From positions 21,108-85,107 of the forward strand of contig NZ_BJXA01000036.1 of the NCBI RefSeq assembly GCF_007990755.1: a stretch of DNA of 64,000 nt. Reading direction: 5' to 3'. Under the pieces are notes generated by a model. It did no database searches and had not been told where the DNA came from. It was given only the letters and a program-made list of their open reading frames with translations. The stretch comes from Nocardia ninae NBRC 108245 (GTDB lineage Bacteria; Actinomycetota; Actinomycetes; Mycobacteriales; Mycobacteriaceae). A program made the translations under genes and the position numbers. Of the stretch, positions 1-64,000 are shown one piece after another. Within the stretch, counting starts at the first letter, position 1, and the number at the start of each line of letters is the position of its first letter.

Positions 1-45
1 GAACCATTCGGCCCCGGTCATGTGGACGTCGACCGGCTGGGTCAT
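1..45 (-). CDS. Start of an unidentified gene, cut by window edge
   Basis: Only the first 15 codons (MTQPVDVHMTGAEWF) are present. The ATG overlaps the TGA of the upstream glycosyltransferase by an ATGA junction, and AAAGGAG lies about 6 bases before it, so translation is likely coupled. From its place at the end of a surface-glycan operon I would guess another glycosyltransferase or sugar enzyme, but 15 residues cannot settle that. Confidence 0.5.
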   Translation of the reverse strand, partial: MTQPVDVHMTGAEWF

Positions 46-896
46 GTCCGTCTCCTTTCGGAGTGGCCCCGGGCAACGAGGTCCCCGGTCACCGCCCTGG
101 CCCGCACATTCGCCCGATGCAGCGCGGTCCGCAGCAGACGCCCATCGGCGGCCAGCACATCGCGGTAGCCGATGTGCTGCGGGTATTCGCCCGCGATCCG
201 GTGATGGAAGCGGAACAGCTCGACCAGTTTGCTGACCGTCGAGGTCTGGCTGCACAGGTTGAACGTCGAATTGCGCCAGGCGGCAAGGACTCCCGCCATC
301 CCGAAGAACTGGCCGATCGACGCGATCCGTGCGAAAAGGTCCACGTCCATCGGGAACACCAGGTCGCCCCGGATGCCGCCGACCCGATCGAAGTGCTCGC
401 GACGGAACATCGCCGCGGCCGTCGGACCGAATTCGGCGGGGCCCTCGCGCACGATCGTGCGCAGGACCACTCGTGCGGGGTGGGCACCCACCAAGCCGGG
501 TAGGCCTAATCCCGACTCGACCACGGTCCCGCCTTCATCGATCACCTGAAACTTGGCGGAGCTGATGGAGACAGCGGCATCGGCCATGACCTCGAGCTGT
601 GCGGCAAGCGATCCCGGTAGCAGGACGTCATCGGCGCACACCACTTTCACCAGTCGTCCGGTCGAGCGTTGGATGCTGGCATTCCAGTTCGCACCGATCG
701 GGAGCACCACGTCGTTGCGGAAGATCCGCACCCGCGGATCGTGGAAGGACCTCGCGATAGCCTGCGTCTCGTCCGAGCTGGCGTTGTCCAGCACGACGAG
801 TTCGAGCTCGAGATCCTGATCCAGAATCGACTGCATGGTCGCCGCCAGGGTTCGGCCAGCGTTGTAGGCGGGCACGCAAATGGACAGGTCGGTCAT
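42..896 (-). CDS. Family 2 glycosyltransferase
   Basis: This 284-residue protein is a GT-A fold family 2 glycosyltransferase, which transfers a nucleotide-activated sugar to a growing glycan at the cytoplasmic face. The N-terminus has the typical strand SICVPAYNAG (residues 5-14), then LDNASSDET (36-44), and the metal/nucleotide-binding acidic motif ADD (88-90). There is no obvious membrane segment. Its ATG overlaps the stop of the methyltransferase upstream by ATGA, and its own stop overlaps the next start in the same way, so three genes are translationally linked. Donor and acceptor cannot be deduced; the context points to a deoxy- or methyl-branched sugar. Confidence 0.88.
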   Translation of the reverse strand: MTDLSICVPAYNAGRTLAATMQSILDQDLELELVVLDNASSDETQAIARSFHDPRVRIFRNDVVLPIGANWNASIQRSTGRLVKVVCADDVLLPGSLAAQLEVMADAAVSISSAKFQVIDEGGTVVESGLGLPGLVGAHPARVVLRTIVREGPAEFGPTAAAMFRREHFDRVGGIRGDLVFPMDVDLFARIASIGQFFGMAGVLAAWRNSTFNLCSQTSTVSKLVELFRFHHRIAGEYPQHIGYRDVLAADGRLLRTALHRANVRARAVTGDLVARGHSERRRT

Positions 897-1990
897 CGGC
901 GCAATCCCTCAGCAGGTCGGTCGTATTCGGCGGACATCCAGCGGCCGGACAGTTCCGGGAAACGGGCTTCGAGCTCCGGCAGCAGATCCGGCAGGGTGAG
1001 CAGCACTCGATCGGGGCGCGCCGGCACCAACTGCGACGGCGAGATGATCGGGACATCGGTACCCGGCATCCGCCTGCCCTGCTTGGCGGGTGACGCGTCG
1101 GCAACCGCTCGCACCAGGCCGCGGTGGATACCGGCGAGGCCGAACAACGCGACCGCTCTGGACGCCGCACCATAGCCGTAAACCACTCGGCCACCGGCGC
1201 TTTCCTGCTCGAGTCGGCGGCGCAGCGAATCCACGTGCCGGTCGGCGGCAGACTGCAGCTCGCCGACCACCACCGGATCGGTGAGTCCGGCTTCTGCGGC
1301 GAGGACGGCGCGCACCGCGGCATCCGGCTCCCGCACGCCGTGCACGGCCGCGATCAGCACGGTGCCGCCGTACAGATCGAACTCCCATGCGGTCGCTACG
1401 CTCATCCCGGCCGCGCGCAGCAACCACCGCAGCGTCGTCAACGAGTAGTAGGCGAAGTGACCGTGGCGCAGGGCATTCCACTGTGACTTCCGGACGATCG
1501 CGTGCAGCGAGTGGAATTGCAGCAGCAGCACGCCGCCCGGCGCCGTGGCCTCGGCCCGCCGCATGAACGCGGCGCGCTGGTCGGGCTCGTGCATGATGCC
1601 GAAGCAGTCGAGCACGACGTCGGCTTGTTCGGCCACCGTGCGGAAACCATGCTCCGTCAAGAGGGGCAGCCAGCTGCCGCCGTGCGGGCTGCCGAATTCA
1701 CGCACCGTCGCGCCGGATAACCAGCCGTCGGACCGGACGCGGGCGACGGCGGCGGCGGCCTGATCGCGCAGGGCCAGCGGTTCGATACCCCGCGGTTCCG
1801 CGGTATGAGTGTCGTCCTCGGCGAGCTGCGCCAAGCCGCAGGTCACGCACTGGTCCATGGCCAGCGGGTATGCGGCCTCGTCCGGCCGAACGAGCGTTTC
1901 GGCGGGCGGGAAGTCATCGGCGGCGGGCATCGCGCCCAGGTCGAGAACTCGGCGCAGGTCAGTTTTCCCGCACGCTCGGCAGCCGTTCAT
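893..1990 (-). CDS. C-methyltransferase-like protein with zinc-ribbon N-terminus
   Basis: The 365-residue protein has the architecture of sugar C-methyltransferases (TylC3/EvaC type): an N-terminal four-Cys metal site (C4, C7, C48, C51), a central Rossmann domain and a C-terminal domain with VVYGYGAASRAVAL. It is shorter than the second copy in this window (407 residues). It lacks the tyrosine/serine-rich segment after the zinc ribbon, and its SAM-binding motif reads EFGSPHGGSW instead of the canonical E-(V/I)-x-SNDGYLL. These changes could mean altered SAM binding, a different acceptor or a partly degenerate enzyme. It heads the three-gene minus run and is divergent from the RmlC-type gene by only about 75 bases. 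Confidence 0.75.
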   Translation of the reverse strand: MNGCRACGKTDLRRVLDLGAMPAADDFPPAETLVRPDEAAYPLAMDQCVTCGLAQLAEDDTHTAEPRGIEPLALRDQAAAAVARVRSDGWLSGATVREFGSPHGGSWLPLLTEHGFRTVAEQADVVLDCFGIMHEPDQRAAFMRRAEATAPGGVLLLQFHSLHAIVRKSQWNALRHGHFAYYSLTTLRWLLRAAGMSVATAWEFDLYGGTVLIAAVHGVREPDAAVRAVLAAEAGLTDPVVVGELQSAADRHVDSLRRRLEQESAGGRVVYGYGAASRAVALFGLAGIHRGLVRAVADASPAKQGRRMPGTDVPIISPSQLVPARPDRVLLTLPDLLPELEARFPELSGRWMSAEYDRPAEGLRR

Positions 1991-2064
1991 CGACGGCCTC
2001 CCGCCGAAGCGCGAATCGGACCGTGCGATCGCACGCGAGGGCCGCCGTCGGGCACTATGGCGTC

Positions 2065-2637
2065 GTGCGCATCGAGCCGACCGACCTCGCCGACGTCCTG
2101 GTTCTCACTCCGGAGCCGTTCCGGGACGATCGCGGCTTGTTCACCCGAACCTTCGATGCCCTCGAGTTCGACGACTATCTGGGCGTGCCCGGTACGGCGG
2201 CGGCGTTCATCCAGGACTCCCAATCGCGCTCGGTGCGTGGCGTGGTCCGCGGGATGCACGGACGCTCCGGGCCCGGCGAGGCGAAGCTGGTGCGGTGCGC
2301 GCACGGTGCCGTGCACGATGTGCTGGTCGATATCCGGCCGCAGTCGCCGACTTTCCGGCATCAGCAGGCATTCCTGTTGGACGACAAGGAATTTCGGCAC
2401 CTGTACGTGCCGCCCGGGTTTCTGCACGGATTCCAGGCACTCACCGAGACCGCTGATGTGTGCTACCGGATCGACCGCCCGCATGATCCGGCGCAGGACA
2501 TCGGCGTCGCCTACGACGATCCCGACCTGGCCATCGCCTGGCCGGAACCGGTGACGGTGGTCTCGCCCCGCGACGCGGCCGCAGGGAGTTGGCGCGAGTT
2601 GCTCGCCGCGCTGCCGCACGCTACGCACCGATCCTGA
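2065..2637 (+). CDS. dTDP-4-dehydrorhamnose 3,5-epimerase-like protein (RmlC family)
   Basis: From the GTG at 2065 the product is 190 residues, the normal RmlC cupin length; the frame stays open 195 bases further upstream but that part looks unrelated. Family residues are visible: RDDRGLFTRTF (20-30), the catalytic-His motif RGMHGR (62-67), K74, DVLVDIRP (85-92), the PPGFLHGF loop (116-123) and the tyrosine in CYRID (134). RmlC enzymes epimerise C3 and/or C5 of NDP-4-keto-6-deoxyhexoses. With a cytidylyltransferase nearby, the substrate may be CDP- rather than dTDP-linked. It is the only plus-strand gene inside an otherwise minus-strand cluster, and its 3' end overlaps the 3' end of the convergent epimerase gene by 17 bases. 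Confidence 0.82.
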   Translation: MRIEPTDLADVLVLTPEPFRDDRGLFTRTFDALEFDDYLGVPGTAAAFIQDSQSRSVRGVVRGMHGRSGPGEAKLVRCAHGAVHDVLVDIRPQSPTFRHQQAFLLDDKEFRHLYVPPGFLHGFQALTETADVCYRIDRPHDPAQDIGVAYDDPDLAIAWPEPVTVVSPRDAAAGSWRELLAALPHATHRS

Positions 2638-3649
2638 CCCGATACAGGGAATCGTCCAGCACCCCAGTGTCTTTCAACAGGTTCAGCCGCGCGAGTCGAG
2701 TGAACTTCTGAAAAAACGTGTCGGCGGTGAGGCCACGCGCGACGTATTCGCGGTAGAGCTGCGCGGCACCGTCGGGAATACTCCACCTCGCCTCGAAGCC
2801 CAATCCCGTTCGCGCCTTGTCGAAGTCGACTCGGTACGACCGCGAGTCGGCGCCGGACGTACCGGCGATGTGCAGCCGCGCGCCGGGCACGGTGTCGACG
2901 ACGACCTGCGCGATATCGGCGACGGTGCGATTGTTGATCTCGGTGCCGACGTTGTACGCCTGGCCATGAATGGACTCGACGGGCGCCACGAGGCAGCGCG
3001 CGAAGGCACGCGCGATGTCCTCGGCATGCACCAGGGGCCGCCACGGCGTGCCATCCGAGAGCACCTTCACCTCGCCGGTCAGCACCGCGTATCCGACGAG
3101 GTTGTTGAGCACGATGTCGGCCCGTAACCGCGGCGAGAACCCGAAAGCCGTTGCGTTGCGCAGGAATACCGGCGCGAAGCCGGAATCTGCCAGGGCCAGC
3201 ACATCGTCCTCGACGCGGACCTTGCTCTCCGCGTAGGGGGTCAGTGGCCGCAGCGGCGCGTCCTCGGTGACCAGCTCATCGCCCGCCGCGCCGTACACCG
3301 AGCAGGTGGAGGCGTAGAGGAACCGGCGGACCCCGGCCTGCTTGGCCAGCCGGGCCAGCCGCACCGAGGCGTGGTGGTTGATGTCGTGGGTGACCTGGGG
3401 CGCCAGCGCGCCCAGGGGATCGTTCGACAGGGCGGCGAGATGAACCACCGCGTCGAATCCGGCGAGCTGATCGGCCGTGACATCGCGCAGGTCCACGGCG
3501 AGTCCGGGCGGGTCATCCGGCGCGGCACCGAGGACGCAGTCGGCGAAGTAGCCGATGTCCAGTCCGGCCACCTGATGCCCTTCGGCCCGCAGCACGGGCA
3601 CCAGCACGGTGCCGAGGTAGCCCTGATGACCGGTGACGAGCACACGCAT
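2621..3649 (-). CDS. NAD-dependent epimerase/dehydratase (extended SDR)
   Basis: The ATG at 3649 gives 342 residues starting MRVLVTGHQGYLG, with the GxxGxxG nucleotide-binding loop at the extreme N-terminus. The reading frame continues 40 codons further 5' but that part is arginine-rich shadow. The catalytic region has STCSVYG (114-120) and YAESK (Y139, K143), the YxxxK pair of extended short-chain dehydrogenases. It probably acts on an NDP-sugar as 4,6-dehydratase, epimerase or 4-ketoreductase; the motifs do not separate these. It follows the PIG-L gene by two bases in the same operon, and its end overlaps the convergent RmlC-type gene. Confidence 0.85.
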   Translation of the reverse strand: MRVLVTGHQGYLGTVLVPVLRAEGHQVAGLDIGYFADCVLGAAPDDPPGLAVDLRDVTADQLAGFDAVVHLAALSNDPLGALAPQVTHDINHHASVRLARLAKQAGVRRFLYASTCSVYGAAGDELVTEDAPLRPLTPYAESKVRVEDDVLALADSGFAPVFLRNATAFGFSPRLRADIVLNNLVGYAVLTGEVKVLSDGTPWRPLVHAEDIARAFARCLVAPVESIHGQAYNVGTEINNRTVADIAQVVVDTVPGARLHIAGTSGADSRSYRVDFDKARTGLGFEARWSIPDGAAQLYREYVARGLTADTFFQKFTRLARLNLLKDTGVLDDSLYRVRIGA

Positions 3650-3651
3650 CT

Positions 3652-4302
3652 TCACACACCTCCGAAGCTGACAACGGCCTTCTCGACCACGAACGCTTCG
3701 GCGTACTCGGCGCGGCACTGCACGCCACGCAGCCTTGCCGACGCGAGGAAGGCGCGTTCGTCGAACCAATCCCGATCATGTTGCGACGGATAATGTTTCA
3801 GCAGCAGCCGAGCTTTTTCTTCGGCGACCCCCGGTGGCAGCGGGTGAAAAACGGTCGGCTGTGGGGTGTCGGTCTCCCACTTGAGGATCTCGTACCCGAG
3901 GGTCAAATGGTCCCGGAATTCGGTGGGCACGAGCTCGGCGAGCAGCCGGTGATCCTGGTGCGCGTCGCCGCGATGCGGGGCGAACACGAGATCGGGATCG
4001 CAGCGACGGCGCCAGGCGGCCACCTCATCCTTGATCCGATCCGCATGCGCGGGAGCGCGGCCGTCCGGCACATCCAAGACGGTGAGCTCAACTGTCGCGG
4101 TACCGCAGAACGCCTCGAGTGCCCTACGTTCCTCGATTTCCCGGCGGGTGCCCGCGCCGCTGAGTACCAAAGCGCGAACCATCAGTGCCGGAATGCTTTT
4201 CACCAGGGTGAGCAGTGTCCCGCCGAGACCGATCGCGATGTCGTCGCAGTGTGCGCCGAGCACCGCGACCTCGCTGATCCGTTCCGGGGCCAGCGCTTTC
4301 AC
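3652..4302 (-). CDS. PIG-L family deacetylase
   Basis: This 216-residue LmbE/PIG-L zinc hydrolase probably removes an N-acyl group, typically from an N-acetylated amino sugar. The metal-binding signature is present as AHCDD (17-21; more often HPDD) and HRGDAHQDH (111-119). It begins with GTG at 4302, which overlaps the TGA of the cytidylyltransferase gene (GTGA), and ends two bases before the epimerase start, so it sits inside a tightly coupled operon. A deacetylase next to a cytidylyltransferase and two C-methyltransferase-type genes suggests maturation of a modified sugar. Mycothiol-type deacetylases belong to the same family but have different genomic neighbours. Confidence 0.82.
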   Translation of the reverse strand: MKALAPERISEVAVLGAHCDDIAIGLGGTLLTLVKSIPALMVRALVLSGAGTRREIEERRALEAFCGTATVELTVLDVPDGRAPAHADRIKDEVAAWRRRCDPDLVFAPHRGDAHQDHRLLAELVPTEFRDHLTLGYEILKWETDTPQPTVFHPLPPGVAEEKARLLLKHYPSQHDRDWFDERAFLASARLRGVQCRAEYAEAFVVEKAVVSFGGV

Positions 4303-5096
4303 GACACCGCCTCGAGGGTGTCGCCGTTCTCCCAGATCATCCAGGGGCGGTCGCCGCGGTGGTAGCCGTCGTCGAGCTCGGCGCGTTCTTTGAAGGTGTC
4401 GGCGGGTTTCCAGAATCCGAGGTGCCGGTAGCCGAAGAGTCTGCCCTGGCTCGCCAGGGCACCGCAGGCGTCTTCGACCAGATCGCCGCCGGGCGGAAGT
4501 AGGTCGAAAACCTCGGGGGTCAGCACGAAATAGCCGCCGTTCTCCCAGATCGGTAGTCGCGCGACGGGTGTGATGTTCTCGACCTCGCCCGCAGCGTTGA
4601 TGTCCACGCAGTGGAACGACGACTGCGGCGGCACGATCAGCATCGACGCCGCCGCGCCGGTGGCGGTGAACGTGTCGATCATCCGATCCAGTGGCGCGTC
4701 GGTGAGGACGTCGGCGTAGTTCGCGAGGAAATGCCGCTCGCCGTCCAGATGCCCGCGGACTCGGCGCAACCGTTCACCGATGGCCGAGTCGACGCCCGTG
4801 TCGACGAAGGTGATGGTCCAGTCGCTGATATCGGATTGCAGCAGCTCGACCTGTCCGTCGCGGATGACGAAATCGTTGGAGACCGACTCCTGATAGGTCA
4901 GGAAGTAGTTTTTGATGTGGGCGGCGCCGTAGCCGAGACACAGGATGAAGTCCTTGTGCCCGTAGTGCGCGTAGTAGCGCATGACGTGCCAGATCAGCGG
5001 GCGTGGCCCGACCATCTGCATGGGTTTGGGGATCACATCGTCGGTGCCGTTACGCATGCGCATGCCGTAGCCACCACAGAACAGGACAACCTTCAT
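4299..5096 (-). CDS. rfbF: Glucose-1-phosphate cytidylyltransferase
   Basis: From the ATG at 5096 the protein has 265 residues and opens MKVVLFCGGYG, a nucleotidyltransferase glycine loop, followed by the PKPM signature (23-26) and a WHVMRYYAHYG segment typical of RfbF/DdhA. These enzymes make CDP-glucose from CTP and glucose 1-phosphate, the entry point to CDP-3,6-dideoxyhexoses and CDP-linked branched sugars. The start overlaps the stop of the C-methyltransferase gene by ATGA. In-frame sequence upstream of this ATG is a proline/arginine-rich shadow of the neighbour. No rfbG/rfbH-type genes are visible in the window, so the pathway must be completed elsewhere or by the SDR protein. Confidence 0.88.
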   Translation of the reverse strand: MKVVLFCGGYGMRMRNGTDDVIPKPMQMVGPRPLIWHVMRYYAHYGHKDFILCLGYGAAHIKNYFLTYQESVSNDFVIRDGQVELLQSDISDWTITFVDTGVDSAIGERLRRVRGHLDGERHFLANYADVLTDAPLDRMIDTFTATGAAASMLIVPPQSSFHCVDINAAGEVENITPVARLPIWENGGYFVLTPEVFDLLPPGGDLVEDACGALASQGRLFGYRHLGFWKPADTFKERAELDDGYHRGDRPWMIWENGDTLEAVS

Positions 5097-6316
5097 GAAA
5101 GCTCCGCAGTATGCAGGGTGGGCAATGGGTAGACGAGTTCGCCGCCCCAGTCGCCGATGTGGCGCAGCTGGGCGGTGAGCTCGGTTTCGAGATTCCAGGG
5201 CAGCACCAGCACGACATCGGGTTTGTCGGTGTCGATGCGCTCGGGCGGGTGGATCGGGATCCGGGTGCCCGGGGTGAATCGGCCGTGCTTGTAGGGGTTG
5301 CGGTCGACGGTGTACTCGAGCAGGTCGGCGCGGATGCCGCAATAGTTGAGCAGGGTGTTGCCCTTGCCCGGTGCGCCGTAGCCGACGACCCGTTTCCCTT
5401 TGTCGCGCGCGTCGAGCAGGAACCGGAGCAGGTCGTGGCGGACCACCTCGGTGCGCGGGCGTAGCGACAGGTAGCCGTCGGCCTCGTGCAATCCGGCCGC
5501 GGTCTCCGCCGCGAGGGCTGCGGCGACCCGGCGACCGGGCAAGGCGACCGGGTCAGGCCGAGCCCAGATCCGAATGGACCCACCGTGGGTGGTCAGGTGT
5601 TCGACGTCGACCACGGTCAGGCCGGCGGTGGCGAGCGCGCGCTGGGCGGAGAGCACCGTGTAGTACTGGAAGTGCTCGTGGTAGATGGTGTCGAACTGGC
5701 CGAACCGCACCAGGTTCAGCGCGTGGTGCACCTCGATGGCGAGCCATCCGTCATCGGCCAGCAGTTCGCGCAGCGAGCGGGTGAAGCCGAGCAGATCCGG
5801 GATGTGGGCGTAGACGTTGTTGGCGACCACGAGATCCGCGGGTCCGTGTTCGGCGCGGATCTGCGCGGCCGATTCCTCGTCCAGGAACGTGGTGACCGTC
5901 GGGACCCCCCGCTCCCGCGCCGCCGCGCCGACGTTCACCGACGGTTCGATACCCAGACACGGCACGCCGGCGGCGACCACATGCTGCAGCAGATAGCCGT
6001 CGTTGCTGGCCACCTCCACCACCAGCGAGCGCGCGCCGAGCTCGAAGCGCGTAACCGCCTGGTCCACGAACAACTTCGCGTGCCGTACCCAGCTGTCGGA
6101 GTAGGAGGAGAAGTAGGCGTACTCGGTGAAGGTGTCCTCCGGCGTGATCAGGGCCGGAATCTGCAGCAGCAGGCAGCTTGCGCACAACCTCAAATGCAAT
6201 GGATAGTTCATTTCCACTTCATCGAGTTCATCTGCCGTTAAGAATTTCTCACAAGGTGGGCAAGCGCCCAGATCGAGCACACTCACCAAGTTCGAATCAC
6301 AAAGCCGACAAAACAT
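5093..6316 (-). CDS. NDP-hexose C-methyltransferase
   Basis: The ATG at 6316 (407 residues) is preferred over the in-frame GTG at 6328 because a GGGAG ribosome site lies five bases before the ATG and overlaps the GTG. The protein is a full-length TylC3-type enzyme: zinc-binding Cys at 3, 6, 45 and 48, a Tyr/Ser-rich segment (EYAYFSSYSDSW), the SAM motif EVASNDGYLL (101-110), and a C-terminal domain with VVGYGAPGKGNTLLN. Such enzymes put a methyl branch on C3 or C5 of an NDP-4-keto-deoxyhexose. It is the first gene of the minus operon leading into rfbF, the deacetylase and the SDR protein. Confidence 0.87.
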   Translation of the reverse strand: MFCRLCDSNLVSVLDLGACPPCEKFLTADELDEVEMNYPLHLRLCASCLLLQIPALITPEDTFTEYAYFSSYSDSWVRHAKLFVDQAVTRFELGARSLVVEVASNDGYLLQHVVAAGVPCLGIEPSVNVGAAARERGVPTVTTFLDEESAAQIRAEHGPADLVVANNVYAHIPDLLGFTRSLRELLADDGWLAIEVHHALNLVRFGQFDTIYHEHFQYYTVLSAQRALATAGLTVVDVEHLTTHGGSIRIWARPDPVALPGRRVAAALAAETAAGLHEADGYLSLRPRTEVVRHDLLRFLLDARDKGKRVVGYGAPGKGNTLLNYCGIRADLLEYTVDRNPYKHGRFTPGTRIPIHPPERIDTDKPDVVLVLPWNLETELTAQLRHIGDWGGELVYPLPTLHTAELS

Positions 6317-6894
6317 GCGAGCTCCCACTCGGATCGACCGAAAAGTTAATCTGCTGAAGCTGGAACATTCTCTCCTACGTCGTAATGAATCGACCGACCG
6401 TTACAGGCCATGCTCACACGAATCCAGCTGGACGGGCAATACCTTCATGCCGCTATATTGCGGCGCAGCATACCCTCGGCAACAAACGCCCGCCAGCGCC
6501 GCATTGCGGTGACCATCGATCGGCCCACACACTGCCACCAGCGCTTATCGAACAGCTTACCGCCGGTGGCCGTTCACCATTCACCGCTTACCCGCACTGG
6601 AACTACACCCTTGTAAGTTCCAGGACCACGCCGCCTTTATCGACATAACTGCTGATCATAGTAATGATGGCAAAGTTATAGCTACCAGCTAGCAATGTGA
6701 TGGGAGTCTCAGTACCGGCGCGCCGGTTTTCATTTCCGGATCAATCTGCAACACTCGCTTTCGCGCTTTAGTTCAGGCTCTATTTCCCGGCCGTAGCCGG
6801 GAAATCTTTTTTGTCCACGGTCGGGATTATCTGCCTCTGCGAGCGCCGGTTTCCACAACCGATATCGCCACGCTCGTCGATGCAATAGGAACGT
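6317..6894 (+). other. Divergent intergenic region of the glycan locus
   Basis: This 578-base gap separates the minus-strand methyltransferase operon from the plus-strand sugar transferase and is visibly more A+T-rich than its surroundings. I see no credible coding frame. It contains a 13-base inverted repeat TAGCT-ACC-AGCTA at 6679-6691, a 14-base palindrome ACCGGCGCGCCGGT at 6714-6727 followed by TTTT, and the strong terminator at 6782-6812. The succession of hairpins suggests a structured leader for the plus-strand genes or an untranslated transcript ending here. Confidence 0.5.
6782..6812 (+). terminator. Strong intrinsic terminator in the leader of the sugar-transferase gene
   Basis: A perfect 10-bp stem, ATTTCCCGGC (6782-6791) against GCCGGGAAAT (6796-6805), with a four-base loop CGTA is followed by C and six T residues (6807-6812). 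It lies about 80 bases upstream of the sugar-transferase start and reads in the same direction, so it terminates either a leader (attenuation) or an upstream noncoding transcript. Confidence 0.8.
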
Positions 6895-8397
6895 GTGTCT
6901 ATGCGATTGGATATGCACCGGCCAGGCGTCGTCTTCGGACCGCCGCCGGCCGTTCAGCGGGGTCGGCGCAGGCGCGCCGAGTACATCCGACTGCTGCGCG
7001 CGACGGATCTCGCGGCTGTCTGCGTGGCTGTCCTTGTGGCACATCTGGTTCCGCTGTTCGAGCCGTTCGAGCAATCGGTCGCCGATTCCTTGCCGGGCGA
7101 GCTGCTGCACGTCACGATGTCCCTCGGCCTCGGTCTCGGGTGGGCGACCGCCCTCCAGGTGTCCGATACCCGCTCACCACGCGTAATAGGTTATGGCACA
7201 GAGGAATACCGCCGAGTGCTGACGGCGACCCTGTACCTGTTCGCGGTCATAGCGATCGCGTCGTTCGTGCTCCGGCTCGACGCCACCCGCGAGTATTTCG
7301 TAGTCGCCCTACCGCTCGGCCTGGTCGGTCTGCTCGGTACGCGCGCGCTGTGCCGCAAACTCGCCACGTACTACCGACTCGGTGCCCTTTACCCCACTTC
7401 GGTACTGGTCGTCGGCAATCGTGCCGCAGCACAGGCGATCACGTCGGCCTTCGCCGACGATCCGACCTCGAGCTACCGGGTCATCGGCGTATGCACCCCG
7501 ACCCCGGTCGACACCGCTGACCTCGACATCGATGCCGCCGGCCGAAGAGTGCCGAGAGTCGGCGATCTCCGATCGGTGACCGAAGCGGTACACCGCACCC
7601 GCGCCGATGCCGTCGTAGTGACGGCAGGCGACGTGGGCGAACCCGACGACTTCCGCCGACTCGCCTGGGACCTCGAAGCGCTCGGCGTCGAGCTCATCGT
7701 GGCTCCCGGCCTCGTCGACGTCGCAGAACACCGGCTGACCAGGCGGTCCGTGTCCGACATGACGATGTTGCACATCGGCAAACCCAGGCATCCACGAACA
7801 CGGTCGCTCGGCAAGACCACCTTCGATCTGAGCTTCGCGCTCCTCGCGATCATGGTGACCGCGCCGACCCTCCTCGCCATCGCGCTGCTGATCAAACTCA
7901 CCAGTCCGGGCCCGGTGTTCTATCGCGCCGAACGAATCGGTCTGCACGGCAAGCCCTTCCCCATGATCAAGTTCCGAAGCATGTACGCCGACGCGGACAA
8001 ACATGTGGGCGTGCTGATCGAGGAGGCCGGCGGCAATCCGGTCTTCTTCAAGCTCCAGAACGACCCGCGCATCACGCCGCTCGGCCGAGTCCTGCGCAAG
8101 TACAGCCTCGACGAGCTCCCCCAGTTCTTCAATGTGCTGCGCCGCGAGATGAGCGTGGTAGGCCCGCGGCCTCAAGTGCGACGTGAGGTCGACACCTACG
8201 ACGCGGTAATGCGACGGCGGCTCCTCGTCAAACCAGGCATCACCGGACTGTGGCAGGTCAGCGGCCGGTCGGACCTCCCGCCGGAAAAGGCGATGCGGTT
8301 GGACCTCTTCTATGTCGACAACTGGTCCATGCGGCTGGACCTGATGATCCTTGCCAAGACGATCACCACCGTGACGAGCGGTCACGGGGCCTACTGA
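6895..8397 (+). CDS. Polyprenyl glycosylphosphotransferase (exopolysaccharide sugar transferase)
   Basis: The 500-residue protein fits the WbaP/WcaJ family, which transfers a sugar 1-phosphate from an NDP-sugar to a polyprenyl phosphate and so starts a polysaccharide repeat unit at the membrane. Hydrophobic segments in the first 150 residues are followed by a Rossmann-like CoA-binding domain with SVLVVGNRAAA. A further hydrophobic helix (about 310-335) then leads into the catalytic domain with KFRSM, LRKYSLDELPQFFNVL, VVGPRP and KPGITGLWQVSGRS. The start may be GTG at 6895 or ATG two codons later; AGGA lies upstream of both. The pyruvyl transferase follows 66 bases later, probably on the same transcript. 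Confidence 0.9.
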   Translation: MSMRLDMHRPGVVFGPPPAVQRGRRRRAEYIRLLRATDLAAVCVAVLVAHLVPLFEPFEQSVADSLPGELLHVTMSLGLGLGWATALQVSDTRSPRVIGYGTEEYRRVLTATLYLFAVIAIASFVLRLDATREYFVVALPLGLVGLLGTRALCRKLATYYRLGALYPTSVLVVGNRAAAQAITSAFADDPTSSYRVIGVCTPTPVDTADLDIDAAGRRVPRVGDLRSVTEAVHRTRADAVVVTAGDVGEPDDFRRLAWDLEALGVELIVAPGLVDVAEHRLTRRSVSDMTMLHIGKPRHPRTRSLGKTTFDLSFALLAIMVTAPTLLAIALLIKLTSPGPVFYRAERIGLHGKPFPMIKFRSMYADADKHVGVLIEEAGGNPVFFKLQNDPRITPLGRVLRKYSLDELPQFFNVLRREMSVVGPRPQVRREVDTYDAVMRRRLLVKPGITGLWQVSGRSDLPPEKAMRLDLFYVDNWSMRLDLMILAKTITTVTSGHGAY

Positions 8398-8463
8398 AAA
8401 CATGACGCGGCCATCGTTCGAGTTCTCCGGCGATCCGCCGGACCTGCGGAAGGCATTGCCAGC

Positions 8464-9798
8464 GTGAGTGAATTCGGCGCAGTGCGCGGCACCGACCAGA
8501 TTCGAGTGCTGATCGAGAACGGCGAGTACGCGCTGCGCAATCGCGGCGACATCGCGATGATGGCGGTGACCGTCCGGCGGTTGCGGGAACACTGGCCGGA
8601 CGCGCGCATCGGAATGCTGACCGACCACCCCCGGGTGTTGCGGGCGCTGCTGCCCGATGCGGAGCCGATCTGCGCCGAATCAGGCGGGCAGTGGAGACGC
8701 GCCGGGTCCACCCGAGTCGGGTGGATTGCCGGGACGGCGGCACTGCGGTGGCGGGCACTCACGGATCCACCGAAAGAGCGACTGCGTCGGCTGCGTGCCG
8801 CAGCGAAGCCGGCTGCCCCCGCCCAGGACGACATACCGGCGGCGGACTTCGATGGGCCGCAGGTGCCTGCCGCCATCGCGGCGGCGAGCCTGGTGATCGC
8901 CCAGGGCGGTGGGTATCTGACCGACATCGACCTGTACCAGGCGCATCGCACCCTGACCTTGCTGGAACGCGCCGTCGCTCTGGGCATTCCGACCGCGATG
9001 ATCGGCCAGGGCATCGGCCCGATGCGGGATTCCCGACTCCTGGAACGAGCTGCCGCGGTGCTACCGGATGTCGATGTCATCGCACTGCGCGAAGGCAGGC
9101 GCGGACCACAACTACTCGCCGACCTCGGCGTAGCCCCCGAACGAATCCTGGTAACCGGTGACGACGCAGTCGAATTCGGTCACCGACTGCGCCGCCCCGA
9201 CATCGGCACCGACATCGGGCTGAGCCTGCGGGTAGCGGACTACTCGAAGATCAGCGCGCAGACCCGCGCCATCCTCGGTACGGTATTACGCACGTGCGCC
9301 AGGAAATTCGATGCGCCGCTGGCACCGCTGATCATCTCCGAATACGACTCCGAAGACCGCCGCGCCACCCAACCCCTGCTCGTAGGTGCCCCACGCACCC
9401 GTCGCGCCGTCGGCCGCAGCGGCACACCGCACGACGTCGCCCGCCAGCTCGCCCGGTGCCGCATCCTGGTCACCAGCACCTACCACCTAGCGGTGTTCGC
9501 TCTGTCCCAAGGCATTCCAGCGATCGGCCTCTCCTCGTCGCAATATTACGACGACAAGTTCCACGGCCTGGCCGACATGTTCGGCACCGGTCTGTGCATC
9601 GTCCACCTCGACGATCCAGAGCTCGAGCAGCAGTTGGCCCGCGCCGTCCAGGAGCTATGGACAGCAGCGCCGAGCCTGCGTAACCCCCTGCAGCACAAGG
9701 CCACCGAACAGATCGCCGCCGGTCGAACCGCCCTGCAGCGGGTTTTCCAGCTCATCGACAGCGGCCGCTGTACCGATGGCCTACGCCACTCCGACTGA
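8464..9798 (+). CDS. Polysaccharide pyruvyl transferase family protein
   Basis: This 444-residue protein (GTG start) fits the polysaccharide pyruvyl transferase family (PssM/ExoV/CsaB-like), which attaches pyruvyl ketals or acts as a related GT-B-like transferase. Family features are the N-terminal NRGDIAMM segment (typical form N.GD), LVIAQGGGYL and MIGQGIGPMRDS in the middle. The C-terminal half has RCRILVTSTYHLAVFALSQGIPAIGLS, the domain that normally holds the (S/T)xRxHxxxxA motif, here STYHLAVFA. It sits just downstream of the priming sugar transferase, consistent with decoration of the same glycan. Exact donor and acceptor are not deducible. Confidence 0.85.
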   Translation: MSEFGAVRGTDQIRVLIENGEYALRNRGDIAMMAVTVRRLREHWPDARIGMLTDHPRVLRALLPDAEPICAESGGQWRRAGSTRVGWIAGTAALRWRALTDPPKERLRRLRAAAKPAAPAQDDIPAADFDGPQVPAAIAAASLVIAQGGGYLTDIDLYQAHRTLTLLERAVALGIPTAMIGQGIGPMRDSRLLERAAAVLPDVDVIALREGRRGPQLLADLGVAPERILVTGDDAVEFGHRLRRPDIGTDIGLSLRVADYSKISAQTRAILGTVLRTCARKFDAPLAPLIISEYDSEDRRATQPLLVGAPRTRRAVGRSGTPHDVARQLARCRILVTSTYHLAVFALSQGIPAIGLSSSQYYDDKFHGLADMFGTGLCIVHLDDPELEQQLARAVQELWTAAPSLRNPLQHKATEQIAAGRTALQRVFQLIDSGRCTDGLRHSD

Positions 9799-10032
9799 TC
9801 CGACGATCATCCGGGTCGTGATGTGGCGCTGGTATCGGTGCATCCAACCGATGCTCCACCAGATCCCGCCTAGTCCTGCAACGAGCACGAACGATAGCGA
9901 AGTCGCGGTCCACGACAGGTGGGCAACCCCAACGCGGCGTCATCTGCATGGCCCGAAGCCGCTGCGACGTCGTGTCCAGATGAATTGGCTGACACGGTTT
10001 TCCACGTACGCAATGCCGAATTCGGTGCACTC

Positions 10033-10152
10033 CTACTTGGTTACGCTGGACTGTGCACGTCGTTGTCCGAGGATAGCGAACGTGGCAGCGGCCAGCATGA
10101 TGACGCCTTCGATGGCGTGCACGACGTTGTCGAAGGTGTCGACGGCCATCAT
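10033..10152 (-). CDS. Possible 39-residue membrane peptide or gene remnant
   Basis: A short minus frame from ATG 10152 encodes 39 residues beginning MMAVDTFDNVVHAIEGV, with a hydrophobic helix (VIMLAAATFAILG) and a basic tail. Of the first 25 codons 24 end in G or C, which is much stronger than chance for this locus. No ribosome site is evident, and the frame stays open upstream (ending in HGGGHALH before the ATG) without another ATG or GTG start, so it could equally be the tail of a decayed gene. No family recognised. Confidence 0.25.
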   Translation of the reverse strand: MMAVDTFDNVVHAIEGVIMLAAATFAILGQRRAQSSVTK

Positions 10153-10447
10153 GTGCAGCGCATGGCCGCCGCCGTGGAATCGTTGCGTGCCACGATCGAC
10201 CAAATCAAGGCGCTGGTCACGGCCGCCTGATTTGGCCTACACGGAGCGAACCGCACTTCGAGACCCGGAGAAAGTAACCGAGCTCTACGCGGTGAACAAC
10301 GCCATTCGTCGAAGCAGCCAAACGCTCTTGCTGGTCACATCAATCGCAGCGCCGCGATTCGTAATGTCCAGTTCGACCGAGTCCGACCGAACCGGACAGT
10401 TGCCCGGGGTCTCATACAGCCCGCCGGCCCCTGGGCGCCCAGAGCAA

Positions 10448-10483
10448 GGCGAGTCCTGCCGCGCTAGAGCGGTAGGACTCGCC
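10448..10483 (-). terminator. Terminator of the PGRS-like gene
   Basis: A 15-bp stem (10448-10462 against 10469-10483, one G-U-type mismatch) with a six-base loop lies 18 bases beyond the stop of the minus-strand glycine-rich gene. The following minus-strand sequence is TTGCTCT, a weak T-tract, as in actinobacterial L-shaped terminators. Confidence 0.75.
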
Positions 10484-10501
10484 GTGTTCAGTTGCGGATA
10501 G

Positions 10502-11221
10502 TCAGCAGATACCACTGCCGCTGCCGTCGGCACCTGGAGCGCCGGCGACCAGGCCTGCGCCACCGATGCCGCCGCTGCCACAAGCACCGATCATGCCGGT
10601 GCCCGTCTTGGCGCCACCGTTTCCACCGTTGCCGCCCGCCCCACCGGTCCCGAGAACCCCGGCACCGCCGTTGCCCCCGCGTGCGCCCGCGCCACCATTG
10701 TTGTTGGCGCCAGATGCATTGCCGCCGTTACCCGCACGCCCACCCTGCCCGCCGGTAGCGACAGCTATAGCGACACCGCCGAGACCGCCCGCCCCTCCCG
10801 GAGCTCCCGCACTACCTGAACCGCCGGTAGCGCCCGCACCGCCGTGGCCGCCCGCACCGCCCGCGCCACCGGAGCCGCCGATCGGCCCGCCGGACCCGCC
10901 GAGGCCACCGGCCCCGCCTACACCCGAGGCACCGAGTCCGCCGCTTCCGCCGTTACCGCCCGCGCCACCGGCTCCGCCGCCGAAGCCGGCACCCCCGTTG
11001 CCACCCTTGCCACCTGGGCAGTTCGGGGCACCGGGGCTACCGTTGCCACCCGCACCGCCTGCTGGGTTGGAGGCGGTGCCCGGGGCGCCGTTGGCACCAT
11101 TGACGGTGACACAGGCAGCCCCGAATGTCGGTGGTGCCACGGCGACCATGGTGCCGGTGGTCAGGATGAGGCCGCCGAGGATGGCGGCAATGCGGGTGCG
11201 TGTGGTCAGAGTTGTGTTCAT
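10502..11221 (-). CDS. Secreted glycine-rich PGRS-like protein
   Basis: The ATG at 11221, preceded by GGAG at 7-base spacing, gives 239 residues. A signal peptide (basic MNTTLTTRTR, then a hydrophobic stretch to about residue 36 ending PTFGAA) precedes roughly 190 residues of near-continuous Gly-Gly-Ala/Asn-Gly-Gly repeats. This is the composition of mycobacterial PGRS domains, but there is no PE domain. Four cysteines occur: two just after the signal peptide and two near the C-terminus, including the last residue, so one or two disulfides could clamp the ends. It is monocistronic with its own terminator. Function unknown; surface exposure is an inference. Confidence 0.75.
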   Translation of the reverse strand: MNTTLTTRTRIAAILGGLILTTGTMVAVAPPTFGAACVTVNGANGAPGTASNPAGGAGGNGSPGAPNCPGGKGGNGGAGFGGGAGGAGGNGGSGGLGASGVGGAGGLGGSGGPIGGSGGAGGAGGHGGAGATGGSGSAGAPGGAGGLGGVAIAVATGGQGGRAGNGGNASGANNNGGAGARGGNGGAGVLGTGGAGGNGGNGGAKTGTGMIGACGSGGIGGAGLVAGAPGADGSGSGIC

Positions 11222-11957
11222 GGTCGTACTCCATCGCTGATGCGCAGAGGTCGATGCGTCGGCATCGACCGCGGGTTGGCGCGCTTTTGTAGCCTCCGGT
11301 CTGACCTGAAGGAATGTGAATACGCTTCGCGCCACACGGCGTATTCACCGGCTCATCGATTCAATCGATAAGTCAATTACTTCGCCGTCTTCGTCAGCGT
11401 TGGAGAAAATGAGATCAAGCAGTGGGGTACGGTCTGCGAGATTCCGGGCGACCCGTCAAATCCTATGCCGCCGAGGGCGTTCCGGCCGTATATTTCGACG
11501 GCCAGCGCCTATGAAATCGCCTCGATACGCGTATCGAAGCGCTGATAGCTTCGCATAATCACCCATGCTTTGACTCATCTGCCAGCAATCGAAACATCGT
11601 TGATGTCACTCGGGCTGAGCAGTGAACTCAGCCTACGCCCCTCGGGTGCCGATTTCTACGCAACGGATAATCGATCGGCGAATTCGAGACGTGCCGAATT
11701 ATCGACGATCTCGCCGGCACGAGGCAGGAGCCGGAGCGCAAACAAACGGCGGTACACGTTCGGACGAAGCGATCTGGAGGTATCCGCCCCTCCTGTTGCA
11801 TGTCAACGCCGTGCAGTACCGAAATGTGAAGAGTCCACGGGCAACTCGACGATAGCTGACCCGTCCCTCGCTTGCGGAGATGCTCGGCGTCCCAACCGGC
11901 TACGACAACGGGGGCGACTCCCCACATCGCGCTCATCAACCAAACCCTCAGCCGGAG
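11222..11957. other. 736-base stretch without a recognised gene
   Basis: No frame shows sustained G/C bias at the third position or a recognisable family. Base composition is lower in G+C than the flanks around 11350-11700, with runs such as AAGTCAATTACTTC. The first part presumably carries the promoter of the minus-strand PGRS-like gene. Confidence 0.5.
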
Positions 11958-12323
11958 TTATCCTGCGCGGTGGACGATCTCAGATCCGTCGTAGACGGCG
12001 AGTACTCGCATCCCGCTGCCGCGAATGCTGCTGTCCCCGAACAGGTGGGCGGCCACTGTGAAGTCCAACGAGGCGCACTCGACCGCAGCGAGGCAGACCT
12101 CAAACCCACGACTCCGCCCTGGCCCATCGGGAGACACAGCAGTCGGGCAGCCGAAACAACAGTTCAGGGCCGTGAGCAGACCGCTTACCGCCGCGACGCC
12201 GTTCCGACCAGGCGCGAGGCCGCAGTCGTCACCGAAGAGGCCGCTGCTGCGAAAAGCGTCTTCGGGAAAGATGTCTGGCCGGTTGAGCAGGAGATGGAGC
12301 GAACTCCATCTGGATGGATCCTA
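11958..12323 (-). pseudogene. Start-less open frame, possible gene remnant
   Basis: A minus frame of about 121 codons runs from a TAG just 5' of 12323 to a TAA at 11958-11960. There is no ATG or GTG in its first half. It encodes stretches such as NRPDIFPEDAFRSSGLFG and GFEVCLAAVECASLDFTVA, and in its last 50 codons nearly 90% end in G/C, as in real genes here. The lack of a start and the decayed neighbourhood suggest the 3' part of a broken gene. I do not recognise the family. Confidence 0.3.
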
Positions 12324-12506
12324 GCCGACGAGACGATCCTCCGACCTCCGGCGAATCCTGTTCGTGCCCAATATCTTTCACCGAGGAAATCATAAATCGC
12401 TTCCCAGCAGCGCGACGGATGCCGGAACCGCAGCTACTGGGCGTAGGCGGCGACCAGCAGCGATCCGAATAACCGACCACGTGTCCTGCTGCTAGGGGCA
12501 GCCACC

Positions 12507-12920
12507 CTACGGCGATGACTTCAGTAGTGTGGCGCAGCGGATCTTCGGCCACGCCAGGGAACCGTCCGCCTGTTCACTCAGCGCGAGCAACGTGCGATCG
12601 GAGTGAGCGGCGGCGAGACGTTCGATGACGGCCGCCGCGACACCTTGGCCTCGAAACCGTTGCGCCACATCGAAGAACTCAATCTCGATCAGTTGCACTC
12701 TTGGCGGCGGCGCCCAAGAGTACTCGCTGAAGTCATCGGGGCGGTCCCGAAGGCGGAGACGGCCGACTTCAATCCCATCGCATAGGGCCTTGATACACCA
12801 CCAGTTGCGGCATTCGAGCTGGCTTCGCCACCGATCGTTGAAGTCGTCGGATTCTTCGAAAGAATGCGAAGAGAAGCCGTCGCAGCGACCCACCGGCCGG
12901 TCTATGAATTCGAGCGTCAC
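12507..12920 (-). CDS. GNAT-family N-acetyltransferase
   Basis: The GTG at 12920 with an AAGGA ribosome site four bases upstream gives 137 residues. The centre has the strand LIEIEFFDVAQ followed by RFRGQGVAAAVIERL, the acetyl-CoA pyrophosphate loop (R/Q-x-x-G-x-G/A) and helix of GNAT motif A. The C-terminus is short and may lack the last strand of a full GNAT fold. The substrate is unknown. It lies in a gene-poor tract between the PGRS-like gene and the two-component system and seems to be transcribed alone. Confidence 0.6.
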   Translation of the reverse strand: MTLEFIDRPVGRCDGFSSHSFEESDDFNDRWRSQLECRNWWCIKALCDGIEVGRLRLRDRPDDFSEYSWAPPPRVQLIEIEFFDVAQRFRGQGVAAAVIERLAAAHSDRTLLALSEQADGSLAWPKIRCATLLKSSP

Positions 12921-13229
12921 TCTTCCTTCTCGGTGCTGAACTCGTCGTCGGCCTCCGATGCGGTCGATCTCCCACCACGGTATTCGCGCCCCCAGGCCGC
13001 CTCGCCGCCATCGAGTGGAACTCCGAGCGAACAAAGCCGGAGCGAATTCCTGATTCTTGCAATGGAGTTAGTAGTGCATGTATGAGATGTCATGTGCCGG
13101 AGGCCAACTGCGGTGAGTACATCATCGGCACGAGCGGAGATCCCTCCATCGAACGGATTGGAATCTCATAACTCAGCGGACAGAACCCCAGGACAGCCCA
13201 GAGCGGCCCCGACTCGTGACGGTTCATGG
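12921..13229. other. 309-base intergenic stretch
   Basis: This gap lies between the GNAT gene and the stop of the histidine kinase. I see no gene, repeat or hairpin here beyond the ribosome site of the GNAT gene. Confidence 0.5.
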
Positions 13230-15452
13230 TCAGCTGGCCGTAGATGGTTGTCTAGTGGTGGTTTCCCCCTCAGGACCGTAGGTCTTGCGGCTGTGGTGAG
13301 CAGCGGTTGTGGCCACGACAGTGGCCAAGTGGTCGCGGCCGGGTGGAACCAGCCGGATGGTGATTCGGCCGTCGGGGGTGGTGTTGATGTCGTTGGCGAG
13401 CCAGGTCAACAGTTGGTTGTCTATGTCTTGGGGAAGCAGGTTCTCGGTGCCGCGGTCGTCGTAGAGCAAGACCTCCACTCCGCGTTCTCGGGCTGCGTCA
13501 GCGGCGGCGTCAAAGTCTCGGCTGGTGAGGTTCGCACCGCGTAGGCTGCTGCGGAGTCGTTGTTCGGCCACCGAGCAGGCGTGCTGCTCTCGCGCTGATA
13601 GTGGTGGGGGTCGACTGATTCGCGTGAGCTGCGGGCACACAGTCTCTTGTAGTCGATGTAATTGCGTTTGGCTGACTTCGGCGGCGGTGTGTGCGGCGGC
13701 GGCGACCTTCCGCATGTGGATTGCTCGGTCACGTGCGCGGTGGATCTCTGTCAGCGTGGGCCGGAAAGTCACGCTGAAATAGGTGGCGGCCAGCAGGGGT
13801 GCGAAGTCAGCGATGCGTCCGATGACGGCGATTGGAGCGCTGATCTGGTGTTGTACTGCCCAAACCGCGCAACAGGCAACGATTGCCCCCTGCGCGGCCC
13901 ATGCTGTTACGAGCCGGCCGCGCATCATGACGAAGGTGTATATCGCCGCTGTCGCTGATCCTGGCCACAACTGCTCCATGCTGTCGAAATTGTTCGGGCC
14001 CAACAAAACAATTATCGCCCCGACCGGTCCAGAGGCGGCTATCACGAGCGTGGCCGGCCACGGTAGCGGGTCCCCCGATACTCCGAGGACGATGATGATC
14101 GCTGCGGCGTTGAGGGCGAGCGCGAGGATGGTCGGCGCCCAAGGCGAGCCGTGATTGGACATGCTGGCCAGCGCGACGATCGCACTGAAATAGAGCCCGC
14201 CGACAATCCACGCGGCGGGGGTCCGCAAGCCGAAAAAGGCCCCAGCGTCGGGTAATTCGACTTTCGATGGTGTGGGTTCGGTCCAGCTCAACTGGACCCG
14301 CACTCCCGCTCCGGGGCTGGTATCGACTGCCGAGCGGCCGCCCGGGACGTGATCGAGAGCGTGGATGGTGCCAGCGACACCGTGGCGGTCCGGCGCCACG
14401 GCGGTGGGGTCGAAACCGGGGCCGTCGTCGGTGACGGTCGCAGTAATTCTATTGTCGGTCAACCGTATTATGATGTCGCATTGCGCACCCGGGGCGTGGT
14501 GGCGGCTGTTACGGACAGCTTCGCCGAGTGCAGCCGTGAATGTCGTGAGAACGTCATAGTCGTACACGGCATTCGGAGTGCTGGTGTCATTCACACAGAC
14601 TGGTTGGCTTTCGGGGATTCCGTCATGCAGCAGCCTCAGGGTTGCAGCCGCATCCAGCTTGGTCCCAGCGGGATTCACGCCAAGGGCGGCGATCTTACGA
14701 AGCGCGGTGAGAGCCTGCGCGCGCAACGCAGGCAGGTCGGGATGGCGGGCAGCGGTCAGCAGCGTGGACAGCACCCAGTCGTGCACGACACCGGTATAAC
14801 GACGGTGGCGCTCGGCGCGCGCCTGCGCGGCACCGGCGATAGCGGCCTGCTGCTCCGCGACTGCCCGGGTGTCATCGAGTTCGCGTGCTGCCGCCAGACC
14901 CACGACCAACGCGGCGACGAACACCAATGAGAAGCCGAACGAGTACACCCACTCGGGCAAAAAGGCGAAATTTGCGTCCGGAGAACGGTTTTGGTTGATC
15001 AGCTGAGAGGCGGTCACTGCGATCACCAGATGGGCGATCGCGATGCGCGCTGACCACGCCAGGACTGCGGCCATCGCAGCCAACCCCGGAAAGAACGACA
15101 GCCACACCGAGTGCGGCAACGCCGACCCGGTCCACGCGGGCCACCACAGCAACGTGGCCAGCAAATATGCCACTGCTACTGTCGCCGCGGCCGCGCGCAC
15201 CGCGGCGAGCGAGCCGCGCCACGACATCCACGCCAGCACCCCGGCGGGGCCGAACGTCAGCACCAGAGCCGTCGGCGGCCACCACGGTTGCATATACGCG
15301 GCTTCGGTGTGAACGCGCGCGGCGAGCAACAATAGATATCCCGAGTAGCCGCCGGCGATCATACGAGCCGACCACCGCGTGAACCGGTGTCGGGTCTGTG
15401 CGGCAGTCGCGAGAGGTGCGGCCCCAGTGCTGATCAGCGTCGTCGCCACCAT
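13230..15452 (-). CDS. NarL-type sensor histidine kinase with a second membrane/cytoplasmic module
   Basis: The 740-residue protein starts with about six hydrophobic helices (30-190). Next comes a HisKA_3-like dimerisation helix with H224 (GVVHDWVLST) and an HATPase domain with EAVRNSRHHA (311-320) and DDGPGF (342-347); most NarL-type kinases end near residue 395. Here a second hydrophobic block (about 405-545) follows, then a roughly 190-residue cytoplasmic tail. That tail resembles another kinase half in order (helical RKVAAAAHTAAEVSQTQLHRLQ, later ITIRLVPPG) but has no phospho-acceptor HD pair and no N or G box. It overlaps the upstream response regulator by 19 bases, so the two are cotranscribed. 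The signal is unknown. Confidence 0.82.
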   Translation of the reverse strand: MVATTLISTGAAPLATAAQTRHRFTRWSARMIAGGYSGYLLLLAARVHTEAAYMQPWWPPTALVLTFGPAGVLAWMSWRGSLAAVRAAAATVAVAYLLATLLWWPAWTGSALPHSVWLSFFPGLAAMAAVLAWSARIAIAHLVIAVTASQLINQNRSPDANFAFLPEWVYSFGFSLVFVAALVVGLAAARELDDTRAVAEQQAAIAGAAQARAERHRRYTGVVHDWVLSTLLTAARHPDLPALRAQALTALRKIAALGVNPAGTKLDAAATLRLLHDGIPESQPVCVNDTSTPNAVYDYDVLTTFTAALGEAVRNSRHHAPGAQCDIIIRLTDNRITATVTDDGPGFDPTAVAPDRHGVAGTIHALDHVPGGRSAVDTSPGAGVRVQLSWTEPTPSKVELPDAGAFFGLRTPAAWIVGGLYFSAIVALASMSNHGSPWAPTILALALNAAAIIIVLGVSGDPLPWPATLVIAASGPVGAIIVLLGPNNFDSMEQLWPGSATAAIYTFVMMRGRLVTAWAAQGAIVACCAVWAVQHQISAPIAVIGRIADFAPLLAATYFSVTFRPTLTEIHRARDRAIHMRKVAAAAHTAAEVSQTQLHRLQETVCPQLTRISRPPPLSAREQHACSVAEQRLRSSLRGANLTSRDFDAAADAARERGVEVLLYDDRGTENLLPQDIDNQLLTWLANDINTTPDGRITIRLVPPGRDHLATVVATTAAHHSRKTYGPEGETTTRQPSTAS

Positions 15453-16120
15453 GCTCGAGGTGTGTAGCCGTCATCGATGGCTGCCTGTCGCAGTTCGGAT
15501 TTAGTGTTCGCTGGACGCTGAACGGCAGCGTATTTCTCACGGATCCGCGACAAATAAAGCTTGACCGTGTTGGGGGTGATTCCCATCAGCGCGGCCACTC
15601 CGCGCGCGGACTCTCCCGAGGCATACAGGGCTAGTGTTTCCTCTTCACGCGGAGCGAGGCCGGCGCGATTCGGATCGGCGTCGATGGCGGCGGCCCAGTC
15701 AATCGAACCCACGGTGTCACCTGCGGCGACCGCGCGGATCGCCGCACGGATGGCCTCGGACGTCTCGGATTTGCGGATCACAGCGAGCACTCCGGCGCGG
15801 GCCGCGTCACGGACGAGGTCAGGCCGGTCACCCGAGGTGAGCACGAGTACGCGATGCACCCCGACCGCAGCCAATCGCATCACATTTTCACGCGGGCTGG
15901 ATTCATCGGGTAGCAGCAAGTCCAAAATCACCAAATCCAACACGGGCATGCGGGTGATCAACGCCTCGACCGTGGCCGCACTGGCGACGACCTCGAGATC
16001 GGGTTCGTCGGCGAGATTGCGGTGCAACCCGTCGACGAACACCTCATGGTCCTCGACCACTCCGATCCGGATCATGCTCGCCCCGAAACCTCTTGGCTTG
16101 TCAGTAGAGGTGTCCATCAT
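15434..16120 (-). CDS. LuxR/NarL-family response regulator
   Basis: This 228-residue regulator has a receiver domain beginning IRIGVVEDHEVF with phospho-acceptor D67 in LVILDLLLPDES, and a C-terminal LuxR HTH (about 150-195; LAPREEETLALYASG, GITPNTVKLYLSRI). Starts at 16120 or 16075 (MIRIGVVED) are both possible; the longer one adds 15 unstructured residues. It partners the overlapping histidine kinase. In the receiver, LTSGDRPDLV and IRKSE supply the usual T/S and K switch residues. Target genes cannot be inferred; the secreted-protein gene downstream of the divergent gap is a candidate only by proximity. Confidence 0.9.
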   Translation of the reverse strand: MMDTSTDKPRGFGASMIRIGVVEDHEVFVDGLHRNLADEPDLEVVASAATVEALITRMPVLDLVILDLLLPDESSPRENVMRLAAVGVHRVLVLTSGDRPDLVRDAARAGVLAVIRKSETSEAIRAAIRAVAAGDTVGSIDWAAAIDADPNRAGLAPREEETLALYASGESARGVAALMGITPNTVKLYLSRIREKYAAVQRPANTKSELRQAAIDDGYTPRAWWRRR

Positions 16121-16536
16121 CGCAACCTCAGCGCTGGCGCGCTGTCACGCCGCGAATCTCCCACTATGACACTCAAAACTGAATCTGTCGCCGGAACAAC
16201 GTTGCTGGCTACCGTCGTACGTACACAGCCCTTAGCAGAACCAGAAATGTTGCAGGAGTTAGCCATGCCCGCTCGCCGCAGTTTTGCCGCTTGCCGGGTT
16301 GGATCCGACGAACCACCCCAAACTGCGCCACTCTTGCGGCGCTCTCGAGGTCGCTCCCACCCGGGATAGACCCGTATAGGCCTTAGTTCTCACTGCGGCC
16401 CCGTGCAGCGTCCGGCTTTTCGCCGCGCAGACATTCAACTTTGAACCGATAGGCGCGTACCTCGCGCGCACAGCAATCCCACTCCACTTCCCCCGGCGCG
16501 GCCAGACTCTGGCCGAGCTTACGAAAGGTGACCACT
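16121..16536. other. 416-base divergent intergenic region
   Basis: This gap separates the two-component system (minus) from the secreted orphan (plus) and must hold both promoters. I see no coding frame. An 8-base palindrome GTACGTAC lies near 16217, too short to interpret alone. Confidence 0.5.
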
Positions 16537-17091
16537 ATGTTCCAATGCGGGGCGCGCGCCCTCATCGTGTCTCTGATGGTGATCCTCGGCGCTGCCGAGA
16601 CGACCGCCTGTGAAACGAACGAGACCACTATTGAGGTCGGCTGCGACCTCACCGGTCCGCTGATCAAGCTGATCGCGCTGACGCTCAAGATGCATCCCAC
16701 AACATCGTTGGGCTCACTCGCCCTCGACGCCGCGAGCATCCCCGTCTCGGCCGCCTGTAAGCGCTGGATGGGCTCGAAGACCGAACCCACCACCGCCGAA
16801 GAGTTCCTCAGCCACACCGAGGAGCTTGCCCCCATTTTCCGACTTCCGGTCGGCGTCGGAGTCTGCGGCTCGGGCAGCAGCGAGTTCGCCTCCGTAGCGG
16901 CAGTATTCGGCACCACCAGCTGCCCGTTCAGCCTCAACGTCCAGAGCGCGTTCCTGCTTTCCAGCCGCGACACCCCGCTGACCGTGCAGGCATGGAGCCC
17001 AGTCACCAACCACACATACACGATGACGTGTACCGGCCAATACCCCGTCGTGTGCCGCGGAGGCGACAACGCGGGTATCTACATCTACTGA
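16537..17091 (+). CDS. Secreted protein of unknown function
   Basis: The ATG at 16537 is placed eight bases after AAAGG; a GTG three codons earlier overlaps that site and is less likely. The product has 184 residues. A signal peptide (MFQCGARALIVSLMVILGAAETTA) leads to a mature part with seven cysteines scattered along it (near ETTACETN, VGCDL, SAACKRW, VGVCGSG, TTSCPFS, MTCTG, VVCRGG), suggesting disulfides, and a C-terminal IYIY. I recognise no family. It is divergent from the two-component system and could be its target. Confidence 0.6.
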   Translation: MFQCGARALIVSLMVILGAAETTACETNETTIEVGCDLTGPLIKLIALTLKMHPTTSLGSLALDAASIPVSAACKRWMGSKTEPTTAEEFLSHTEELAPIFRLPVGVGVCGSGSSEFASVAAVFGTTSCPFSLNVQSAFLLSSRDTPLTVQAWSPVTNHTYTMTCTGQYPVVCRGGDNAGIYIY

Positions 17092-17487
17092 CACTCCGAC
17101 AACGTCAATCCGGACCCGCCGCCGGCGACAAGCTCAACCGGGATTTCACCGCCACCGCACCGAAACCGGGTGTGGGGTAGCCGATTTCACCTACCTCTTG
17201 ACCTGGACCGGATGGGCCTATGTGGGTTGGTGTGCGACGCCGACCCCCGTGCCATCGTCCGCTGGACCACAGTCGCCACGAAAACGACCACGCTGGTGTC
17301 GAAGGCACTCAACATGGCCGTGTGGCGGTGTGGTCATTGCGGACATCCGATCGAGCTCGACCTGATTCATCACAGCGACACCGGGTCCAATCACACAGCG
17401 CTCCAGGAGGGGCACGGTGCTCAGGCGGCGAGCGTCGCCGCGAGTTGATGGAAGCCGCGTCGATCGCGGCACTCAAAGCGGCAGGGA
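17092..17487. other. Decayed 396-base tract upstream of the DUF262 relic
   Basis: Several short frames have partial coding character but no clear gene. One plus frame, 17314-17448, would give 44 residues with a CGHCGH zinc-knuckle-like motif. Another ends about 17509 with a helical tail (RRELMEAASIAALKAAG). They look like remains of accessory genes. Confidence 0.4.
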
Positions 17488-17855
17488 GTGTCGCTCCTGG
17501 CGGATAGGGTCAGGCTCGCGGCTTTGGACAATGTCCTATCGGTGCCGCAGCTTTCGAGGGGCGGGCGTTCAGCGTGCCGGACTACCAACGCGGCTACGCC
17601 TGGGATTCGCAGCAGCGAACGGAGTTCCTAGAAGACCTCGAAATCCTTGGACCCAACCGTGAGCACTTCACCGGCTTGGTGGTACTGCACGATCAGGGTG
17701 ACAAGCTCGATTCTGAAGGTAAGAGCTACCGCGTCTATGACGTAGTGGACGGGCAACAACGGCTGACCACCATCGTGCTGCTTCTCGACGCAGTGCGGCG
17801 AGCTGGACAGACCCATGCCTCCAAGCTGCGGCGCTGCAATCAACCAGCTTCGTGA
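17488..17855 (+). pseudogene. Truncated, frameshifted DUF262 (GmrSD N-terminal-like) gene
   Basis: Frame-by-frame reading gives SLLADRVRLAALDNVLSVPQL in one frame and then, about 17550, FEGRAFSVPDYQRGYAWD in another, so the 5' part is frameshifted. The second frame continues with VVDGQQRLTTIVLLLDAVRR, the ParB-like DGQQR motif of DUF262 proteins, and then hits a stop at 17853. The conserved start of a DUF262 protein is all that remains; normal family members are several hundred residues longer. In GmrSD systems this domain belongs to a nuclease acting on modified phage DNA. It converges on the DUF4041/GIY-YIG gene, so the locus may once have carried another defence gene. Confidence 0.65.
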
Positions 17856-17860
17856 CGTTG

Positions 17861-19045
17861 TCAGGGAGTGCTGACAGGCCAATAGCTCTTCGATTGGAAG
17901 TACTGTGTTGCCGCGGGTGAAGCGTTGTAGTCCAGCAGGTTTCCGACTTTCTTCATCAACGTTTGACGTACTTCGTCAGGGGTCGCGAAGAAGAACTCGC
18001 GCCGGAGGTTCGCGTGGTTGAGCCGACGTGAACCGAACTCCTTGTGCAGCTCGTTTTCCAGCGAAACCGCGTCGTCGGAGAAGTACACGGCGTGTACATC
18101 GAAGGGGAATGGCACGGAGGCGCCGCCTAGTTCGCGAACTCTGTCCAGTGGTTCGAGTCGGCGCGTCAGTCCGATCTTGATCACGTTCGGGCCGAATGCG
18201 CCGATGTTGGAGATCACATAGACGTAGCCGGCACGAATGTTCGCGGCACGAAAGTCGTTGTGCGCGATTGCCTCGCCGATTCGGCTCAGCTGAGCCTCGA
18301 TCTCCACGGTGTCCTGCCCCGAGGCTGTGAGCCGCGCGAGCACCGCCCGATAGTGTGCCTTTTCCTTGTCGAGTCGTTCCCGCTCTGCGGCGAGCTCTTG
18401 TTCGACCTTGCGTTGTTCGCGCAGTCGTTCTCGTTCTTCCCGCGCCGCTTCTCGCTCGTCCTGCACCTTCATCATGTAGTCGGCGGTGAGTTCGAGCTCC
18501 TGGATCCGCAGTCTGTGATAGTCGGGCGCTACGACCATCTGCATCGCCGCGCCTAGCTTCTCAATATCCTTGGCGGCCTTGTCGAGTCGCCGTTTGGCGG
18601 TGTCCAGGTTTCCGGCGCGGATGGTCCGAACGCAGTTCTCCGCTTCGGAGTTGTACGCCCGCAGCATGAGCTTGGACAGGTCGACGGTCAAACGCCGGCC
18701 TTCGGCAAGGGAGTTGTTGAAACTGAACTTCTTCGCCACAACGATGGCTTCGCTCGTCCTGACAGCATCACGCACGGCGCCCCGCAGCTGCATCAAAGCC
18801 AGTTTGTAGCATTCGGCATTCTCCAAGGGATGGTGATATTCATAGATCCCCACCTCCTGAAGGACCAAAGCGTCGTCTACCGTGATTACCCGAGGATCTG
18901 TCTGCGGCTGCGGGACTACTGGAGTTGTGGTGGTTAGGAGCTGTTCGCTCAGTTCTCGCACTCGATCTTGCAGATCGGCAGATTCTCGCTCCTTCACGAC
19001 GAGCATCTTCCGCAACCCAACGATGACAGACTGCGGGTCGTTCAT
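17861..19045 (-). CDS. DUF4041 / T5orf172-type GIY-YIG protein
   Basis: This 394-residue protein has an N-terminal short coiled coil (10-40), then a DUF4041-like region (about 60-195) with the helices ALMQLRGAVRDAVRTSEAI and NNSLAEGRRLTVDLSKLMLRA, and a highly charged coiled coil (195-240). A C-terminal T5orf172/MUG113 GIY-YIG domain follows with GYVYVISN (273-280), VIKIGLTRR (288-296), R302 and the metal-binding glutamate E330 in LENELHKEF. Such proteins occur in phages and accessory islands and are presumed nucleases. Its ATG overlaps the stop of the upstream coiled-coil gene (ATGA), so the pair is translationally coupled. Confidence 0.82.
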   Translation of the reverse strand: MNDPQSVIVGLRKMLVVKERESADLQDRVRELSEQLLTTTTPVVPQPQTDPRVITVDDALVLQEVGIYEYHHPLENAECYKLALMQLRGAVRDAVRTSEAIVVAKKFSFNNSLAEGRRLTVDLSKLMLRAYNSEAENCVRTIRAGNLDTAKRRLDKAAKDIEKLGAAMQMVVAPDYHRLRIQELELTADYMMKVQDEREAAREERERLREQRKVEQELAAERERLDKEKAHYRAVLARLTASGQDTVEIEAQLSRIGEAIAHNDFRAANIRAGYVYVISNIGAFGPNVIKIGLTRRLEPLDRVRELGGASVPFPFDVHAVYFSDDAVSLENELHKEFGSRRLNHANLRREFFFATPDEVRQTLMKKVGNLLDYNASPAATQYFQSKSYWPVSTP

Positions 19046-20307
19046 CCACGCACCCCTTGAGTCGCCAGGGGCGCCAACCCATATGAGTTCTTTGAGACCG
19101 CAGAGGCCAAGTGGGCCAAAGTCGACGCAGGCTCCACTCGGGCAAGCTGGATTGCGAGGAACTCAGCCCGGTCGGTGGCCAGCTGGATGAGGTCTATGCG
19201 AGTGTCATGCCCGGTCGCGCTGTGAACGGCGTCGACTGCGACCGTGAGCGCGATGCTGTCGATAATTTCTTCCCGATCGGCTTCGAACACTTCGTGCGCC
19301 GTCCGCAAGGCGGTCTGCGCGATCGCAGACGCGTAACGCCGTTTCACTTCGGCGACCGGGAGGCTAGTCGAGGTGATCTCGTCGTTGGCCTTGTTGTAGC
19401 GGAAGGCTTTCGTCGTCGGCAACGTCTCGGGATCCGGAGCCAGAACGGTGATGTGGAGTTCACGATCGGCGGCGTTGAAAGCGTGCTCGTAGGCCACTTG
19501 GAAGGTTTCTGGATAGATCGAGTTGGCCAGCACGACACCGACGTACTCATCCATCGCGTCGGGTTGGCGCTCTAGAAGTCCTGCGATCAGTTTGTCCAAG
19601 CTCGCGTTCGAGTCCGCGGCTCCTTGCTGGAGCTCAGCATTCTCTCGCTGGTGACGTCTTCGAGCGTCCTCCAACTCCGCAGCACGTCTCCGCTCTTGCC
19701 GGCGCCAGCCGGCACGGAGCTCAGCGTTCAATTCGCATACATGAACCATGCTTTGCTCCCACTGGTGCACCAAGTGGAGGTATTCCTGTCGCGTCGCCGC
19801 CAACCGTGCGGCGTGCTTGCGATTTCCGCTCAACGCTCCGCTGAGACCCGTCGGCATTGCGGGCGGCACGAAAACTGGGCGGGTAGCTGAAAGGTGGTAG
19901 CGCGGCGGCGGAGTGGGTGGGAGCAAGTCTGGACGATCGAACGGAAGGTTCTCGGCCTGCTTGCGTAACGACTCCAGATCGACCCAGTCATCGACATCCA
20001 GGGTTGCTTTGAGAAGGTTGTCGATCGCGTCATAGGTCATCGTCAGCTGGGCGTTCTTCTCCATGACCTCCGCTTCGCGAGCAGCTGTGTGCGCGGCTGT
20101 GGCAGCCTTGTCGGCCGCGGCCCGGTCGGCCGCCGACGCACGCATCGCCGCTGTCGCGAAGCGTTGTTGCTCCCTCGCGAACCGTTGTGCCTCGCGGACG
20201 GCCATGTTGTGCTCACGTGCCGACGCCCGCTGCTGCTGTGCCTGTCGTTGCTGCGCTAACCGCTGTTGATGCTGTAGCTCAGCGAAGAAACCCCTATGCC
20301 GCGTCAC
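19042..20307 (-). CDS. Coiled-coil protein, partner of the GIY-YIG gene
   Basis: The 421-residue product (GTG start) opens with about 90 residues of Q/A/R/E-rich coiled coil. A segment AIDNLLKATLDVDDWVDLESL follows, then a proline-rich linker, a second coiled coil (about 185-245), and a C-terminal globular part of about 170 residues containing YVGVVLANSIYPETF, KAFRYNKANDEITST and LASAVSKNSYGLAPL. I have seen this layout in actinobacterial hypothetical or restriction-associated proteins, but cannot name a family with certainty. No signal peptide or membrane helix is present. It is the first gene of a two-gene operon with the DUF4041/GIY-YIG protein. Confidence 0.7.
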   Translation of the reverse strand: MTRHRGFFAELQHQQRLAQQRQAQQQRASAREHNMAVREAQRFAREQQRFATAAMRASAADRAAADKAATAAHTAAREAEVMEKNAQLTMTYDAIDNLLKATLDVDDWVDLESLRKQAENLPFDRPDLLPPTPPPRYHLSATRPVFVPPAMPTGLSGALSGNRKHAARLAATRQEYLHLVHQWEQSMVHVCELNAELRAGWRRQERRRAAELEDARRRHQRENAELQQGAADSNASLDKLIAGLLERQPDAMDEYVGVVLANSIYPETFQVAYEHAFNAADRELHITVLAPDPETLPTTKAFRYNKANDEITSTSLPVAEVKRRYASAIAQTALRTAHEVFEADREEIIDSIALTVAVDAVHSATGHDTRIDLIQLATDRAEFLAIQLARVEPASTLAHLASAVSKNSYGLAPLATQGVRG

Positions 20308-20476
20308 GTCGGTCCCGCCCTCTCTGATGGCTTGGAGACACTAGGCGGATAAAAGAACGCCTGCCCCTTTGTCGTCACCACGCTCGGCCTGTTACAGCCA
20401 TCACATGGAGTAGCCGCACGGCGGCATCCCCTGGCCCATCATGCGCAGGAGGCCACGATTCGAGCAGGCTCCGCTC

Positions 20477-20884
20477 CTAGAGTTCGTTGACCGGGTGCGT
20501 CCAGCCACGCGGCACCAACAGTTCCAGCTGAATGATGGTGGCACCTTGTGCGGCGCACCATCATTCAGCGAAGTCCACCAGCGCCCGGCCGAGGCCGCTG
20601 CCTCGCTGTTCGGGCGCGCACACCAGCATGCCGAATTCGCCTATACCGTCGCTGAATTGCTGCACCCCGCACAGCCCCGGCGATCCGATCATTCGCACCG
20701 CGAGCCACGATGATTTCACTTGCTCGGATCAGCGATGCCAGCTCGGAACTTGTTGTGCGACTGTAACCGTCGCGCCAGATCCCATGTTCGGCCACCGCGT
20801 ACACACGGTTGACCAGTCCGGTCAGCTCCGCCACCAGCGCGACGTCGCCGCCGCCGCCACGGGGAGCACCTCGATGGACACCAT
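20477..20884 (-). pseudogene. Frameshifted GNAT acetyltransferase pseudogene
   Basis: An ATG at 20884 with a strong GGAGGGACCG ribosome site starts MVSIEVLPVAAA and then stops. The protein sequence resumes in other frames as ELTGLVNRVYAVAEHGIWRDG, then GEFGMLVCAPEQRGSGLG (motif A acetyl-CoA loop), then GATIIQLELLVPRGWTHPV before a stop at 20477. At least three indels are needed. It is a former intact GNAT enzyme with a still recognisable start site and active fold. Only non-translatable remains are seen further 3', to about 20420. Confidence 0.7.
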
Positions 20885-20939
20885 CGGTCCCTCCGTCGAC
20901 CCCAAGACTGTAGTCGAGGGACGGGATCAGGCGACCGTA

Positions 20940-22151
20940 CTATCGCCATTGGATCGGCGCGGACCATCGCCAATTGAAGAACTCGAGGGAGAAGGTGCCT
21001 GACTTCGGGGCGGTGGGGCAGGTGACGGTGAAACTGCCGGAACGAGGGATGGTCGCCTTTGTCTCGCCCAGGTAGTTCTCGCCCCACTTGTGGGTAGCGT
21101 CCGTCGCGTTCCAGCAGCGGATGGCCCGATCACCGGCGCCGCCTGCTTCGGTGACGGTGACCGTGACGCTGCGGGGTCCAGCTTGGGTGATGGTCACGGA
21201 TTCCGCTGGTTTGGCGGGGGGCGCCGGAGCGGGGGCAGGGGCTGGAGCGGGGGCAGGGGCGGCTGCGCTCGGCACGCCCGCCGGTTTGATGAGCCGAGCC
21301 GCCTGTACCGCCGTCCAAGTGGCGAAGTCGCGCTCGCCCTCGAACCCGTGGCCGAGGTAGAGACCGTGCATCCACACATTGAGCAACGGCTTGAACTTGC
21401 CGTCCTGGCCACCCAAGTCGGCGCCATCGCACACCGGATCGCCGTACACACACACCGAAACGACCGGATCGTTGTTCACGAAGTGCGCGCGTTGACCGAG
21501 CCCACCGCCGATCTTCCAGTGGTCTTGGTCCTGGGTCAGTTTGCCATCGGTGTAGACCGCTTCAGTAGTGCGCGGCGATGGGCCGTTATAGGCGGGGTCG
21601 GCGAGTAGCACAACCGCGCCGATGCGGGAGCGATCGACCGGACCATTGCCGTGGAATACCGATTGCGCGAGATCGCCCATGATGTGGGCGCCCTGCGAAT
21701 ATCCGACGAGCACGAACTCGGCCGTCGCACATTTGGCCGCTTGCTCTTTCAGCATTTTGTAGGCAGCCGAATAGCCGGCGTCCTTGCTCCACTTGTACAG
21801 CGACAAGTCATAGACCACCCGAGCGTCGATCGCATGATCCGGCCGCGCTCCGACGGCCGGATAGTCGATCGCATAGTCCTTGATCTCCACCTTCTGGCGC
21901 AAGGCCGCGACGACGGCGGCGACATGCTCACCGAAACGAATTTTCTGGTCGGATTTATCGGCACCGTCCTTGGGGTGCGAGAGTCCTTGGAAGGTACCGG
22001 GCGCGCCGAGCACAATGGTGGGACACGTTGCGGCAGAAGCAGTCCCGCTGCCCTCGAGCCCGACAGCTGCCGTCGCCAGTAGGAGGGAGCAGACCCCGGT
22101 TCGAGCAATCCACGTTGCTATCCGGGCTACGGGCCAAAGTGACGACCGCAT
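20940..22151 (-). CDS. Secreted cutinase-like hydrolase with extra C-terminal domain
   Basis: The 403-residue protein has a signal peptide (1-41, ending ASAA) and a cutinase/alpha-beta hydrolase domain (43-290). The nucleophile is S152 in GYSQG, the acid lies in the Cys-flanked YGDPVCDG and the His follows in the WMHGLYLGHG region. Mycobacterial cutinase-like proteins (Culp) hydrolyse lipids and esters outside the cell. A Pro-Ala linker (about 305-320) then joins a further 75-80 residue domain with VTITQAGPRSVTVTVTEAG, two cysteines and a Trp-rich end, which ordinary cutinases lack. It follows a small secreted-protein gene on the same strand with a 221-base gap. Confidence 0.85.
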   Translation of the reverse strand: MRSSLWPVARIATWIARTGVCSLLLATAAVGLEGSGTASAATCPTIVLGAPGTFQGLSHPKDGADKSDQKIRFGEHVAAVVAALRQKVEIKDYAIDYPAVGARPDHAIDARVVYDLSLYKWSKDAGYSAAYKMLKEQAAKCATAEFVLVGYSQGAHIMGDLAQSVFHGNGPVDRSRIGAVVLLADPAYNGPSPRTTEAVYTDGKLTQDQDHWKIGGGLGQRAHFVNNDPVVSVCVYGDPVCDGADLGGQDGKFKPLLNVWMHGLYLGHGFEGERDFATWTAVQAARLIKPAGVPSAAAPAPAPAPAPAPAPPAKPAESVTITQAGPRSVTVTVTEAGGAGDRAIRCWNATDATHKWGENYLGETKATIPRSGSFTVTCPTAPKSGTFSLEFFNWRWSAPIQWR

Positions 22152-22372
22152 GGGTTTTCCTCGATCCGCTATGCATTCTTCGATGCGTATTCATGGTCGC
22201 AGCGATTTCCGTCAGCAGGTATCGGCTTTTCGCCCGACACTCGCTGGTCATGTGGGCGGCAAGCGTCGTACTGACGTACCTTGCCACCCACATGGTTGGC
22301 TCACCCACTAAGCCCGACGCCGTACCAGGACGTGATCGGGTGGGGTGTCTGTCGCGTTCGTCGCTGCTCGAA

Positions 22373-22858
22373 TCAGATTGATCCGAATGAACCGCTCGGT
22401 GGGCGCTGGGGCGCTGGATTCGGCTGTGCCGGAGCGGGATTGGCCGGTGCGGGATTGGCGGGTCCCTGATGCGGTTTCGCGCCCTCGAGCTCGGCGCCGA
22501 CGACCGTGACCGAAAGGTCGCCCTGGGAGAACGCGCGGCAACCCCAGGTCACGTGATAGAAACCGGCCGGAACGTCGGTGTAGGTGACAGTTGCCGAGGC
22601 GCGTGGTGGCACGCGCAGCGTGATGGTGTCGAAGTACACCGGCCCGTCGGCGTGTGCCGCGCAGGTGGTGGCCTCGATGTCGTTGTTCTGGAAGGTGAAC
22701 GTCAGTGCGTTGGTACCAGGTGTCGCGGTCAGTGGCACCACCGCCGCGGCAGTTCCTGCCCCGAACAGCACCATCGCCGATGTGGCGATGCCTACGACAA
22801 TTGATCCGGCATACGCTCTCATTTGCTGCATCTTCATCCGATCGGAGAAATCGATCAT
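22373..22858 (-). CDS. Small secreted protein with Pro/Ala-rich tail
   Basis: This 161-residue frame contains several possible ATGs (22858, 22837, 22831, 22822); the signal peptide MRAYAGSIVVGIATSAMVLFGAGTAAA begins at the last, so the true start is probably one of the later ones. The mature domain of about 80 residues is beta-rich with two cysteines (TTCAAH, WGCRAF) and resembles a small immunoglobulin-like fold. It is followed by a PANPAPAN-type Pro/Ala/Asn-rich tail ending SGSFGSI. Function is unknown. It lies upstream of the cutinase gene on the same strand, and the two may be co-expressed at the cell surface. Confidence 0.6.
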   Translation of the reverse strand: MIDFSDRMKMQQMRAYAGSIVVGIATSAMVLFGAGTAAAVVPLTATPGTNALTFTFQNNDIEATTCAAHADGPVYFDTITLRVPPRASATVTYTDVPAGFYHVTWGCRAFSQGDLSVTVVGAELEGAKPHQGPANPAPANPAPAQPNPAPQRPPSGSFGSI

Positions 22859-23096
22859 TCGATATCGTCACAGCTCGGTCAATGTTGGGCTGCAATCGGA
22901 TTCGACGGTACGCGACTCGAATACAGCGGGGTGTCGGTCGTTCACCCGACATCACGACCTTCGCCGCCTGGCAGATCCATGGTCGAAAACCGTTGGTGTC
23001 GTGCGAACAATGGATACCGGGCGATAGCCGGCCGCTCCTACACTTCGGTACACCTTGTGCACATCGTTCGTCTGTGCAGGGCACCGGCAATGACGA

Positions 23097-25388
23097 ATGC
23101 GATGGGTGGACCGGATGATTCGCGGCAATACCGGAGAGGTTCGACGGGGTTTCCCGGAGCCGCCTCCGCCGACGGTCGCGCGCTTTTCCAGAGCGACGCT
23201 GGTTTTCCTGGTCGCGTCGGCGCTCATGCTGACCTGCAGTGTGGTGGTCGTCTTCTTTACTCGGCATACGACCGATTCCGGCGATCCGTCAGCAGGACAA
23301 CTGCGCGGTACCTACCCGACCGTACCGGCGCAAGGGTGGACGGTCGACGCCGATGACGTCGTGACCGGCGGAAAGTTCGTCCGACCCGACCCGACCTCCT
23401 ATCAGTACCTCCAGCCCGGTTTCATCGACCTGGGCGACACCCTGATCAGCACCGTCATTCTGCCGCGTACCGATATGACGCCGGTGCTGGTGGCGATCGA
23501 CTCCCGAACCGGCGCCCTCCGATGGCAGACGCCGATCGATAGTTACCCGAGCCGTCCGTCGTGCGCGACCCAAACGATCGGCGGCCTGCTGCCCTGTATC
23601 GGCGGCGAGTCCGTTCAATTCTTCCGCATGTCCGACGGCCGGCTGGACCACACGCTGGCGGCCGGTGACGTCTCTCGCGTCGAGGTGATCGACGGCGATA
23701 TCGTCACCGCCGGGTATCGCGAAATGTCCCGTGGGACAACGGAGGATCTGACTGCCCGCTGGCACAAAACCTACACGATCGATCCCCTCTGCCCCGGTTC
23801 TGGTGATTCGCAACAATTCGGGGTCTCCCGCCGCTTCGTCTATTTCGGCAGTGATGCCGGTGCGGTCGTCGCCGACGCGACCGATGGACGGCGGGTGATC
23901 GACAGCGAATTGCAAGGCGTCGCAATCTATCCCGGTTTCGGACTCATCGGCCGCCGCTGCACCCGCAGCACCATGGAATCCGTCGTGGTCGACGAAACCG
24001 GTCGGCAACTGCGTACCCACGACGGAAGGTCCTGGCCGGCCGCGCCGTGGCTAGTGCGACCAGACGAGGACGACACCTACATCGTCGGACGCACCGCATA
24101 CGACTTCGCTACCGGCGCAGGGCAATGGACCGCGTCCGGCCGCGAAATCAACCACATCGTCGGCGATATCGCGATCAGCAACAGCCTGGATGCGATCACC
24201 GGCTACGATCGGCGCACCGGCGCCACATTGTGGACCAGCGCTGCATCCGGAATCATTGTGGCTTCCGATGGCGAGCGAATCCTGTTGGCGGACCAGAACA
24301 TTCTCACCGCCGTCGACTTGCGCACCGGCCGGTCGGCGTGGGTGCTGCACAATCCGGCGTCGAGCCACGTCGAGCCTGCCGGTCAAGGCTTCGCCGTTGC
24401 TACCGTGGACCGGATCAGCCACTACCCGCCGACCGGCGGACTCGCAGAGGCGCCGGGAACTGCTGGGACGCAACAGAAGTCGGGACTCGATGCGGCTGCG
24501 GGGAGCAGGCAGGTGACCAAATGCGGGAGCGTCCCCACTATACGGCCGGTCGAATACCGCACCGACAGTGGCGGACTCATCGTCAAGGCGGAGATCAAGG
24601 CGACCTGCCCCGGTGGCGATATCGTCTCCTCTGACCGGATGCGCATTACCGTGACCGCCAGCGGACAGACGGTCGCCTCGGGATATTTCGACTTCGCCGA
24701 TACGCCGATGTATTTGCCGCGGACCGACACCGCGAGCGGCGGTGTCACGATAACGCGGGAATTCAAGTATCCCGTCGGCAGCTTCTGGCGGTTACCGAAT
24801 TCGCTCGGCCCGTCATCGGGAACTTCGAGTGCCACCTCCACGGTGACCGCGGCCAGTGACCAACTGGTCGAATGTGAGGAACAAAGCCAAGGTCACGGTC
24901 CCGGCAGCGCCGAGATACCAGCCACGTCGACTGTGGTCAGCCCACTCGCCGCCACCGCTGCCGCTCCCCCGTCGCGTATCGATACCGAAGCCGCGAGCCT
25001 GGACGCCCTGCGCGCACAGGCCGATGCCGACCGCCCGTTCGTCGCAGCACGTCTCGCCGATCGATGGGTCGCGCAGCTCTCCGCGAAACGTCCCGGGCTC
25101 GTCGCGCCCGATGTGGACGGACGAATGGTGCAGTGGAACGCCACCGAAATTCTGAACCAGCATTTGCGATTGCGTCTGATGTATCCCGATGTGCGGCTGG
25201 TGTGGAGCGACGAGTGGCGCACCTTCGACCTCGACGGTTGGTGGGTGACGATCGCTGGTGTCACCTTCGCCGATCCCGACGCCGCGAACGGCTGGTGCGA
25301 CGGCCACGGGATCGCCGTGGACGAATGCTTCGCCAAGCTGGTCAGCGATACCCGCGGCCCGTCCGGCACCACCGCATACCGCCGATAA
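23097..25388 (+). CDS. Membrane-anchored PQQ-like beta-propeller protein
   Basis: The 763-residue protein has a short cytoplasmic N-terminus, one transmembrane helix (about 33-55) and a large extracellular part. Repeats of the type VAIDSRTGALRWQTPID, AITGYDRRTGATLWTS and AVDLRTGRSAWVL mark PQQ/WD-like propeller blades (about 75-430). A beta-rich segment with Cys pairs follows, then a Ser/Thr-rich linker and a C-terminal alpha/beta domain (about 640-763) with WNATEILNQHLRLRL. An ATG at 23115 (MIRGNTG) is an equally good start. The next gene begins 19 bases downstream, so the propeller protein and the polytopic protein probably work together. Function unknown. Confidence 0.7.
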   Translation: MRWVDRMIRGNTGEVRRGFPEPPPPTVARFSRATLVFLVASALMLTCSVVVVFFTRHTTDSGDPSAGQLRGTYPTVPAQGWTVDADDVVTGGKFVRPDPTSYQYLQPGFIDLGDTLISTVILPRTDMTPVLVAIDSRTGALRWQTPIDSYPSRPSCATQTIGGLLPCIGGESVQFFRMSDGRLDHTLAAGDVSRVEVIDGDIVTAGYREMSRGTTEDLTARWHKTYTIDPLCPGSGDSQQFGVSRRFVYFGSDAGAVVADATDGRRVIDSELQGVAIYPGFGLIGRRCTRSTMESVVVDETGRQLRTHDGRSWPAAPWLVRPDEDDTYIVGRTAYDFATGAGQWTASGREINHIVGDIAISNSLDAITGYDRRTGATLWTSAASGIIVASDGERILLADQNILTAVDLRTGRSAWVLHNPASSHVEPAGQGFAVATVDRISHYPPTGGLAEAPGTAGTQQKSGLDAAAGSRQVTKCGSVPTIRPVEYRTDSGGLIVKAEIKATCPGGDIVSSDRMRITVTASGQTVASGYFDFADTPMYLPRTDTASGGVTITREFKYPVGSFWRLPNSLGPSSGTSSATSTVTAASDQLVECEEQSQGHGPGSAEIPATSTVVSPLAATAAAPPSRIDTEAASLDALRAQADADRPFVAARLADRWVAQLSAKRPGLVAPDVDGRMVQWNATEILNQHLRLRLMYPDVRLVWSDEWRTFDLDGWWVTIAGVTFADPDAANGWCDGHGIAVDECFAKLVSDTRGPSGTTAYRR

Positions 25389-25407
25389 CAGGCACTGGAG
25401 GAATACC

Positions 25408-27426
25408 GTGCACCCATCCGAACCCGCCGGGCCCCCGTCCAGTGGCGCAACCGCGATTCTGGCGGCAATCCTGGCACTGCTCGGCGGTCTCGTCTCGCTG
25501 CTAGGTCTCGTCGCATTCCTTGCGCTGGCCGCGCAGATCGGCATGGAAAACGCGCTGCGGATGTCGAGTTTATTCGGCCCGCAGTGGTGGCGGGAACTAG
25601 TCGTCGGCGGTCAGATCAGCAACGCTGTCACCGCTTGGCTGCTTCTCGGTGGCGCGGTCCAACTGCTGCGGCACAAAATGTCCGGCCGCACCATGATCAT
25701 CTGGGGTTGTCTCGTCGTCATTGCCGGGTACATCGTCGGATGGATCGCCGCGCAATCGGCTAGCAGCGAGTTGCGCGGCGCGCTCGACGATATGACCCAG
25801 GGCACGGATTCGAGCGAACTCGACTCGGCATTCCGCAACGCCACGCTGATCGCCGGCGGGCTTTCCCTTGTCCTGCTGGCGTTTCCGGTACTGACCTTGT
25901 TGCTCGCGGCCGCGCAGTCGACGCGCAAGTGGTGCCTGGCCGGCCCTTATCGACCAGTATCGCCGGCCACCGGGCAGCACAGTGTCGTCTCGCCACCACG
26001 TGCACCCGCCATCCCTTACCGACCGGTCCCGCCTCGTGTCGCGCTGCGTCCGGTCCCACGGGTCAACCTGCGCAAAGCCCCGACGATCACACCGCGCACA
26101 CCTTTGACAACCTTGCTCGCCGACATCCCCCTTGCCGATCGCGTGCGCGACGGCGCCGCACTGACACTGCTCATCGGCGCATTGTTTCTCCGATGGAACC
26201 GCGACGTCGCACTGTCCACCGGTGATGGCTCGGCCTACCTGCTCACGCTGATCGTGCTCTCGACCGGCCTCGCGATCGGTGCGGTGGCACTGCCGTATCT
26301 GTCCAGGGTCGGCGCGCTCGGTGCCGTCGGCGACATCGCACCGATGCGTACCCTTCGAATACTCGCGATCACACCGTATCTGGCTCTCCTCGTGCTGCTT
26401 TCGATCACCGATCTGATTGCCGCCGGACGCTTCCTCGTTGATTCCGCACCGCAGAATCCCGGCGTCGGACCGGCCGTCTGGTGGGGAGCGGCGGCGACAA
26501 TTCTCGCTCTGCAACCACGAGCCGCCATCCCTGGGAGCAGTTCGACGCGAACGTGGTTGGTTGTGTTGCGACCCGCGATGTGGGTTGCGGCAGCGTTGAG
26601 CTTGTTCTCCGGTCTGCTGGCGCTCGCCGCTCTCGCGGTCGATACCGGGGCGCAGGGTATCTCGGAGCCAACTGTGCAGGCTGTGGCGTTCGCGTTGACG
26701 ACGATGCTCGCGGTCACCGTGGCTGCCCTCGCCGGTACTGGGTTGCGGGTGGACTTCGGGGCATGGCGGCTCACCGTCGCGGCCTATGGTTCGACGGTTC
26801 TCGTTGCGGGACTTCTGCTCTCGCATTCAGAGCGTGGTGGGGTCGAACGATTCGGCAGCGGTTGGTATTTCGCGCTCGCGGCGTGGTGTGTCGCGGCAGC
26901 CGTCGCGTTCGCGGCGGGTGGCTCGCCGTTCGATTCGGATGACGGTACGCACGCCGGTTACACCTGGCTCGTGGCAGGACGCAATACGCTCGGGATAGTC
27001 GGAATCTGGACGATGGTCGACGGTTTCGCAACGGTGATCCTGTTCTCGTTCGGATCGACCGACGTTGTCACCGCCGTCGTCGTCGCGGTCACAGCCGCGA
27101 TTTCCGGTGCGGCGGCACTTATAGGCGCACAAGCGATTCGAGTGCGGCGGCAACCCGGTGTCGATCCGCGGCCGTCACGCGAAGTCGTACTCTGCTGGTG
27201 CGCCGCCGCAGTCATCGGCACCGCAATCCGACTGATCGGACAGTCACTGGCGGGCGGCGTACCGGTCACCACACCGGATCTGATGATCGCAGGCTTACCG
27301 ATCACCGTCGCCGTCGCGGTCCTAGTAGCCGGCCCAGTCCGGGACCTATACGCCGGAATCCCTTTGTTCGCAGGTGCCCTGGCGATACCGGGGACCACGA
27401 GAGCACCCGGCGCGAACCTGCGGTGA
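25408..27426 (+). CDS. Polytopic membrane protein of unknown function
   Basis: The GTG at 25408 follows GGAGGA by five bases, giving 672 residues; the frame stays open further upstream inside the previous gene but that is shadow. There are two N-terminal helices, a pair of central helices, a Pro/Arg-rich cytoplasmic linker (about 175-230, repeated YRPV-P-R) and then roughly ten more helices. No transporter, glycosyltransferase or protease motif is visible. It is expressed with the propeller protein upstream (19-base gap). The arrangement suggests a membrane base with a large extracellular partner, but no function can be assigned. Confidence 0.65.
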   Translation: MHPSEPAGPPSSGATAILAAILALLGGLVSLLGLVAFLALAAQIGMENALRMSSLFGPQWWRELVVGGQISNAVTAWLLLGGAVQLLRHKMSGRTMIIWGCLVVIAGYIVGWIAAQSASSELRGALDDMTQGTDSSELDSAFRNATLIAGGLSLVLLAFPVLTLLLAAAQSTRKWCLAGPYRPVSPATGQHSVVSPPRAPAIPYRPVPPRVALRPVPRVNLRKAPTITPRTPLTTLLADIPLADRVRDGAALTLLIGALFLRWNRDVALSTGDGSAYLLTLIVLSTGLAIGAVALPYLSRVGALGAVGDIAPMRTLRILAITPYLALLVLLSITDLIAAGRFLVDSAPQNPGVGPAVWWGAAATILALQPRAAIPGSSSTRTWLVVLRPAMWVAAALSLFSGLLALAALAVDTGAQGISEPTVQAVAFALTTMLAVTVAALAGTGLRVDFGAWRLTVAAYGSTVLVAGLLLSHSERGGVERFGSGWYFALAAWCVAAAVAFAAGGSPFDSDDGTHAGYTWLVAGRNTLGIVGIWTMVDGFATVILFSFGSTDVVTAVVVAVTAAISGAAALIGAQAIRVRRQPGVDPRPSREVVLCWCAAAVIGTAIRLIGQSLAGGVPVTTPDLMIAGLPITVAVAVLVAGPVRDLYAGIPLFAGALAIPGTTRAPGANLR

Positions 27427-27538
27427 GGTTGCGGTGTTGCAAGGGCTTTGGTACACGATGCCGTTCGCACGCCCGAGCGTTCTGCCCCTCGGGGTCAACC
27501 GCCCGGCTGCTCGGATAACCTGCGAGCCCGCGTGCGCG

Positions 27539-28378
27539 TCAACCGCTCGCGATCGCGAGCACGCCGACCAGCGCCGCCCCGACACCCACCTGTTGCGGGC
27601 GACCGAGCCTCTCGTTCAAGAAGATTCGAGCCAGCGCGATGGTGACGAGGGTGTGCAAGGCCCCCAGTACGGCGACGATGCCGACCATGCCGAGGGTCGA
27701 GGCGGTCGCGTAGAGGGCGTCGGCGGCCACTATCAGCACACCGATGAGTGCGATCGAGGGGATGTCTTCGGACGGCACCGAAACCCGCTGCCGTCCGACG
27801 AGAATGACAACGCCGATCAGTCCGACGGCGGTGAGCCGGGCGGTCAGCAGTGCCCAGCCGATATCACCCGTGCTCGCGGTGTCCATGGCCAGGAAGAACG
27901 TCCCGAAGCCGACTGCGGCGAGTAGGCCGAAGCCGATGCTCGGCAGCACCTGACCAGCCTTGCCGCCCTGCTCGGACTTCAACGACGCAACCACCAAACC
28001 GACGAGAGCCACTGCGAGACCGGCCAATTGAAGTGCTCCCGGCACCTCGCCGAACAGCAACCCGCCCAGCAACGGCACCACCGGCGCGGTCGAGGCAACC
28101 GCCGCGACAATGCTGATGCTGCCGACCGCCAACCCGCGATACAGCGCGGCAACCGCGGCGGTTTCGGCGAGACCCGCCAGCGCGGCATAACCGAGCGAGG
28201 CGGGTTCGGGCGGGCCGCCACCGCGGACGAGCGTGAAGACCGTCACCAGCACCAGCGCGGTGGACTGCGAGATCAGCAGCACTGAAAGTAGCGGCAGAGT
28301 ACGGCTTTTCAAACCCCCGAGGAAGTCCGAGGTACCCCAGCCGAACGCCGCCCCGAGGGCTAGCGCGATCGCGATCAT
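27539..28378 (-). CDS. EamA/DMT-family transporter
   Basis: The 279-residue protein has ten hydrophobic helices in two repeats, as in EamA (drug/metabolite transporter) proteins. Family signatures are GAAFGWGTSDFLGGL at the N-terminus and the repeat ends LGGLLFGEVPG and IFLNERLGRPQQVG. It would export or import a small metabolite across the cytoplasmic membrane. It lies 32 bases downstream of the alpha/beta-hydrolase gene on the same strand and is probably under the same MarR-controlled promoter. Near its 3' end is a 16-base palindrome (27545-27560) inside the coding sequence. Confidence 0.85.
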   Translation of the reverse strand: MIAIALALGAAFGWGTSDFLGGLKSRTLPLLSVLLISQSTALVLVTVFTLVRGGGPPEPASLGYAALAGLAETAAVAALYRGLAVGSISIVAAVASTAPVVPLLGGLLFGEVPGALQLAGLAVALVGLVVASLKSEQGGKAGQVLPSIGFGLLAAVGFGTFFLAMDTASTGDIGWALLTARLTAVGLIGVVILVGRQRVSVPSEDIPSIALIGVLIVAADALYATASTLGMVGIVAVLGALHTLVTIALARIFLNERLGRPQQVGVGAALVGVLAIASG

Positions 28379-28410
28379 TAAACAGCTGTCCTTCTCTGAA
28401 TTCTCGGATC

Positions 28411-29274
28411 TCAGGCGGTGTGGGCCAGCAGTTCGGGAACGACCGCACTCCAGGTATGCGGCGGGAAGACCTCGTGGCCGGTCTGTTCCAGCGCTACGAA
28501 GCGCGAGCCGGCGATTTCCGCGGCCAGTGCCCGGCCATGTCCGATCGGGAAGAGCGGATCTTCGGTGCCGTGCAGCACCAAGGTCGGTACTGCTATCTGC
28601 CCCAGCCGATTCCGCCAGGGCGCGCCCGGGTCGAGCAGGTACGGGTTAGTCAGTTGCGCGCCGATATTGTTCGCACGGTCCACGACGCGCCGAGCCTGCT
28701 CCCGCTGCGTCTCGAGGTCGAACGGCCGGGTGGCGGCGGCAAACGGACGCATCGACTCGGCCAAATACTCCACCACGGCGTTCCGGTCGTGCCAGTCCGG
28801 GGTCGGGGCTTCGGCAGCGAAGTATGCCGCTAGCTCCGGTGTCATCCCCGGCAAGTCGGACTGCTCGTGGCCCGGCCCACCCGGCGTGCCTGAGGCAACG
28901 GCCAGGGAGGCGACCAGTTCGGGATGGTCCAGTGCCAGTAGTTGAGCGACGGCCGACCCCTGCGACATGCCGACCAGATGTGCTTTGCCCAGTCCGAGGA
29001 CGGTGATCAGCTCGGCCGCATCCGCAACCAGATCGCGCAGCCCATATGCCGGAACGCCGACGGGATAGGTGGTCGACCGGCCCGCGTCGCGGCTGTCGTA
29101 TCGGACGACGTAGCGTCTGTCCGCCGCGAGCCGCTGGACGAATTCGACATCCCACGCCAGCATCGATTCCCCGGCGCCGTGCAGCAGCAGAACCGCCGGA
29201 TCGGCTGAATTTCCGAAACCCTGCACACACAGGTTGACGCCGTTCACCGTGGTGGTCCGCTCGTTGGTACCCAT
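28411..29274 (-). CDS. Alpha/beta-hydrolase
   Basis: The 287-residue protein is a classic single-domain alpha/beta hydrolase: the oxyanion-hole segment LLLHGAGES, nucleophile elbow GMSQGS (H-L-V-G-M-S-Q-G), acid residue in HGTEDPLFP and catalytic His in TGHEVFPP. Similar proteins are esterases or lactonases; the aclacinomycin methylesterase type is a near match from memory. It is divergent from a MarR regulator with two palindromic operators in the 85-base gap and shares a transcript with the EamA transporter. The trio suggests detoxification or resistance to an ester-containing compound. Confidence 0.85.
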   Translation of the reverse strand: MGTNERTTTVNGVNLCVQGFGNSADPAVLLLHGAGESMLAWDVEFVQRLAADRRYVVRYDSRDAGRSTTYPVGVPAYGLRDLVADAAELITVLGLGKAHLVGMSQGSAVAQLLALDHPELVASLAVASGTPGGPGHEQSDLPGMTPELAAYFAAEAPTPDWHDRNAVVEYLAESMRPFAAATRPFDLETQREQARRVVDRANNIGAQLTNPYLLDPGAPWRNRLGQIAVPTLVLHGTEDPLFPIGHGRALAAEIAGSRFVALEQTGHEVFPPHTWSAVVPELLAHTA

Positions 29275-29289
29275 AACCTCATCCCAAGT

Positions 29290-29305
29290 TCGTTACATGT
29301 AACGA
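29290..29305. promoter_or_regulatory. MarR operator 1
   Basis: A perfect 16-base palindrome TCGTTACATGTAACGA lies in the divergent gap, nearer the hydrolase gene. It matches the second site 33 bases away (centre to centre, about three helical turns). Binding by the adjacent MarR protein is an inference. Confidence 0.75.
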
Positions 29306-29323
29306 TAACCCTAGACAGGTCTC

Positions 29324-29337
29324 CGTTACATGTAAAC
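29324..29337. promoter_or_regulatory. MarR operator 2
   Basis: The sequence CGTTACATGTAAAC repeats the core of operator 1 (GTTACATGTAAC) with one mismatch in the right arm. It lies just before the MarR start, so it could serve autoregulation. Confidence 0.65.
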
Positions 29338-29359
29338 AAGATTGGTTAAACTCGCAGAT

Positions 29360-29821
29360 ATGCACCGGAATCCGGATTCGAGGACCGAACGCCAGGCCCG
29401 TGCGGCCTGGCTCGCCTATCGGCGGCTCCACGAACGCGTCGACGCCGAGATCGCCCGAGATCTCGAACGGGAGTGCGGCCTGTCGATGCCGGACTACGAT
29501 GTCCTCGCCGCGCTGACCGAACTGGAGAGTCCGGACACGTGCATCCGGGTGCGGGGGCTGGCGGCGCATCTGAGCTGGGCACACAGCAGGTTGTCCCGAC
29601 AGCTCGGGCGCATGGAACAGCGCGGACTGATCGCGCGCGAACCCTGCGAGCGGGACGGCCGCGGAGACGACGTCCTACTCACCAAATCGGGCCGGGAAAC
29701 CGTCGAAACAGCGGCACCCACGTACAACTCCTCGGTGCGCGACCGTTTCACCGTGCGACTGACGCCACAACAGCTCGCCGCACTCATCGAGATCGAGCGA
29801 GCGATCGCGAAAGGGCAATGA
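29360..29821 (+). CDS. MarR-family transcriptional regulator
   Basis: The ATG at 29360 gives 153 residues; an in-frame TTG at 29342 would add six. The winged helix is clear: VRGLAAHLSWAHSRLSRQLGRME as recognition helix region and REPCERDGRGDDVLLTKSGRE as wing. Flanking helices form the usual dimer interface. It is divergent from the hydrolase-transporter operon, and two copies of a GTTACATGTAAC palindrome fill the gap, so it very likely represses both directions and is released by a small ligand. Its second operator lies so close to the start that a short leader is expected. Confidence 0.88.
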   Translation: MHRNPDSRTERQARAAWLAYRRLHERVDAEIARDLERECGLSMPDYDVLAALTELESPDTCIRVRGLAAHLSWAHSRLSRQLGRMEQRGLIAREPCERDGRGDDVLLTKSGRETVETAAPTYNSSVRDRFTVRLTPQQLAALIEIERAIAKGQ

Positions 29822-30071
29822 CATCGTCGGTGATGCCTCTCACGGTCGGTCAAGCCAGGCCTTCATTCATCCACGGTGCCCGGTCGTGTCGTCCGCAGGT
29901 GCGGGCGGGAGAGGTCGATCGCCGTGACTGCTATTCCCTCTCCTGAGCGAGGAACCCGTCAGCGTGACGGCCGGGCGAGATCGGTGACCGTGGCCCGCTC
30001 GCGGCAATGTAGGCGGGGATCGGTCCGCGCACGCGGTGGCGACAGCAACGATCAAGGGTGCGGAGCGAAGA

Positions 30072-30395
30072 TCATTTCGTTCGGGCGTTGGGCTCGACGA
30101 AGTTCCACCCTGCGCCGCAAGGTGCGTAAGAGGATTGGGGATTGCCCTGGACCCGCCAAGGGCCGAAGAAGTTTTCGTAGTCGAAGCTGCCAGAAGGAGT
30201 GAGATACCGACAGCGGGCCACCGCCCTGAACTGGGTGCCTGAAGCAGACGTATAGCAGTAGGCCGTCGCCCCGTTGCCCGACTGCGAGGCGCGGCAGCCA
30301 GGGGGAGCCGCGGACGCGGGCGACGCCATGGAAATAGACAACCCGACGGTCGTCAGCGTCGCGGCGAGCATGATTTTCGCGGTCCGATACTTCAT
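30072..30395 (-). CDS. Small secreted protein
   Basis: The ATG at 30395 with GAGGGAA five bases upstream gives 107 residues; the longer frame upstream is shadow. A signal peptide (MKYRTAKIMLAATLTTVGLSISMASPASA) precedes an approximately 78-residue mature domain with four cysteines (PPGCRAS, AYCYTS, ARCRYL, APCGAG), probably two disulfides. It has aromatic-rich FDYENFFGPW near the middle. This resembles small secreted actinobacterial proteins of unknown function. It is transcribed alone. Confidence 0.65.
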   Translation of the reverse strand: MKYRTAKIMLAATLTTVGLSISMASPASAAPPGCRASQSGNGATAYCYTSASGTQFRAVARCRYLTPSGSFDYENFFGPWRVQGNPQSSYAPCGAGWNFVEPNARTK

Positions 30396-30753
30396 GAGAT
30401 TCCCTCTGTATCGAGAGGTGATCTGGTGCTCGAATGAGCCTTTCCGCAGCCCCTCTCGGACATGATGGCACCGTCGCGCGGCGAAAGTCCAGGGCACCGA
30501 TCCAGCGTCGATGGCGTCCACCACTCCAGCTACTGCACCGCCAACAACAGGTGCTCGGCACAGGTCGAGGTGGCAAACCGTCAGTTCAACGCATTGCCGC
30601 CGAGTCTCTACCGGAAACGATTTCGGCTGCCTCGCTTCATGCTGGAAGACGAATCAGGTTATGGCACAACTGGTCTTGGACGCCCCGCGCAGTTCGGACT
30701 TAGGGTCCAGTCGTACCGGCCACGATCCGCAGTCCATCACAGGAGATGACCGC
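30396..30753. other. 358-base divergent intergenic region
   Basis: The gap between the small secreted protein (minus) and the methyltransferase (plus) holds their promoters. I see no gene or strong repeat in it. Confidence 0.5.
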
Positions 30754-31500
30754 ATGAGCGTCACCATTTCACCTGCCGTGCAACGAGTTCTCCCGCTACT
30801 CACCGACCCGCCGCGGGTTCCGACCACGCCGAACGGCTACCTCGACCAACTCGGCTCGCAACCCGGCGCCGACGGGCAAGATGTCAACAACGGTGTCGTG
30901 CAGTCGCTGTGGAGCTCGCGCATCGGTGCGTTGTTGTACGACTACGCATCCACGGCCGCCAGGCGCGTCGTCGGCTTCCTGCAATCCCCCGCTGAACGAC
31001 TGCACCTTCGGCCGGGCCAGACGGTGCTCGACATCGCTTGCGGCCCAGGAGAAATCACCGCATCGCTCGCCAACAAGGTTGGTCCGGACGGGCTCTCGAT
31101 CGGCATCGACATCTCCGAGTCGATGCTCGTCCGCGCCGCCCATCAGCACCCCGCCGACAACACCGCCTTCCTGCGCGCCGATGCCCAACGAATCCCGTTG
31201 CTGGACAACACCATCGATGCGGTGACCTGCATAGCAGGGCTACAGCTCATCCCCGACCCGGATACCGCCCTGGCCGAGATGATCCGCGTCTTGCGACCCG
31301 GCGGTCATCTCGCGGTGCTGGTGCCGACCGTGGGTGCCGGTCCGCTCGAACTGCTCGGACGTTACGTGCCAGGCTTCGGCGGCGCACGCATCTTCGCCGA
31401 GTCCGAAATCGCGGACCGCGTCCGGGGTTTCGGACTCGGCGACGTAACCACTCGACGCCTTGCGACGATCCAATGGACCTGCGGGCACAAGATCGGCTGA
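30754..31500 (+). CDS. Class I SAM-dependent methyltransferase
   Basis: The ATG at 30754, with AGGAG upstream, gives 248 residues. The fold signature is VLDIACGPGEITASLA (motif I), followed by IGIDISESMLVRA and the post-I acidic residue, FLRADAQRIPLLDNTIDAVTC, and MIRVLRPGGHLAVL (post-III). This is the Methyltransf_11 type. The substrate is not evident; an N-terminal stretch of about 75 residues before the Rossmann fold could help recognise it. A hairpin at 31551-31567 ends the transcript. Confidence 0.87.
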   Translation: MSVTISPAVQRVLPLLTDPPRVPTTPNGYLDQLGSQPGADGQDVNNGVVQSLWSSRIGALLYDYASTAARRVVGFLQSPAERLHLRPGQTVLDIACGPGEITASLANKVGPDGLSIGIDISESMLVRAAHQHPADNTAFLRADAQRIPLLDNTIDAVTCIAGLQLIPDPDTALAEMIRVLRPGGHLAVLVPTVGAGPLELLGRYVPGFGGARIFAESEIADRVRGFGLGDVTTRRLATIQWTCGHKIG

Positions 31501-31550
31501 CGTAGCTCGCACGCTGCAGTGCCATGCGCCGATGAGTTTCCGGTCTGGCT

Positions 31551-31567
31551 GCCGCGCAACGCGCGGC
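31551..31567. terminator. Hairpin between convergent genes
   Basis: GCCGCGC-AAC-GCGCGGC forms a perfect 7-bp stem just after the methyltransferase gene and at the end of the convergent membrane-protein gene. It has no T-tract, so it may act as a weak bidirectional terminator. Confidence 0.45.
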
Positions 31568-32574
31568 TAGCGGCCGGTCGATCCAGGTGCCCCGTCGCCA
31601 CCATCCGAACCGGGGCGTTGGTTCCTACCGCCCGGGGCGTTGTTACTCGACGGAAAGTTCGGAGTCCTCGATCGATTCGATGATTCCGGCACGCTGGTCG
31701 ACGGTGTCACTGACTTCGGCACACTCGTCGACGGTGTCGATGACCCCGGCACGCTCGCCGACGGTGTCGAGCCATTCGTCGTCGACTGTTTCCCTCCCTC
31801 GGTGCCGTTCTGCGGGGTCGTGGTCGTCGGCACGCGGCTCTCACTGGGCTGCACTGTCTCGTCGTCTCCGCTCGTCGAGGGGTTGTCGGGCTGGTCGCCG
31901 CCGCCACTCCACAAGTGCCCCACTGTGGTGACCTCGTCGCCCGAGATCGACTTCCCGGTGACGCCCTCGAAGCCGGTGATCATCAGAATCGCGATGAGGA
32001 ACCCGACCACGCTGGTGCCGACGATCAGCGGCCAGTGCAGGCGATACCCGCGGCGTACCTGCTCTTCGCCGGATTCGGCACCGGGAGACCGGAGATTCAG
32101 CTGGGGAATGACCACAGTGGGGTCCCCGCCGACGGACCGCCCGGCACCCAATCCTGGCACCCTGTTGTTCGGGGGCTGCCGAGGTTGATATCCGGTACCG
32201 ACTCCAGGCCGCATGTCGTTCGCACGGCCCGCCCACGACTGCGTGGGCGGATGGTAATTGTTCGTGTGCTGTCCGGACACCTGCCGCGGTTGCCGGCCCG
32301 GCCCGGCCTGCTGCCGGGTACTCGGATCTGCCAGCGCCAGCGCCGCCTCCCTGGTGCGCTGCGCCGCCTCTTTCGTCTTGCGCATCGAGCGCAGGTACAG
32401 CTCGCCGCCCACCGTGGACACCACGCTCGCGATCCCGGCACCCGCCACGGTGCCGGCCACCCCCAGCGTCGATCCCAGGAAAGCCGCAGTGACCGCCGCC
32501 AGGGCTGCCGCGGTGACCTGCGACGGTTTGATGCCGTCCTTCTTGTCAGAGGTACCTTCCCGCTCTTCGCCCAT
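31567..32574 (-). CDS. Membrane protein with Ser/Thr/Pro-rich repetitive tail
   Basis: The 335-residue protein has a hydrophobic N-terminal segment (about 20-60, Ala/Gly/Val-rich, two possible helices) and a Gln/Pro/Asn-rich loop with NNYHPPTQSW and GTGYQPRQPPNN. A second transmembrane helix follows (about 183-203). The extracellular tail is of low complexity and includes three tandem 10-residue repeats (TPSTSVPxSx) encoded by 30-base DNA repeats at 31681-31770. Such tails are typical of wall-spanning, possibly glycosylated stalks. No catalytic motif is visible. Confidence 0.65.
   Translation of the reverse strand: MGEEREGTSDKKDGIKPSQVTAAALAAVTAAFLGSTLGVAGTVAGAGIASVVSTVGGELYLRSMRKTKEAAQRTREAALALADPSTRQQAGPGRQPRQVSGQHTNNYHPPTQSWAGRANDMRPGVGTGYQPRQPPNNRVPGLGAGRSVGGDPTVVIPQLNLRSPGAESGEEQVRRGYRLHWPLIVGTSVVGFLIAILMITGFEGVTGKSISGDEVTTVGHLWSGGGDQPDNPSTSGDDETVQPSESRVPTTTTPQNGTEGGKQSTTNGSTPSASVPGSSTPSTSVPKSVTPSTSVPESSNRSRTPNFPSSNNAPGGRNQRPGSDGGDGAPGSTGR
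31681..31770 (+). repeat. Three tandem 30-base repeats inside a coding sequence
   Basis: Units at 31681-31710, 31711-31740 and 31741-31770 share the core CGACGGTGTC and CCGGCAC/TCGGCAC. They encode (on the minus strand) ten-residue Ser/Thr/Pro repeats in the tail of the membrane protein. Copy-number variation between strains is likely. Confidence 0.85.
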
Positions 32575-32844
32575 TATCCCGATCTGCTCGCATCGTCACC
32601 GTTTCAATTTCCCAACGCTACGCGCCGGGCCGAACGATCGGCTCGCCGCCGGGACTACCTGTGACACAACGCATTCCAGCCGCTTAACGAACATGAAGTC
32701 GACCTAACAATCACGAACAATCCAGCCTCGACAATCCGGGGCCGCCGCCCGGGCGACCGAGCTGAATCACCGCCTCGAACCCCCTCAGCCCCACCGCAAC
32801 TACGTCTACGCCAAAGGATTTCAGGTTCTGGCACGATAGAGATC

Positions 32845-33342
32845 ATGCGGCCGCTTCTGCTTCTCGATATCGACGGCCCGTTGAACCCGTTCGCTGCCAA
32901 AGCAGACGCCAAACCACTCGGCTACCGCGAGCACAAGTTCAAGATCTCCGGCTGGAGCAGGCGGCACCCGTTGCGCATGTGGCTCAACCCCACCCACGGT
33001 CCGGCCCTCCTGCAAGCCGCCGGTCCTGCCGAACTCGTCTGGGCAACCACCTGGGAGCACAAGGCCAACACCATGGTCGGCCCCGCCATCGGCCTGCCCA
33101 ACCTGCCGGTGATCCGGTTCGGCGACTCCGGCCCTGCCTGGAAGTTCCCCGCCGTCGCCGCCTACGCCCGGCAGCGCCCGCTCATCTGGCTCGATGACGA
33201 CTTCGGCATGTACCCCACTGCCCGCGACGAGTTCCTGTCTTCCCGCGGCGACACGCCCACCACCTTGATCTCGGTCGACCCCCGGACCGGCCTCACCGAA
33301 TCCCACTTCGCCGAGATCCGCGAGTACTGGCTCACCGTCTAG
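32845..33342 (+). CDS. Small HAD-like protein
   Basis: The 165-residue protein begins MRPLLLLDIDGPLNPF, the HAD nucleophile motif I (DxDG with the second Asp). It continues with ATTWEHKAN (motif II-like Thr) and has IWLDDDFG, a motif IV-like acidic cluster, towards the end. It lacks a cap domain and a clear motif III lysine, so it is a minimal HAD-fold phosphatase-like protein of unknown substrate. No neighbour gives a hint. The preceding 270-base gap shows nothing notable. Confidence 0.75.
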   Translation: MRPLLLLDIDGPLNPFAAKADAKPLGYREHKFKISGWSRRHPLRMWLNPTHGPALLQAAGPAELVWATTWEHKANTMVGPAIGLPNLPVIRFGDSGPAWKFPAVAAYARQRPLIWLDDDFGMYPTARDEFLSSRGDTPTTLISVDPRTGLTESHFAEIREYWLTV

Positions 33343-33586
33343 GGCCTGTCGCAAAGGGTGGCTTTTCGACGACTGCCACCGAGTTCGTTAGGCGTTTCGA
33401 GGCCTTCTGGGCGAGCACGGTCCCTTCGATTGTGCACATCCGGTCTTCAGCAGCCATGCTGCCCGCATCGGTTTCGATGACCGCGGACTTTTCGCCGGAC
33501 AACGCGGTGAAGTGGACAGTTCGCTCGGCACGTCCGAGCCAGTCGCCTGGGCGAGACCGTTGCAGGCGACCATTGATGCGCAGCTG
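33332..33586 (-). pseudogene. Possible hotdog thioesterase remnant
   Basis: A minus frame of about 85 codons follows a TGA at 33587-33589 and contains LRINGRLQRSRPGDWLGRA, then VHFTALSGEKSAVIETDA and IEGTVLAQKA. The pattern matches the last strands of PaaI/acyl-CoA thioesterase hotdog domains. No start codon or first half remains, and the frame overlaps the end of the HAD-like gene on the other strand. I read it as a decayed fragment. Confidence 0.3.
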
Positions 33587-33599
33587 TCAGTGCATTTCC

Positions 33600-34997
33600 T
33601 CATCGCATTTCTCTTTCTTTGTTGCGGGTGAGTTCGTCGGCCCGGTCGACCTCGGCCAGATCGATCCCTTTGGTTTCGCGGGCGCACAGCACCGCGATCA
33701 CCGTGACGCCGGCGGCTAGGGCTAGGTAGATCGCGATCGGAACTGACGAGCCGTACACGTCGAGCAGCCGGACCGCGATGATCGGCGCGAGGGAACCGGC
33801 GACGATCGACGTGACTTGATAGCCGAGGGACACACCGGAATAGCGCATCCGGGTCGGAAACATCTCGGCCATGATCGCGGGCTGAGCCGCATACATGAAG
33901 GCGTGGAACACCAAGCCGATGACGATTGCTCCCACGATCGCCGCATTGTGTCCGGAATCCATCATCGGGAAGGCGAAGAAGCCCCAGCTCGCCGCCGTTA
34001 CAGCGCCGACCAGGTACACCGGTCGGCGGCCGTATTGGTCGCTGAGCCGTCCGGCGAGCGGAATCGCCAGGAAATGCGCGATGTGTGCGGCCAGCAGCCA
34101 CCACAGGATCACCTTGGTGTCGGTGCCGACGTGCACCTTCAAATAGGTGATGGAGAAGGTGACCACCAGGTAGTACATGATGTTCTCGCCGAGGCGCAGG
34201 CCCATGGCGGTGAACACGCCGCGCGGATACCGCCGCAACACCTCGAGCGCGCTGAACGAGGCAGCCTTCTCCTGTTCGGCGATCTGTTGCGCGGCAAGGA
34301 AAATGGGCGCGTCGGTGATCTTTGTGCGCACGTAATAGCCGATCAGTACCACCACCGCCGACAGCCAGAAGGCCACCCGCCAGCCCCAGCCCAGGAAGTC
34401 CGCGGCCGAGAGGGTCGAGGTCAATGTCAGCAGTACGACAGTCGCGAGCAGATTGCCGACGGGTACGGCCGCTTGCGGCCAGGACGACCAGAAGGCCCGG
34501 CTGCGGCTGGGACTGTGCTCGGCGACCAGCAGCACCGCCCCGCCCCACTCGCCGCCGACCGCGAAGCCCTGCAGGAATCGCAGCGCCACCAGCAGCGCGG
34601 GCGCCAGGTAGCCCACTTGCCCGAAGGTCGGCAGGCAACCCATCAGGAAGGTGGCGACACCCACCAGGACCAGGCTCAGCTGCAGCAGCTTCTTGCGGCC
34701 GTACTTGTCGCCGAAGTGGCCGAATACCAGGCCCCCCAGCGGGCGCGCGGCGAAGCCGACGGCATAGGTGACGAAGGCCGCCAGGATGGCGTCGAGATCA
34801 CTGGTGCCCTTGGCGAAGAACACCTTGTTGAACACCAGCGTCGCGGCGGTGCCGTAGAGGAAGAATTCATACCATTCGACCACGGTGCCCGCCATGGACG
34901 CGGCAACGACCCGGCGGAGTCCTTGTGGCGCCGGTTCACTCGCCGAAGCCTTGTCGAAATCTATTTTGCTACTTGTCATTTCACTTACTTTCGGCAT
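33600..34997 (-). CDS. MFS transporter, metabolite:H+ symporter (MHS) family
   Basis: The 465-residue protein has twelve predicted helices and the MHS signatures GTVVEWYEFFLYGT in helix 1, YAVGFAARPLGGLVFGHFGDKYGRKK at loop 2-3 and GEWGGAVLLVAEHSP in helix 5. Members import organic acids such as shikimate, alpha-ketoglutarate or benzoate-type acids, or osmolytes, with protons. Both MPKVSEM (34997) and MTSSKID (34979) are possible starts; neither has a good ribosome site. It lies 61 bases downstream of acetoacetyl-CoA synthetase on the same strand, which suggests uptake of a keto-acid-like substrate. Confidence 0.88.
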   Translation of the reverse strand: MPKVSEMTSSKIDFDKASASEPAPQGLRRVVAASMAGTVVEWYEFFLYGTAATLVFNKVFFAKGTSDLDAILAAFVTYAVGFAARPLGGLVFGHFGDKYGRKKLLQLSLVLVGVATFLMGCLPTFGQVGYLAPALLVALRFLQGFAVGGEWGGAVLLVAEHSPSRSRAFWSSWPQAAVPVGNLLATVVLLTLTSTLSAADFLGWGWRVAFWLSAVVVLIGYYVRTKITDAPIFLAAQQIAEQEKAASFSALEVLRRYPRGVFTAMGLRLGENIMYYLVVTFSITYLKVHVGTDTKVILWWLLAAHIAHFLAIPLAGRLSDQYGRRPVYLVGAVTAASWGFFAFPMMDSGHNAAIVGAIVIGLVFHAFMYAAQPAIMAEMFPTRMRYSGVSLGYQVTSIVAGSLAPIIAVRLLDVYGSSVPIAIYLALAAGVTVIAVLCARETKGIDLAEVDRADELTRNKEREMR

Positions 34998-35058
34998 TGC
35001 TGGGTGCGACCGCGCACAGCGGTTCGGCCCCTGACGGATTCGAGGGGGGCGGCAGGTA

Positions 35059-37077
35059 TCAACCGTCGATGGCCGCGGCGATCGCCGGCGCGCCGGTCCG
35101 GTGCGCGTGCAACTCGATGAAGGGGGCCAGCGCGTCGGGGTCGGCCAGAACGCCCGGGGCGGAGACGGTTTCGGGAAGCTCCCCGCGCAAGATCCGTTTC
35201 ACCGGCACCTCGAGCTTCTTTCCCGACAGGGTGCGCGGAACCGCACGGACGCAACGAATTTCGTCCGGCACGTGCCGCGGCGACAGCTCGTCGCGGAGCC
35301 GAGCCGCGATCCGCTCCCGCAGGCGCGCATCGAGGACACAGCCCGCGTCCAGCACCACGAACAAGAGCAGCTCGTCGGTCCCGGATTCGTTGTCGGACAG
35401 GTGGATGACGAGGCTGTCCCGGATCTCGGGCAGCGACTCGACGGCGCTGTAGAACTCGGCGGTGCCCAACCGGACCCCACCCCGATTGAGGGTGGCGTCG
35501 GATCGTCCGCCGATCACGCAGCTGCCGTCCTCGGCGATGGTTATCCAGTCTCCATGCCGCCAAAGACCAGGGATCGCCGCGAAGTACGCACTACGGTAGC
35601 GAGCCCGGTCCGCGTCACCCCAGAACCCGATCGGCATCGAGGGCATCGGTTTGCCGATCACGAGTTCGCCCTCCCGGCCGATGGTCTGCCAGCCTTCCTC
35701 GTCGATCGACTGCACGGCGGCGCCCAACGCCCGGCACGCCATGACCCCCGCCCGGACCGGCAGCACGGGCGCGCCGCCGATGAAGGCGGTGCACAGATCC
35801 GTCCCGCCGGAGATCGAGGCGAAATAGATGTCCGGGGCGACGTGCTCGTAAACCCAGCGGTAACCCTCGGCCGGTAGCGGCGCTCCGGTCGATCCGAGGC
35901 CGCGCAACGCGGACAGATCAGCGGCAGCGCGCGGTGAGACGCCCGCCTTGCGGCACGCCAGCAGAAATGGCGCGCTGGTGCCGAGATAGGTGGTGTGGCT
36001 CATCGATGCGAGCTGCCACAACCGGGTCGGATCCGGGTAGGCGGGATCACCGTCGTACATGACTACCGCGCTGCCGACGGCAAGCCCGGACACGAGATAG
36101 TTCCACATCATCCAGCCGGTCGTGGTGAACCAGAAGAATCGGTCGCCCGGCCCCAAATCATGATGCAGGGCAAGCGATTTCATGTGCTCCAGCAGGATTC
36201 CACCGTGCCCGTGCACAATCGGCTTGGGTAGCCCGGTGGTGCCCGAGCTGTAGAGCACATACAGCGGATGCTCGAACGGGACCGGTTCGAAAGTCAGCTC
36301 GCCGGAATGCGCGACCAGCTGATCCCAGCTGATCGCCCCTGGCCCCGGTGCGGCCGCCGGATCCAGGTAAGGCAGCACGACGAGCTGGCCCAACCCCGTC
36401 AGCGCAGTGCGGATTTCGCGGATCTCCGCCGAGCGGTCGATCGACTTCCGGCCGTATCGATAGCCGTCGACGACCACGAGTACTTTCGGATCTATTTGGC
36501 CGAGGCGGTCGAGCACCGATCTGACGCCGAATTCCGGTGGGCAAGACGCGAAAGTCGCCCCGAGGCTCGCCGCGGCGAGCAGCAGCACCAGCGTCTCCGG
36601 GATGTTCGGCAGATAGGCCGCGACCCGATCACCGCGCCGCACGCCGAGCCGGAACAAGCCCTGCCGAGCGCGCGCCACTTGTTCGCGCAGCTCCGCAGCG
36701 GTGTAGTGCACGGCGCGCCGGGTCTGCGAGTGCGCGATCACCGCGGTATCACCGTCCGCCAGGCCGGGCATGCGCAGCATCGCCTGCGCATAGTTCAGCG
36801 TGGCGCCGGGGAACCAACGGGCATCGGGCATCCGGTCCGCATCGGCGAGGATCTCGGTCGGCTGAGAGTAGGCAGGCACGTCGAAGTAATGCCAGATCGC
36901 GGACCAGAATCCGGCCGGGTCGTCGACCGACCAGCGCCACAATTCGGCGTAGTCGGCGAAGTCGGTCTCGCGATCGCGGGCCACCCATTGCATGAAGTCC
37001 CCCATCCGGGTGCGTGCCCGGGCATCCGGTGGCGGGTTCCACAGCACCTCGTGGGCAGACTTGTCCCCGGTGTTCAT
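35059..37077 (-). CDS. aacS: Acetoacetyl-CoA synthetase
   Basis: The ATG at 37077 with AGGAG five bases upstream yields 672 residues, the usual AacS length. It is an adenylate-forming ligase: N-terminal ACAS_N-like domain, P-loop YSSGTTGLPKP, GLGSTGAPLP, the aromatic motif around GGTDLCTAF, GDW and GGRSDATLNRGGVRLG. The C-terminal catalytic lysine sits in TLSGKKLEVPVK. The reaction is acetoacetate + ATP + CoA to acetoacetyl-CoA. The pair with the MHS transporter suggests import and activation of acetoacetate or a similar ketone-body acid. Confidence 0.88.
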   Translation of the reverse strand: MNTGDKSAHEVLWNPPPDARARTRMGDFMQWVARDRETDFADYAELWRWSVDDPAGFWSAIWHYFDVPAYSQPTEILADADRMPDARWFPGATLNYAQAMLRMPGLADGDTAVIAHSQTRRAVHYTAAELREQVARARQGLFRLGVRRGDRVAAYLPNIPETLVLLLAAASLGATFASCPPEFGVRSVLDRLGQIDPKVLVVVDGYRYGRKSIDRSAEIREIRTALTGLGQLVVLPYLDPAAAPGPGAISWDQLVAHSGELTFEPVPFEHPLYVLYSSGTTGLPKPIVHGHGGILLEHMKSLALHHDLGPGDRFFWFTTTGWMMWNYLVSGLAVGSAVVMYDGDPAYPDPTRLWQLASMSHTTYLGTSAPFLLACRKAGVSPRAAADLSALRGLGSTGAPLPAEGYRWVYEHVAPDIYFASISGGTDLCTAFIGGAPVLPVRAGVMACRALGAAVQSIDEEGWQTIGREGELVIGKPMPSMPIGFWGDADRARYRSAYFAAIPGLWRHGDWITIAEDGSCVIGGRSDATLNRGGVRLGTAEFYSAVESLPEIRDSLVIHLSDNESGTDELLLFVVLDAGCVLDARLRERIAARLRDELSPRHVPDEIRCVRAVPRTLSGKKLEVPVKRILRGELPETVSAPGVLADPDALAPFIELHAHRTGAPAIAAAIDG

Positions 37078-37175
37078 TGCACTCCTATTGATGCGTCGCT
37101 GCCGAGCGGCGATGGCTTCCGGTGTGTTCGGGCACCGGAAGCCATCGCCCACGGCTGTCTGGAGAATCGGCCAGT

Positions 37176-38189
37176 TCAGGAACAGGCGGGGTCGATCACG
37201 TAGTAGTTGTCGCCGGTCTTGCGCAACTTCGTCGTGCCGGAGACGACATTGAGCCCCATGTCCTGGTTGGAACCGTTGGCCAGAGCCCGGCCGCCACCGT
37301 TGTCGTGCGCCCGCCCGGCCTGCACGTGCTTGTAATTCGAGTCCGCGAAGCAGGGCTGAACCGGCGGGGTGGTCGTCGAGGTCGGCGGGGTGGTCGGCGA
37401 CGTGGGCGGCGTGGTGGAGGTCGGCGGGTTGTCGTCCTCGTGCGCGATGATGAAGTCGCGCATGATCTTCAAGGCCTGGGCATCGGTGATGATGTTGAAA
37501 TGGGTCTGGCTGGTCAGCAGCCGATTGTCGGCGCCCTCGAGTTTCGCCGAATCGGTCGGCGCCACATTCCAATCACCCGATGACCGCAGTGTCAGATAGG
37601 CGACCTTGTCATTGTGCGGAACCTCGGTGCCGGAGTTGAGCGCGGTCAAGAACGGCGTATTCGGTGCGGCGAACTGCTGGCACGAGACGTACTGTTTGCA
37701 GTGATTGAACGTAGTGCCGTGATGCGGTCCCGCGAAAGAAATGTACTGCGAGACGGTGTCACCGCCGCCGAGATTCTTGATGTAATAGCGCGCGGCGAGG
37801 GTGGAGGCGGACCAGGTCGCCAGCACCACTTTGTTCGCGCCGGTCTGCTGCCGGACCTGGTTCACCTTCGCGCCCAGTTCTTTGGCCGCCACCGCGAGAT
37901 CCTGGGTCATCTTGCTGCTGTCGGTCCAGGTGAACAGCCGGTCGGCCGGCCAGCCGTTGGACTGCAGATTCTGCTTCATCGGGTCCATGTTTCCGACGTC
38001 CCCGGTCATCCCCGGAATCATGATGACCGGATCATGGTTAGGCGCTGCGGCATGGACCGTGGGCAAAGTGGCCGCCAAGGCCCCGCCCGCGCCGACCACC
38101 GCCGCGATCGACAGTGCTGCCAATCCGCGACGCACCGAACCAGTGGTTTCGGAATCAGCCGAACGCTGTTTTCGTGAATGGAAAAGCAT
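37176..38189 (-). CDS. Secreted lipase/esterase with PHB-depolymerase-like C-terminal domain
   Basis: The 337-residue protein has a signal peptide (about 1-48) and an alpha/beta-hydrolase domain with the oxyanion segment MIPGMTGDVGNM. The nucleophile elbow reads LATWSASTLAARYYIKNLGG, where class 2 lipases have VGHSMGxLVSRYYIK; the serine is kept but both glycines of GxSxG are replaced. Pro/Thr repeats (about 255-277) then link to a domain of about 58 residues with CFADSNYKHVQAGRA, NGSNQDMGL and NYYVIDPAC, a pattern I recall from the end of extracellular polyhydroxybutyrate depolymerases. It lies upstream of aacS on the same strand, 98 bases away. Confidence 0.75.
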   Translation of the reverse strand: MLFHSRKQRSADSETTGSVRRGLAALSIAAVVGAGGALAATLPTVHAAAPNHDPVIMIPGMTGDVGNMDPMKQNLQSNGWPADRLFTWTDSSKMTQDLAVAAKELGAKVNQVRQQTGANKVVLATWSASTLAARYYIKNLGGGDTVSQYISFAGPHHGTTFNHCKQYVSCQQFAAPNTPFLTALNSGTEVPHNDKVAYLTLRSSGDWNVAPTDSAKLEGADNRLLTSQTHFNIITDAQALKIMRDFIIAHEDDNPPTSTTPPTSPTTPPTSTTTPPVQPCFADSNYKHVQAGRAHDNGGGRALANGSNQDMGLNVVSGTTKLRKTGDNYYVIDPACS

Positions 38190-38349
38190 CGTTGCCTCCT
38201 GCCCCGCCGAAACACGGCACCCGGGAGATGTGTGCTCGTCGCCCCGGGATTCGACGGGGTTGTGATGCGGAACACCCGAGGTGGTTTAGACCATAGGAAC
38301 GCCCGACACTGCTGACGATGGGTACCGGCGACACAATCCCGGCCGCGCC

Positions 38350-38366
38350 GATGTGCAGTTCACATC
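38350..38366. promoter_or_regulatory. Inverted repeat, possible operator
   Basis: GATGTG and CACATC are perfect complements separated by five bases, in the divergent promoter region. Binding protein unknown; the adjacent PucR-like regulator is a candidate. Confidence 0.4.
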
Positions 38367-38435
38367 GTGGCGAGTCCGTACCACCCCGAATTCGCGATCG
38401 TCCGCACTTGCGACATATCCGCACGATTTTCCCTG

Positions 38436-38448
38436 TGTGCATTGCACA
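38436..38448. promoter_or_regulatory. 13-base palindrome, possible operator
   Basis: TGTGCA-T-TGCACA is a perfect inverted repeat around one base, 86 bases from the first repeat (start to start). Both share a TGTG/CACA core, so one regulator may bind both. Confidence 0.4.
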
Positions 38449-38639
38449 TTGAGGGTCGCAATGGGCCGCGATAGTGTGCCCTGTCACCGCTCGTGCGGAG
38501 AAGCCTGCACCTCGACCCGCGTGAGCGCCACAGACCCGCGTGAAAAATCCGGTGAATCGGCACTCCCGGCCACCCGGTGACATCTAGGGTTCGATCAAGA
38601 CCTCCGGACCCAGTCCGTGCAGTAACCCTCGGAGGAGCA

Positions 38640-40493
38640 ATGACGGTCATCCAGGGCAGTTCGATTCTCGATCTGCTGCTCGAAGACGCCGATATCAGCG
38701 CATACGACGCGGCGTTGGAACGGGCCAGGCAGGCGGGTGCGCCGGTCGAGCGGATGATCGAACTCGAACACGAACGCACCGTCGCGATGCGACTGCGGGA
38801 AAAACTCCTCAACCATCGGCGCAACGAAGCCGAGTTGCAGCTGCTCAACGACACGGCCAACGATCTGGCTGCCATGCGCGATCCCGACTCGATCCTGCAG
38901 GCGATCGCCGACCGGGCGCGCCGGCTACTGGGTTGCGATCTGGCCTACATCAGCCTCAGCGACCGCACCCGCGGCGACTGCTTCATCAAGGCCGCCTCCG
39001 GAAACATCTCCGGTCTGATGAACGAGTTGCGGCTGCCCCGCGGCGCCGGAGTCGGCGGCAAAGTCGCCCGAACCGGCGAACCCTACAGTGTCTCTTCCTA
39101 TTTCGACGACGACACCCTCGAGCGCACCCCGGAAATCGATGCGACGGTCGAGGCCGAGCGGATCGAGTCGCTGCTGGGAGTTCCGGTCAAACTCAAACAG
39201 GACATCATCGGCGTGCTGCTCGCCGCGCACCGCAGCCAGCGGCCGTTCAGCAGCCGCGATATCGGCGCCCTGGTGATGCTGGCCGCGCACGCCGCCGTGG
39301 CGATCGAGAACTCGCGGCTGCTCACCGCCACCCAGGCCGCAGTGGCGGACCTGCGGGTCGCCAATGCCACAATCCAAACCCACCTTGCCGAACTGGAGCG
39401 CACCGCCGAGGTGCACGAAAGGCTGACCAAGCTCGTCATCGAGGGCGTCGACGTGGCCGCGGTCATCGAGGCAACCGCGGCAGCGGTGACCGGCGAGGTG
39501 CTGCTCCTGTCCCCCGATACCGATCCGCCGACCTCGACCGATCAGATCGAGGCGCTGTCCCGGCGGGCACATGCCAAGGGGCACAGCGTTGTTGAGGACC
39601 GGCTCTGCGCGGTCCCGCTGATCACCGAATCCGAATCCCTGGGCACCCTGGTCCTGCTCGGCTCGGCCGCCGTCGACGACACCGATCGGCGCATCCTCGA
39701 GCGTGCCGCTCTGGTGGCCGCGCTGGTTCTCGTCACCCGCCGCCGCATGGCCGAAGCCGAGGCGCGGGTCCGCGGCGAGCTGCTCGCGGATCTGCTCTCC
39801 GCACAAACCCACGACCACGACCTGCTTCGCCGTCGAGCGTCCCTACTCGAGGTCGACCTGGACAGCTGCCATGTCGTGGTGGTCGCCGAACTCGAAACCG
39901 AGCCAAGGGAGCCGGTTTTCGCCGCGATCGCCGCACTGGCTCGACGCCTGCGCTGTTTGGCTACGGTGCGGCACCGTTCGGTGATCCTGCTGTTGCCCGG
40001 CACAGACGCCAGAACCATCGCCCGCGACGCGGCGCGGGAATTGACCCGCATCACGCGGGCACCGGTCACGGCAGGCGCGGCGATAGCCGAAGGTCCGACC
40101 ACCATCGCCGCGAGTTACGAGGAAGCGGCGCGCTGTACTCGCGCACTGATCGCACTGGATCGCGTCGGCGCGGTAGGCGTCGCCGCCGACCTCGGGTTCG
40201 TAGGGACGTTGTTCAGTGGCGAGCCCGACATCTCCGGATACGTCCGCTCGGTGCTCGGCCCGGTTCTGGATTACGACCGGGAACGCGGAGCCGAACTGTT
40301 GCAGACGCTCGACGTCTTCTGCGCCACCGGCCAGAACAGCACCAAAGCCGCGCAGCTGCTGCATTTGCACGTCAACACCGTGACCCAGCGATTGACCCGC
40401 CTGGCGCAACTGCTCGGCGACGACTGGCGCGAACCCGAGCAACTGCTCGAAATCCAGGTGTCCTTGCGATTGCTGAAAGCGCAAGGCGCGTAG
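38640..40493 (+). CDS. GAF-domain PucR/CdaR-type transcriptional regulator
   Basis: The ATG at 38640 follows GGAGGAGCA directly, a strong ribosome site, and gives 617 residues. After an N-terminal helical segment (1-60) comes a GAF domain (about 70-230; IADRARRLLGCDLAYISL, GGKVARTGEPY, LLGVPVKLKQDIIGVLLAA). A GGDEF-like/CdaR middle follows, then a C-terminal PucR HTH_30 (FCATGQNSTKAAQLLHLHVNTVTQRLTRL). Similar regulators control catabolic genes in response to a ligand bound by the GAF domain. It is divergent from the lipase-aacS-transporter run, which it may regulate. Confidence 0.83.
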   Translation: MTVIQGSSILDLLLEDADISAYDAALERARQAGAPVERMIELEHERTVAMRLREKLLNHRRNEAELQLLNDTANDLAAMRDPDSILQAIADRARRLLGCDLAYISLSDRTRGDCFIKAASGNISGLMNELRLPRGAGVGGKVARTGEPYSVSSYFDDDTLERTPEIDATVEAERIESLLGVPVKLKQDIIGVLLAAHRSQRPFSSRDIGALVMLAAHAAVAIENSRLLTATQAAVADLRVANATIQTHLAELERTAEVHERLTKLVIEGVDVAAVIEATAAAVTGEVLLLSPDTDPPTSTDQIEALSRRAHAKGHSVVEDRLCAVPLITESESLGTLVLLGSAAVDDTDRRILERAALVAALVLVTRRRMAEAEARVRGELLADLLSAQTHDHDLLRRRASLLEVDLDSCHVVVVAELETEPREPVFAAIAALARRLRCLATVRHRSVILLLPGTDARTIARDAARELTRITRAPVTAGAAIAEGPTTIAASYEEAARCTRALIALDRVGAVGVAADLGFVGTLFSGEPDISGYVRSVLGPVLDYDRERGAELLQTLDVFCATGQNSTKAAQLLHLHVNTVTQRLTRLAQLLGDDWREPEQLLEIQVSLRLLKAQGA

Positions 40494-40631
40494 CGGAATT
40501 CAGCTATCCAGCGCCGACCCGCCGGCCGGCTCGCCTACCGAGTGGCCTCGCGATACCAGCCAACGACGACAACTTGTTGAGCCATCCCAGGTCGGAAGCC
40601 GCGCGGGGTGTGATCCTGATCAACATGTCCT

Positions 40632-40644
40632 AACAGTTACTGTT
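40632..40644. promoter_or_regulatory. 13-base palindrome upstream of a small secreted protein
   Basis: AACAGT-T-ACTGTT is a perfect inverted repeat 59 bases before the ATG of the next gene, a normal operator distance. No regulator is assigned. Confidence 0.4.
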
Positions 40645-40702
40645 GAGCTAACGATAGGCGAGTTGTCCAGATCAGTTCGAGCCGTCTCCACAGGAGGATC
40701 GT

Positions 40703-40987
40703 ATGAAGCAGCGTGCAGCGATACTGACCGCAGCGGTGAGCACCGCCCTCGCGGCGCCACTGTTGATGTCCGCCACGGCCAACGCCGATGTGTGGCAGCC
40801 GGTCCCGGGTATCTCGATCCCGCTGCCCGACGGCATGTTCCGGGGGCTGCCCGGCGTCATCGCCACCCCGCCGCCCGGGCCCGCGCCCACCGAAGGCGCG
40901 CCCTGCGAAGGTGACGGCCACTGGGTGCATCTCGAGGGTGGCAACGCTGCCCACTACGGCACCGAATGGCTCTGCGCCCACAACTGA
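40703..40987 (+). CDS. Small secreted protein
   Basis: The ATG is preceded by AGGAGGATCGT, a strong ribosome site. The 94 residues comprise a signal peptide (about 1-28, ending ATANA) and a Pro/Gly-rich mature peptide of about 65 residues with two cysteines (GAPCEGDG, WLCAHN). It resembles short exported peptides common in Nocardia and Rhodococcus. Function is unknown. It converges on the FAD monooxygenase gene with an 18-base gap. Confidence 0.65.
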   Translation: MKQRAAILTAAVSTALAAPLLMSATANADVWQPVPGISIPLPDGMFRGLPGVIATPPPGPAPTEGAPCEGDGHWVHLEGGNAAHYGTEWLCAHN

Positions 40988-41004
40988 CACCTACGGGGTC
41001 ATCG

Positions 41005-42261
41005 CTAATGAGCTGCGGAATCCGGCACCCCTGCGTAGTCGGGCAGCTCCACCCCGTCGATCGCACGCTCGACCAGTTCGGCGAACCATTCACTGGTGAA
41101 ATCGACGCTCGGCTCGGCGTCCGGCCCGGGGACCTCGCGGCTGCGCGCGCTCAACCGGCCGATTTCCTGGTTGGCCTCGACGAACGAGCGCATCTGCTTT
41201 TCGTAGGCGGCGAATCCGGCTTCCGGGTCCCATCCGGCGGCGGTCAGCTCGCCGGCCAGTAGGTAGGCGCCGACCAGGGCCAGCCCGGTGCCCGCCCCGG
41301 ACATGGGCGACGCGCTGAACGCCGCGTCCCCGAGCAGCACCACTCGTCCGTTCGACCAGCGGTCCATCACCACCTGGGCGACCTGGTCGAGGTAGAAGTC
41401 CGGGGTGTTGTCCAGGTGCGCGAGGATGTCCTGGGTCAACCAGCCGAAGCCGGCCATTTGCTCACGCAACAAGCGCTTCTGGGCTTCGACGTCGCGGTAG
41501 TCGACGTCGAAGTCCCCCGCAGGGAAAGAGAACATGGCCATCGCCTGGGTGGCGTCCGGGACGGGCCGCAGGCCGGCGGAGCGCCCGGACTCCTGGTAGT
41601 CGATCAGCCAGCGGTCCAGCTCGAACTCGTTGGGCACGCTATAGAAGGCCAGCACGTGCCCGAGGTGGCGGATGAACTGCTCGTGCGGTCCGAAAACCAT
41701 CGCGCGTAGCGCCGAGTGCAGTCCGTCCGCGCCGACCACCAGGTCGAAACGCCGCCGGTCGCCGCCCGCGAAAACCACGTCGACCCCGTCCGCGTCCTGG
41801 GTGAGCTCGGCGATGCGGTCGCCGAAGATGTATTCGACTCCGTCGCGGGTGTCGTCGTAGAGCACCTGGGACAGGTCTCCGCGCAGGATCTCGATCTCCG
41901 CGATGTATCCGTCGCCCCCGTGGTCATCGGCACGGTAGGTCTCGAGCACGTTCCCGGCCGCGTCAACGGTGTGTGCGCCGGCGGTCTCGGTACAGGCCGC
42001 GCGCACCGCCGCGTCCAACCCCATCCGCCGGATGACCTCCTTGGCCACTCCGCGCGCATCCACCGCCTGCCCACCCGGACGCAACGCGGGTGCCCGCTCC
42101 ACCACGGTCACCGCGGCACCCCACCGGCGCAACCAGTGGGCCAGCGCGGGCCCCGCGATGCTCGCCCCCGCCACCAGCACCTTGGGACCACTCACCCGCT
42201 GCTCATCCGGCCGGATCGGGTGCTCGTGCGCAGGGTTCTCGACGCTCATCACTGCCTCCAT
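41005..42261 (-). CDS. FAD-dependent aromatic-type monooxygenase
   Basis: The 418-residue protein has the three signatures of the PHBH/TetX-like class A flavoprotein monooxygenases. These are the FAD-binding VLVAGASIAGPALAHWLRRWG near residue 30, the LVVGADGLHSALR motif (DG) near 175, and VLLGDAAFSASPMSGAGTGLAL (GD motif) near 310. Such enzymes hydroxylate aromatic or polyketide substrates with NAD(P)H. Starts at 42261 and 42249 both have good GGAGG sites. It is divergent from the ACP-GNAT gene across a gap containing a 22-base inverted repeat, so the two may belong to one small biosynthetic or detoxification unit. Confidence 0.88.
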   Translation of the reverse strand: MEAVMSVENPAHEHPIRPDEQRVSGPKVLVAGASIAGPALAHWLRRWGAAVTVVERAPALRPGGQAVDARGVAKEVIRRMGLDAAVRAACTETAGAHTVDAAGNVLETYRADDHGGDGYIAEIEILRGDLSQVLYDDTRDGVEYIFGDRIAELTQDADGVDVVFAGGDRRRFDLVVGADGLHSALRAMVFGPHEQFIRHLGHVLAFYSVPNEFELDRWLIDYQESGRSAGLRPVPDATQAMAMFSFPAGDFDVDYRDVEAQKRLLREQMAGFGWLTQDILAHLDNTPDFYLDQVAQVVMDRWSNGRVVLLGDAAFSASPMSGAGTGLALVGAYLLAGELTAAGWDPEAGFAAYEKQMRSFVEANQEIGRLSARSREVPGPDAEPSVDFTSEWFAELVERAIDGVELPDYAGVPDSAAH

Positions 42262-42441
42262 GTGTCTCCTCCCGCACTGGAACCGCCCAGCGCGGGCACA
42301 CCGCTGTCGGTGTATCCAGCCATATGACTATGTGCACACACGAAATTCATCGGTCCAGCCGAATTCCGCCGCCTTCCGCACCGACCCGAGCGTCTGCTGC
42401 ACGTCCAACTCGCCGTACGGTACCCGCTAATCGTCTCCGAA

Positions 42442-42463
42442 GATTCCACTAAGCAGTGGATTC
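42442..42463. promoter_or_regulatory. 22-base inverted repeat in a divergent promoter
   Basis: The half sites GATTCCACT and AGTGGATTC flank a four-base centre, with one mismatched pair. It lies 44 bases upstream of the ACP-GNAT start and about 180 bases from the monooxygenase start. The symmetry is typical of TetR or MarR operators, but no such gene is adjacent. Confidence 0.6.
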
Positions 42464-42507
42464 TACGGTTGTCTCATCCATTCGGAATCGACCGAAAAAG
42501 GTGGGAA

Positions 42508-43434
42508 ATGGCAAGTGCTGACTGGGATTTCGAGACGATGCCGAGCATCGACCCGCGCACGGCGGCGAACCGAGAAGAACTGCGCGCCGAGCTCGCGGAT
42601 CTGTTGCAGCACGATCCCGCGACCCTGCCCGATACCGCTCGGCTCATCGAAGACCTCGGTGTGGACAGCCTCGACATGATGACCCTGTCGGCCTGGCTGG
42701 ACTCGCACGGTGTGCGCGTGCAGACCGACCAAGAGCGCCGCAGCACCGTCGGCGATGTCCTGTCGCGCGCGGAAACCGTTGCGGGCAAACGTGTTCGACT
42801 CACCATCCGGGCTGGGAACGCTGCCTCGTCCGGCCCGGACTCGGTGCCGGAACTGCCAGCATCGCAATCCGATCCGCTCGCTCCTGTCCTGCAGAGCTCG
42901 GTGTTTCGGCTCGACGCCCTCCAGCCGGCCGACACCGAATACCTTTATGCGCTCGCGGTTCGCCCGGAGAACTGCTTCCGCTGGCGCTACCGCGGGGCAC
43001 CGCCCGCGCCCGAACGCTTCGTCGAGGAACTGTGGGCACAGGTTGTCACGCAGTACGTCGTGCGTCGCATCGACGACAACCAACCCGCCGGGCACGTCGT
43101 CGCCTACAGCGCCGACCGCCACGGCGGTCACGTCTACATCGGGGCGGTGTTCGAGCCGGCGTACGCCGGAACCGGCCTGGCCGCCGAGGTGATCACCCTG
43201 TTCGTCCGATATCTGTTCCGCACCTTCCCATTTCGCAAACTGTATCTGGAGGTCCCCGGATTCAACTGGCCGCAGCTCAGCAGCGGCGAGGGCCGCTACT
43301 TCCAGGTCGAGGGCCGACTGCGCGACCACGTCTACTACGCCGGCCGCTACTGGGACCAATACCTCTGCGCGATCTACGCAGATCAAACGTTCGAGGAATC
43401 GACCTCGAATGGCAAGGAAAGGAAACTCTCATGA
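42508..43434 (+). CDS. Acyl carrier protein-GNAT acetyltransferase fusion
   Basis: The ATG at 42508, after an AAGGTGGGAA ribosome site, gives 308 residues. Residues 20-90 form an acyl carrier domain with LIEDLGVDSLDMMTL, where S54 is the phosphopantetheine attachment site. After a linker, residues 130-300 form a GNAT domain with HVYIGAVFEPAYAGTGLAAEVITLFVRYLF (motif A; Y-A-G-x-G-L-A) and a C-terminal beta strand region. Thus a carrier protein and an acyltransferase are in one chain, which suggests transfer of a carrier-bound acyl group to a small molecule or peptide. Its stop overlaps the start of a secreted-peptide gene (ATGA). Confidence 0.82.
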   Translation: MASADWDFETMPSIDPRTAANREELRAELADLLQHDPATLPDTARLIEDLGVDSLDMMTLSAWLDSHGVRVQTDQERRSTVGDVLSRAETVAGKRVRLTIRAGNAASSGPDSVPELPASQSDPLAPVLQSSVFRLDALQPADTEYLYALAVRPENCFRWRYRGAPPAPERFVEELWAQVVTQYVVRRIDDNQPAGHVVAYSADRHGGHVYIGAVFEPAYAGTGLAAEVITLFVRYLFRTFPFRKLYLEVPGFNWPQLSSGEGRYFQVEGRLRDHVYYAGRYWDQYLCAIYADQTFEESTSNGKERKLS

Positions 43435-43781
43435 AGTCAACTGCTCGCCGCAGGATGCTCGTCGGCGTATCGAGCCTCGGGGTGGCCGCCGCAGCGATCG
43501 CGCCGTCCACCGCGTATGCCGCGACACCGGAACCGTTGGCCGCGGCCAAGTTCGAGGCTGCGGCGGCTCGCACGCCGCTCCCGGTGTGCGTGGATGTGCG
43601 GCACTCGACCGACTGGCGCCAGAACAAGCTGGACGTCACGAACAACTGCGGCTACGGCGTCAACTGGTTCGTCGACAAGGAAGGACCCAACCTGGATTGC
43701 CGGCACACTCCCGCAGGCGGCCGCGACCGCGTTACCTGGGGTATCCAAGACGCCTATCACGGCACCTACAAGTGCGGATGA
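43431..43781 (+). CDS. Secreted small Cys-containing protein coupled to the ACP-GNAT gene
   Basis: The ATG at 43431 overlaps the upstream stop (ATGA) and is preceded by AAGGAAAGG. The 116-residue product has a signal peptide (1-31, MKSTARRRMLVGVSSLGVA... ending AYAA) with a twin-arginine-like STARRRML start. The mature domain of about 80 residues has four cysteines (LPVCVDV, NNCGYG, LDCRHT, YKCG), likely two disulfides. DVTNNCGYGVNWF and an end WGIQDAYHGTYKCG recall small secreted inhibitor- or lectin-like folds, but no family is certain. Translational coupling to an ACP-acyltransferase makes it a possible substrate, which is speculative. Confidence 0.65.
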   Translation: MKSTARRRMLVGVSSLGVAAAAIAPSTAYAATPEPLAAAKFEAAAARTPLPVCVDVRHSTDWRQNKLDVTNNCGYGVNWFVDKEGPNLDCRHTPAGGRDRVTWGIQDAYHGTYKCG

Positions 43782-43784
43782 GCC

Positions 43785-43828
43785 AGCGGGCGAATTTTTT
43801 TGCTTGCAACGGGATTCGCCCCCCCGCT
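43785..43828. terminator. Hairpin between convergent genes
   Basis: AGCGGGCGAAT (43785-43795) pairs with ATTCGCCC...GCT (43814-43828) with a four-C bulge; a run of seven T occupies 43795-43801. It lies between the secreted peptide gene and the EmbR-like gene and probably ends both transcripts. Confidence 0.5.
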
Positions 43829-43849
43829 AGGCGCTCACCTATCGATCAG

Positions 43850-44965
43850 CTACTCATCGGCGAGGCTCTCGATTCTCATTGCCGTCGAACCGATTCGGAT
43901 CGTATCGCCGTCGGCGACCAGGGTGCCGGTCACGATTTGTGTTCCGTTGACATAGGTTCCGTTCGCCGAGCCGAGGTCGACGAGCAGCATCCCGGCCTCA
44001 CGAACGACAAGCCGCGCGTGATGCCGGCTGACGCGTGCGTCGTCGAGGACCAGATCGTTGTCCGGTTGCCTGCCGATCCGAACCCCGTTGTCGATCTCGA
44101 CGGTCCGGCCATCCGACACACGCAATACCGCGCGCGGTGCGGATTGCGTTGCCGCCGTGGTGGTTCTGCCGCGCGGTAACTCGATCGGCAGCAGCGGCTG
44201 CTGACGCCGGACCTGCTGCTCGAGGGCCAGGGAGACCGGATCGGGATCGAGCCCCTCCAGTTCCGCGAGATTCGTCCGTAGCCGCCGGCACGCGTCGAGC
44301 GCCTCGGCTTGCCTTCCGGCGAGGTACAGCGCGGTGACGAGCCTGCGCCACACGGCCTCGTTGACCGGATGGTCGGCTGCCAGTGTGGTCATCGCACCGA
44401 CCGACTCGGCCGCACGCCCCAGGGCGATTTCGGCGTCGACCCGGCTCAGCACCGTATTCAGGCGGCGGTCGGCCAGCTCGGCCGCGAAGTTGTCGGCGAA
44501 GCCGAGGCCACGCAGATCGGCGAGCGGGTCGCCGCTCCACTGCGCCAGTGCGGTGTCGAAATGCGCGAGCGCACCGGCGTGATCGCCCGCTGCGGCCGCC
44601 GCAGTGGCCGCGGCCCGCTTCGATTCGAAACGCGCTGCATCGCAACAGTTGTCGGAGAGTTCGAGCTGATAGCCGGGGGTGATCGTCCGAAGTACGGCGG
44701 CCGGGTCGGCCCCCGCCGTCCGCAGGGCTTTGCGGATGTCGGCGACGAACACATGCAGCGTCGGGGCGAAACGGCGCGGCGGACGGCCGTCCCAGATACC
44801 GTTGGCCAGCGCATGAGACGACACCACTCGGCGCCGGTTGACGGCGAGCATCCCCAGCACCGCCCGAGGCTTGGTGCCGCCGATATTCAGTGCCGAGCCG
44901 TCGACCAGCAGCTGTACGGGTCCGAGCAAGCGCACTTCCACCGACGGCACAGTCTCGTCGGGCAT
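43850..44965 (-). CDS. EmbR-like transcriptional regulator (wHTH-BTAD-FHA)
   Basis: The 371-residue protein has three domains as in mycobacterial EmbR. An OmpR-type winged helix (about 8-100) carries RLLGPVQLLVDGSALNIGGTKPRAVLGMLA. A bacterial transcriptional activation domain (about 105-260) of TPR-like helices follows. A C-terminal FHA domain (about 280-365) has VRIGRQPDNDLVLDDARVSRHHARL, the phosphothreonine-binding GR...S..H core, then DLGSANGTYVNG. EmbR is activated by phosphorylation by PknH through its FHA domain. Here a PknH-like kinase gene starts only 71 bases away on the other strand, so the same partnership is likely. Its targets in this organism are not visible. Confidence 0.88.
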   Translation of the reverse strand: MPDETVPSVEVRLLGPVQLLVDGSALNIGGTKPRAVLGMLAVNRRRVVSSHALANGIWDGRPPRRFAPTLHVFVADIRKALRTAGADPAAVLRTITPGYQLELSDNCCDAARFESKRAAATAAAAAGDHAGALAHFDTALAQWSGDPLADLRGLGFADNFAAELADRRLNTVLSRVDAEIALGRAAESVGAMTTLAADHPVNEAVWRRLVTALYLAGRQAEALDACRRLRTNLAELEGLDPDPVSLALEQQVRRQQPLLPIELPRGRTTTAATQSAPRAVLRVSDGRTVEIDNGVRIGRQPDNDLVLDDARVSRHHARLVVREAGMLLVDLGSANGTYVNGTQIVTGTLVADGDTIRIGSTAMRIESLADE

Positions 44966-45036
44966 CTGCCCAGGATAGGCGGTGGCGCCGGACCGCAGCG
45001 GGTATTCTGGATGCGTTCTCGTGCAGGAGGTGCAGT

Positions 45037-46329
45037 ATGGCCGCCCCGTCCTTGCTACGGGGTACGGTTTTCGCCGACCATCTCATCGCCGAACGTCTCG
45101 GCTCCGGCGGTATGGGCACGGTGTACCTGGCACACCACCCGCGGCTACCGCGGTCGGTGGCGTTGAAGGTGCTGGATCCCGAGCTGGGTGCCGATCCGCG
45201 TTTCCGGGCCAGGTTCGAGCGCGAGGCCGAATTGGTTGCGCAGCTGGATCATCCGAATATCGTCGGCATTCACGACCGCGGCATCGAAAGCGGACTGCTG
45301 TGGATCTCCATGCATTACGTCCCCGGTGGCGACCTCGCACGCCACCTGCGCCGCCATCGGCGCGGACTGGACCCGCGCCGCGCGGTGTACATCGTGACCG
45401 AGGTCGCCAGGGGCCTCGACCATGCCCATCGGCGAGGCATCGTGCACCGAGATATCAAGCCCGCCAATATCTTTCTCGGCACCGAAGACCGCATCCTGAT
45501 CGGAGATTTCGGTATCGCCCGCACCACCGACGCGGATGCCACCGAGACCGCCGGGCCGCCCATGCTCACCCGGGCCTACGCCGCACCAGAACAGTGGGCG
45601 GGCGAGGCCACGGACCCACGTACCGACGTCTATGCCCTCGGCGTCACGTTGCACGAACTGCTCACCGGCGGGCTCCCGAGTGCCGGTGTCGCACAATCGC
45701 TCCCGCCGCGCCTGGCGGCCGTGATCGCCAAGGCGTCCGCTGCCGACCCCGCCGATCGCTACCAGACCTGCGGCGACCTCGCCGCCGCCGCGACCACCGC
45801 GCTCTCGACGAACCATCGTCGCCACCTCGCATCGGTCGCATTCGGCACGACCGTGACCGTGGCGGCAGCTTTCGTAGCTTGGGACACCCTGCGCCCCAAC
45901 CTTATCGACGGCGATCCGTGGCCCGCACCAGGCGTGGTGGAGATACCCGGCCCGCCGTTTCCACTGCAATGCCCCACGCCCTACCTGAAGTCCGACCGCG
46001 GCCCCAAAGGACTGTGCACAGCAGTAGACGCGGCCAAGAACGAGGCAACCTTCTACTTCTACTACCCGCGCAGCAACGAACGGGAGCACCGGGAAGGACC
46101 CTTTTCGATCCAGAGCCAGCGCGAGCCTGTCAAGAAACAAAAGGACGGCACCACTTACGTAAGCGGTCCTACCGTGAAATCGTCGTTCGCGGGCGCGGTC
46201 AATGTTGGACACCGCTACGACGCCGACCGCGAACACGGCGCCTTCGCCCGCGACACATTCGGCGGCCTGCTGCCTTTCCTGGCCACTTTCGAACCGCTAC
46301 CGGTATGCCGCACGGTCACGGACTGCTGA
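45037..46329 (+). CDS. Membrane Ser/Thr protein kinase, PknH-like
   Basis: The ATG at 45037 with AGGAGG upstream gives 430 residues. The kinase domain (about 8-265) shows GSGGMGTVYLA (P-loop), VALKVLD (ATP-binding Lys), HRDIKPANIF (catalytic loop), GDFGIA (metal-binding DFG) and an APEQW segment. A single transmembrane helix (about 275-295) is followed by a roughly 130-residue extracellular part with four cysteines (PLQCPTP, GLCTAVD, PVCRTVTDC), as expected for two disulfides in PknH-type sensor domains. It is divergent from an EmbR-like FHA regulator, its probable substrate. Confidence 0.88.
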   Translation: MAAPSLLRGTVFADHLIAERLGSGGMGTVYLAHHPRLPRSVALKVLDPELGADPRFRARFEREAELVAQLDHPNIVGIHDRGIESGLLWISMHYVPGGDLARHLRRHRRGLDPRRAVYIVTEVARGLDHAHRRGIVHRDIKPANIFLGTEDRILIGDFGIARTTDADATETAGPPMLTRAYAAPEQWAGEATDPRTDVYALGVTLHELLTGGLPSAGVAQSLPPRLAAVIAKASAADPADRYQTCGDLAAAATTALSTNHRRHLASVAFGTTVTVAAAFVAWDTLRPNLIDGDPWPAPGVVEIPGPPFPLQCPTPYLKSDRGPKGLCTAVDAAKNEATFYFYYPRSNEREHREGPFSIQSQREPVKKQKDGTTYVSGPTVKSSFAGAVNVGHRYDADREHGAFARDTFGGLLPFLATFEPLPVCRTVTDC

Positions 46330-46351
46330 CCCGCGCTGCGAGGCAGGTGAT

Positions 46352-46597
46352 TCACTCACTGCCGCCACCTCCCGCATGAAATTCCGATGAGGAGGCACCG
46401 GTCCCCCCGCTGCGCCGGCCGACGGTACGGTCACCCGCGCCGGGTTCATCGCCCCGATTGCGGCGGCGGATGACGCCGATGACGCCGACCACGACCAGCG
46501 CGACAGCGACGAGGAAACAGATCCCGGCGGCGACCCACGAGAAGTCCACCAGTGCGGCAGCGGCGATCAGCACCACGCCTGCGATGACAAACGACAT
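46352..46597 (-). CDS. Small membrane protein
   Basis: The 81-residue product is preceded by a GGGAGGG ribosome site. Two hydrophobic helices (about 4-20 and 24-42) are followed by a basic IRRRNRGDEP segment and a Gly/Ser-rich cytoplasmic tail. This is a common actinobacterial small-membrane-protein layout. No function can be assigned. It lies convergent to the kinase gene. Confidence 0.55.
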   Translation of the reverse strand: MSFVIAGVVLIAAAALVDFSWVAAGICFLVAVALVVVGVIGVIRRRNRGDEPGAGDRTVGRRSGGTGASSSEFHAGGGGSE

Positions 46598-46675
46598 CCG
46601 GCCCTCCCGGCGAAAGCGATGCGCTCAGCATACGAACTTACCGCTCCGGTCATTTTCCTTCTCGCGAAACAAACT

Positions 46676-46687
46676 GTCCGGACAGCA
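46676..46687. promoter_or_regulatory. 12-base palindrome, possible TetR-type operator
   Basis: CTGTCCGGACAG is a perfect palindrome in the divergent gap between the small membrane protein and the PAS protein. The GTCCGGAC core is typical of TetR-family operators. No TetR gene is nearby. Confidence 0.5.
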
Positions 46688-46809
46688 ATCTCGGTACACT
46701 GACGGGTGGTGAAAGGGGGCGGAAGTCACCTCTACTCGGCTGAGCGACGCGCCCAGATTTCTTCATCGAACGCAGCTAGGACGCTCTATTCCGAGTGATG
46801 GGAAGCGAA

Positions 46810-47304
46810 ATGAGTATCAGTCAAAAGATTACCGCCGGCGAACTGAACGATCTCACGTTTCACGGCAAGCTCGAGAACGGTCACCTGGTGCCCGGTGGCC
46901 TGCTCGGCGACCAGGCCGCGATGGATGACATCGAGGTCGGCATGTACGTCCTGGAGAAGGACGGCACCCTGATCGCCTGCAATAAGACCGCTATCGGAGC
47001 GTGGGGGCGCAGTCCCGAACTCGGTAAGAGCGAGAAGTACTGCGGCGCGTTCCGCCTGCGTTACCCCTCCGGTGAGGTCATGCCGCACGAGGCGGCCCCG
47101 CCTTCGGTGGTCATCAACAATGGTGGCACCGTGCGCGACGCCGACGTCATCTGCGAACAGCCCAATGGCTTCCGGCTGCTCGCACTGGTCAACGTCTTCC
47201 CGATCCGCGACGAGTCCGACGAGGTAGTGGGCGCGGTCAACATCTTCCGCCACAACACCACCAAAACCGTGCCGGGACTGATGGAGTCGGCCGACGCTGG
47301 CTGA
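46810..47304 (+). CDS. PAS-domain protein
   Basis: The ATG at 46810 is chosen because GGGAAG lies just upstream; GTG 46795 and ATG 46798 are in frame but less well placed. The 164 residues contain a single PAS-like domain: MDDIEVGMYVLEKDGTLIACNKTAIGAWG and VFPIRDESDEVVGAVNIFRHNTT, the usual start and last strands. No kinase, cyclase or DNA-binding domain is attached, so it is a stand-alone sensor that must work through a partner. The transcript ends at the hairpin 47327-47368. Confidence 0.75.
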   Translation: MSISQKITAGELNDLTFHGKLENGHLVPGGLLGDQAAMDDIEVGMYVLEKDGTLIACNKTAIGAWGRSPELGKSEKYCGAFRLRYPSGEVMPHEAAPPSVVINNGGTVRDADVICEQPNGFRLLALVNVFPIRDESDEVVGAVNIFRHNTTKTVPGLMESADAG

Positions 47305-47326
47305 GCACCACTGCACCAGCCACGCA

Positions 47327-47368
47327 GCGCCTCTCCCCCGCCGGGATTCACCCGGCCGGGAGAGGCGC
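47327..47368. terminator. Bidirectional hairpin terminator
   Basis: An 11-bp outer stem (47327-47337 with 47358-47368) and a 6-bp inner stem (GCCGGG with CCCGGC) around loop ATTCA form one long hairpin. It sits between the convergent PAS and crotonase genes. There is no T-tract, as is usual in high-G+C actinobacteria. Confidence 0.75.
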
Positions 47369-47379
47369 GGTCGCCCGCT

Positions 47380-48321
47380 TCAGAAGTCGACCACCTCGCC
47401 CTCGACCCACCGGGGCAAACGCTCAGCGATGAACGACGCCAGATCCCGGCCGCTGGTTTCGACCTCGCGGATCTCTTCGAGATACTTCCCCATCGCGCGT
47501 TGCGCGGTAGCGGTCGAGCTCGTCTCGAGGAATCCGGTTCGTTCGATATGTAGCCCCTTTTCCAAAGATTCCGAGCCTCCTTCGTAGATGGCACGTTTGA
47601 GGGCTTTGACCGCGACCGGTGACCTGCGGGCAAGCCGGACAGCGGTACTGCGGGCTTCGTCCAGCAAGTCGGCCGGCGCGACCAATCGGTGCACGAGGCC
47701 GATGTCACGGGCGCGGGCGGGAGTGATCGGGGCACCCTCCAGACACAATTCCAGCGCGCGGGCAGCACCGAGCACCCGCGTAAGCATCTGCGTGCCACCG
47801 CCGCCGGGGATGATCCCGACCAGAATTTCCGGTTGACCGATCTCGTAGGGGCCGTCGGCCATCAACCGGATGTCGCAGGACAGCGCCAGCTCACAGCCGC
47901 CACCGAGCGTGCGACCGTTGAGCGCGGCGACGAATACCTTGTCGGAGTCGCGCATTCGGCGACACACCTCGTGATAGCGACGCAGATCGGCGACGCCACC
48001 CGCACCGGCGCGGGTCAGTGCCGCCTGTGCACCGGGAACATGATCGGCGGCGCGGCTGGTGTGCAGAGCCGCGGCGGCGGCGCGCCGGGTCAACGTGACC
48101 GGCGATGCCTCGGCGCCGGCGAGGATTTCGGCGACGTCGTAGTGGCTGACGAACACATCCTCGACCGCGCTGGTGAGCACTACCGCGCGGACCGCGTCAT
48201 CGCGTTCGAGCGAGGTGAGCAGCTCCGCGAGAGCGGTCATGATGCCACTGGTGAGGAAGTTGTAGGGCGGATTGTCCAGCCACACGGTCGCGACGGTGCC
48301 GTCACGTTCGGTACGAATCAT
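47380..48321 (-). CDS. Enoyl-CoA hydratase/isomerase family protein
   Basis: The 313-residue protein is a crotonase. It has NPPYNFLTSGIM near the N-terminus, the oxyanion-hole strand FVAALNGRTLGGGCELALSCDIRL, and the second segment EIGQPEILVGIIPGGGGTQMLTRVLG. The glutamate positions at IGQPE and IPGGGG fit a hydratase/lyase-type active site, but the substrate cannot be told. An insertion of about 25 residues around 85-110 (AAALHTSRAADHVPGAQ) is unusual. It is 25 bases downstream of an SDR gene and both are divergent from phenolic acid decarboxylase, so a role in aromatic side-chain metabolism is possible. Confidence 0.87.
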   Translation of the reverse strand: MIRTERDGTVATVWLDNPPYNFLTSGIMTALAELLTSLERDDAVRAVVLTSAVEDVFVSHYDVAEILAGAEASPVTLTRRAAAAALHTSRAADHVPGAQAALTRAGAGGVADLRRYHEVCRRMRDSDKVFVAALNGRTLGGGCELALSCDIRLMADGPYEIGQPEILVGIIPGGGGTQMLTRVLGAARALELCLEGAPITPARARDIGLVHRLVAPADLLDEARSTAVRLARRSPVAVKALKRAIYEGGSESLEKGLHIERTGFLETSSTATAQRAMGKYLEEIREVETSGRDLASFIAERLPRWVEGEVVDF

Positions 48322-48346
48322 GATTCCTCTTCTGCCGAAAGTCTTT

Positions 48347-49198
48347 TCACTGTCGAGCGCGACGGAGCCCGAGCCTGATCACCGCAGGCATCACCCGCTG
48401 GTAGCCGACCGGGAACAGTCGCTGGACGACGTCCATCGCGACCGCGTCCGCACCGATCCGCACTTTCGCCTTGCCGCGCCGGATTCCGTCCACGATCGCC
48501 AGTGCCGCCTGCTCCGGTGTCGTGCGCGCTATGCGGTCGAACATCTCGACATTGGCTGCGGCAGAACCGGCCCGAGCGACCCCGGTACCCTCGATCCTGG
48601 TCGACCGCGCGATATTGGTCCGGATACCGCCCGGATGCACCGCCATGACGCGCACGGACGATCCCGCGAGCCGCAGTTCCATCCGCACCGATTCGGTGAA
48701 TCCGCGAACCGCGAACTTCGTTGCACTGTAGGCGGATTGGCATGGCATCCCGAGCAACCCGAACACGCTGGACACATTGGCGATGGTGCCGCCGCCGGAT
48801 CGCTCCAGAATCGGATAGAACGCCCTGGTGCCGTGCACGACTCCCCAGAAGTTGATGTCCACGATCCAGCGCAGACTCTCGTCGCTGATCGTGACGCCAT
48901 CCCCGAGCACCGCGACTCCGGCGTTGTTCAGCACGATATCCACTCTGCCCCAGCGCCTTTCGACGCCGTCGGCGAAGGCATAGATCGAGTCCTCGTCCCC
49001 GACATCGACGAGGTGCGTACTGACCTCCGCACCGAGCCCGGCCACTCGATCCGCCGTCTCCTTCATGCCCAGCTCATCGATGTCGGCCAGAGCCACTATG
49101 GCACCGTGGCGCGCGAATTCGATGGCCGTTGCCGCCCCGATCCCCGACGCGGCTCCGGTCACCACCGCTACCTTGCCGTCCAGCCGCCTACCAGCCAT
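48347..49198 (-). CDS. Short-chain dehydrogenase/reductase
   Basis: The ATG at 49198, with GAAGGG eight bases upstream, gives 283 residues. Classical SDR motifs are present: VVTGAASGIGAATA (NAD(P) binding), LNNAGVAVLG (NNAG) and ANVSSVFG...YSATKFAVRG (Ser...YxxxK catalytic set), then HPGGIRTNI. The D in ALADID (end of second strand) suggests NAD preference. The C-terminus is extended by about 30 residues compared with the core family. It is the first gene of an operon with the crotonase and is divergent from padC across 258 bases. Confidence 0.88.
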   Translation of the reverse strand: MAGRRLDGKVAVVTGAASGIGAATAIEFARHGAIVALADIDELGMKETADRVAGLGAEVSTHLVDVGDEDSIYAFADGVERRWGRVDIVLNNAGVAVLGDGVTISDESLRWIVDINFWGVVHGTRAFYPILERSGGGTIANVSSVFGLLGMPCQSAYSATKFAVRGFTESVRMELRLAGSSVRVMAVHPGGIRTNIARSTRIEGTGVARAGSAAANVEMFDRIARTTPEQAALAIVDGIRRGKAKVRIGADAVAMDVVQRLFPVGYQRVMPAVIRLGLRRARQ

Positions 49199-49401
49199 GT
49201 TGCAGCCCTTCGCTCGGTTCCACCGACGCCACAATAGAGAACGATCACTCTCCATTATGAGATTCGGCCTACGTTCGCAGAAAACTGTCTGCACGCACAA
49301 TCGGATGCGCCAACCATCGATCCGGTGCACATAGCGTCTATTGCCCGCCGCGTGCAGCACTGCCCAGCCTGGAACATCTACTAACCGACCCCGATAAAGT
49401 A

Positions 49402-49422
49402 CTTTTGAGACAAAACTACATT
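49402..49422 (+). promoter_or_regulatory. padC promoter with CTTTTG-N3-CAAAA operator
   Basis: CTTTTG-AGA-CAAAAC (49402-49416) is followed without a gap by TACATT (49417-49422), a probable -10. The same arrangement occurs at the carboxylesterase promoter (55580-55600). A second symmetrical element, ACATT-N5-AATGT, covers 49418-49432. Confidence 0.65.
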
Positions 49423-49456
49423 GTGGTAATGTCACAGCTCTACCGAGGAGGCAGCG

Positions 49457-49975
49457 ATGGAGACTTCCACAAAGCAAGACACCACGCGGGACCTATCTCA
49501 GATCGTCGGCAAGCACCTCATCTACACCTACGAGAACGGCTGGCAGTACGAGCTCTACGTCCGCAACTCCACCACGATCGACTACCGGATCCATGCCGGC
49601 ATGGTCGGCGGCCGCTGGGTCAAAGGGCAGTTCGTCGACCTCACGCGACTCGACGCGGACAACTACAAACTCTCCTGGACCGAGCCGACCGGCACCTCGG
49701 TCAGCGTGAACATCATGCCCGGCCTGCGCCGGCTCCACGGCGTGATCTTTTTCCCGCAGTGGATCAAGCAACACCCGGAACACACAGTCTGCTTCCAGAA
49801 CGAGCATTTGGCCGAAATGGCCGAGTACCGCGACCAGGGCCCCACCTACCCGATCTACGTGATCGCGGAGTCCGCCCAGATCACCTTCCTCGAAGACCGC
49901 GGCGTCGACGACGACACCGTCATCGCCTGCGCCCCCGCGGACCTGCCCGCCGACTACGTGACCCGCACCAATTGA
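49457..49975 (+). CDS. padC: Phenolic acid decarboxylase
   Basis: The 172-residue protein decarboxylates hydroxycinnamic acids (ferulic, p-coumaric, caffeic) to vinyl phenols. The sequence [20 protein letters not shown] is the family hallmark. The catalytic residues known from the Bacillus enzyme (Tyr11, Tyr13, Arg41, Glu64) correspond to Y23, Y25, R53 and E76, all at a constant offset of 12. The ATG follows GAGGAGGCAGC. The promoter carries a CTTTTG-N3-CAAAA inverted repeat shared with the secreted carboxylesterase gene 6 kb downstream, so both are probably controlled by one regulator. The divergent neighbours are an SDR and a crotonase. Confidence 0.93.
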
Positions 49976-50235
49976 TCATGCCGTCCAGCGGGAATCGGTG
50001 GCGTCGCACGACAGCGGGACGGTGGTCGCCCGGTATACGCGGCCGAGAGATTCGCCTACCCTGACCCGGCCGCCGATATCGAATCGCGGATGCTCGAGAC
50101 CGGATGAGTTTGAACGCCGGTGGGGGGCGGTTTCGTCGTGCTACCGTGATCGGCAGCGCGACCTTCTGCGGTCAGCGGAAGTCCAATTCGTCGGTCCTGC
50201 AACGTATATGGCGGCCGACGGTGTGGGGAAGGGGA

Positions 50236-51306
50236 ATGCTTATGCCTTTGCCGACCGAACCGATTGGGAGTATCCCGCGGCCAACGGCGCTATTGACGGG
50301 AATGCAGGACCATGCCGCTGGTCGGACTACCGACGCGGCCCTCGCCGATCTCTATGACGCGGCGGTGCAGGACACCATCGCGCGTCTGGAATCGCTTGGG
50401 TCGCCGGTAGTTACGGACGGCGAGCAGAGTAAGCCCAGTTTTGTGAGTTATCCACTGGCCGGATTGACGAACCTCAGTCCCGATGGTGCGGTGATTCCCT
50501 TCGCGGACGGTCACACGCGGCAGTTGCCGGCGTTGAGCGCAGGGCCGTTTCGATATGCGACGTTCAGTGCGCAGTATCTGCAGGCCGCTCGGAAGTATGC
50601 GACGGCGCCGGTCAAGCAAGCCGTGATCGCGGCTTCCGCGATGAGCCTGTTGTATCCCGCGAACGGCATCAGCGGGTACTCGCGAGAACAGTTCCTCGAC
50701 GATCTCGTCGACAATGTAGAAGCCGACATTCGCGGGGCGTTCGATTGTGGTGCGCACTCGGTCCAACTCGACTTCACCGAGGGGCGACTGTCGCTCAAGC
50801 TCGATCCTTCCGGTGGGTTGCTCGACTCGTTCGTCGCGTTGAACAATCGGGTGCTCGATCGATTCACACCGGAGCAGCGGCAGCGGATCGGCGTACACAC
50901 TTGCCCTGGCGGGGACCAAGATTCGACCCACAGCCTCGACGTGGACTACGCGGAGTTGTTGCCGAAACTGTTCGGCATTCATGCCGGGCAGTTCTACGTC
51001 CAGCTTGCCAGCGAGCCCGATCCCGATCGAGTCCTACAGGTCATCGCCGAGCACTTGCCGGCGGACGCCCGGATTTTCGTCGGTGTCATCGACCCGATCG
51101 ATCCGGCCGTCGAAACGGCGGAGCAGGTGCGGGACCGGGTGCTCAACGCCGCTCGGCACCTGCCCGTGGACCGACTCGGCACGTGCGACGACTGCGGATT
51201 CGCACCATTCGGCGACGATGTCTCTACGTCGCGAGAAACCGCGTTCGCGAAAGTTCGTGCCCGCATCGAAGGCACCGCGGCGGCGTCCGAAGAACTCGGC
51301 GTGTGA
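50236..51306 (+). CDS. MetE C-terminal-like methyltransferase
   Basis: The ATG at 50236, after AAGGGGA, gives 356 residues: MLMPLPTEPIGSIPRP, then a TIM barrel of the cobalamin-independent methionine synthase catalytic half. The zinc-ligand residues seem kept: HTC in GVHTCPGGDQDS, a Glu in VQLASEP and a final Cys in GTCDDCGFAPFGDD. MetE itself is about 750 residues with a duplicated N-terminal half; this is a core-only version. It may transfer a methyl group from a donor other than folate. Its terminator is the hairpin at 51320-51351. Confidence 0.8.
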   Translation: MLMPLPTEPIGSIPRPTALLTGMQDHAAGRTTDAALADLYDAAVQDTIARLESLGSPVVTDGEQSKPSFVSYPLAGLTNLSPDGAVIPFADGHTRQLPALSAGPFRYATFSAQYLQAARKYATAPVKQAVIAASAMSLLYPANGISGYSREQFLDDLVDNVEADIRGAFDCGAHSVQLDFTEGRLSLKLDPSGGLLDSFVALNNRVLDRFTPEQRQRIGVHTCPGGDQDSTHSLDVDYAELLPKLFGIHAGQFYVQLASEPDPDRVLQVIAEHLPADARIFVGVIDPIDPAVETAEQVRDRVLNAARHLPVDRLGTCDDCGFAPFGDDVSTSRETAFAKVRARIEGTAAASEELGV

Positions 51307-51319
51307 GCTGACAGAGCAG

Positions 51320-51351
51320 GGGGCCGGCCGACTCATCATCGGATCGGCCCC
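51320..51351 (+). terminator. Hairpin after the MetE-like gene
   Basis: GGGGCCG (51320-51326) pairs with CGGCCCC (51345-51351), 13 bases after the stop. It may also end the convergent oxygenase transcript. Confidence 0.5.
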
Positions 51352-51353
51352 TA

Positions 51354-51464
51354 CTACTGCCCACGCTGCCCTTCATGACGTGCGATGAACTCCGCGACCA
51401 AGTCGCAGACCCGGTCGGGCTCGGTGAAGCAGACGAAGTGGCCGGAGTTCAGCACTCTGTCACC
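51354..51464 (-). pseudogene. C-terminal remnant of an alpha/beta-hydrolase
   Basis: A minus frame of about 37 codons reads GDRVLNSGHFVCFTEPDRV followed by CDLVAEFIARHEG and a stop at 51354. This is the typical last segment of an alpha/beta hydrolase (catalytic His in SGHFVCFTEP). It directly abuts the stop of the oxygenase gene in another frame, so a deletion has fused the oxygenase end to this scar. Confidence 0.55.
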
Positions 51465-52446
51465 GGGTGATCACATAGCCGTCGTGTGCGCGGTGGTCGC
51501 GGGAGCGGCGGAGGTCGGCGATGGCGAAGGTGCGTTGTACCCAACGGTCGGCACCGTCGTAGCGGGGGCGAAAGGCGGTGCGGCCGTGGACCGTAACGCG
51601 GTTGTCCACGATGACCAGGTCGCCGGGGGTGAGTCTGGTGGTGCGGGCGGCGGTGTTGCAGGCGTGGCCGAAGGCAGTGAGCGCGGTGACGGCCCGTGGT
51701 GTCAATGCGGTGGTCGCGATGGTGGCCATTCGGATATCGGGGTCTTCCGGGGCGCCGGACAGTAAGGGCTGGGGTGCGACGATCGTGTTGTCCACGCCGA
51801 AGGACGGCGGCGGTGCGGTGCGAAATTCCGGAGTGAACAGTACCTTTCGGCTCACTGCGGAGAGCAGTGGTAGCACTTCACGGAGGCACGCCGTGCGCAG
51901 GCCCGCGACCCCGTCGTGGTCGGCGCGCAGACACAGCAACAGCACGTAGTCGGGTTCGTGTCGGTGGAAGGCGTTTTCGTTGTGAAAGGTGAGCAGCACC
52001 GAACCCGCGTTGCCCGAGAAGGTTTCCTTGCCGGGCACCGGCACGACGTCCTGCACCAGGGCCCCGGATTTCTCGGCCAGGTACGCGACCGGGTCGCCCA
52101 GCCCGCAGGCGATCATGGTGAGTACCGCTGCGGCGACGGTAGCTTCGCGCTGTACCGAATCCGGTACGGACGGCGTCGCGGGCAATCCGGCGGCATCGAC
52201 GGGTAAGCCACGGATCACCAGCGCTCCACGCGGGCCGGAGTGTCGCCGGAATTGCCGCACGCTGCGGCGCAGGGACAGCGGCAGTTCGTCCCACGCATCC
52301 CGAGCGCGCGCCACCCATTCGTCGGCGTCCACCCGATCGTGGGTACCGCCGCACAGCGCGCGGGCGACCTTATCGGTCTCGGTGGTATCGCCGGGATGCA
52401 AGGTCAGGTCAGGGGTTTCGTCGGTGGGGTCGGCGATCTCGTGCAT
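51460..52446 (-). CDS. TauD/TfdA-like Fe(II)/2-oxoglutarate oxygenase
   Basis: The ATG at 52446, preceded by GGAGGG, gives 328 residues. The iron-binding H-x-E appears in TFHNENAFHRHEPD, the distal His in VDNRVTVHGRTAF and the 2-oxoglutarate-binding Arg in WVQRTF. The layout recalls clavaminate-synthase-like amino-acid oxygenases (AsnO/VioC), which hydroxylate free or bound amino acids, but the substrate is not deducible. It lies 23 bases after the 369-residue gene in the same operon, and an AraC regulator is divergent upstream. Confidence 0.82.
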   Translation of the reverse strand: MHEIADPTDETPDLTLHPGDTTETDKVARALCGGTHDRVDADEWVARARDAWDELPLSLRRSVRQFRRHSGPRGALVIRGLPVDAAGLPATPSVPDSVQREATVAAAVLTMIACGLGDPVAYLAEKSGALVQDVVPVPGKETFSGNAGSVLLTFHNENAFHRHEPDYVLLLCLRADHDGVAGLRTACLREVLPLLSAVSRKVLFTPEFRTAPPPSFGVDNTIVAPQPLLSGAPEDPDIRMATIATTALTPRAVTALTAFGHACNTAARTTRLTPGDLVIVDNRVTVHGRTAFRPRYDGADRWVQRTFAIADLRRSRDHRAHDGYVITR

Positions 52447-52469
52447 CAAGGCCCTCCTGCCCGGTGCGC

Positions 52470-53579
52470 CTAGCGCCGCAAAGCGGCCACGGCGTCAGCG
52501 ATGTAGTGGTCGCCGAACTGGATCAGCGGCGCGTACTGGGCGGCCCGCCGGTGCCGCATCAGGCGCAATTCGCCGACGGCATTGTCCGGACCGGTGGGCA
52601 ACTGCGCGATGGAGCGGCGCAACCGCACCATCGAATAGGCAAGGGTGACATGGCGTTCGCTGTCCACGAGGTCGGCTTCGAGCAGCGCACTGCGCGCGGC
52701 GGCGAGGTCGGGGTCGCGGGCGACCAGGTGGCCATAGGTATCCGGGACAGCCCTGAGCAGGTCCTTCATCGCGCCGCGAAATGTCTTGTAGCCGCGATGT
52801 TGTCGCCCGCTCAACGGGATCGCTACGTCGGGTGGTTGCATGGTGGGCCGCACGGTCTCCATGTAGTAGTCCACCGGAATCGTGCTGGCGTGCGTCATCG
52901 CCGCGGGGAAACCACGGACGAATGTGGTGGCGTGCGCGAGCCGCGCCAACGCGGCCTCGGCCGCTCCGTCACGCAGATGATGCACCGCGTCCGACACCGC
53001 GACCGCCGCACAGATGTTGAACAGAACGTGCACCTGATGCCCGACGAGCCACCGGGCCGTCCATTCGCTTTCCAGCGATACCTCTTCGGGCACAACAACA
53101 TTGGGCGACCCGTCGCAGGCCACGTCACCCGCCGTGCTGCCGGTGAGGTCGAGTACGGCCTGACGCATCGCCGCGACTTCTACCGCCAGGTCGGCGCCGG
53201 ACAGCGGCGCGCGACATAGGTCGAGCACACCGCGATAGACCACGAGCACCCCGTGCAGGGCCGTCTGCTGGTCGGACAGGTCCACCTCGCGAACCCGAAA
53301 GAACGACTGGCTCCCCGACTCCGCGGGGAGATCCTCCCCTGCGATCGCTGCACGTTCCGTCGACAGTGCGCCTACCAACCCACCGGCAGCAGTAACGACT
53401 CGCTGCAATGCCGAAGTGCGTTCGATCGGCCCGGCATGCGTCGGCACCTCGGCCAGCGCCAGCGCAGTCCGCCGCGCTTTCCCTCGGACATGATCGTTGA
53501 GCTGCGGGATCTTTCTGCCGTCACGCAATCCCCGGAAAACAGCCACTGGCGGGTAGGGGGCCGTAGCCGAGGTGCCCAT
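52470..53579 (-). CDS. Uncharacterised protein paired with the 2-oxoglutarate oxygenase
   Basis: From the ATG at 53579 the product is 369 residues; the longer upstream frame is Arg-rich shadow. It is mostly alpha-helical, without signal peptide or membrane segment. Notable pieces are VDYYMETVRPTMQPP, IPLSGRQHRGYKTFRGAMKDLL and DSERHVTLAYSMVRLRR. The helical layout and the His/Arg-rich segments remind me of the PrnB/indoleamine-dioxygenase-like heme proteins, but that is a weak impression, not an assignment. Its tight linkage to an amino-acid-type oxygenase suggests that both act on the same small molecule. Confidence 0.55.
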   Translation of the reverse strand: MGTSATAPYPPVAVFRGLRDGRKIPQLNDHVRGKARRTALALAEVPTHAGPIERTSALQRVVTAAGGLVGALSTERAAIAGEDLPAESGSQSFFRVREVDLSDQQTALHGVLVVYRGVLDLCRAPLSGADLAVEVAAMRQAVLDLTGSTAGDVACDGSPNVVVPEEVSLESEWTARWLVGHQVHVLFNICAAVAVSDAVHHLRDGAAEAALARLAHATTFVRGFPAAMTHASTIPVDYYMETVRPTMQPPDVAIPLSGRQHRGYKTFRGAMKDLLRAVPDTYGHLVARDPDLAAARSALLEADLVDSERHVTLAYSMVRLRRSIAQLPTGPDNAVGELRLMRHRRAAQYAPLIQFGDHYIADAVAALRR

Positions 53580-54006
53580 GCCAACCAGGGTATCCCGGCC
53601 GACGCCGGCCCCGACGGATTTCCCGTTGCACCCACCGGTCGAACTTCGTTGTGCGATCAGAGATCTCGCCCTACAGCAGATCCTCCGCATGCGCGAGTCA
53701 GCGTTCCGGCGTGCCCGGCTGGCGCGAGTTGCCGGCCACGCTGCCGCGTATAGCGCCCTGACGCAACAGTCCGATCGACGGCACGATCTCTGGATTACGG
53801 TGGGCTGACCTCGCTCACGAGCCGGGCCCAGCTCGGGAGCGTTTGCCGCGGCGTTGAAGCAAGCACTCGATGGCTCGTTGCGCGAAGTCAACTCACCTGA
53901 TTCGTACCGTACCGCCGGGGATGGCGGGACAATCGGCTCAGCGTGCACGTTGGTTCGGCTGACGATGCACCGCAGGTCGATTCAGTGGTGATGAAGGAGG
54001 ATCGAC
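53580..54006. other. 427-base divergent intergenic region
   Basis: It separates the oxygenase operon (minus) from the AraC gene (plus). A plus frame ending about 53808 has some coding character (LALQQILRMRESAFRRARLA) and may be a remnant, but no start or family is clear. No strong hairpin is seen. Confidence 0.45.
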
Positions 54007-55005
54007 ATGGTGGTCGTGCTGGACACCGATGCGCTCGCTCCCTCGGATCGGGTGGAGGCGGTAGTCGCGACTGTGCAGGATGCCTCGGCGCCGACACACG
54101 TGGTACTGAAGCCGTCGGACCGCCCGGTCCATGCGCACCTCGATGCTTGGCAGTTCGGTCAGGTCAGCCTTGTTCAGGCGCAGATGCCGGACCTCGAGCT
54201 GGTCCGGACACCGAAACAGGTTCGGGTGACACCGAGTTCGCTCGTCGCCGTCGAGGTGCAGCGGCGGGCCTGTTCCCGACTGACCCAAGGCGACGTGCAA
54301 CACGAACTCACGCCGGGCGACCTGTTCTTCATGGATTTCGACCTCCCGTACGAACTCGACTGGCACGGTGGCGGAACCACGGCACTGTTCCTGCCGGAAG
54401 ATCAGCTGGGGATACCCAAGGCGTTGATCCGCAGCGTCCTGGGCACGGTGCGGCACAGCGCGCTCGCTTCGCTGGTCACGAAACAGATTGCGCTGATGGG
54501 GGAATCGGCCGAAGCATTGCATGCGGATCCGGCCGCACCCGAGCTGGGTGCCGCGTGTATCGAGATGGTGCGCGCCTTGTTCAGCTCGGCGGCCGGCGGC
54601 AGCGAAGACAGCACGGCATTACCCGAAGATGTTCTGGTGCAACAGGTTCGCGACTATGTGCGCCGGCACCTGCTCGATCCGGACCTCTGCCCGGCCGGTA
54701 TCGCTCGCGCCCACCACATCTCGGTGCGCTACCTGTACAAGCTCTGCGAGCGCGCCGGACTCAGCCTCGAACAGTGGATCATCACCGAACGTCTCGAGCG
54801 TGCGCGAAATATTCTGGCGCGCCCCGACGCGAGGCAACGCTCCATTGCGGCCGTCGCGCACCGCCACGGCTTCCGAGATCAGACCCACTTCGCCCGCCGC
54901 TTCCGCGCCGCCTACGGTATGGCGCCGAGTGAGTGGCGGCGGGCGAACAGTTCCCCCGCAGATGCGCCGCTTACGACGATCCGAACCGCTCGGCCGAACC
55001 GCTAG
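54007..55005 (+). CDS. AraC-family regulator
   Basis: The 332-residue protein starts after AAGGAGGATCG. The N-terminal 170 residues resemble the AraC-binding-like/cupin domain (TPGDLFFMDFDLPYEL). The C-terminal 110 residues hold two HTH motifs (ICPAGIARAHHISVRYLYKL-like first helix-turn-helix; RSIAAVAHRHGFRDQTHFARRFRAAYGMAPSEWR second, the AraC signature). It is divergent from the oxygenase operon, its most likely target, with a 427-base gap. Confidence 0.87.
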   Translation: MVVVLDTDALAPSDRVEAVVATVQDASAPTHVVLKPSDRPVHAHLDAWQFGQVSLVQAQMPDLELVRTPKQVRVTPSSLVAVEVQRRACSRLTQGDVQHELTPGDLFFMDFDLPYELDWHGGGTTALFLPEDQLGIPKALIRSVLGTVRHSALASLVTKQIALMGESAEALHADPAAPELGAACIEMVRALFSSAAGGSEDSTALPEDVLVQQVRDYVRRHLLDPDLCPAGIARAHHISVRYLYKLCERAGLSLEQWIITERLERARNILARPDARQRSIAAVAHRHGFRDQTHFARRFRAAYGMAPSEWRRANSSPADAPLTTIRTARPNR

Positions 55006-55055
55006 TGTCGCCGCAGTTCGCGGACCACTGCGCCCGCACCAGGCAGAATGGCCGG

Positions 55056-55526
55056 GTGGATGTCCCTGCTGCTCGAACCGAACCGACGCCGGCCATCTCG
55101 GTCGAGGCGCAGCTCAGCGCCTTACTGGGCCCGCTGCGGCGGGCCGTGCTGCGCCGCACCAGAGCCGCGGAGGGGCTGCCGGATCTGCCGGAGGCGCAGA
55201 TCGAACTGCTGCGCCTCCTGGTCGGCGCCGAGGGGGTGCCGCCGAGCCTCGCGGCTACCGAACTCAAGGTGGCGCAGTCGACGATCAGCAATCTGATCCG
55301 GACGATGACCGCGGCGGGATTGGTCGAGCGGGTGCCGTCACCGACGGATGGACGGGCGGCGGTGCTGGTGGCCTCGCCGACGGCACGGGAACTGCTGGCC
55401 AGATACGACCGCGCGAGCGCCGCCATGCTGCGTGAATCCCTCGCGAAGCTACCCGCCGCCGATCGGGAACGACTGGAATCCGCGCTCCCCGCGCTACAGC
55501 AGTTGCTTTCTGTATTGAGCGAATGA
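55056..55526 (+). CDS. MarR-family regulator
   Basis: The GTG at 55056 gives 156 residues. The winged helix is evident: PPSLAATELKVAQSTISNLIRTMTAAGLVERVPSPTDGRAA, followed by a long C-terminal helix. It lies 90 bases upstream of the secreted carboxylesterase and directly precedes that gene's promoter, which carries a CTTTTG-N3-CAAAAG operator between -35 and -10. The same operator sits at padC. By analogy with hydroxycinnamate-responsive MarR regulators (HcaR/FerC/FerR types) it may sense a hydroxycinnamate or its ester; that is an inference from context. Confidence 0.83.
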   Translation: MDVPAARTEPTPAISVEAQLSALLGPLRRAVLRRTRAAEGLPDLPEAQIELLRLLVGAEGVPPSLAATELKVAQSTISNLIRTMTAAGLVERVPSPTDGRAAVLVASPTARELLARYDRASAAMLRESLAKLPAADRERLESALPALQQLLSVLSE

Positions 55527-55571
55527 CCTTGCCGGAACCTCGATAGTGGTTCCCTCGGCGCCCCCAGTGCC

Positions 55572-55600
55572 TTACAGTGCTTTTGTTTCAAAAGTATAAT
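55572..55600 (+). promoter_or_regulatory. Carboxylesterase promoter with MarR-type operator
   Basis: TTACAG (55572-55577), 17 bases, then a perfect TATAAT (55595-55600). The spacer holds the palindrome CTTTTGTTTCAAAAG (55580-55594), which ends directly against the -10. A repressor bound here would block RNA polymerase. Confidence 0.8.
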
Positions 55601-55616
55601 TCCTGTGGGAGCATTC

Positions 55617-57245
55617 ATGCGGGCACGCACCGCCATATTCCGGCTCGACATGACCCGATGGTCGTCCTTGGCCGCGGTCATGATCAGCCTCGCCGTCGCA
55701 GCGTCCGCGGTCGCACATCCTCGCGCCGATGCGGCCCCGACCACGCCCGACACGGCGGTGACCGTCACCGGCGGCCCGATCCAGGGCAGGCACACCGACG
55801 GCATCGTGCACTACCTCGGCGTGCCGTTCGCGGCCCCGGCCACCGGCGAGCACCGCTTCGCACCGCCGCAGCCTGCCGTTCCGTGGACGCAGGTGCGTCC
55901 GGCGATCGCGCACGGCCCGCAATGCCCCCAGTCCTCCCCGCTACCGATCGACGTCGCGTTGCAGGAGTCGAGCGAGGATTGCCTGAGCATCGATATCTAC
56001 GTGCCCCAGCATGCCGCGACTACCGCGCTGCCCGTCATGGTGTGGTTTTACGGTGGCGCTTTCGTGCTCGGCTCCAACGCCCAATACGACTCCCCGGCCA
56101 GGCTGGTGCGGGAAGGCAAAGTCATCGTGGCCATCCCCAATTACCGCGTGGGACCCTTCGGTTTCCTCGCGCTTCCCGAACTGGCCGACAGCAACGGCGG
56201 CATCGCAGGCACCTACGGCACCCTCGACCAGCAGGCCGCGCTGCGCTGGACCCGCGACAACGCCGCCGTGTTCGGCGGGGATCCGGGCAACGTCACCATC
56301 TTCGGGGAATCCGCGGGCGGCATGAGCGTGTGCACCCAGCTCGCTTCCCCACTGGCACGTGGACTTTTCGACAAGGCCATCATCGAAAGCGGTTCGTGCG
56401 CACGAAGTCCGCTCCAGCCGCCGAGCAAGGACCTCGCCTATCAACGCTCCGCCGACTATGCCGCCGGTCTAGGGTGCACCGACCCGCTCACCCGGCAGCA
56501 CTGCCTGCGCACACTGCCCGCCGACGCTCTACTCGACTCCCCCACAACGGCATTGACGTCGATGGCGGTGGGATGGAGTCCGGTTCTCGACGGAGTCGTG
56601 GTGACCACCGAACCCGAACAAGCCCTGGCCGCCGGAGCAGCACACGACACGCCCTTGATCGTCGGCAGCAACGCCGACGAAGGCGCCACCTTCCTCGCAC
56701 TGCTCGACTACGCGCGCGGAACCACCCCTACCGCAGCCGAATATCAGAACTGGGCACGACAACTGTTCGGCGACAACAGCACTCAGGTCCTGGACCGATA
56801 CCCGCCGTCCCGCTTCCCGACCCCCGCCGCCGCCAAGGAACGGGTGATCACGGATGGGTTCTTCGCCTGCCCAGCACTGTTCACCACCGAAGCCGCCCGT
56901 CGAGGCGGTGCCCAGGTGTGGCAGTACCGGTTCAACGACGCACCACTCGGCCGGAATCCATTGCTACCGGGCGCCTTCCACGGCGCGGAGGTGCCCTACG
57001 TCTTCTCCGGGCTGATGGGCGTGCACATCCCCCTGCCGCCGCCCGCCGACCGACTCTCCCAGCGAATCCAGCAGAGCTGGGCGCAATTCGCGCACACCGG
57101 CGACCCGGTAACACCGGACTTCACCCCGTGGCCGACTACGGCGGGCAGCACCCTCGAACTCAGCAGTGACCACATCGCGGTAGCCGACTCGTTCGCCCAC
57201 CAGCATCACTGCGACCTGTGGTCAGGTATCCGCCACATCGGTTAG
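55617..57245 (+). CDS. Secreted type B carboxylesterase
   Basis: The ATG at 55617, five bases after GGGAG, gives 542 residues. A signal peptide (about 1-40, cleavage near PRADAAP) precedes a full carboxylesterase/para-nitrobenzyl esterase domain. It has EDCLSIDIYVP, the oxyanion loop VMVWFYGGAFVLGS, nucleophile FGESAGGMS, acid in GSNADEGATFL and His in PGAFHGAEVPYVF. It would hydrolyse carboxylic esters outside the cell. Shared promoter architecture with padC suggests hydroxycinnamate esters as substrate, releasing acids that padC then decarboxylates; the class as such does not prove feruloyl specificity. Confidence 0.87.
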   Translation: MRARTAIFRLDMTRWSSLAAVMISLAVAASAVAHPRADAAPTTPDTAVTVTGGPIQGRHTDGIVHYLGVPFAAPATGEHRFAPPQPAVPWTQVRPAIAHGPQCPQSSPLPIDVALQESSEDCLSIDIYVPQHAATTALPVMVWFYGGAFVLGSNAQYDSPARLVREGKVIVAIPNYRVGPFGFLALPELADSNGGIAGTYGTLDQQAALRWTRDNAAVFGGDPGNVTIFGESAGGMSVCTQLASPLARGLFDKAIIESGSCARSPLQPPSKDLAYQRSADYAAGLGCTDPLTRQHCLRTLPADALLDSPTTALTSMAVGWSPVLDGVVVTTEPEQALAAGAAHDTPLIVGSNADEGATFLALLDYARGTTPTAAEYQNWARQLFGDNSTQVLDRYPPSRFPTPAAAKERVITDGFFACPALFTTEAARRGGAQVWQYRFNDAPLGRNPLLPGAFHGAEVPYVFSGLMGVHIPLPPPADRLSQRIQQSWAQFAHTGDPVTPDFTPWPTTAGSTLELSSDHIAVADSFAHQHHCDLWSGIRHIG

Positions 57246-57308
57246 CCCCGGAATTCTCAGCTACCGCGAAACCCCTCCGACCGAATATGAACTCAGCGCA
57301 AAAGGCCG

Positions 57309-58403
57309 TTATGACGCGATGCCCGCAGCTCGGGCCGGCGACGCGAAAAGGTTCGGGTTCACCGCCGCATGACGCGGCAGTCCGTTGGCGTTGCGGGTCT
57401 GGCTCGGGGGTTCCCCGTTCCATCGCACGTAGGCTCTGCGGAACTCACGCACGTCGCGGTAGCCGGTCCGGGCGGCGATCTGGGTGATCGTCGCGCCGGT
57501 TTCCCGGACCAGGAACAGTGCGTGCCGCTGCCGGACTCGGTCACGGATGTCGCTGAACTTTTCACCGGCGGCGTGCAGGTGCCTGCGCAGGGTGCGTTCG
57601 GTAACGAAGAGCCGGTCAGCGACCTGAGCCATGGAGAGCGCGCTGCGCAGGTTCTCCGCGAGGATCGACTCGACCGACACCACGATGTCGTGCCGGGTGT
57701 CGTCGTCACCGCCCAGCTGCCGGCAGGCGTCCAGCGCCGCACTGCGACTGGCTTCGCTGTAGGTCGGCAGCGGGGTTTCCAGCCGCTGCGTGGGGAAGAC
57801 CAATTCGTTGACAGCACAGTCGAATTCGATCGGGCAGCGAAAGAAGCGACGATAGTCGGCGGCGTAGGCCGGTTCCGGGTAGCTGAGCCGGATCCGGACA
57901 GGATCGGTGTCGTCGCCGAGCAGCGAGCGCGCGAACGACATCGCCGCCGCCATCGCCTGCTCACACAGGAAGCGCACCAACTCCGGATCGGGAATGCGCT
58001 CGAAGTAATGGATGGTGCTCAACTCGCCGTCGCGGCTCAGTTCGATATCCAGCAAGCTATCGATCAACCGACGCAGCTGGAATCCCACGGCTGTCGCGTC
58101 CGCGACGGTCCGGCAGGACCGCATCGCGAAGCCGAGCAGCCCATAGCCGACCGCGGCATTGCGAGCTCCCACGGTGAGCCCGATCGGCCCTTCGGGCAGC
58201 GCACGCACGGCCCGGCGGATGATCGCGGTCGCCTGACGGTAGGACACCCACGTCTGAGGTAGATCCAGGCGTTCGGGCAGCACTCCCGTTCCGGCGAACC
58301 ACGAAGCGGTGTCCACGCCACCCTCGGCGGCAACATCACACAGCCGGGTGAGCAGAACCGGCGGAATGGTCGCCGCATTGAATCGCGAATCGCGCAGCTC
58401 CAT
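57309..58403 (-). CDS. AraC-family regulator with Arabinose_bd-type N-terminus
   Basis: The ATG at 58403 after GAGGGAG gives 364 residues, a normal length; the frame continues to 58604 with less likely starts. The first 200 residues (IPPVLLTRLCDVAAEGGVDTASWFAGTG through GYGLLGFAMRSCRTV and ADYRRFFRCPIEFD) match the Arabinose_bd ligand domain. The last 100 residues have the double HTH (MAQVADRLFVTERTLRRHLHAAG and ITQIAARTGYRDVREFRRAYVRWNGEPP). It converges on the carboxylesterase gene. The target is unknown; in mycobacteria such regulators control lipid or terpene genes. Confidence 0.85.
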   Translation of the reverse strand: MELRDSRFNAATIPPVLLTRLCDVAAEGGVDTASWFAGTGVLPERLDLPQTWVSYRQATAIIRRAVRALPEGPIGLTVGARNAAVGYGLLGFAMRSCRTVADATAVGFQLRRLIDSLLDIELSRDGELSTIHYFERIPDPELVRFLCEQAMAAAMSFARSLLGDDTDPVRIRLSYPEPAYAADYRRFFRCPIEFDCAVNELVFPTQRLETPLPTYSEASRSAALDACRQLGGDDDTRHDIVVSVESILAENLRSALSMAQVADRLFVTERTLRRHLHAAGEKFSDIRDRVRQRHALFLVRETGATITQIAARTGYRDVREFRRAYVRWNGEPPSQTRNANGLPRHAAVNPNLFASPARAAGIAS

Positions 58404-58628
58404 AGCGAACGACTCCCTCGCTGTCGCATCCGACCATTGCACCCGCGCTTCGGCCGCTGGGCGCAACTCCGACATCCAGTCCGGACCGGGCGGGCAAAAC
58501 CTGTCACTGCCGTGCATGTTGCCGCATAACCTTGCTCGAACAATACGAGAGAAGACCCGCATAATAGCAAACATGTGGCAAATTTCACGGTGGATCGATA
58601 GCAATGGCCGGGCAGCCTGCCGCCCAGA

Positions 58629-58955
58629 CTACTTCGGCGGCGCCTGAGTATTCGCGATCGCGCGTGCACGGCTGGAGCGTGCCGAGATCCCGCGACGCGC
58701 GAAACGGTGTCGCTCCGGCGGCGTCATCCCGCCCCAGACACCGAAGTTCTGATCATGGTCCAACGCGTAGTCGAGACACTGCCTGGCCACCTCACAGGAC
58801 GAGCACACGCGTTTGGCGTCACGCGAGTTGCCGCCCCGTTCGGGAAAGAACGCGTCCGGGTCGGTTTCGGCACACGCGGCCTCCCTGCGCCACGACTCCG
58901 GTTCGCGCTCTACCGAGCCGAACCATGACTGCCCGCCGAGTATTCGCAGCTTCAT
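58629..58955 (-). CDS. WhiB-family transcription factor
   Basis: The 108-residue protein has the four cysteines that hold a [4Fe-4S] cluster: C28 (REAACAETDP), C51 and C54 (VCSSC) and C60 (RQCLDYAL). The WhiB GVWGG turn follows, then a basic tail (ERHRFARRG). WhiB proteins act with the principal sigma factor at selected promoters and sense redox state. No neighbour shows a clear target; it lies between the AraC gene and the HdeD-like gene, on the minus strand. Confidence 0.93.
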   Translation of the reverse strand: MKLRILGGQSWFGSVEREPESWRREAACAETDPDAFFPERGGNSRDAKRVCSSCEVARQCLDYALDHDQNFGVWGGMTPPERHRFARRGISARSSRARAIANTQAPPK

Positions 58956-59374
58956 CTCAACCCCCTGGGTGATATCGTGCCGTCAAGCTTCTGAAATAGC
59001 TTGCAGGCAAACGTGATTCGCCGATCTCCGGCACTGGCGGCGACGCTGCCGAGGTATCTCCGTGTCCGAGAACATGATCCAACCTACAGTGACAGCTAAT
59101 TGTCGGCAACAGCTTCTTTGGCACTGCCGTACACTTGTGCGGGTTCGGCGACCCGCGAGCGCCTCCCGGCAACGACTTCCCCCACAGCTGCCAACCGCCC
59201 GAAATCGGACCGAGCATGTCCACCATCGCCGATTCGAACCCGGAAAACCGGGATCGGTTCGAGTTTCCAGCCGATCCAGGCATCCGAGGTGCGAGCAAAC
59301 GGACGTCCGGTTATGCACCCTTTCGGCCAGAAATGCCCTCACGCCACCGGTCGTGGCGGAAATAGGCTGCGGCA

Positions 59375-59965
59375 ATGATTACTAGCAATCAAACAGTTAC
59401 CAATGGGCCGCTGTACCAGCTGTCCCGCGGCGCCTGGCAGTCGCTACTGGCCATCGGCATCATCTCGGTGTTGACGGGCATGATCGTCCTGGTTTGGCCG
59501 GGACCGACGCTGGTGGTGGCGGGGATTCTGTTCGGCGCTTATCTCATGGCGTCCGGCATTCTCCAAGCGGTCGCCGCTTTCGGACCACAGGTCAGCGGCG
59601 GCTGGCGGGCGATGTCGCTCATCAGCGGCATCCTGTCGTTCATCCTGGCCTTCTTCTGCCTGCGCGATATCGGCAGTTCTATTGTGCTGCTCGCACTTTG
59701 GGTCGGCATCAGCGCGATGTTCCGCGGCATCGCCGCCCTGGCCGGCGGTGCCGAAGCGTCCAGCCGGATGCCGGGCCGCGGCTGGGCCGTCTTCTACGGA
59801 GTGCTACTGCTGCTCGGCGGTATCGCGCTGGTCGTCTGGCCGATTCACTCGATCGCGCGGCTCACACTCGTGGTCGGCTGCTGGCTGGTCGTCATGGGCA
59901 TCGTGGAGATCGTCCATGCCTTCCAGGTGCGCTCCGCAGCGAAGAGAATTCCCGCCGAACTGTAA
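59375..59965 (+). CDS. HdeD-family membrane protein
   Basis: The 196-residue protein has six hydrophobic helices in three pairs, with WPGPTLVVAGILFGAYLMASGILQ and the repeat LIVWPIHSIARLTLVVGCWLVVMGIVEIVHAFQVR-like end. This is the DUF308/HdeD pattern, linked to acid or general stress in other bacteria. A basic C-terminus (AAKRIPAEL) follows. The LysR-like gene starts 122 bases downstream on the same strand. Confidence 0.85.
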   Translation: MITSNQTVTNGPLYQLSRGAWQSLLAIGIISVLTGMIVLVWPGPTLVVAGILFGAYLMASGILQAVAAFGPQVSGGWRAMSLISGILSFILAFFCLRDIGSSIVLLALWVGISAMFRGIAALAGGAEASSRMPGRGWAVFYGVLLLLGGIALVVWPIHSIARLTLVVGCWLVVMGIVEIVHAFQVRSAAKRIPAEL

Positions 59966-60087
59966 ATGGCGTTCACACAGCAAACCCGGTGGACGCCCGC
60001 TCTCAGCGGGCGTCTATCGCACAGCTCATCCGGATTCGCTCGCAGTGCTGCCGAGCCGACACCCCCGGATGCGGAGAAAGGCCAGGC

Positions 60088-60405
60088 ATGGAGCCGATCT
60101 GGCTATCGACCGCCGATGGACCACTGAATCTGTATCGGCTGGCACAGTTTCTCGAAGTGGCCGAGCAGCTCAGTTTCACCCGGGCCGCCCGCAAGCTGCA
60201 CATCACCCAGCAGGCCCTCAGCACGGCGGTGCGCCGCCTGGAAAAAGACCTCGGCGTCGCCCTTTTCGAACGAACGACCCGGCGGGTCGCGCTCACCCGC
60301 GCGGGACGCACCTTGCGCGACGGTGCCCGCACACTGTTGATGGTCTCCCGTGCAGTGACGGTCCAGACCCGGCAGGCAGGCTCGACGCCCCGAACGCTCG
60401 GCTGA
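60088..60405 (+). CDS. LysR-type protein with DNA-binding domain only
   Basis: The ATG at 60088 after GAAAGGCC gives 105 residues. Residues 15-75 are a normal LysR winged helix (LAQFLEVAEQLSFTRAARKLHITQQALSTAVRRLEKDLGVALFERTTRRVALTRAG type). The linker helix follows, but the 200-residue effector-binding domain is absent and the protein ends TPRTLG*. Either the gene is truncated or it encodes a genuine short DNA-binding antagonist. Its TGA forms one end of the 28-base palindrome shared with the convergent gene. Confidence 0.8.
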   Translation: MEPIWLSTADGPLNLYRLAQFLEVAEQLSFTRAARKLHITQQALSTAVRRLEKDLGVALFERTTRRVALTRAGRTLRDGARTLLMVSRAVTVQTRQAGSTPRTLG

Positions 60406-60430
60406 GCGGCCGGGGCGCCCCGGCCGCTCA
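60403..60430. terminator. 28-base perfect palindrome holding both stop codons
   Basis: From 60403 to 60430 the sequence is a perfect palindrome: TGAGCGGCCGGGGC and its complement. Its first three bases are the TGA of the LysR-like gene and its last three, read on the other strand, are the TGA of the DUF2252 gene. It can form a strong hairpin in either transcript and should act as a bidirectional terminator. Confidence 0.8.
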
Positions 60431-61783
60431 GTACGCGGAGGGCGCAGCCGCTACCCGGCCCGACTCGATGGCTGTCGACAACGACTTATGGTCCGCCTCG
60501 GTCTGGTCCGCGTAGGCGAGGGCGAACTCGGCCATCGCTCGATCGAAACTGTCCCCGGTGCCCAGGTACGCGGCGATGGCGACACGGTCGCCGGTACGAG
60601 CGTGCGAGCGGGCAAGTGTGTGCCCGCACAGTGTGGCGTGCTTGCGCAGCATGCCACGAGACATGTCGGCGATATCCGGGGAGCCCTTCATATCGCGCAG
60701 CTGCCGCCAATAGTAGAACCGGCCCTCGGCATCACCCGCCCAGCCGAGGAGAATATCGCTGGAGGTTTGGGCGAGCTGTTGCCCATGCACGACACGATGA
60801 CCCTGATGCTTGAACTTGCTCGCCGACAGGTGCCGCGCCAGGACCGACACCTCCGCTTCCTTGACCTGAAGGAACAGCGGGCTTCCGGTACTCGTGTCTG
60901 CGAAGAGCCCTACGTAGCAACGTGTTCCGACGCTGCCCACGCCGACGACTTTACGCGCGACGTCGACCAGGGCGTATCGATCGAGCAGCACTCGACGATT
61001 TTCGGGCAGGGTCTTGCGATAGCCGGCGAGGGCACTCGCGACGCGGGCGTCTTCGTCCCCGTGGAACGGCACCAGCAGCGGCGGTTGGTGTTTGATCCGC
61101 GGGATACCGTCGGCGTCGGGTTCGGTGAGCTTGTTCAGCGCGTGCAGGCTGGTGCGGTTGCGTGCGGACCGCAGCGAACTCTCGACCTCTTTGCGTTGCT
61201 TCTGCTTTCGCACGAGCGCGGCGACCTCCTCCGCGTCGACCTGGTAATACCACACGGTCAGCGCATCGAGTTCGGCCATCTGGTTCATGGTTTCGCGGTA
61301 ACCACGTCCCGCCGCGAACGCTACCCGCTCGGCCTCGTCGTCGCCGAAACCGTTGGCGCGCGCCGAAACCGCGAGGCTGGCCGCGAGGCGTTTGACGTCC
61401 CATTCGAAGGGGCCGGGTAGCGTTTCGTCGAAATCGGTGATGTCGAGCACCAAGGTGCGTTCCGGGGAGGCATACACCTCGAAATTGGCTACATGGGCGT
61501 CGCCGCAAAGCTGCACCGTAAGGCCGGTGTTCGGCGAGTACGCCAGATCCGCGGCCATGATCGCGGCGGCGCCCCGCAGGAAAGGGAACGGTGCGGCGGC
61601 CATGCGGGCATAGCGAATCGGCACCAAATCAGGGAGTCGGGTGGCGACCTGTTCCTCCAGGATCGCGATGGGGTCTTCGCGGTCGGGCGCACATTGCCAT
61701 ACCCCGAGGGAAGAACGTGAAACTCGCTGACGCGTTGCTCGTCCTGCCGCGGCGGAATCGAAGGCGGTCGTCACTATCGTCAT
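60428..61783 (-). CDS. DUF2252 family protein
   Basis: The ATG at 61783 gives 451 residues. The family's conserved kinase-like core is visible: RYARMAAAPFPFLRGAA, LCGDAHVANFEVYA (catalytic-loop-like H-x-x-N) and LDITDFDETLPGPFEWDVKRLA (DFD). These precede YALVDVARKVVGVGSVGTR and ASKFKHQGHRVVHGQQL. DUF2252 proteins have a protein-kinase-like fold of unknown substrate and are widespread in actinobacteria and proteobacteria. It ends in the palindrome shared with the convergent LysR-like gene. Confidence 0.85.
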   Translation of the reverse strand: MTIVTTAFDSAAAGRATRQRVSRSSLGVWQCAPDREDPIAILEEQVATRLPDLVPIRYARMAAAPFPFLRGAAAIMAADLAYSPNTGLTVQLCGDAHVANFEVYASPERTLVLDITDFDETLPGPFEWDVKRLAASLAVSARANGFGDDEAERVAFAAGRGYRETMNQMAELDALTVWYYQVDAEEVAALVRKQKQRKEVESSLRSARNRTSLHALNKLTEPDADGIPRIKHQPPLLVPFHGDEDARVASALAGYRKTLPENRRVLLDRYALVDVARKVVGVGSVGTRCYVGLFADTSTGSPLFLQVKEAEVSVLARHLSASKFKHQGHRVVHGQQLAQTSSDILLGWAGDAEGRFYYWRQLRDMKGSPDIADMSRGMLRKHATLCGHTLARSHARTGDRVAIAAYLGTGDSFDRAMAEFALAYADQTEADHKSLSTAIESGRVAAAPSAY

Positions 61784-61943
61784 TCGACCACTATGGCCTG
61801 TTTCCACGACTCGGTAAACAACCAGCAAAATTCGTGTTGTATATGCACAGTATCGCGGTTGTCTACGATGACGAGGAATGAGCCCGGTGGGGCCGGTAAG
61901 CCAGCTTCCGTAAATACCCAGCTACACAACCGGACCCGGCTTG

Positions 61944-62867
61944 TCATCCGCAGGCCACTCGACCGGCTCGGTATCGCCGCGCTGCCCGGTAGATCGTGCT
62001 GCGGTCCTTCGACAATTGGTCTTGCGGTGCGCTCATACCGTCCGGCAACCGCATCGGATCGAAATCGGGTTCGCTCGAGAGTGTTTCGGCTTCGGTAAGG
62101 GTGAGCATGCCGAGCGGGATGGATTCCTGACCGGTCCACAGCTGGGTCGGGTCGTGCACGTCGTCATCCACGTCGGGCAGGTGGGCGGTCAGTTCGAAGC
62201 GGGCAGGAAGGCGGGTGGCGAGCTCTGTCGCGAGGTAGTCGCGTGGCTGTGCCTGAGCTGACGCGGCGGTCAGCGCCGGAAGTGGTTGCAGTGGCCGCCA
62301 GCTCAGGCGCGCCCATCGGGTGACGCCCGCCGCGTCGACCAAACCGAAGGCGTGCACCGCGTGATACGTCACGCCGGTGAAGCTGGTGATCGGCAGCGCT
62401 TGTTCGGCCAGGCTCAATGCGGTCGCCGCCTCGGGATGGTGGCGCACGAAGTCGGCGACGGCCGCCGGATCGCCGACCCCGGTCGCCCGGAGAAAAGCGA
62501 GCATGTCCGGACCGTTGCGCACGAAGAATACCGGCAGCGTGAACATGACGAGGTCGAGCTCGCCGATCCGCACCGCGAGGCCATGGTCCCCGGGGTCGCC
62601 GTCGTGCCCATCGTTGCCGCCGAGCGTGCTGGAGAAGCGCGCCGTGACGGGTGTTCGGGCCGCTGCGAACACCTCGGCCGCGCTCAGCCGCGCGGCCTGC
62701 CGGTACGGGGTGAAATCTCCGGTAGCCCCGCGACCGCGAGCGTGCAGTAGTCGCTGTCCGCGGTCGGCACCGGTCGCTGCGGCCAGCTGTTCGACGAAGC
62801 GCGTGTCGTCATCGTGAGGGTCGTTGGGCACAGTGGCGACCGTATGCTCCGGGTGTTCCAGCCGCAT
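61944..62867 (-). CDS. Small catalase-like heme protein (SrpA-type)
   Basis: The 307-residue protein matches the short catalase-related family, about 180 residues shorter than true catalases. The distal His occurs in RLLHARGRGATGDF, the Ser/Arg region in TARFSSTLGG, and the Asn segment in PVFFVRNGPDMLAFLRA. A C-terminal Tyr in RSTIYRAARRYRAG is in the position of the heme ligand. Such proteins have weak catalase and often peroxidase activity with organic substrates. It is divergent from the large LuxR-type regulator start, with 83 bases between. Confidence 0.82.
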   Translation of the reverse strand: MRLEHPEHTVATVPNDPHDDDTRFVEQLAAATGADRGQRLLHARGRGATGDFTPYRQAARLSAAEVFAAARTPVTARFSSTLGGNDGHDGDPGDHGLAVRIGELDLVMFTLPVFFVRNGPDMLAFLRATGVGDPAAVADFVRHHPEAATALSLAEQALPITSFTGVTYHAVHAFGLVDAAGVTRWARLSWRPLQPLPALTAASAQAQPRDYLATELATRLPARFELTAHLPDVDDDVHDPTQLWTGQESIPLGMLTLTEAETLSSEPDFDPMRLPDGMSAPQDQLSKDRSTIYRAARRYRAGRVACG

Positions 62868-62950
62868 CCGTCACCGTATCGGTCGGCGCGGCGAAGCGGA
62901 TCAACGGCGCTGATGGGCAACCGTCCAAGGTCCCGTACCATCCCTTCGAC

Positions 62951-64000
62951 ATGATTCTGTACGGACGGCGCCGAGAAAAAGGGGAGGTCGAGCAGGCCCT
63001 CGACGGCGCGCGGCGGGGTACGGGGTCGGCGCTGATGTTCTGGGGAGACCCCGGCATCGGCAAAACCGCGCTGCTGGAATACGCGACCACCGCCGCGACC
63101 GGCTTCCTGACGCTGACCTGTCGCGGCACCCGGATGGAGTCCGGACTCGCCTTCGCCGCCCTGCACGAGTTGCTGTGGCCGGTGATCGATCGGATCGACG
63201 CGCTGCCACCGCCCCAGGCGGCCGCCTTGCGCGGGGCACTCGGGCACAGCGGGGAGGCCGCGGATCGGTTTCTGATCGGTGCGGCGACGCTCACGCTGCT
63301 CTCCGAGTTCGCTACCGAACAGCCACTGCTGATCACCGTCGACGATGCGGACCTGCTCGACGAGCCGACCGCGACCTGCCTGACCTTCATCGCGCGACGG
63401 CTGCGCACCGAACCGATCGCCATGCTGCTCGCGGGGCACGACGACCCCGCGAACAGCGGCGCGTGGGAGCTGTTGCCAGGCTTCGAGGTCGGCCCGCTCG
63501 CCGACACCGACGCTGCCGAGCTGGTACGGCATGCGATGACCGGGGCTGACGCGGACACGGTGCGCCGCACCGTGCGGATGGCCGCGGGAAACCCGCTGGC
63601 GCTGCGCGAGCTACCCGGCGTCACCGAGGAGGGCGGCGAGCACACGCCGGTCGGCCCCCTGCTGCGCCGCGCGTTCAGCGCCCGTACCGCCCGGCTCTCG
63701 ACGGCCGCGCGAACTTTGCTCTTGGTCGCGGCGGCCGAGAACCGCGGCGATCCGCGCACGGTCCGCGAGGCGGCGGCCGAACTCGGTGCGGGTCCGGCGG
63801 CGTGGGATGAGGCGCGGCGGTCCGGGCTGCTCGCGGTCGTCGACGGTTGGACGCGGTTCCGAACCCCATTGCTCGCGGCCGTCGTTTACGACGAAGCTCC
63901 CTTCACGCAACGGCAATCGGCGCATCGCGCGCTGGCCCGCCAGCTGCCCGGCCCGGACGACGAGGGACTGCGGGCCTGGCACCTGGCGGCGGCCGCCGAC
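62951..64000 (+). CDS. Large ATP-binding regulator (LuxR/MalT-like), 5' part only
   Basis: The frame opens at ATG 62951 and is open to the window end (350 codons). It starts MILYGRRREKGEVEQAL and has the Walker A FWGDPGIGKTALLEY, the Walker B LLITVDDADLLDEP and, about residue 210, MAAGNPLALRELP, the AAA_16/NB-ARC-like core of large ATP-binding LuxR regulators. These usually run to about 900 residues with a C-terminal LuxR HTH, which would lie outside the window. No ribosome site is obvious, so the exact start is uncertain. It is divergent from the catalase-like gene. Confidence 0.8.
   Translation, partial: MILYGRRREKGEVEQALDGARRGTGSALMFWGDPGIGKTALLEYATTAATGFLTLTCRGTRMESGLAFAALHELLWPVIDRIDALPPPQAAALRGALGHSGEAADRFLIGAATLTLLSEFATEQPLLITVDDADLLDEPTATCLTFIARRLRTEPIAMLLAGHDDPANSGAWELLPGFEVGPLADTDAAELVRHAMTGADADTVRRTVRMAAGNPLALRELPGVTEEGGEHTPVGPLLRRAFSARTARLSTAARTLLLVAAAENRGDPRTVREAAAELGAGPAAWDEARRSGLLAVVDGWTRFRTPLLAAVVYDEAPFTQRQSAHRALARQLPGPDDEGLRAWHLAAAAD

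Follow-up and report, generated by a model that had tools for sequence, protein, structure and literature searches.

A putative MarR regulon with one shared operator and two targets, a phenolic acid decarboxylase and a carboxylesterase, in Nocardia ninae and other actinobacteria

In Butyrivibrio fibrisolvens, a cinnamoyl ester hydrolase is regulated by CinR, a protein of the MarR type for which no decarboxylase target is known to us. Phenolic acid decarboxylase (PadC) needs no CoA. In Bacillus subtilis and Lactobacillus plantarum, padC lies beside the gene of its repressor PadR, and repression is lifted by phenolic acids (PMC10295242, PMC10443031). In the literature covered, PadR is the regulator of padC, while the MarR proteins acting on hydroxycinnamate genes mostly sense CoA thioesters. 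The latter include CouR (Rhodococcus jostii RHA1), HcaR, FerC and FerR (PMC4737184, PMC10458429), which act on pathways that depend on CoA and respond to CoA thioesters; the CouR box, cATTGA-N5-TCAATg, overlaps its promoter (PMC4737184). Esterase genes can also be targets, as with EstR of Agrobacterium tumefaciens, a MarR repressor of estC whose site lies over the -10 hexamer; EstR senses peroxide through cysteine and binds the box GTTATCGCGATAAC, and the available part of the source names no decarboxylase (PMC5201249). AesR, a MarR protein of the actinobacterium Corynebacterium glutamicum, has a palindrome of the 6-N3-6 form, ACTATG-N3-CATAGT (PMC13413800). A search of titles and abstract openings, with most subscription papers outside its range, returned neither a MarR regulator of padC nor an esterase-padC regulon.

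The locus described here lies in a window of 64,000 nucleotides of Nocardia ninae NBRC 108245 and comprises three genes of the forward strand, whose identities were confirmed by Pfam as originally predicted. The first, padC (49457-49975, 172 aa), matched PF05870 (E 9.1e-78). It also matched 15 distinct sequences with solved structures, every one of which bears the name of a phenolic, ferulic or p-coumaric acid decarboxylase. The second (55056-55526, about 156 aa) encodes a MarR-family regulator with a winged-helix domain (PF12802, E 9.1e-12), and is the proposed repressor of both promoters. Its AlphaFold2 model (mean pLDDT 90.7) adopts the MarR fold, in agreement with a structure search in which no one ligand-bound relative stood out, and the solved CouR (6c28) scored only 25.6 bits with the profile used. 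No PadR match was obtained for this regulator with Pfam at E 0.001. The third gene (55617-57245, 542 aa) encodes a carboxylesterase (PF00135, E 1.1e-108) that is probably secreted, its signal sequence having been judged by eye without a predictor. Residues S232 (in GESAGG), E355 and H455 were invariant in 15 alignment rows and presumably form the Ser-Glu-His triad of type-B carboxylesterases, a class to which the COesterase domain and this triad assign the protein.

The putative operators were found where the original prediction had placed them, each directly against a promoter hexamer. At padC, CTTTTG-AGA-CAAAAC (CTTTTGAGACAAAAC, 49402-49416) carries the exact core and is followed by the -10-like TACATT (49417-49422). 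This hexamer agrees with TATAAT at four of six positions only and is not exactly kept in N. suismassiliense, where both arms of the padC site are retained with a different spacer (GCA) and the hexamer reads TACCTT. At the esterase, 6.2 kb from the padC promoter site, CTTTTG-TTT-CAAAAG (CTTTTGTTTCAAAAG, 55580-55594) adjoins a forward -10 TATAAT (55595-55600). In a set of 26 distinct esterase promoters, base frequencies show a preference for TA-A-T at this position and a frequent TACAGT block 16 bp before the -10; here the block occupies 55573-55578 on the forward strand and is a candidate -35. The inverted repeats of the MarR family span about 16-20 bp at target promoters, and the predicted operator is a palindrome of 15 to 19 bp at both promoters. 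Compared with PadR, which belongs to another family and recognizes the dyad ATGT-N8-ACAT, the regulator is a MarR, while the target is likewise a phenolic acid decarboxylase (PF05870); the portion of the PadR literature covered mentions no esterase as a further target (PMC10295242, PMC10443031). The half-sites and targets also differ from those of AesR (PMC13413800).

A scan of all 9,698,742 bases of the genome gave three sites for the core TTTTGNNNCAAAA and none for the pattern read backward. One is at the padC promoter and one at the esterase promoter. The remaining site (C4:115426), some 20 bp ahead of an alpha-amylase gene, was not retained, as it has G and A as outer letters where the palindrome has C and G. 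No exact core was thus encountered at CoA-dependent hydroxycinnamate genes of this genome. Could the two matches be coincidental? With up to two mismatches, the window holds five rows against 2.99 expected, and five were reached in 20 of 100 shuffles, a count so near expectation that loose matching in the window is uninformative and the signal resides in the two exact places. Similarly, the 19-mer TNCTTTTGNNNCAAAAGNA with up to three mismatches gave 55 sites genome-wide against 121 in the backward control, i.e., no excess of weak sites. Its only site without mismatch is that of the esterase, and the padC site has one mismatch, tied with one other place (C69:10612). Loose counts being no better than chance, we relied on exact cores and on orthologs. 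The three exact cores against none in the control, together with their conservation across genera, refute a chance origin, to which we give practically no credence. As for the spread over many unrelated promoters that the original prediction had named as fatal to it, the motif search of the genome and its relatives did not reveal one.

The comparison was then extended to orthologs in 118 Nocardia genomes. Fifteen of these carry the perfect 15-mer, at 17 places in all (six places in six genomes for the backward control), and 16 of the 17 are at a marR/esterase or padC/marR/esterase locus. MarR orthologs were found in 24 genomes (at least 185 bits; next 158) and esterase orthologs in 23 (at least 834 bits; next 691), side by side in 22 of them, and the exact core is upstream of all 23 esterase orthologs. 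The order padC-site-marR-site-esterase is seen in four Nocardia genomes (G080, G007, G117, G070) and two Williamsia, while in G101 and N. elegans the esterase and padC are divergent with one site each. In N. ninae, about 5 kb separate padC from marR, yet padC has its operator, and no exact core lies upstream of marR in the window, unlike in the divergent arrangements elsewhere. In other genomes padC adjoins marR, and it probably once stood there in this lineage as well. This provides an example of an operator at a target gene that adjoins its regulator in some genomes and lies kilobases off in others.

Outside Nocardia, padC adjoins this MarR gene at all 15 named loci, in most genera divergently, as for padR in the available description of L. 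plantarum. The core between the two genes is exact at ten of these loci, has one mismatch at four and is absent at one. The palindrome stays with the MarR gene in Nocardia, Williamsia, Saccharopolyspora, Streptomyces and Curtobacterium (one mismatch), with a site at padC, the esterase or both, and this persistence over five genera strongly supports the shared repressor that was originally predicted from sequence. Among 58 MarR loci distinct by protein, the core with at most one mismatch was present at all 37 loci of at least 55% identity (32 exact, five with one mismatch). Within 400 bp, the 11 loci of 45-55% identity gave seven exact cores, one with one mismatch and three without, and three of the ten loci of 40-45% identity gave a one-mismatch core; in the other seven, the core is 1.26-1.31 kb away (four exact, three with one mismatch). 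At distances above 400 bp from the three genes, five exact cores occur in 545,968 positions against none in the backward control (eight against six with one mismatch allowed), and each of the five falls in a locus whose MarR belongs to the same group at 42-48% identity.

Linkage to the MarR gene also separates padC copies. Over 48 padC rows (distinct matches of at least 100 residues, shorter ones being left out), a site is upstream of 27 of the 31 copies linked to this MarR group versus 0 of the 17 unlinked copies; one of the four linked rows without a site (G360) has a one-mismatch core by marR, missed because its padC match is partial. For reference, 280-bp stretches drawn at random from the fetched loci contain an exact core in 1.8% of draws, real sites included. 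Besides, padC is rare in the phylum (7 of 396 genomes, including this one), and at the six further loci, 3.4 kb of sequence contained no gene for this MarR and no core, even with one mismatch allowed. The operator was likewise found at none of seven esterase paralogs. These unlinked copies without a core argue against another regulator encoded elsewhere, e.g., of HxlR or TetR type, owning the palindrome with MarR as a bystander. In addition, the core keeps to the MarR clade while its neighbours change from padC to the esterase, to both, or to neither, as in G024 and G090. In favour of such a regulator, sites occur without this MarR: in G078, the esterase retains the core although a MarR ortholog is absent and nothing beside it is a convincing remnant of one, and G100 has one perfect site with no MarR, esterase or padC nearby. 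Overall, we regard a foreign owner of the palindrome as very improbable. The TACTTTTG half-site is suggestive of an HxlR-type protein, a candidate that was dropped as the core tracks the MarR clade. Conversely, a padC or padC-like gene adjoins a member of the MarR group with no core in Nocardia G021 and Cryobacterium L186.

Because the core and the padC and esterase sites track this MarR clade across genomes, the MarR protein is taken as the regulator. A regulon of one operator, one MarR clade and two targets is well supported by the comparison, from which binding is predicted. A MarR dimer would bind the palindrome (T)ACTTTTG-N3-CAAAAGTA and, the operator being inside the core promoter and adjoining the -10 at both genes, would exclude RNA polymerase from both. 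Once MarR binds a phenolic acid, with free p-coumarate, ferulate or caffeate as the likeliest candidates, or a closely related compound, both promoters would open; the secreted esterase would then liberate further phenolic acid from plant esters, while PadC in the cytoplasm would decarboxylate whatever enters the cell. We consider it likely, on these sequence grounds, that MarR (55056-55526) is a dedicated repressor of padC and the esterase through the shared palindrome, relieved by phenolic acid. Activation by MarR, or the need for an AraC-family partner, was also considered: certain MarR proteins activate, according to the available part of PMC10458429, and an AraC-family gene (54007-55005, forward strand) lies just upstream of marR. 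However, a protein bound at the site, directly against the -10 hexamer, would obstruct polymerase. In the Nocardia marR-esterase regions that were compared, N. suismassiliense alone has an ortholog of the AraC gene next to marR, and this gene was judged outside the regulon. Activation or such a partnership is therefore unlikely, and MarR probably acts by repression.

The same regulon may answer to something other than a hydroxycinnamic acid, the esterase acting on other esters (e.g., aryl or lipid) and padC being induced within a wider response to phenolics or esters. Pointing in this direction, no padC was found in the 14-15 kb around 16 of the 23 Nocardia esterase orthologs, hence the esterase can work without padC. 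Among solved proteins, the esterase is closest to p-nitrobenzyl esterases, a fumonisin B1 esterase and further carboxylesterases, and more distant MarR relatives with the same core are located in flavin-monooxygenase operons. Yet padC is the constant partner of this MarR outside Nocardia, and the known substrates of PadC are hydroxycinnamic acids. We consider such a broader ester response possible but not the leading interpretation, in which the esterase would act on esters of hydroxycinnamic acids and a free phenolic acid is the predicted MarR effector. At a wider scale, this MarR subfamily, and not PadR, could be the dedicated padC regulator in several actinobacterial genera, sensing the free acid without CoA activation, to which the Nocardia and Williamsia lines would have added a secreted ester hydrolase, giving a feed-forward circuit whose product induces its own release and removal; our confidence in this scenario is evenly poised. 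A regulon of two or three genes with a defined operator predicts which esterases serve plant-phenolic metabolism in many Nocardia and other actinobacteria, and the proposed free-acid-sensing MarR for hydroxycinnamates would be a useful biosensor part, distinct from PadR and from CoA-sensing MarRs.

Finally, the operator arms are nearly invariant while the spacers vary, with 12 different ones over 26 padC promoters and nine over 26 esterase promoters; these sites were chosen at no more than one mismatch, and the controls carry the weight. An esterase tree of 21 rows was built from 11 of the 23 Nocardia orthologs, one N. rosealba sequence, two Williamsia sequences and seven of 21 paralog matches. 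As its root is unplaced, the tree is compatible with one or two recruitments of the esterase; the regulated, Williamsia and paralog groups each fall on one side of a branch.

The palindromes put forward as a shared operator in the original prediction were both confirmed. At padC (49457..49975, + strand), CTTTTGAGACAAAAC occupies 49402-49416 and is immediately followed by TACATT; at the carboxylesterase gene (55617..57245, + strand, 542 aa), CTTTTGTTTCAAAAG occupies 55580-55594 and is immediately followed by TATAAT. Loose matching in the window (up to two mismatches) was unremarkable, with 5 matches vs. 2.99 expected. The genome-wide motif search, proposed together with the operator, found the exact core TTTTGNNNCAAAA only three times in the 9.7-Mb genome (twice inside the window) and never for the backward control, i.e., the same pattern read in reverse. 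With a 19-mer and up to three mismatches, the genome returned 55 sites, fewer than the 121 of the backward control; the esterase site was the sole perfect match, and the padC site, with one mismatch, was tied with one other place. Hence, from the rarity of the exact core and the 19-mer result, the regulon in this genome is probably limited to the padC and esterase promoters. The third exact core (G000:C4:115426, in loci L001 and L075) lies about 20 bp ahead of an alpha-amylase gene, and its outer letters misfit.

The padC product (PF05870) aligns over almost its full length with solved phenolic acid decarboxylases. The regulator encoded at 55056-55526 (+ strand) belongs to the MarR family (PF12802, PF01047) and is predicted to adopt the standard MarR fold (mean pLDDT 90.7). 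As for the type-B carboxylesterase (PF00135), its N-terminus, basic and then hydrophobic when read by eye, is probably a Sec signal, and Ser232, Glu355 and His455 showed no variation in an alignment of 15 rows. Its nearest solved structures are p-nitrobenzyl esterases and other carboxylesterases, which do not fix the substrate. The nearest named locus is that of N. suismassiliense, where MarR and esterase are 95% identical to those of the window. Just upstream of marR, 54007-55005 encodes an AraC-family regulator with a sub-threshold FeaR match (120.8 bits; cut-off, 199); of the Nocardia regions compared, that of N. suismassiliense alone showed its ortholog next to marR. Between padC and marR (51460-53576, - strand) sit a TauD-family gene, whose product has sub-threshold NCBIfam similarity to guanitoxin GntD, clavaminate synthase and VioC hydroxylases, and a gene for a 368-aa protein without Pfam match; identity to the corresponding N. 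suismassiliense pair is about 94%.

The association was then followed in 118 Nocardia genomes, sampled evenly from a larger group. There, 17 places in 15 genomes carried the perfect 15-mer CTTTTGNNNCAAAAG, vs. 6 places in 6 genomes for the backward control, and the fetched surroundings placed 16 of the 17 at a marR/esterase or padC/marR/esterase locus. Orthologs of MarR (at least 185 bits, next score 158) were found in 24 genomes and those of the esterase (at least 834 bits, next 691) in 23, adjoining each other in 22, and the exact core lay upstream of all 23 esterase orthologs. In G051, which lacks the esterase ortholog, MarR and padC are transcribed divergently from either side of a one-mismatch site, and in G024 MarR and the core adjoin a 269-aa gene without Pfam family. 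Two genomes speak against a MarR regulon. G078 carries an esterase ortholog with the core (L146:5803) but no MarR ortholog at the score used, tblastn yielding nothing beyond a weak match of 40 residues some 3 kb off. In G100, the 17th perfect site (CTTTTGTTCCAAAAG, L063:7070) lies between short-chain dehydrogenase and MFS transporter genes, and neither a MarR of the window group, padC nor esterase was found nearby to explain it. Despite these cases, the sequence comparisons make it very likely that a MarR-padC-esterase regulon exists, with MarR as the predicted binding protein.

The linkage controls point the same way. Among 48 distinct padC-like hits, 27 had the core upstream, exact in 21 and otherwise with a single mismatch; every one of these was linked to a member of the window MarR group, including the linked padC of N. 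suismassiliense. Of the 21 hits lacking an upstream core, 17 were unlinked and four linked: those of Cryobacterium and G360, the latter with a one-mismatch core beside its marR, plus a pair of short relatives in G021. Six further padC loci of other actinobacteria had neither window-type MarR nor core within 3.4 kb. In telling contrast to the linked copy of N. suismassiliense, a second padC (L032 / L051:8091-9162; N. suismassiliense, G079) is divergent from a different MarR gene and lacks TTTTGNNNCAAAA, suggesting that padC came under MarR-type control more than once. Conversely, 37 of 58 distinct MarR loci encoded proteins with at least 55% identity, and all 37 had the core with at most one mismatch (32 exact). 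In 545,968 positions more than 400 bp from padC, marR or esterase, five exact cores were counted vs. none in the backward control (8 vs. 6 with one mismatch). The 4.6-kb loci of seven Nocardia esterase paralogs, out of 21 matched, contained no site at two mismatches or fewer.

In 26 padC and 26 esterase promoters, the arms were nearly constant, with 12 and 9 spacer variants, respectively, and one mismatch in six padC sites. Because these sites were pre-selected at no more than one mismatch, base frequencies carry less weight here than the linkage controls. On the esterase side, the palindrome is followed by a -10-like TA-A-T, and a possible -35 element resembling TACAGT ends two bases ahead of the TTTTG core. 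A dimeric MarR on the palindrome would shut out RNA polymerase. Since PadC does not require CoA, a free phenolic acid would be the likeliest effector, and the esterase may act on hydroxycinnamate esters. Absence of a linked padC for 16 of the 23 Nocardia esterase orthologs weakens this substrate argument (in two of those genomes, G026 and G072, padC is present but unlinked and lacks the site), and the coupling to hydroxycinnamate esters is only slightly favored. The padC regulator described in the cited sections is PadR (PMC10295242, PMC10443031). The hydroxycinnamate MarRs tabulated in one source respond to CoA thioesters (PMC10458429), as CouR does in the portion cited (PMC4737184). As presented in the cited excerpts, EstR is a MarR repressor of an esterase gene, as proposed here, but senses peroxide (PMC5201249), and the same 6-N3-6 site geometry was already described for AesR (PMC13413800). 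Among the papers listed in our literature search, none dealt with a MarR-padC or esterase-padC regulon.

The MarR alignment, run against named genomes, matched 35 loci: 20 from Nocardia and 15 from Saccharopolyspora, Streptomyces, Curtobacterium, Cryobacterium and Williamsia. At all 15 non-Nocardia loci padC adjoins marR, so that padC appears as the constant partner there; judging from the loci seen, the esterase is common to Nocardia and Williamsia. The padC-marR intergenic core was exact in ten of the 15, had one mismatch in four and was absent in Cryobacterium. Five of these loci (L173, L174, L178, L183, L187) have two cores in the padC-marR interval, spaced by 16 bp, which suggests two dimers side by side. 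A DUF3237 gene lies directly 3' of padC at a Williamsia and a Streptomyces locus (L188:4938-5402, L182:4740-5213). The order padC-site-marR-site-esterase was found at both Williamsia loci and in the Nocardia genomes G080, G007, G117 and G070. A divergent esterase-padC pair, each gene with its own site, is present in G101 and N. elegans, where marR comes after padC. The end of padC is about 5 kb from marR in the window, and about 11 kb of other genes intervene in N. suismassiliense; both padC promoters keep the palindrome arms, the sites differing solely in the spacer (AGA vs. GCA), and the hexamer after the site is TACCTT in N. suismassiliense. The simplest history would be that the genes drew apart while the operator was retained.

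All five distant exact cores belong to loci of MarR relatives 42-48% identical to the window MarR. In four, the core precedes a 412-418-aa gene followed by the MarR gene, with a 561-aa gene next in three. Pfam identified the former as a flavin-dependent monooxygenase in L145 and L150, the two cases tested, and the latter, tested in L150 alone, as an S15-type hydrolase. Loci of this type in several Nocardia (L145:6793-8524, L150:5099-8500, L151, L154, L155) have the core at their head, e.g., AGTTTTGCAACAAAACT, a MarR 42-45% identical to that of the window and, except for L145, the 561-aa gene after it; they may represent another type of regulon within this MarR group.
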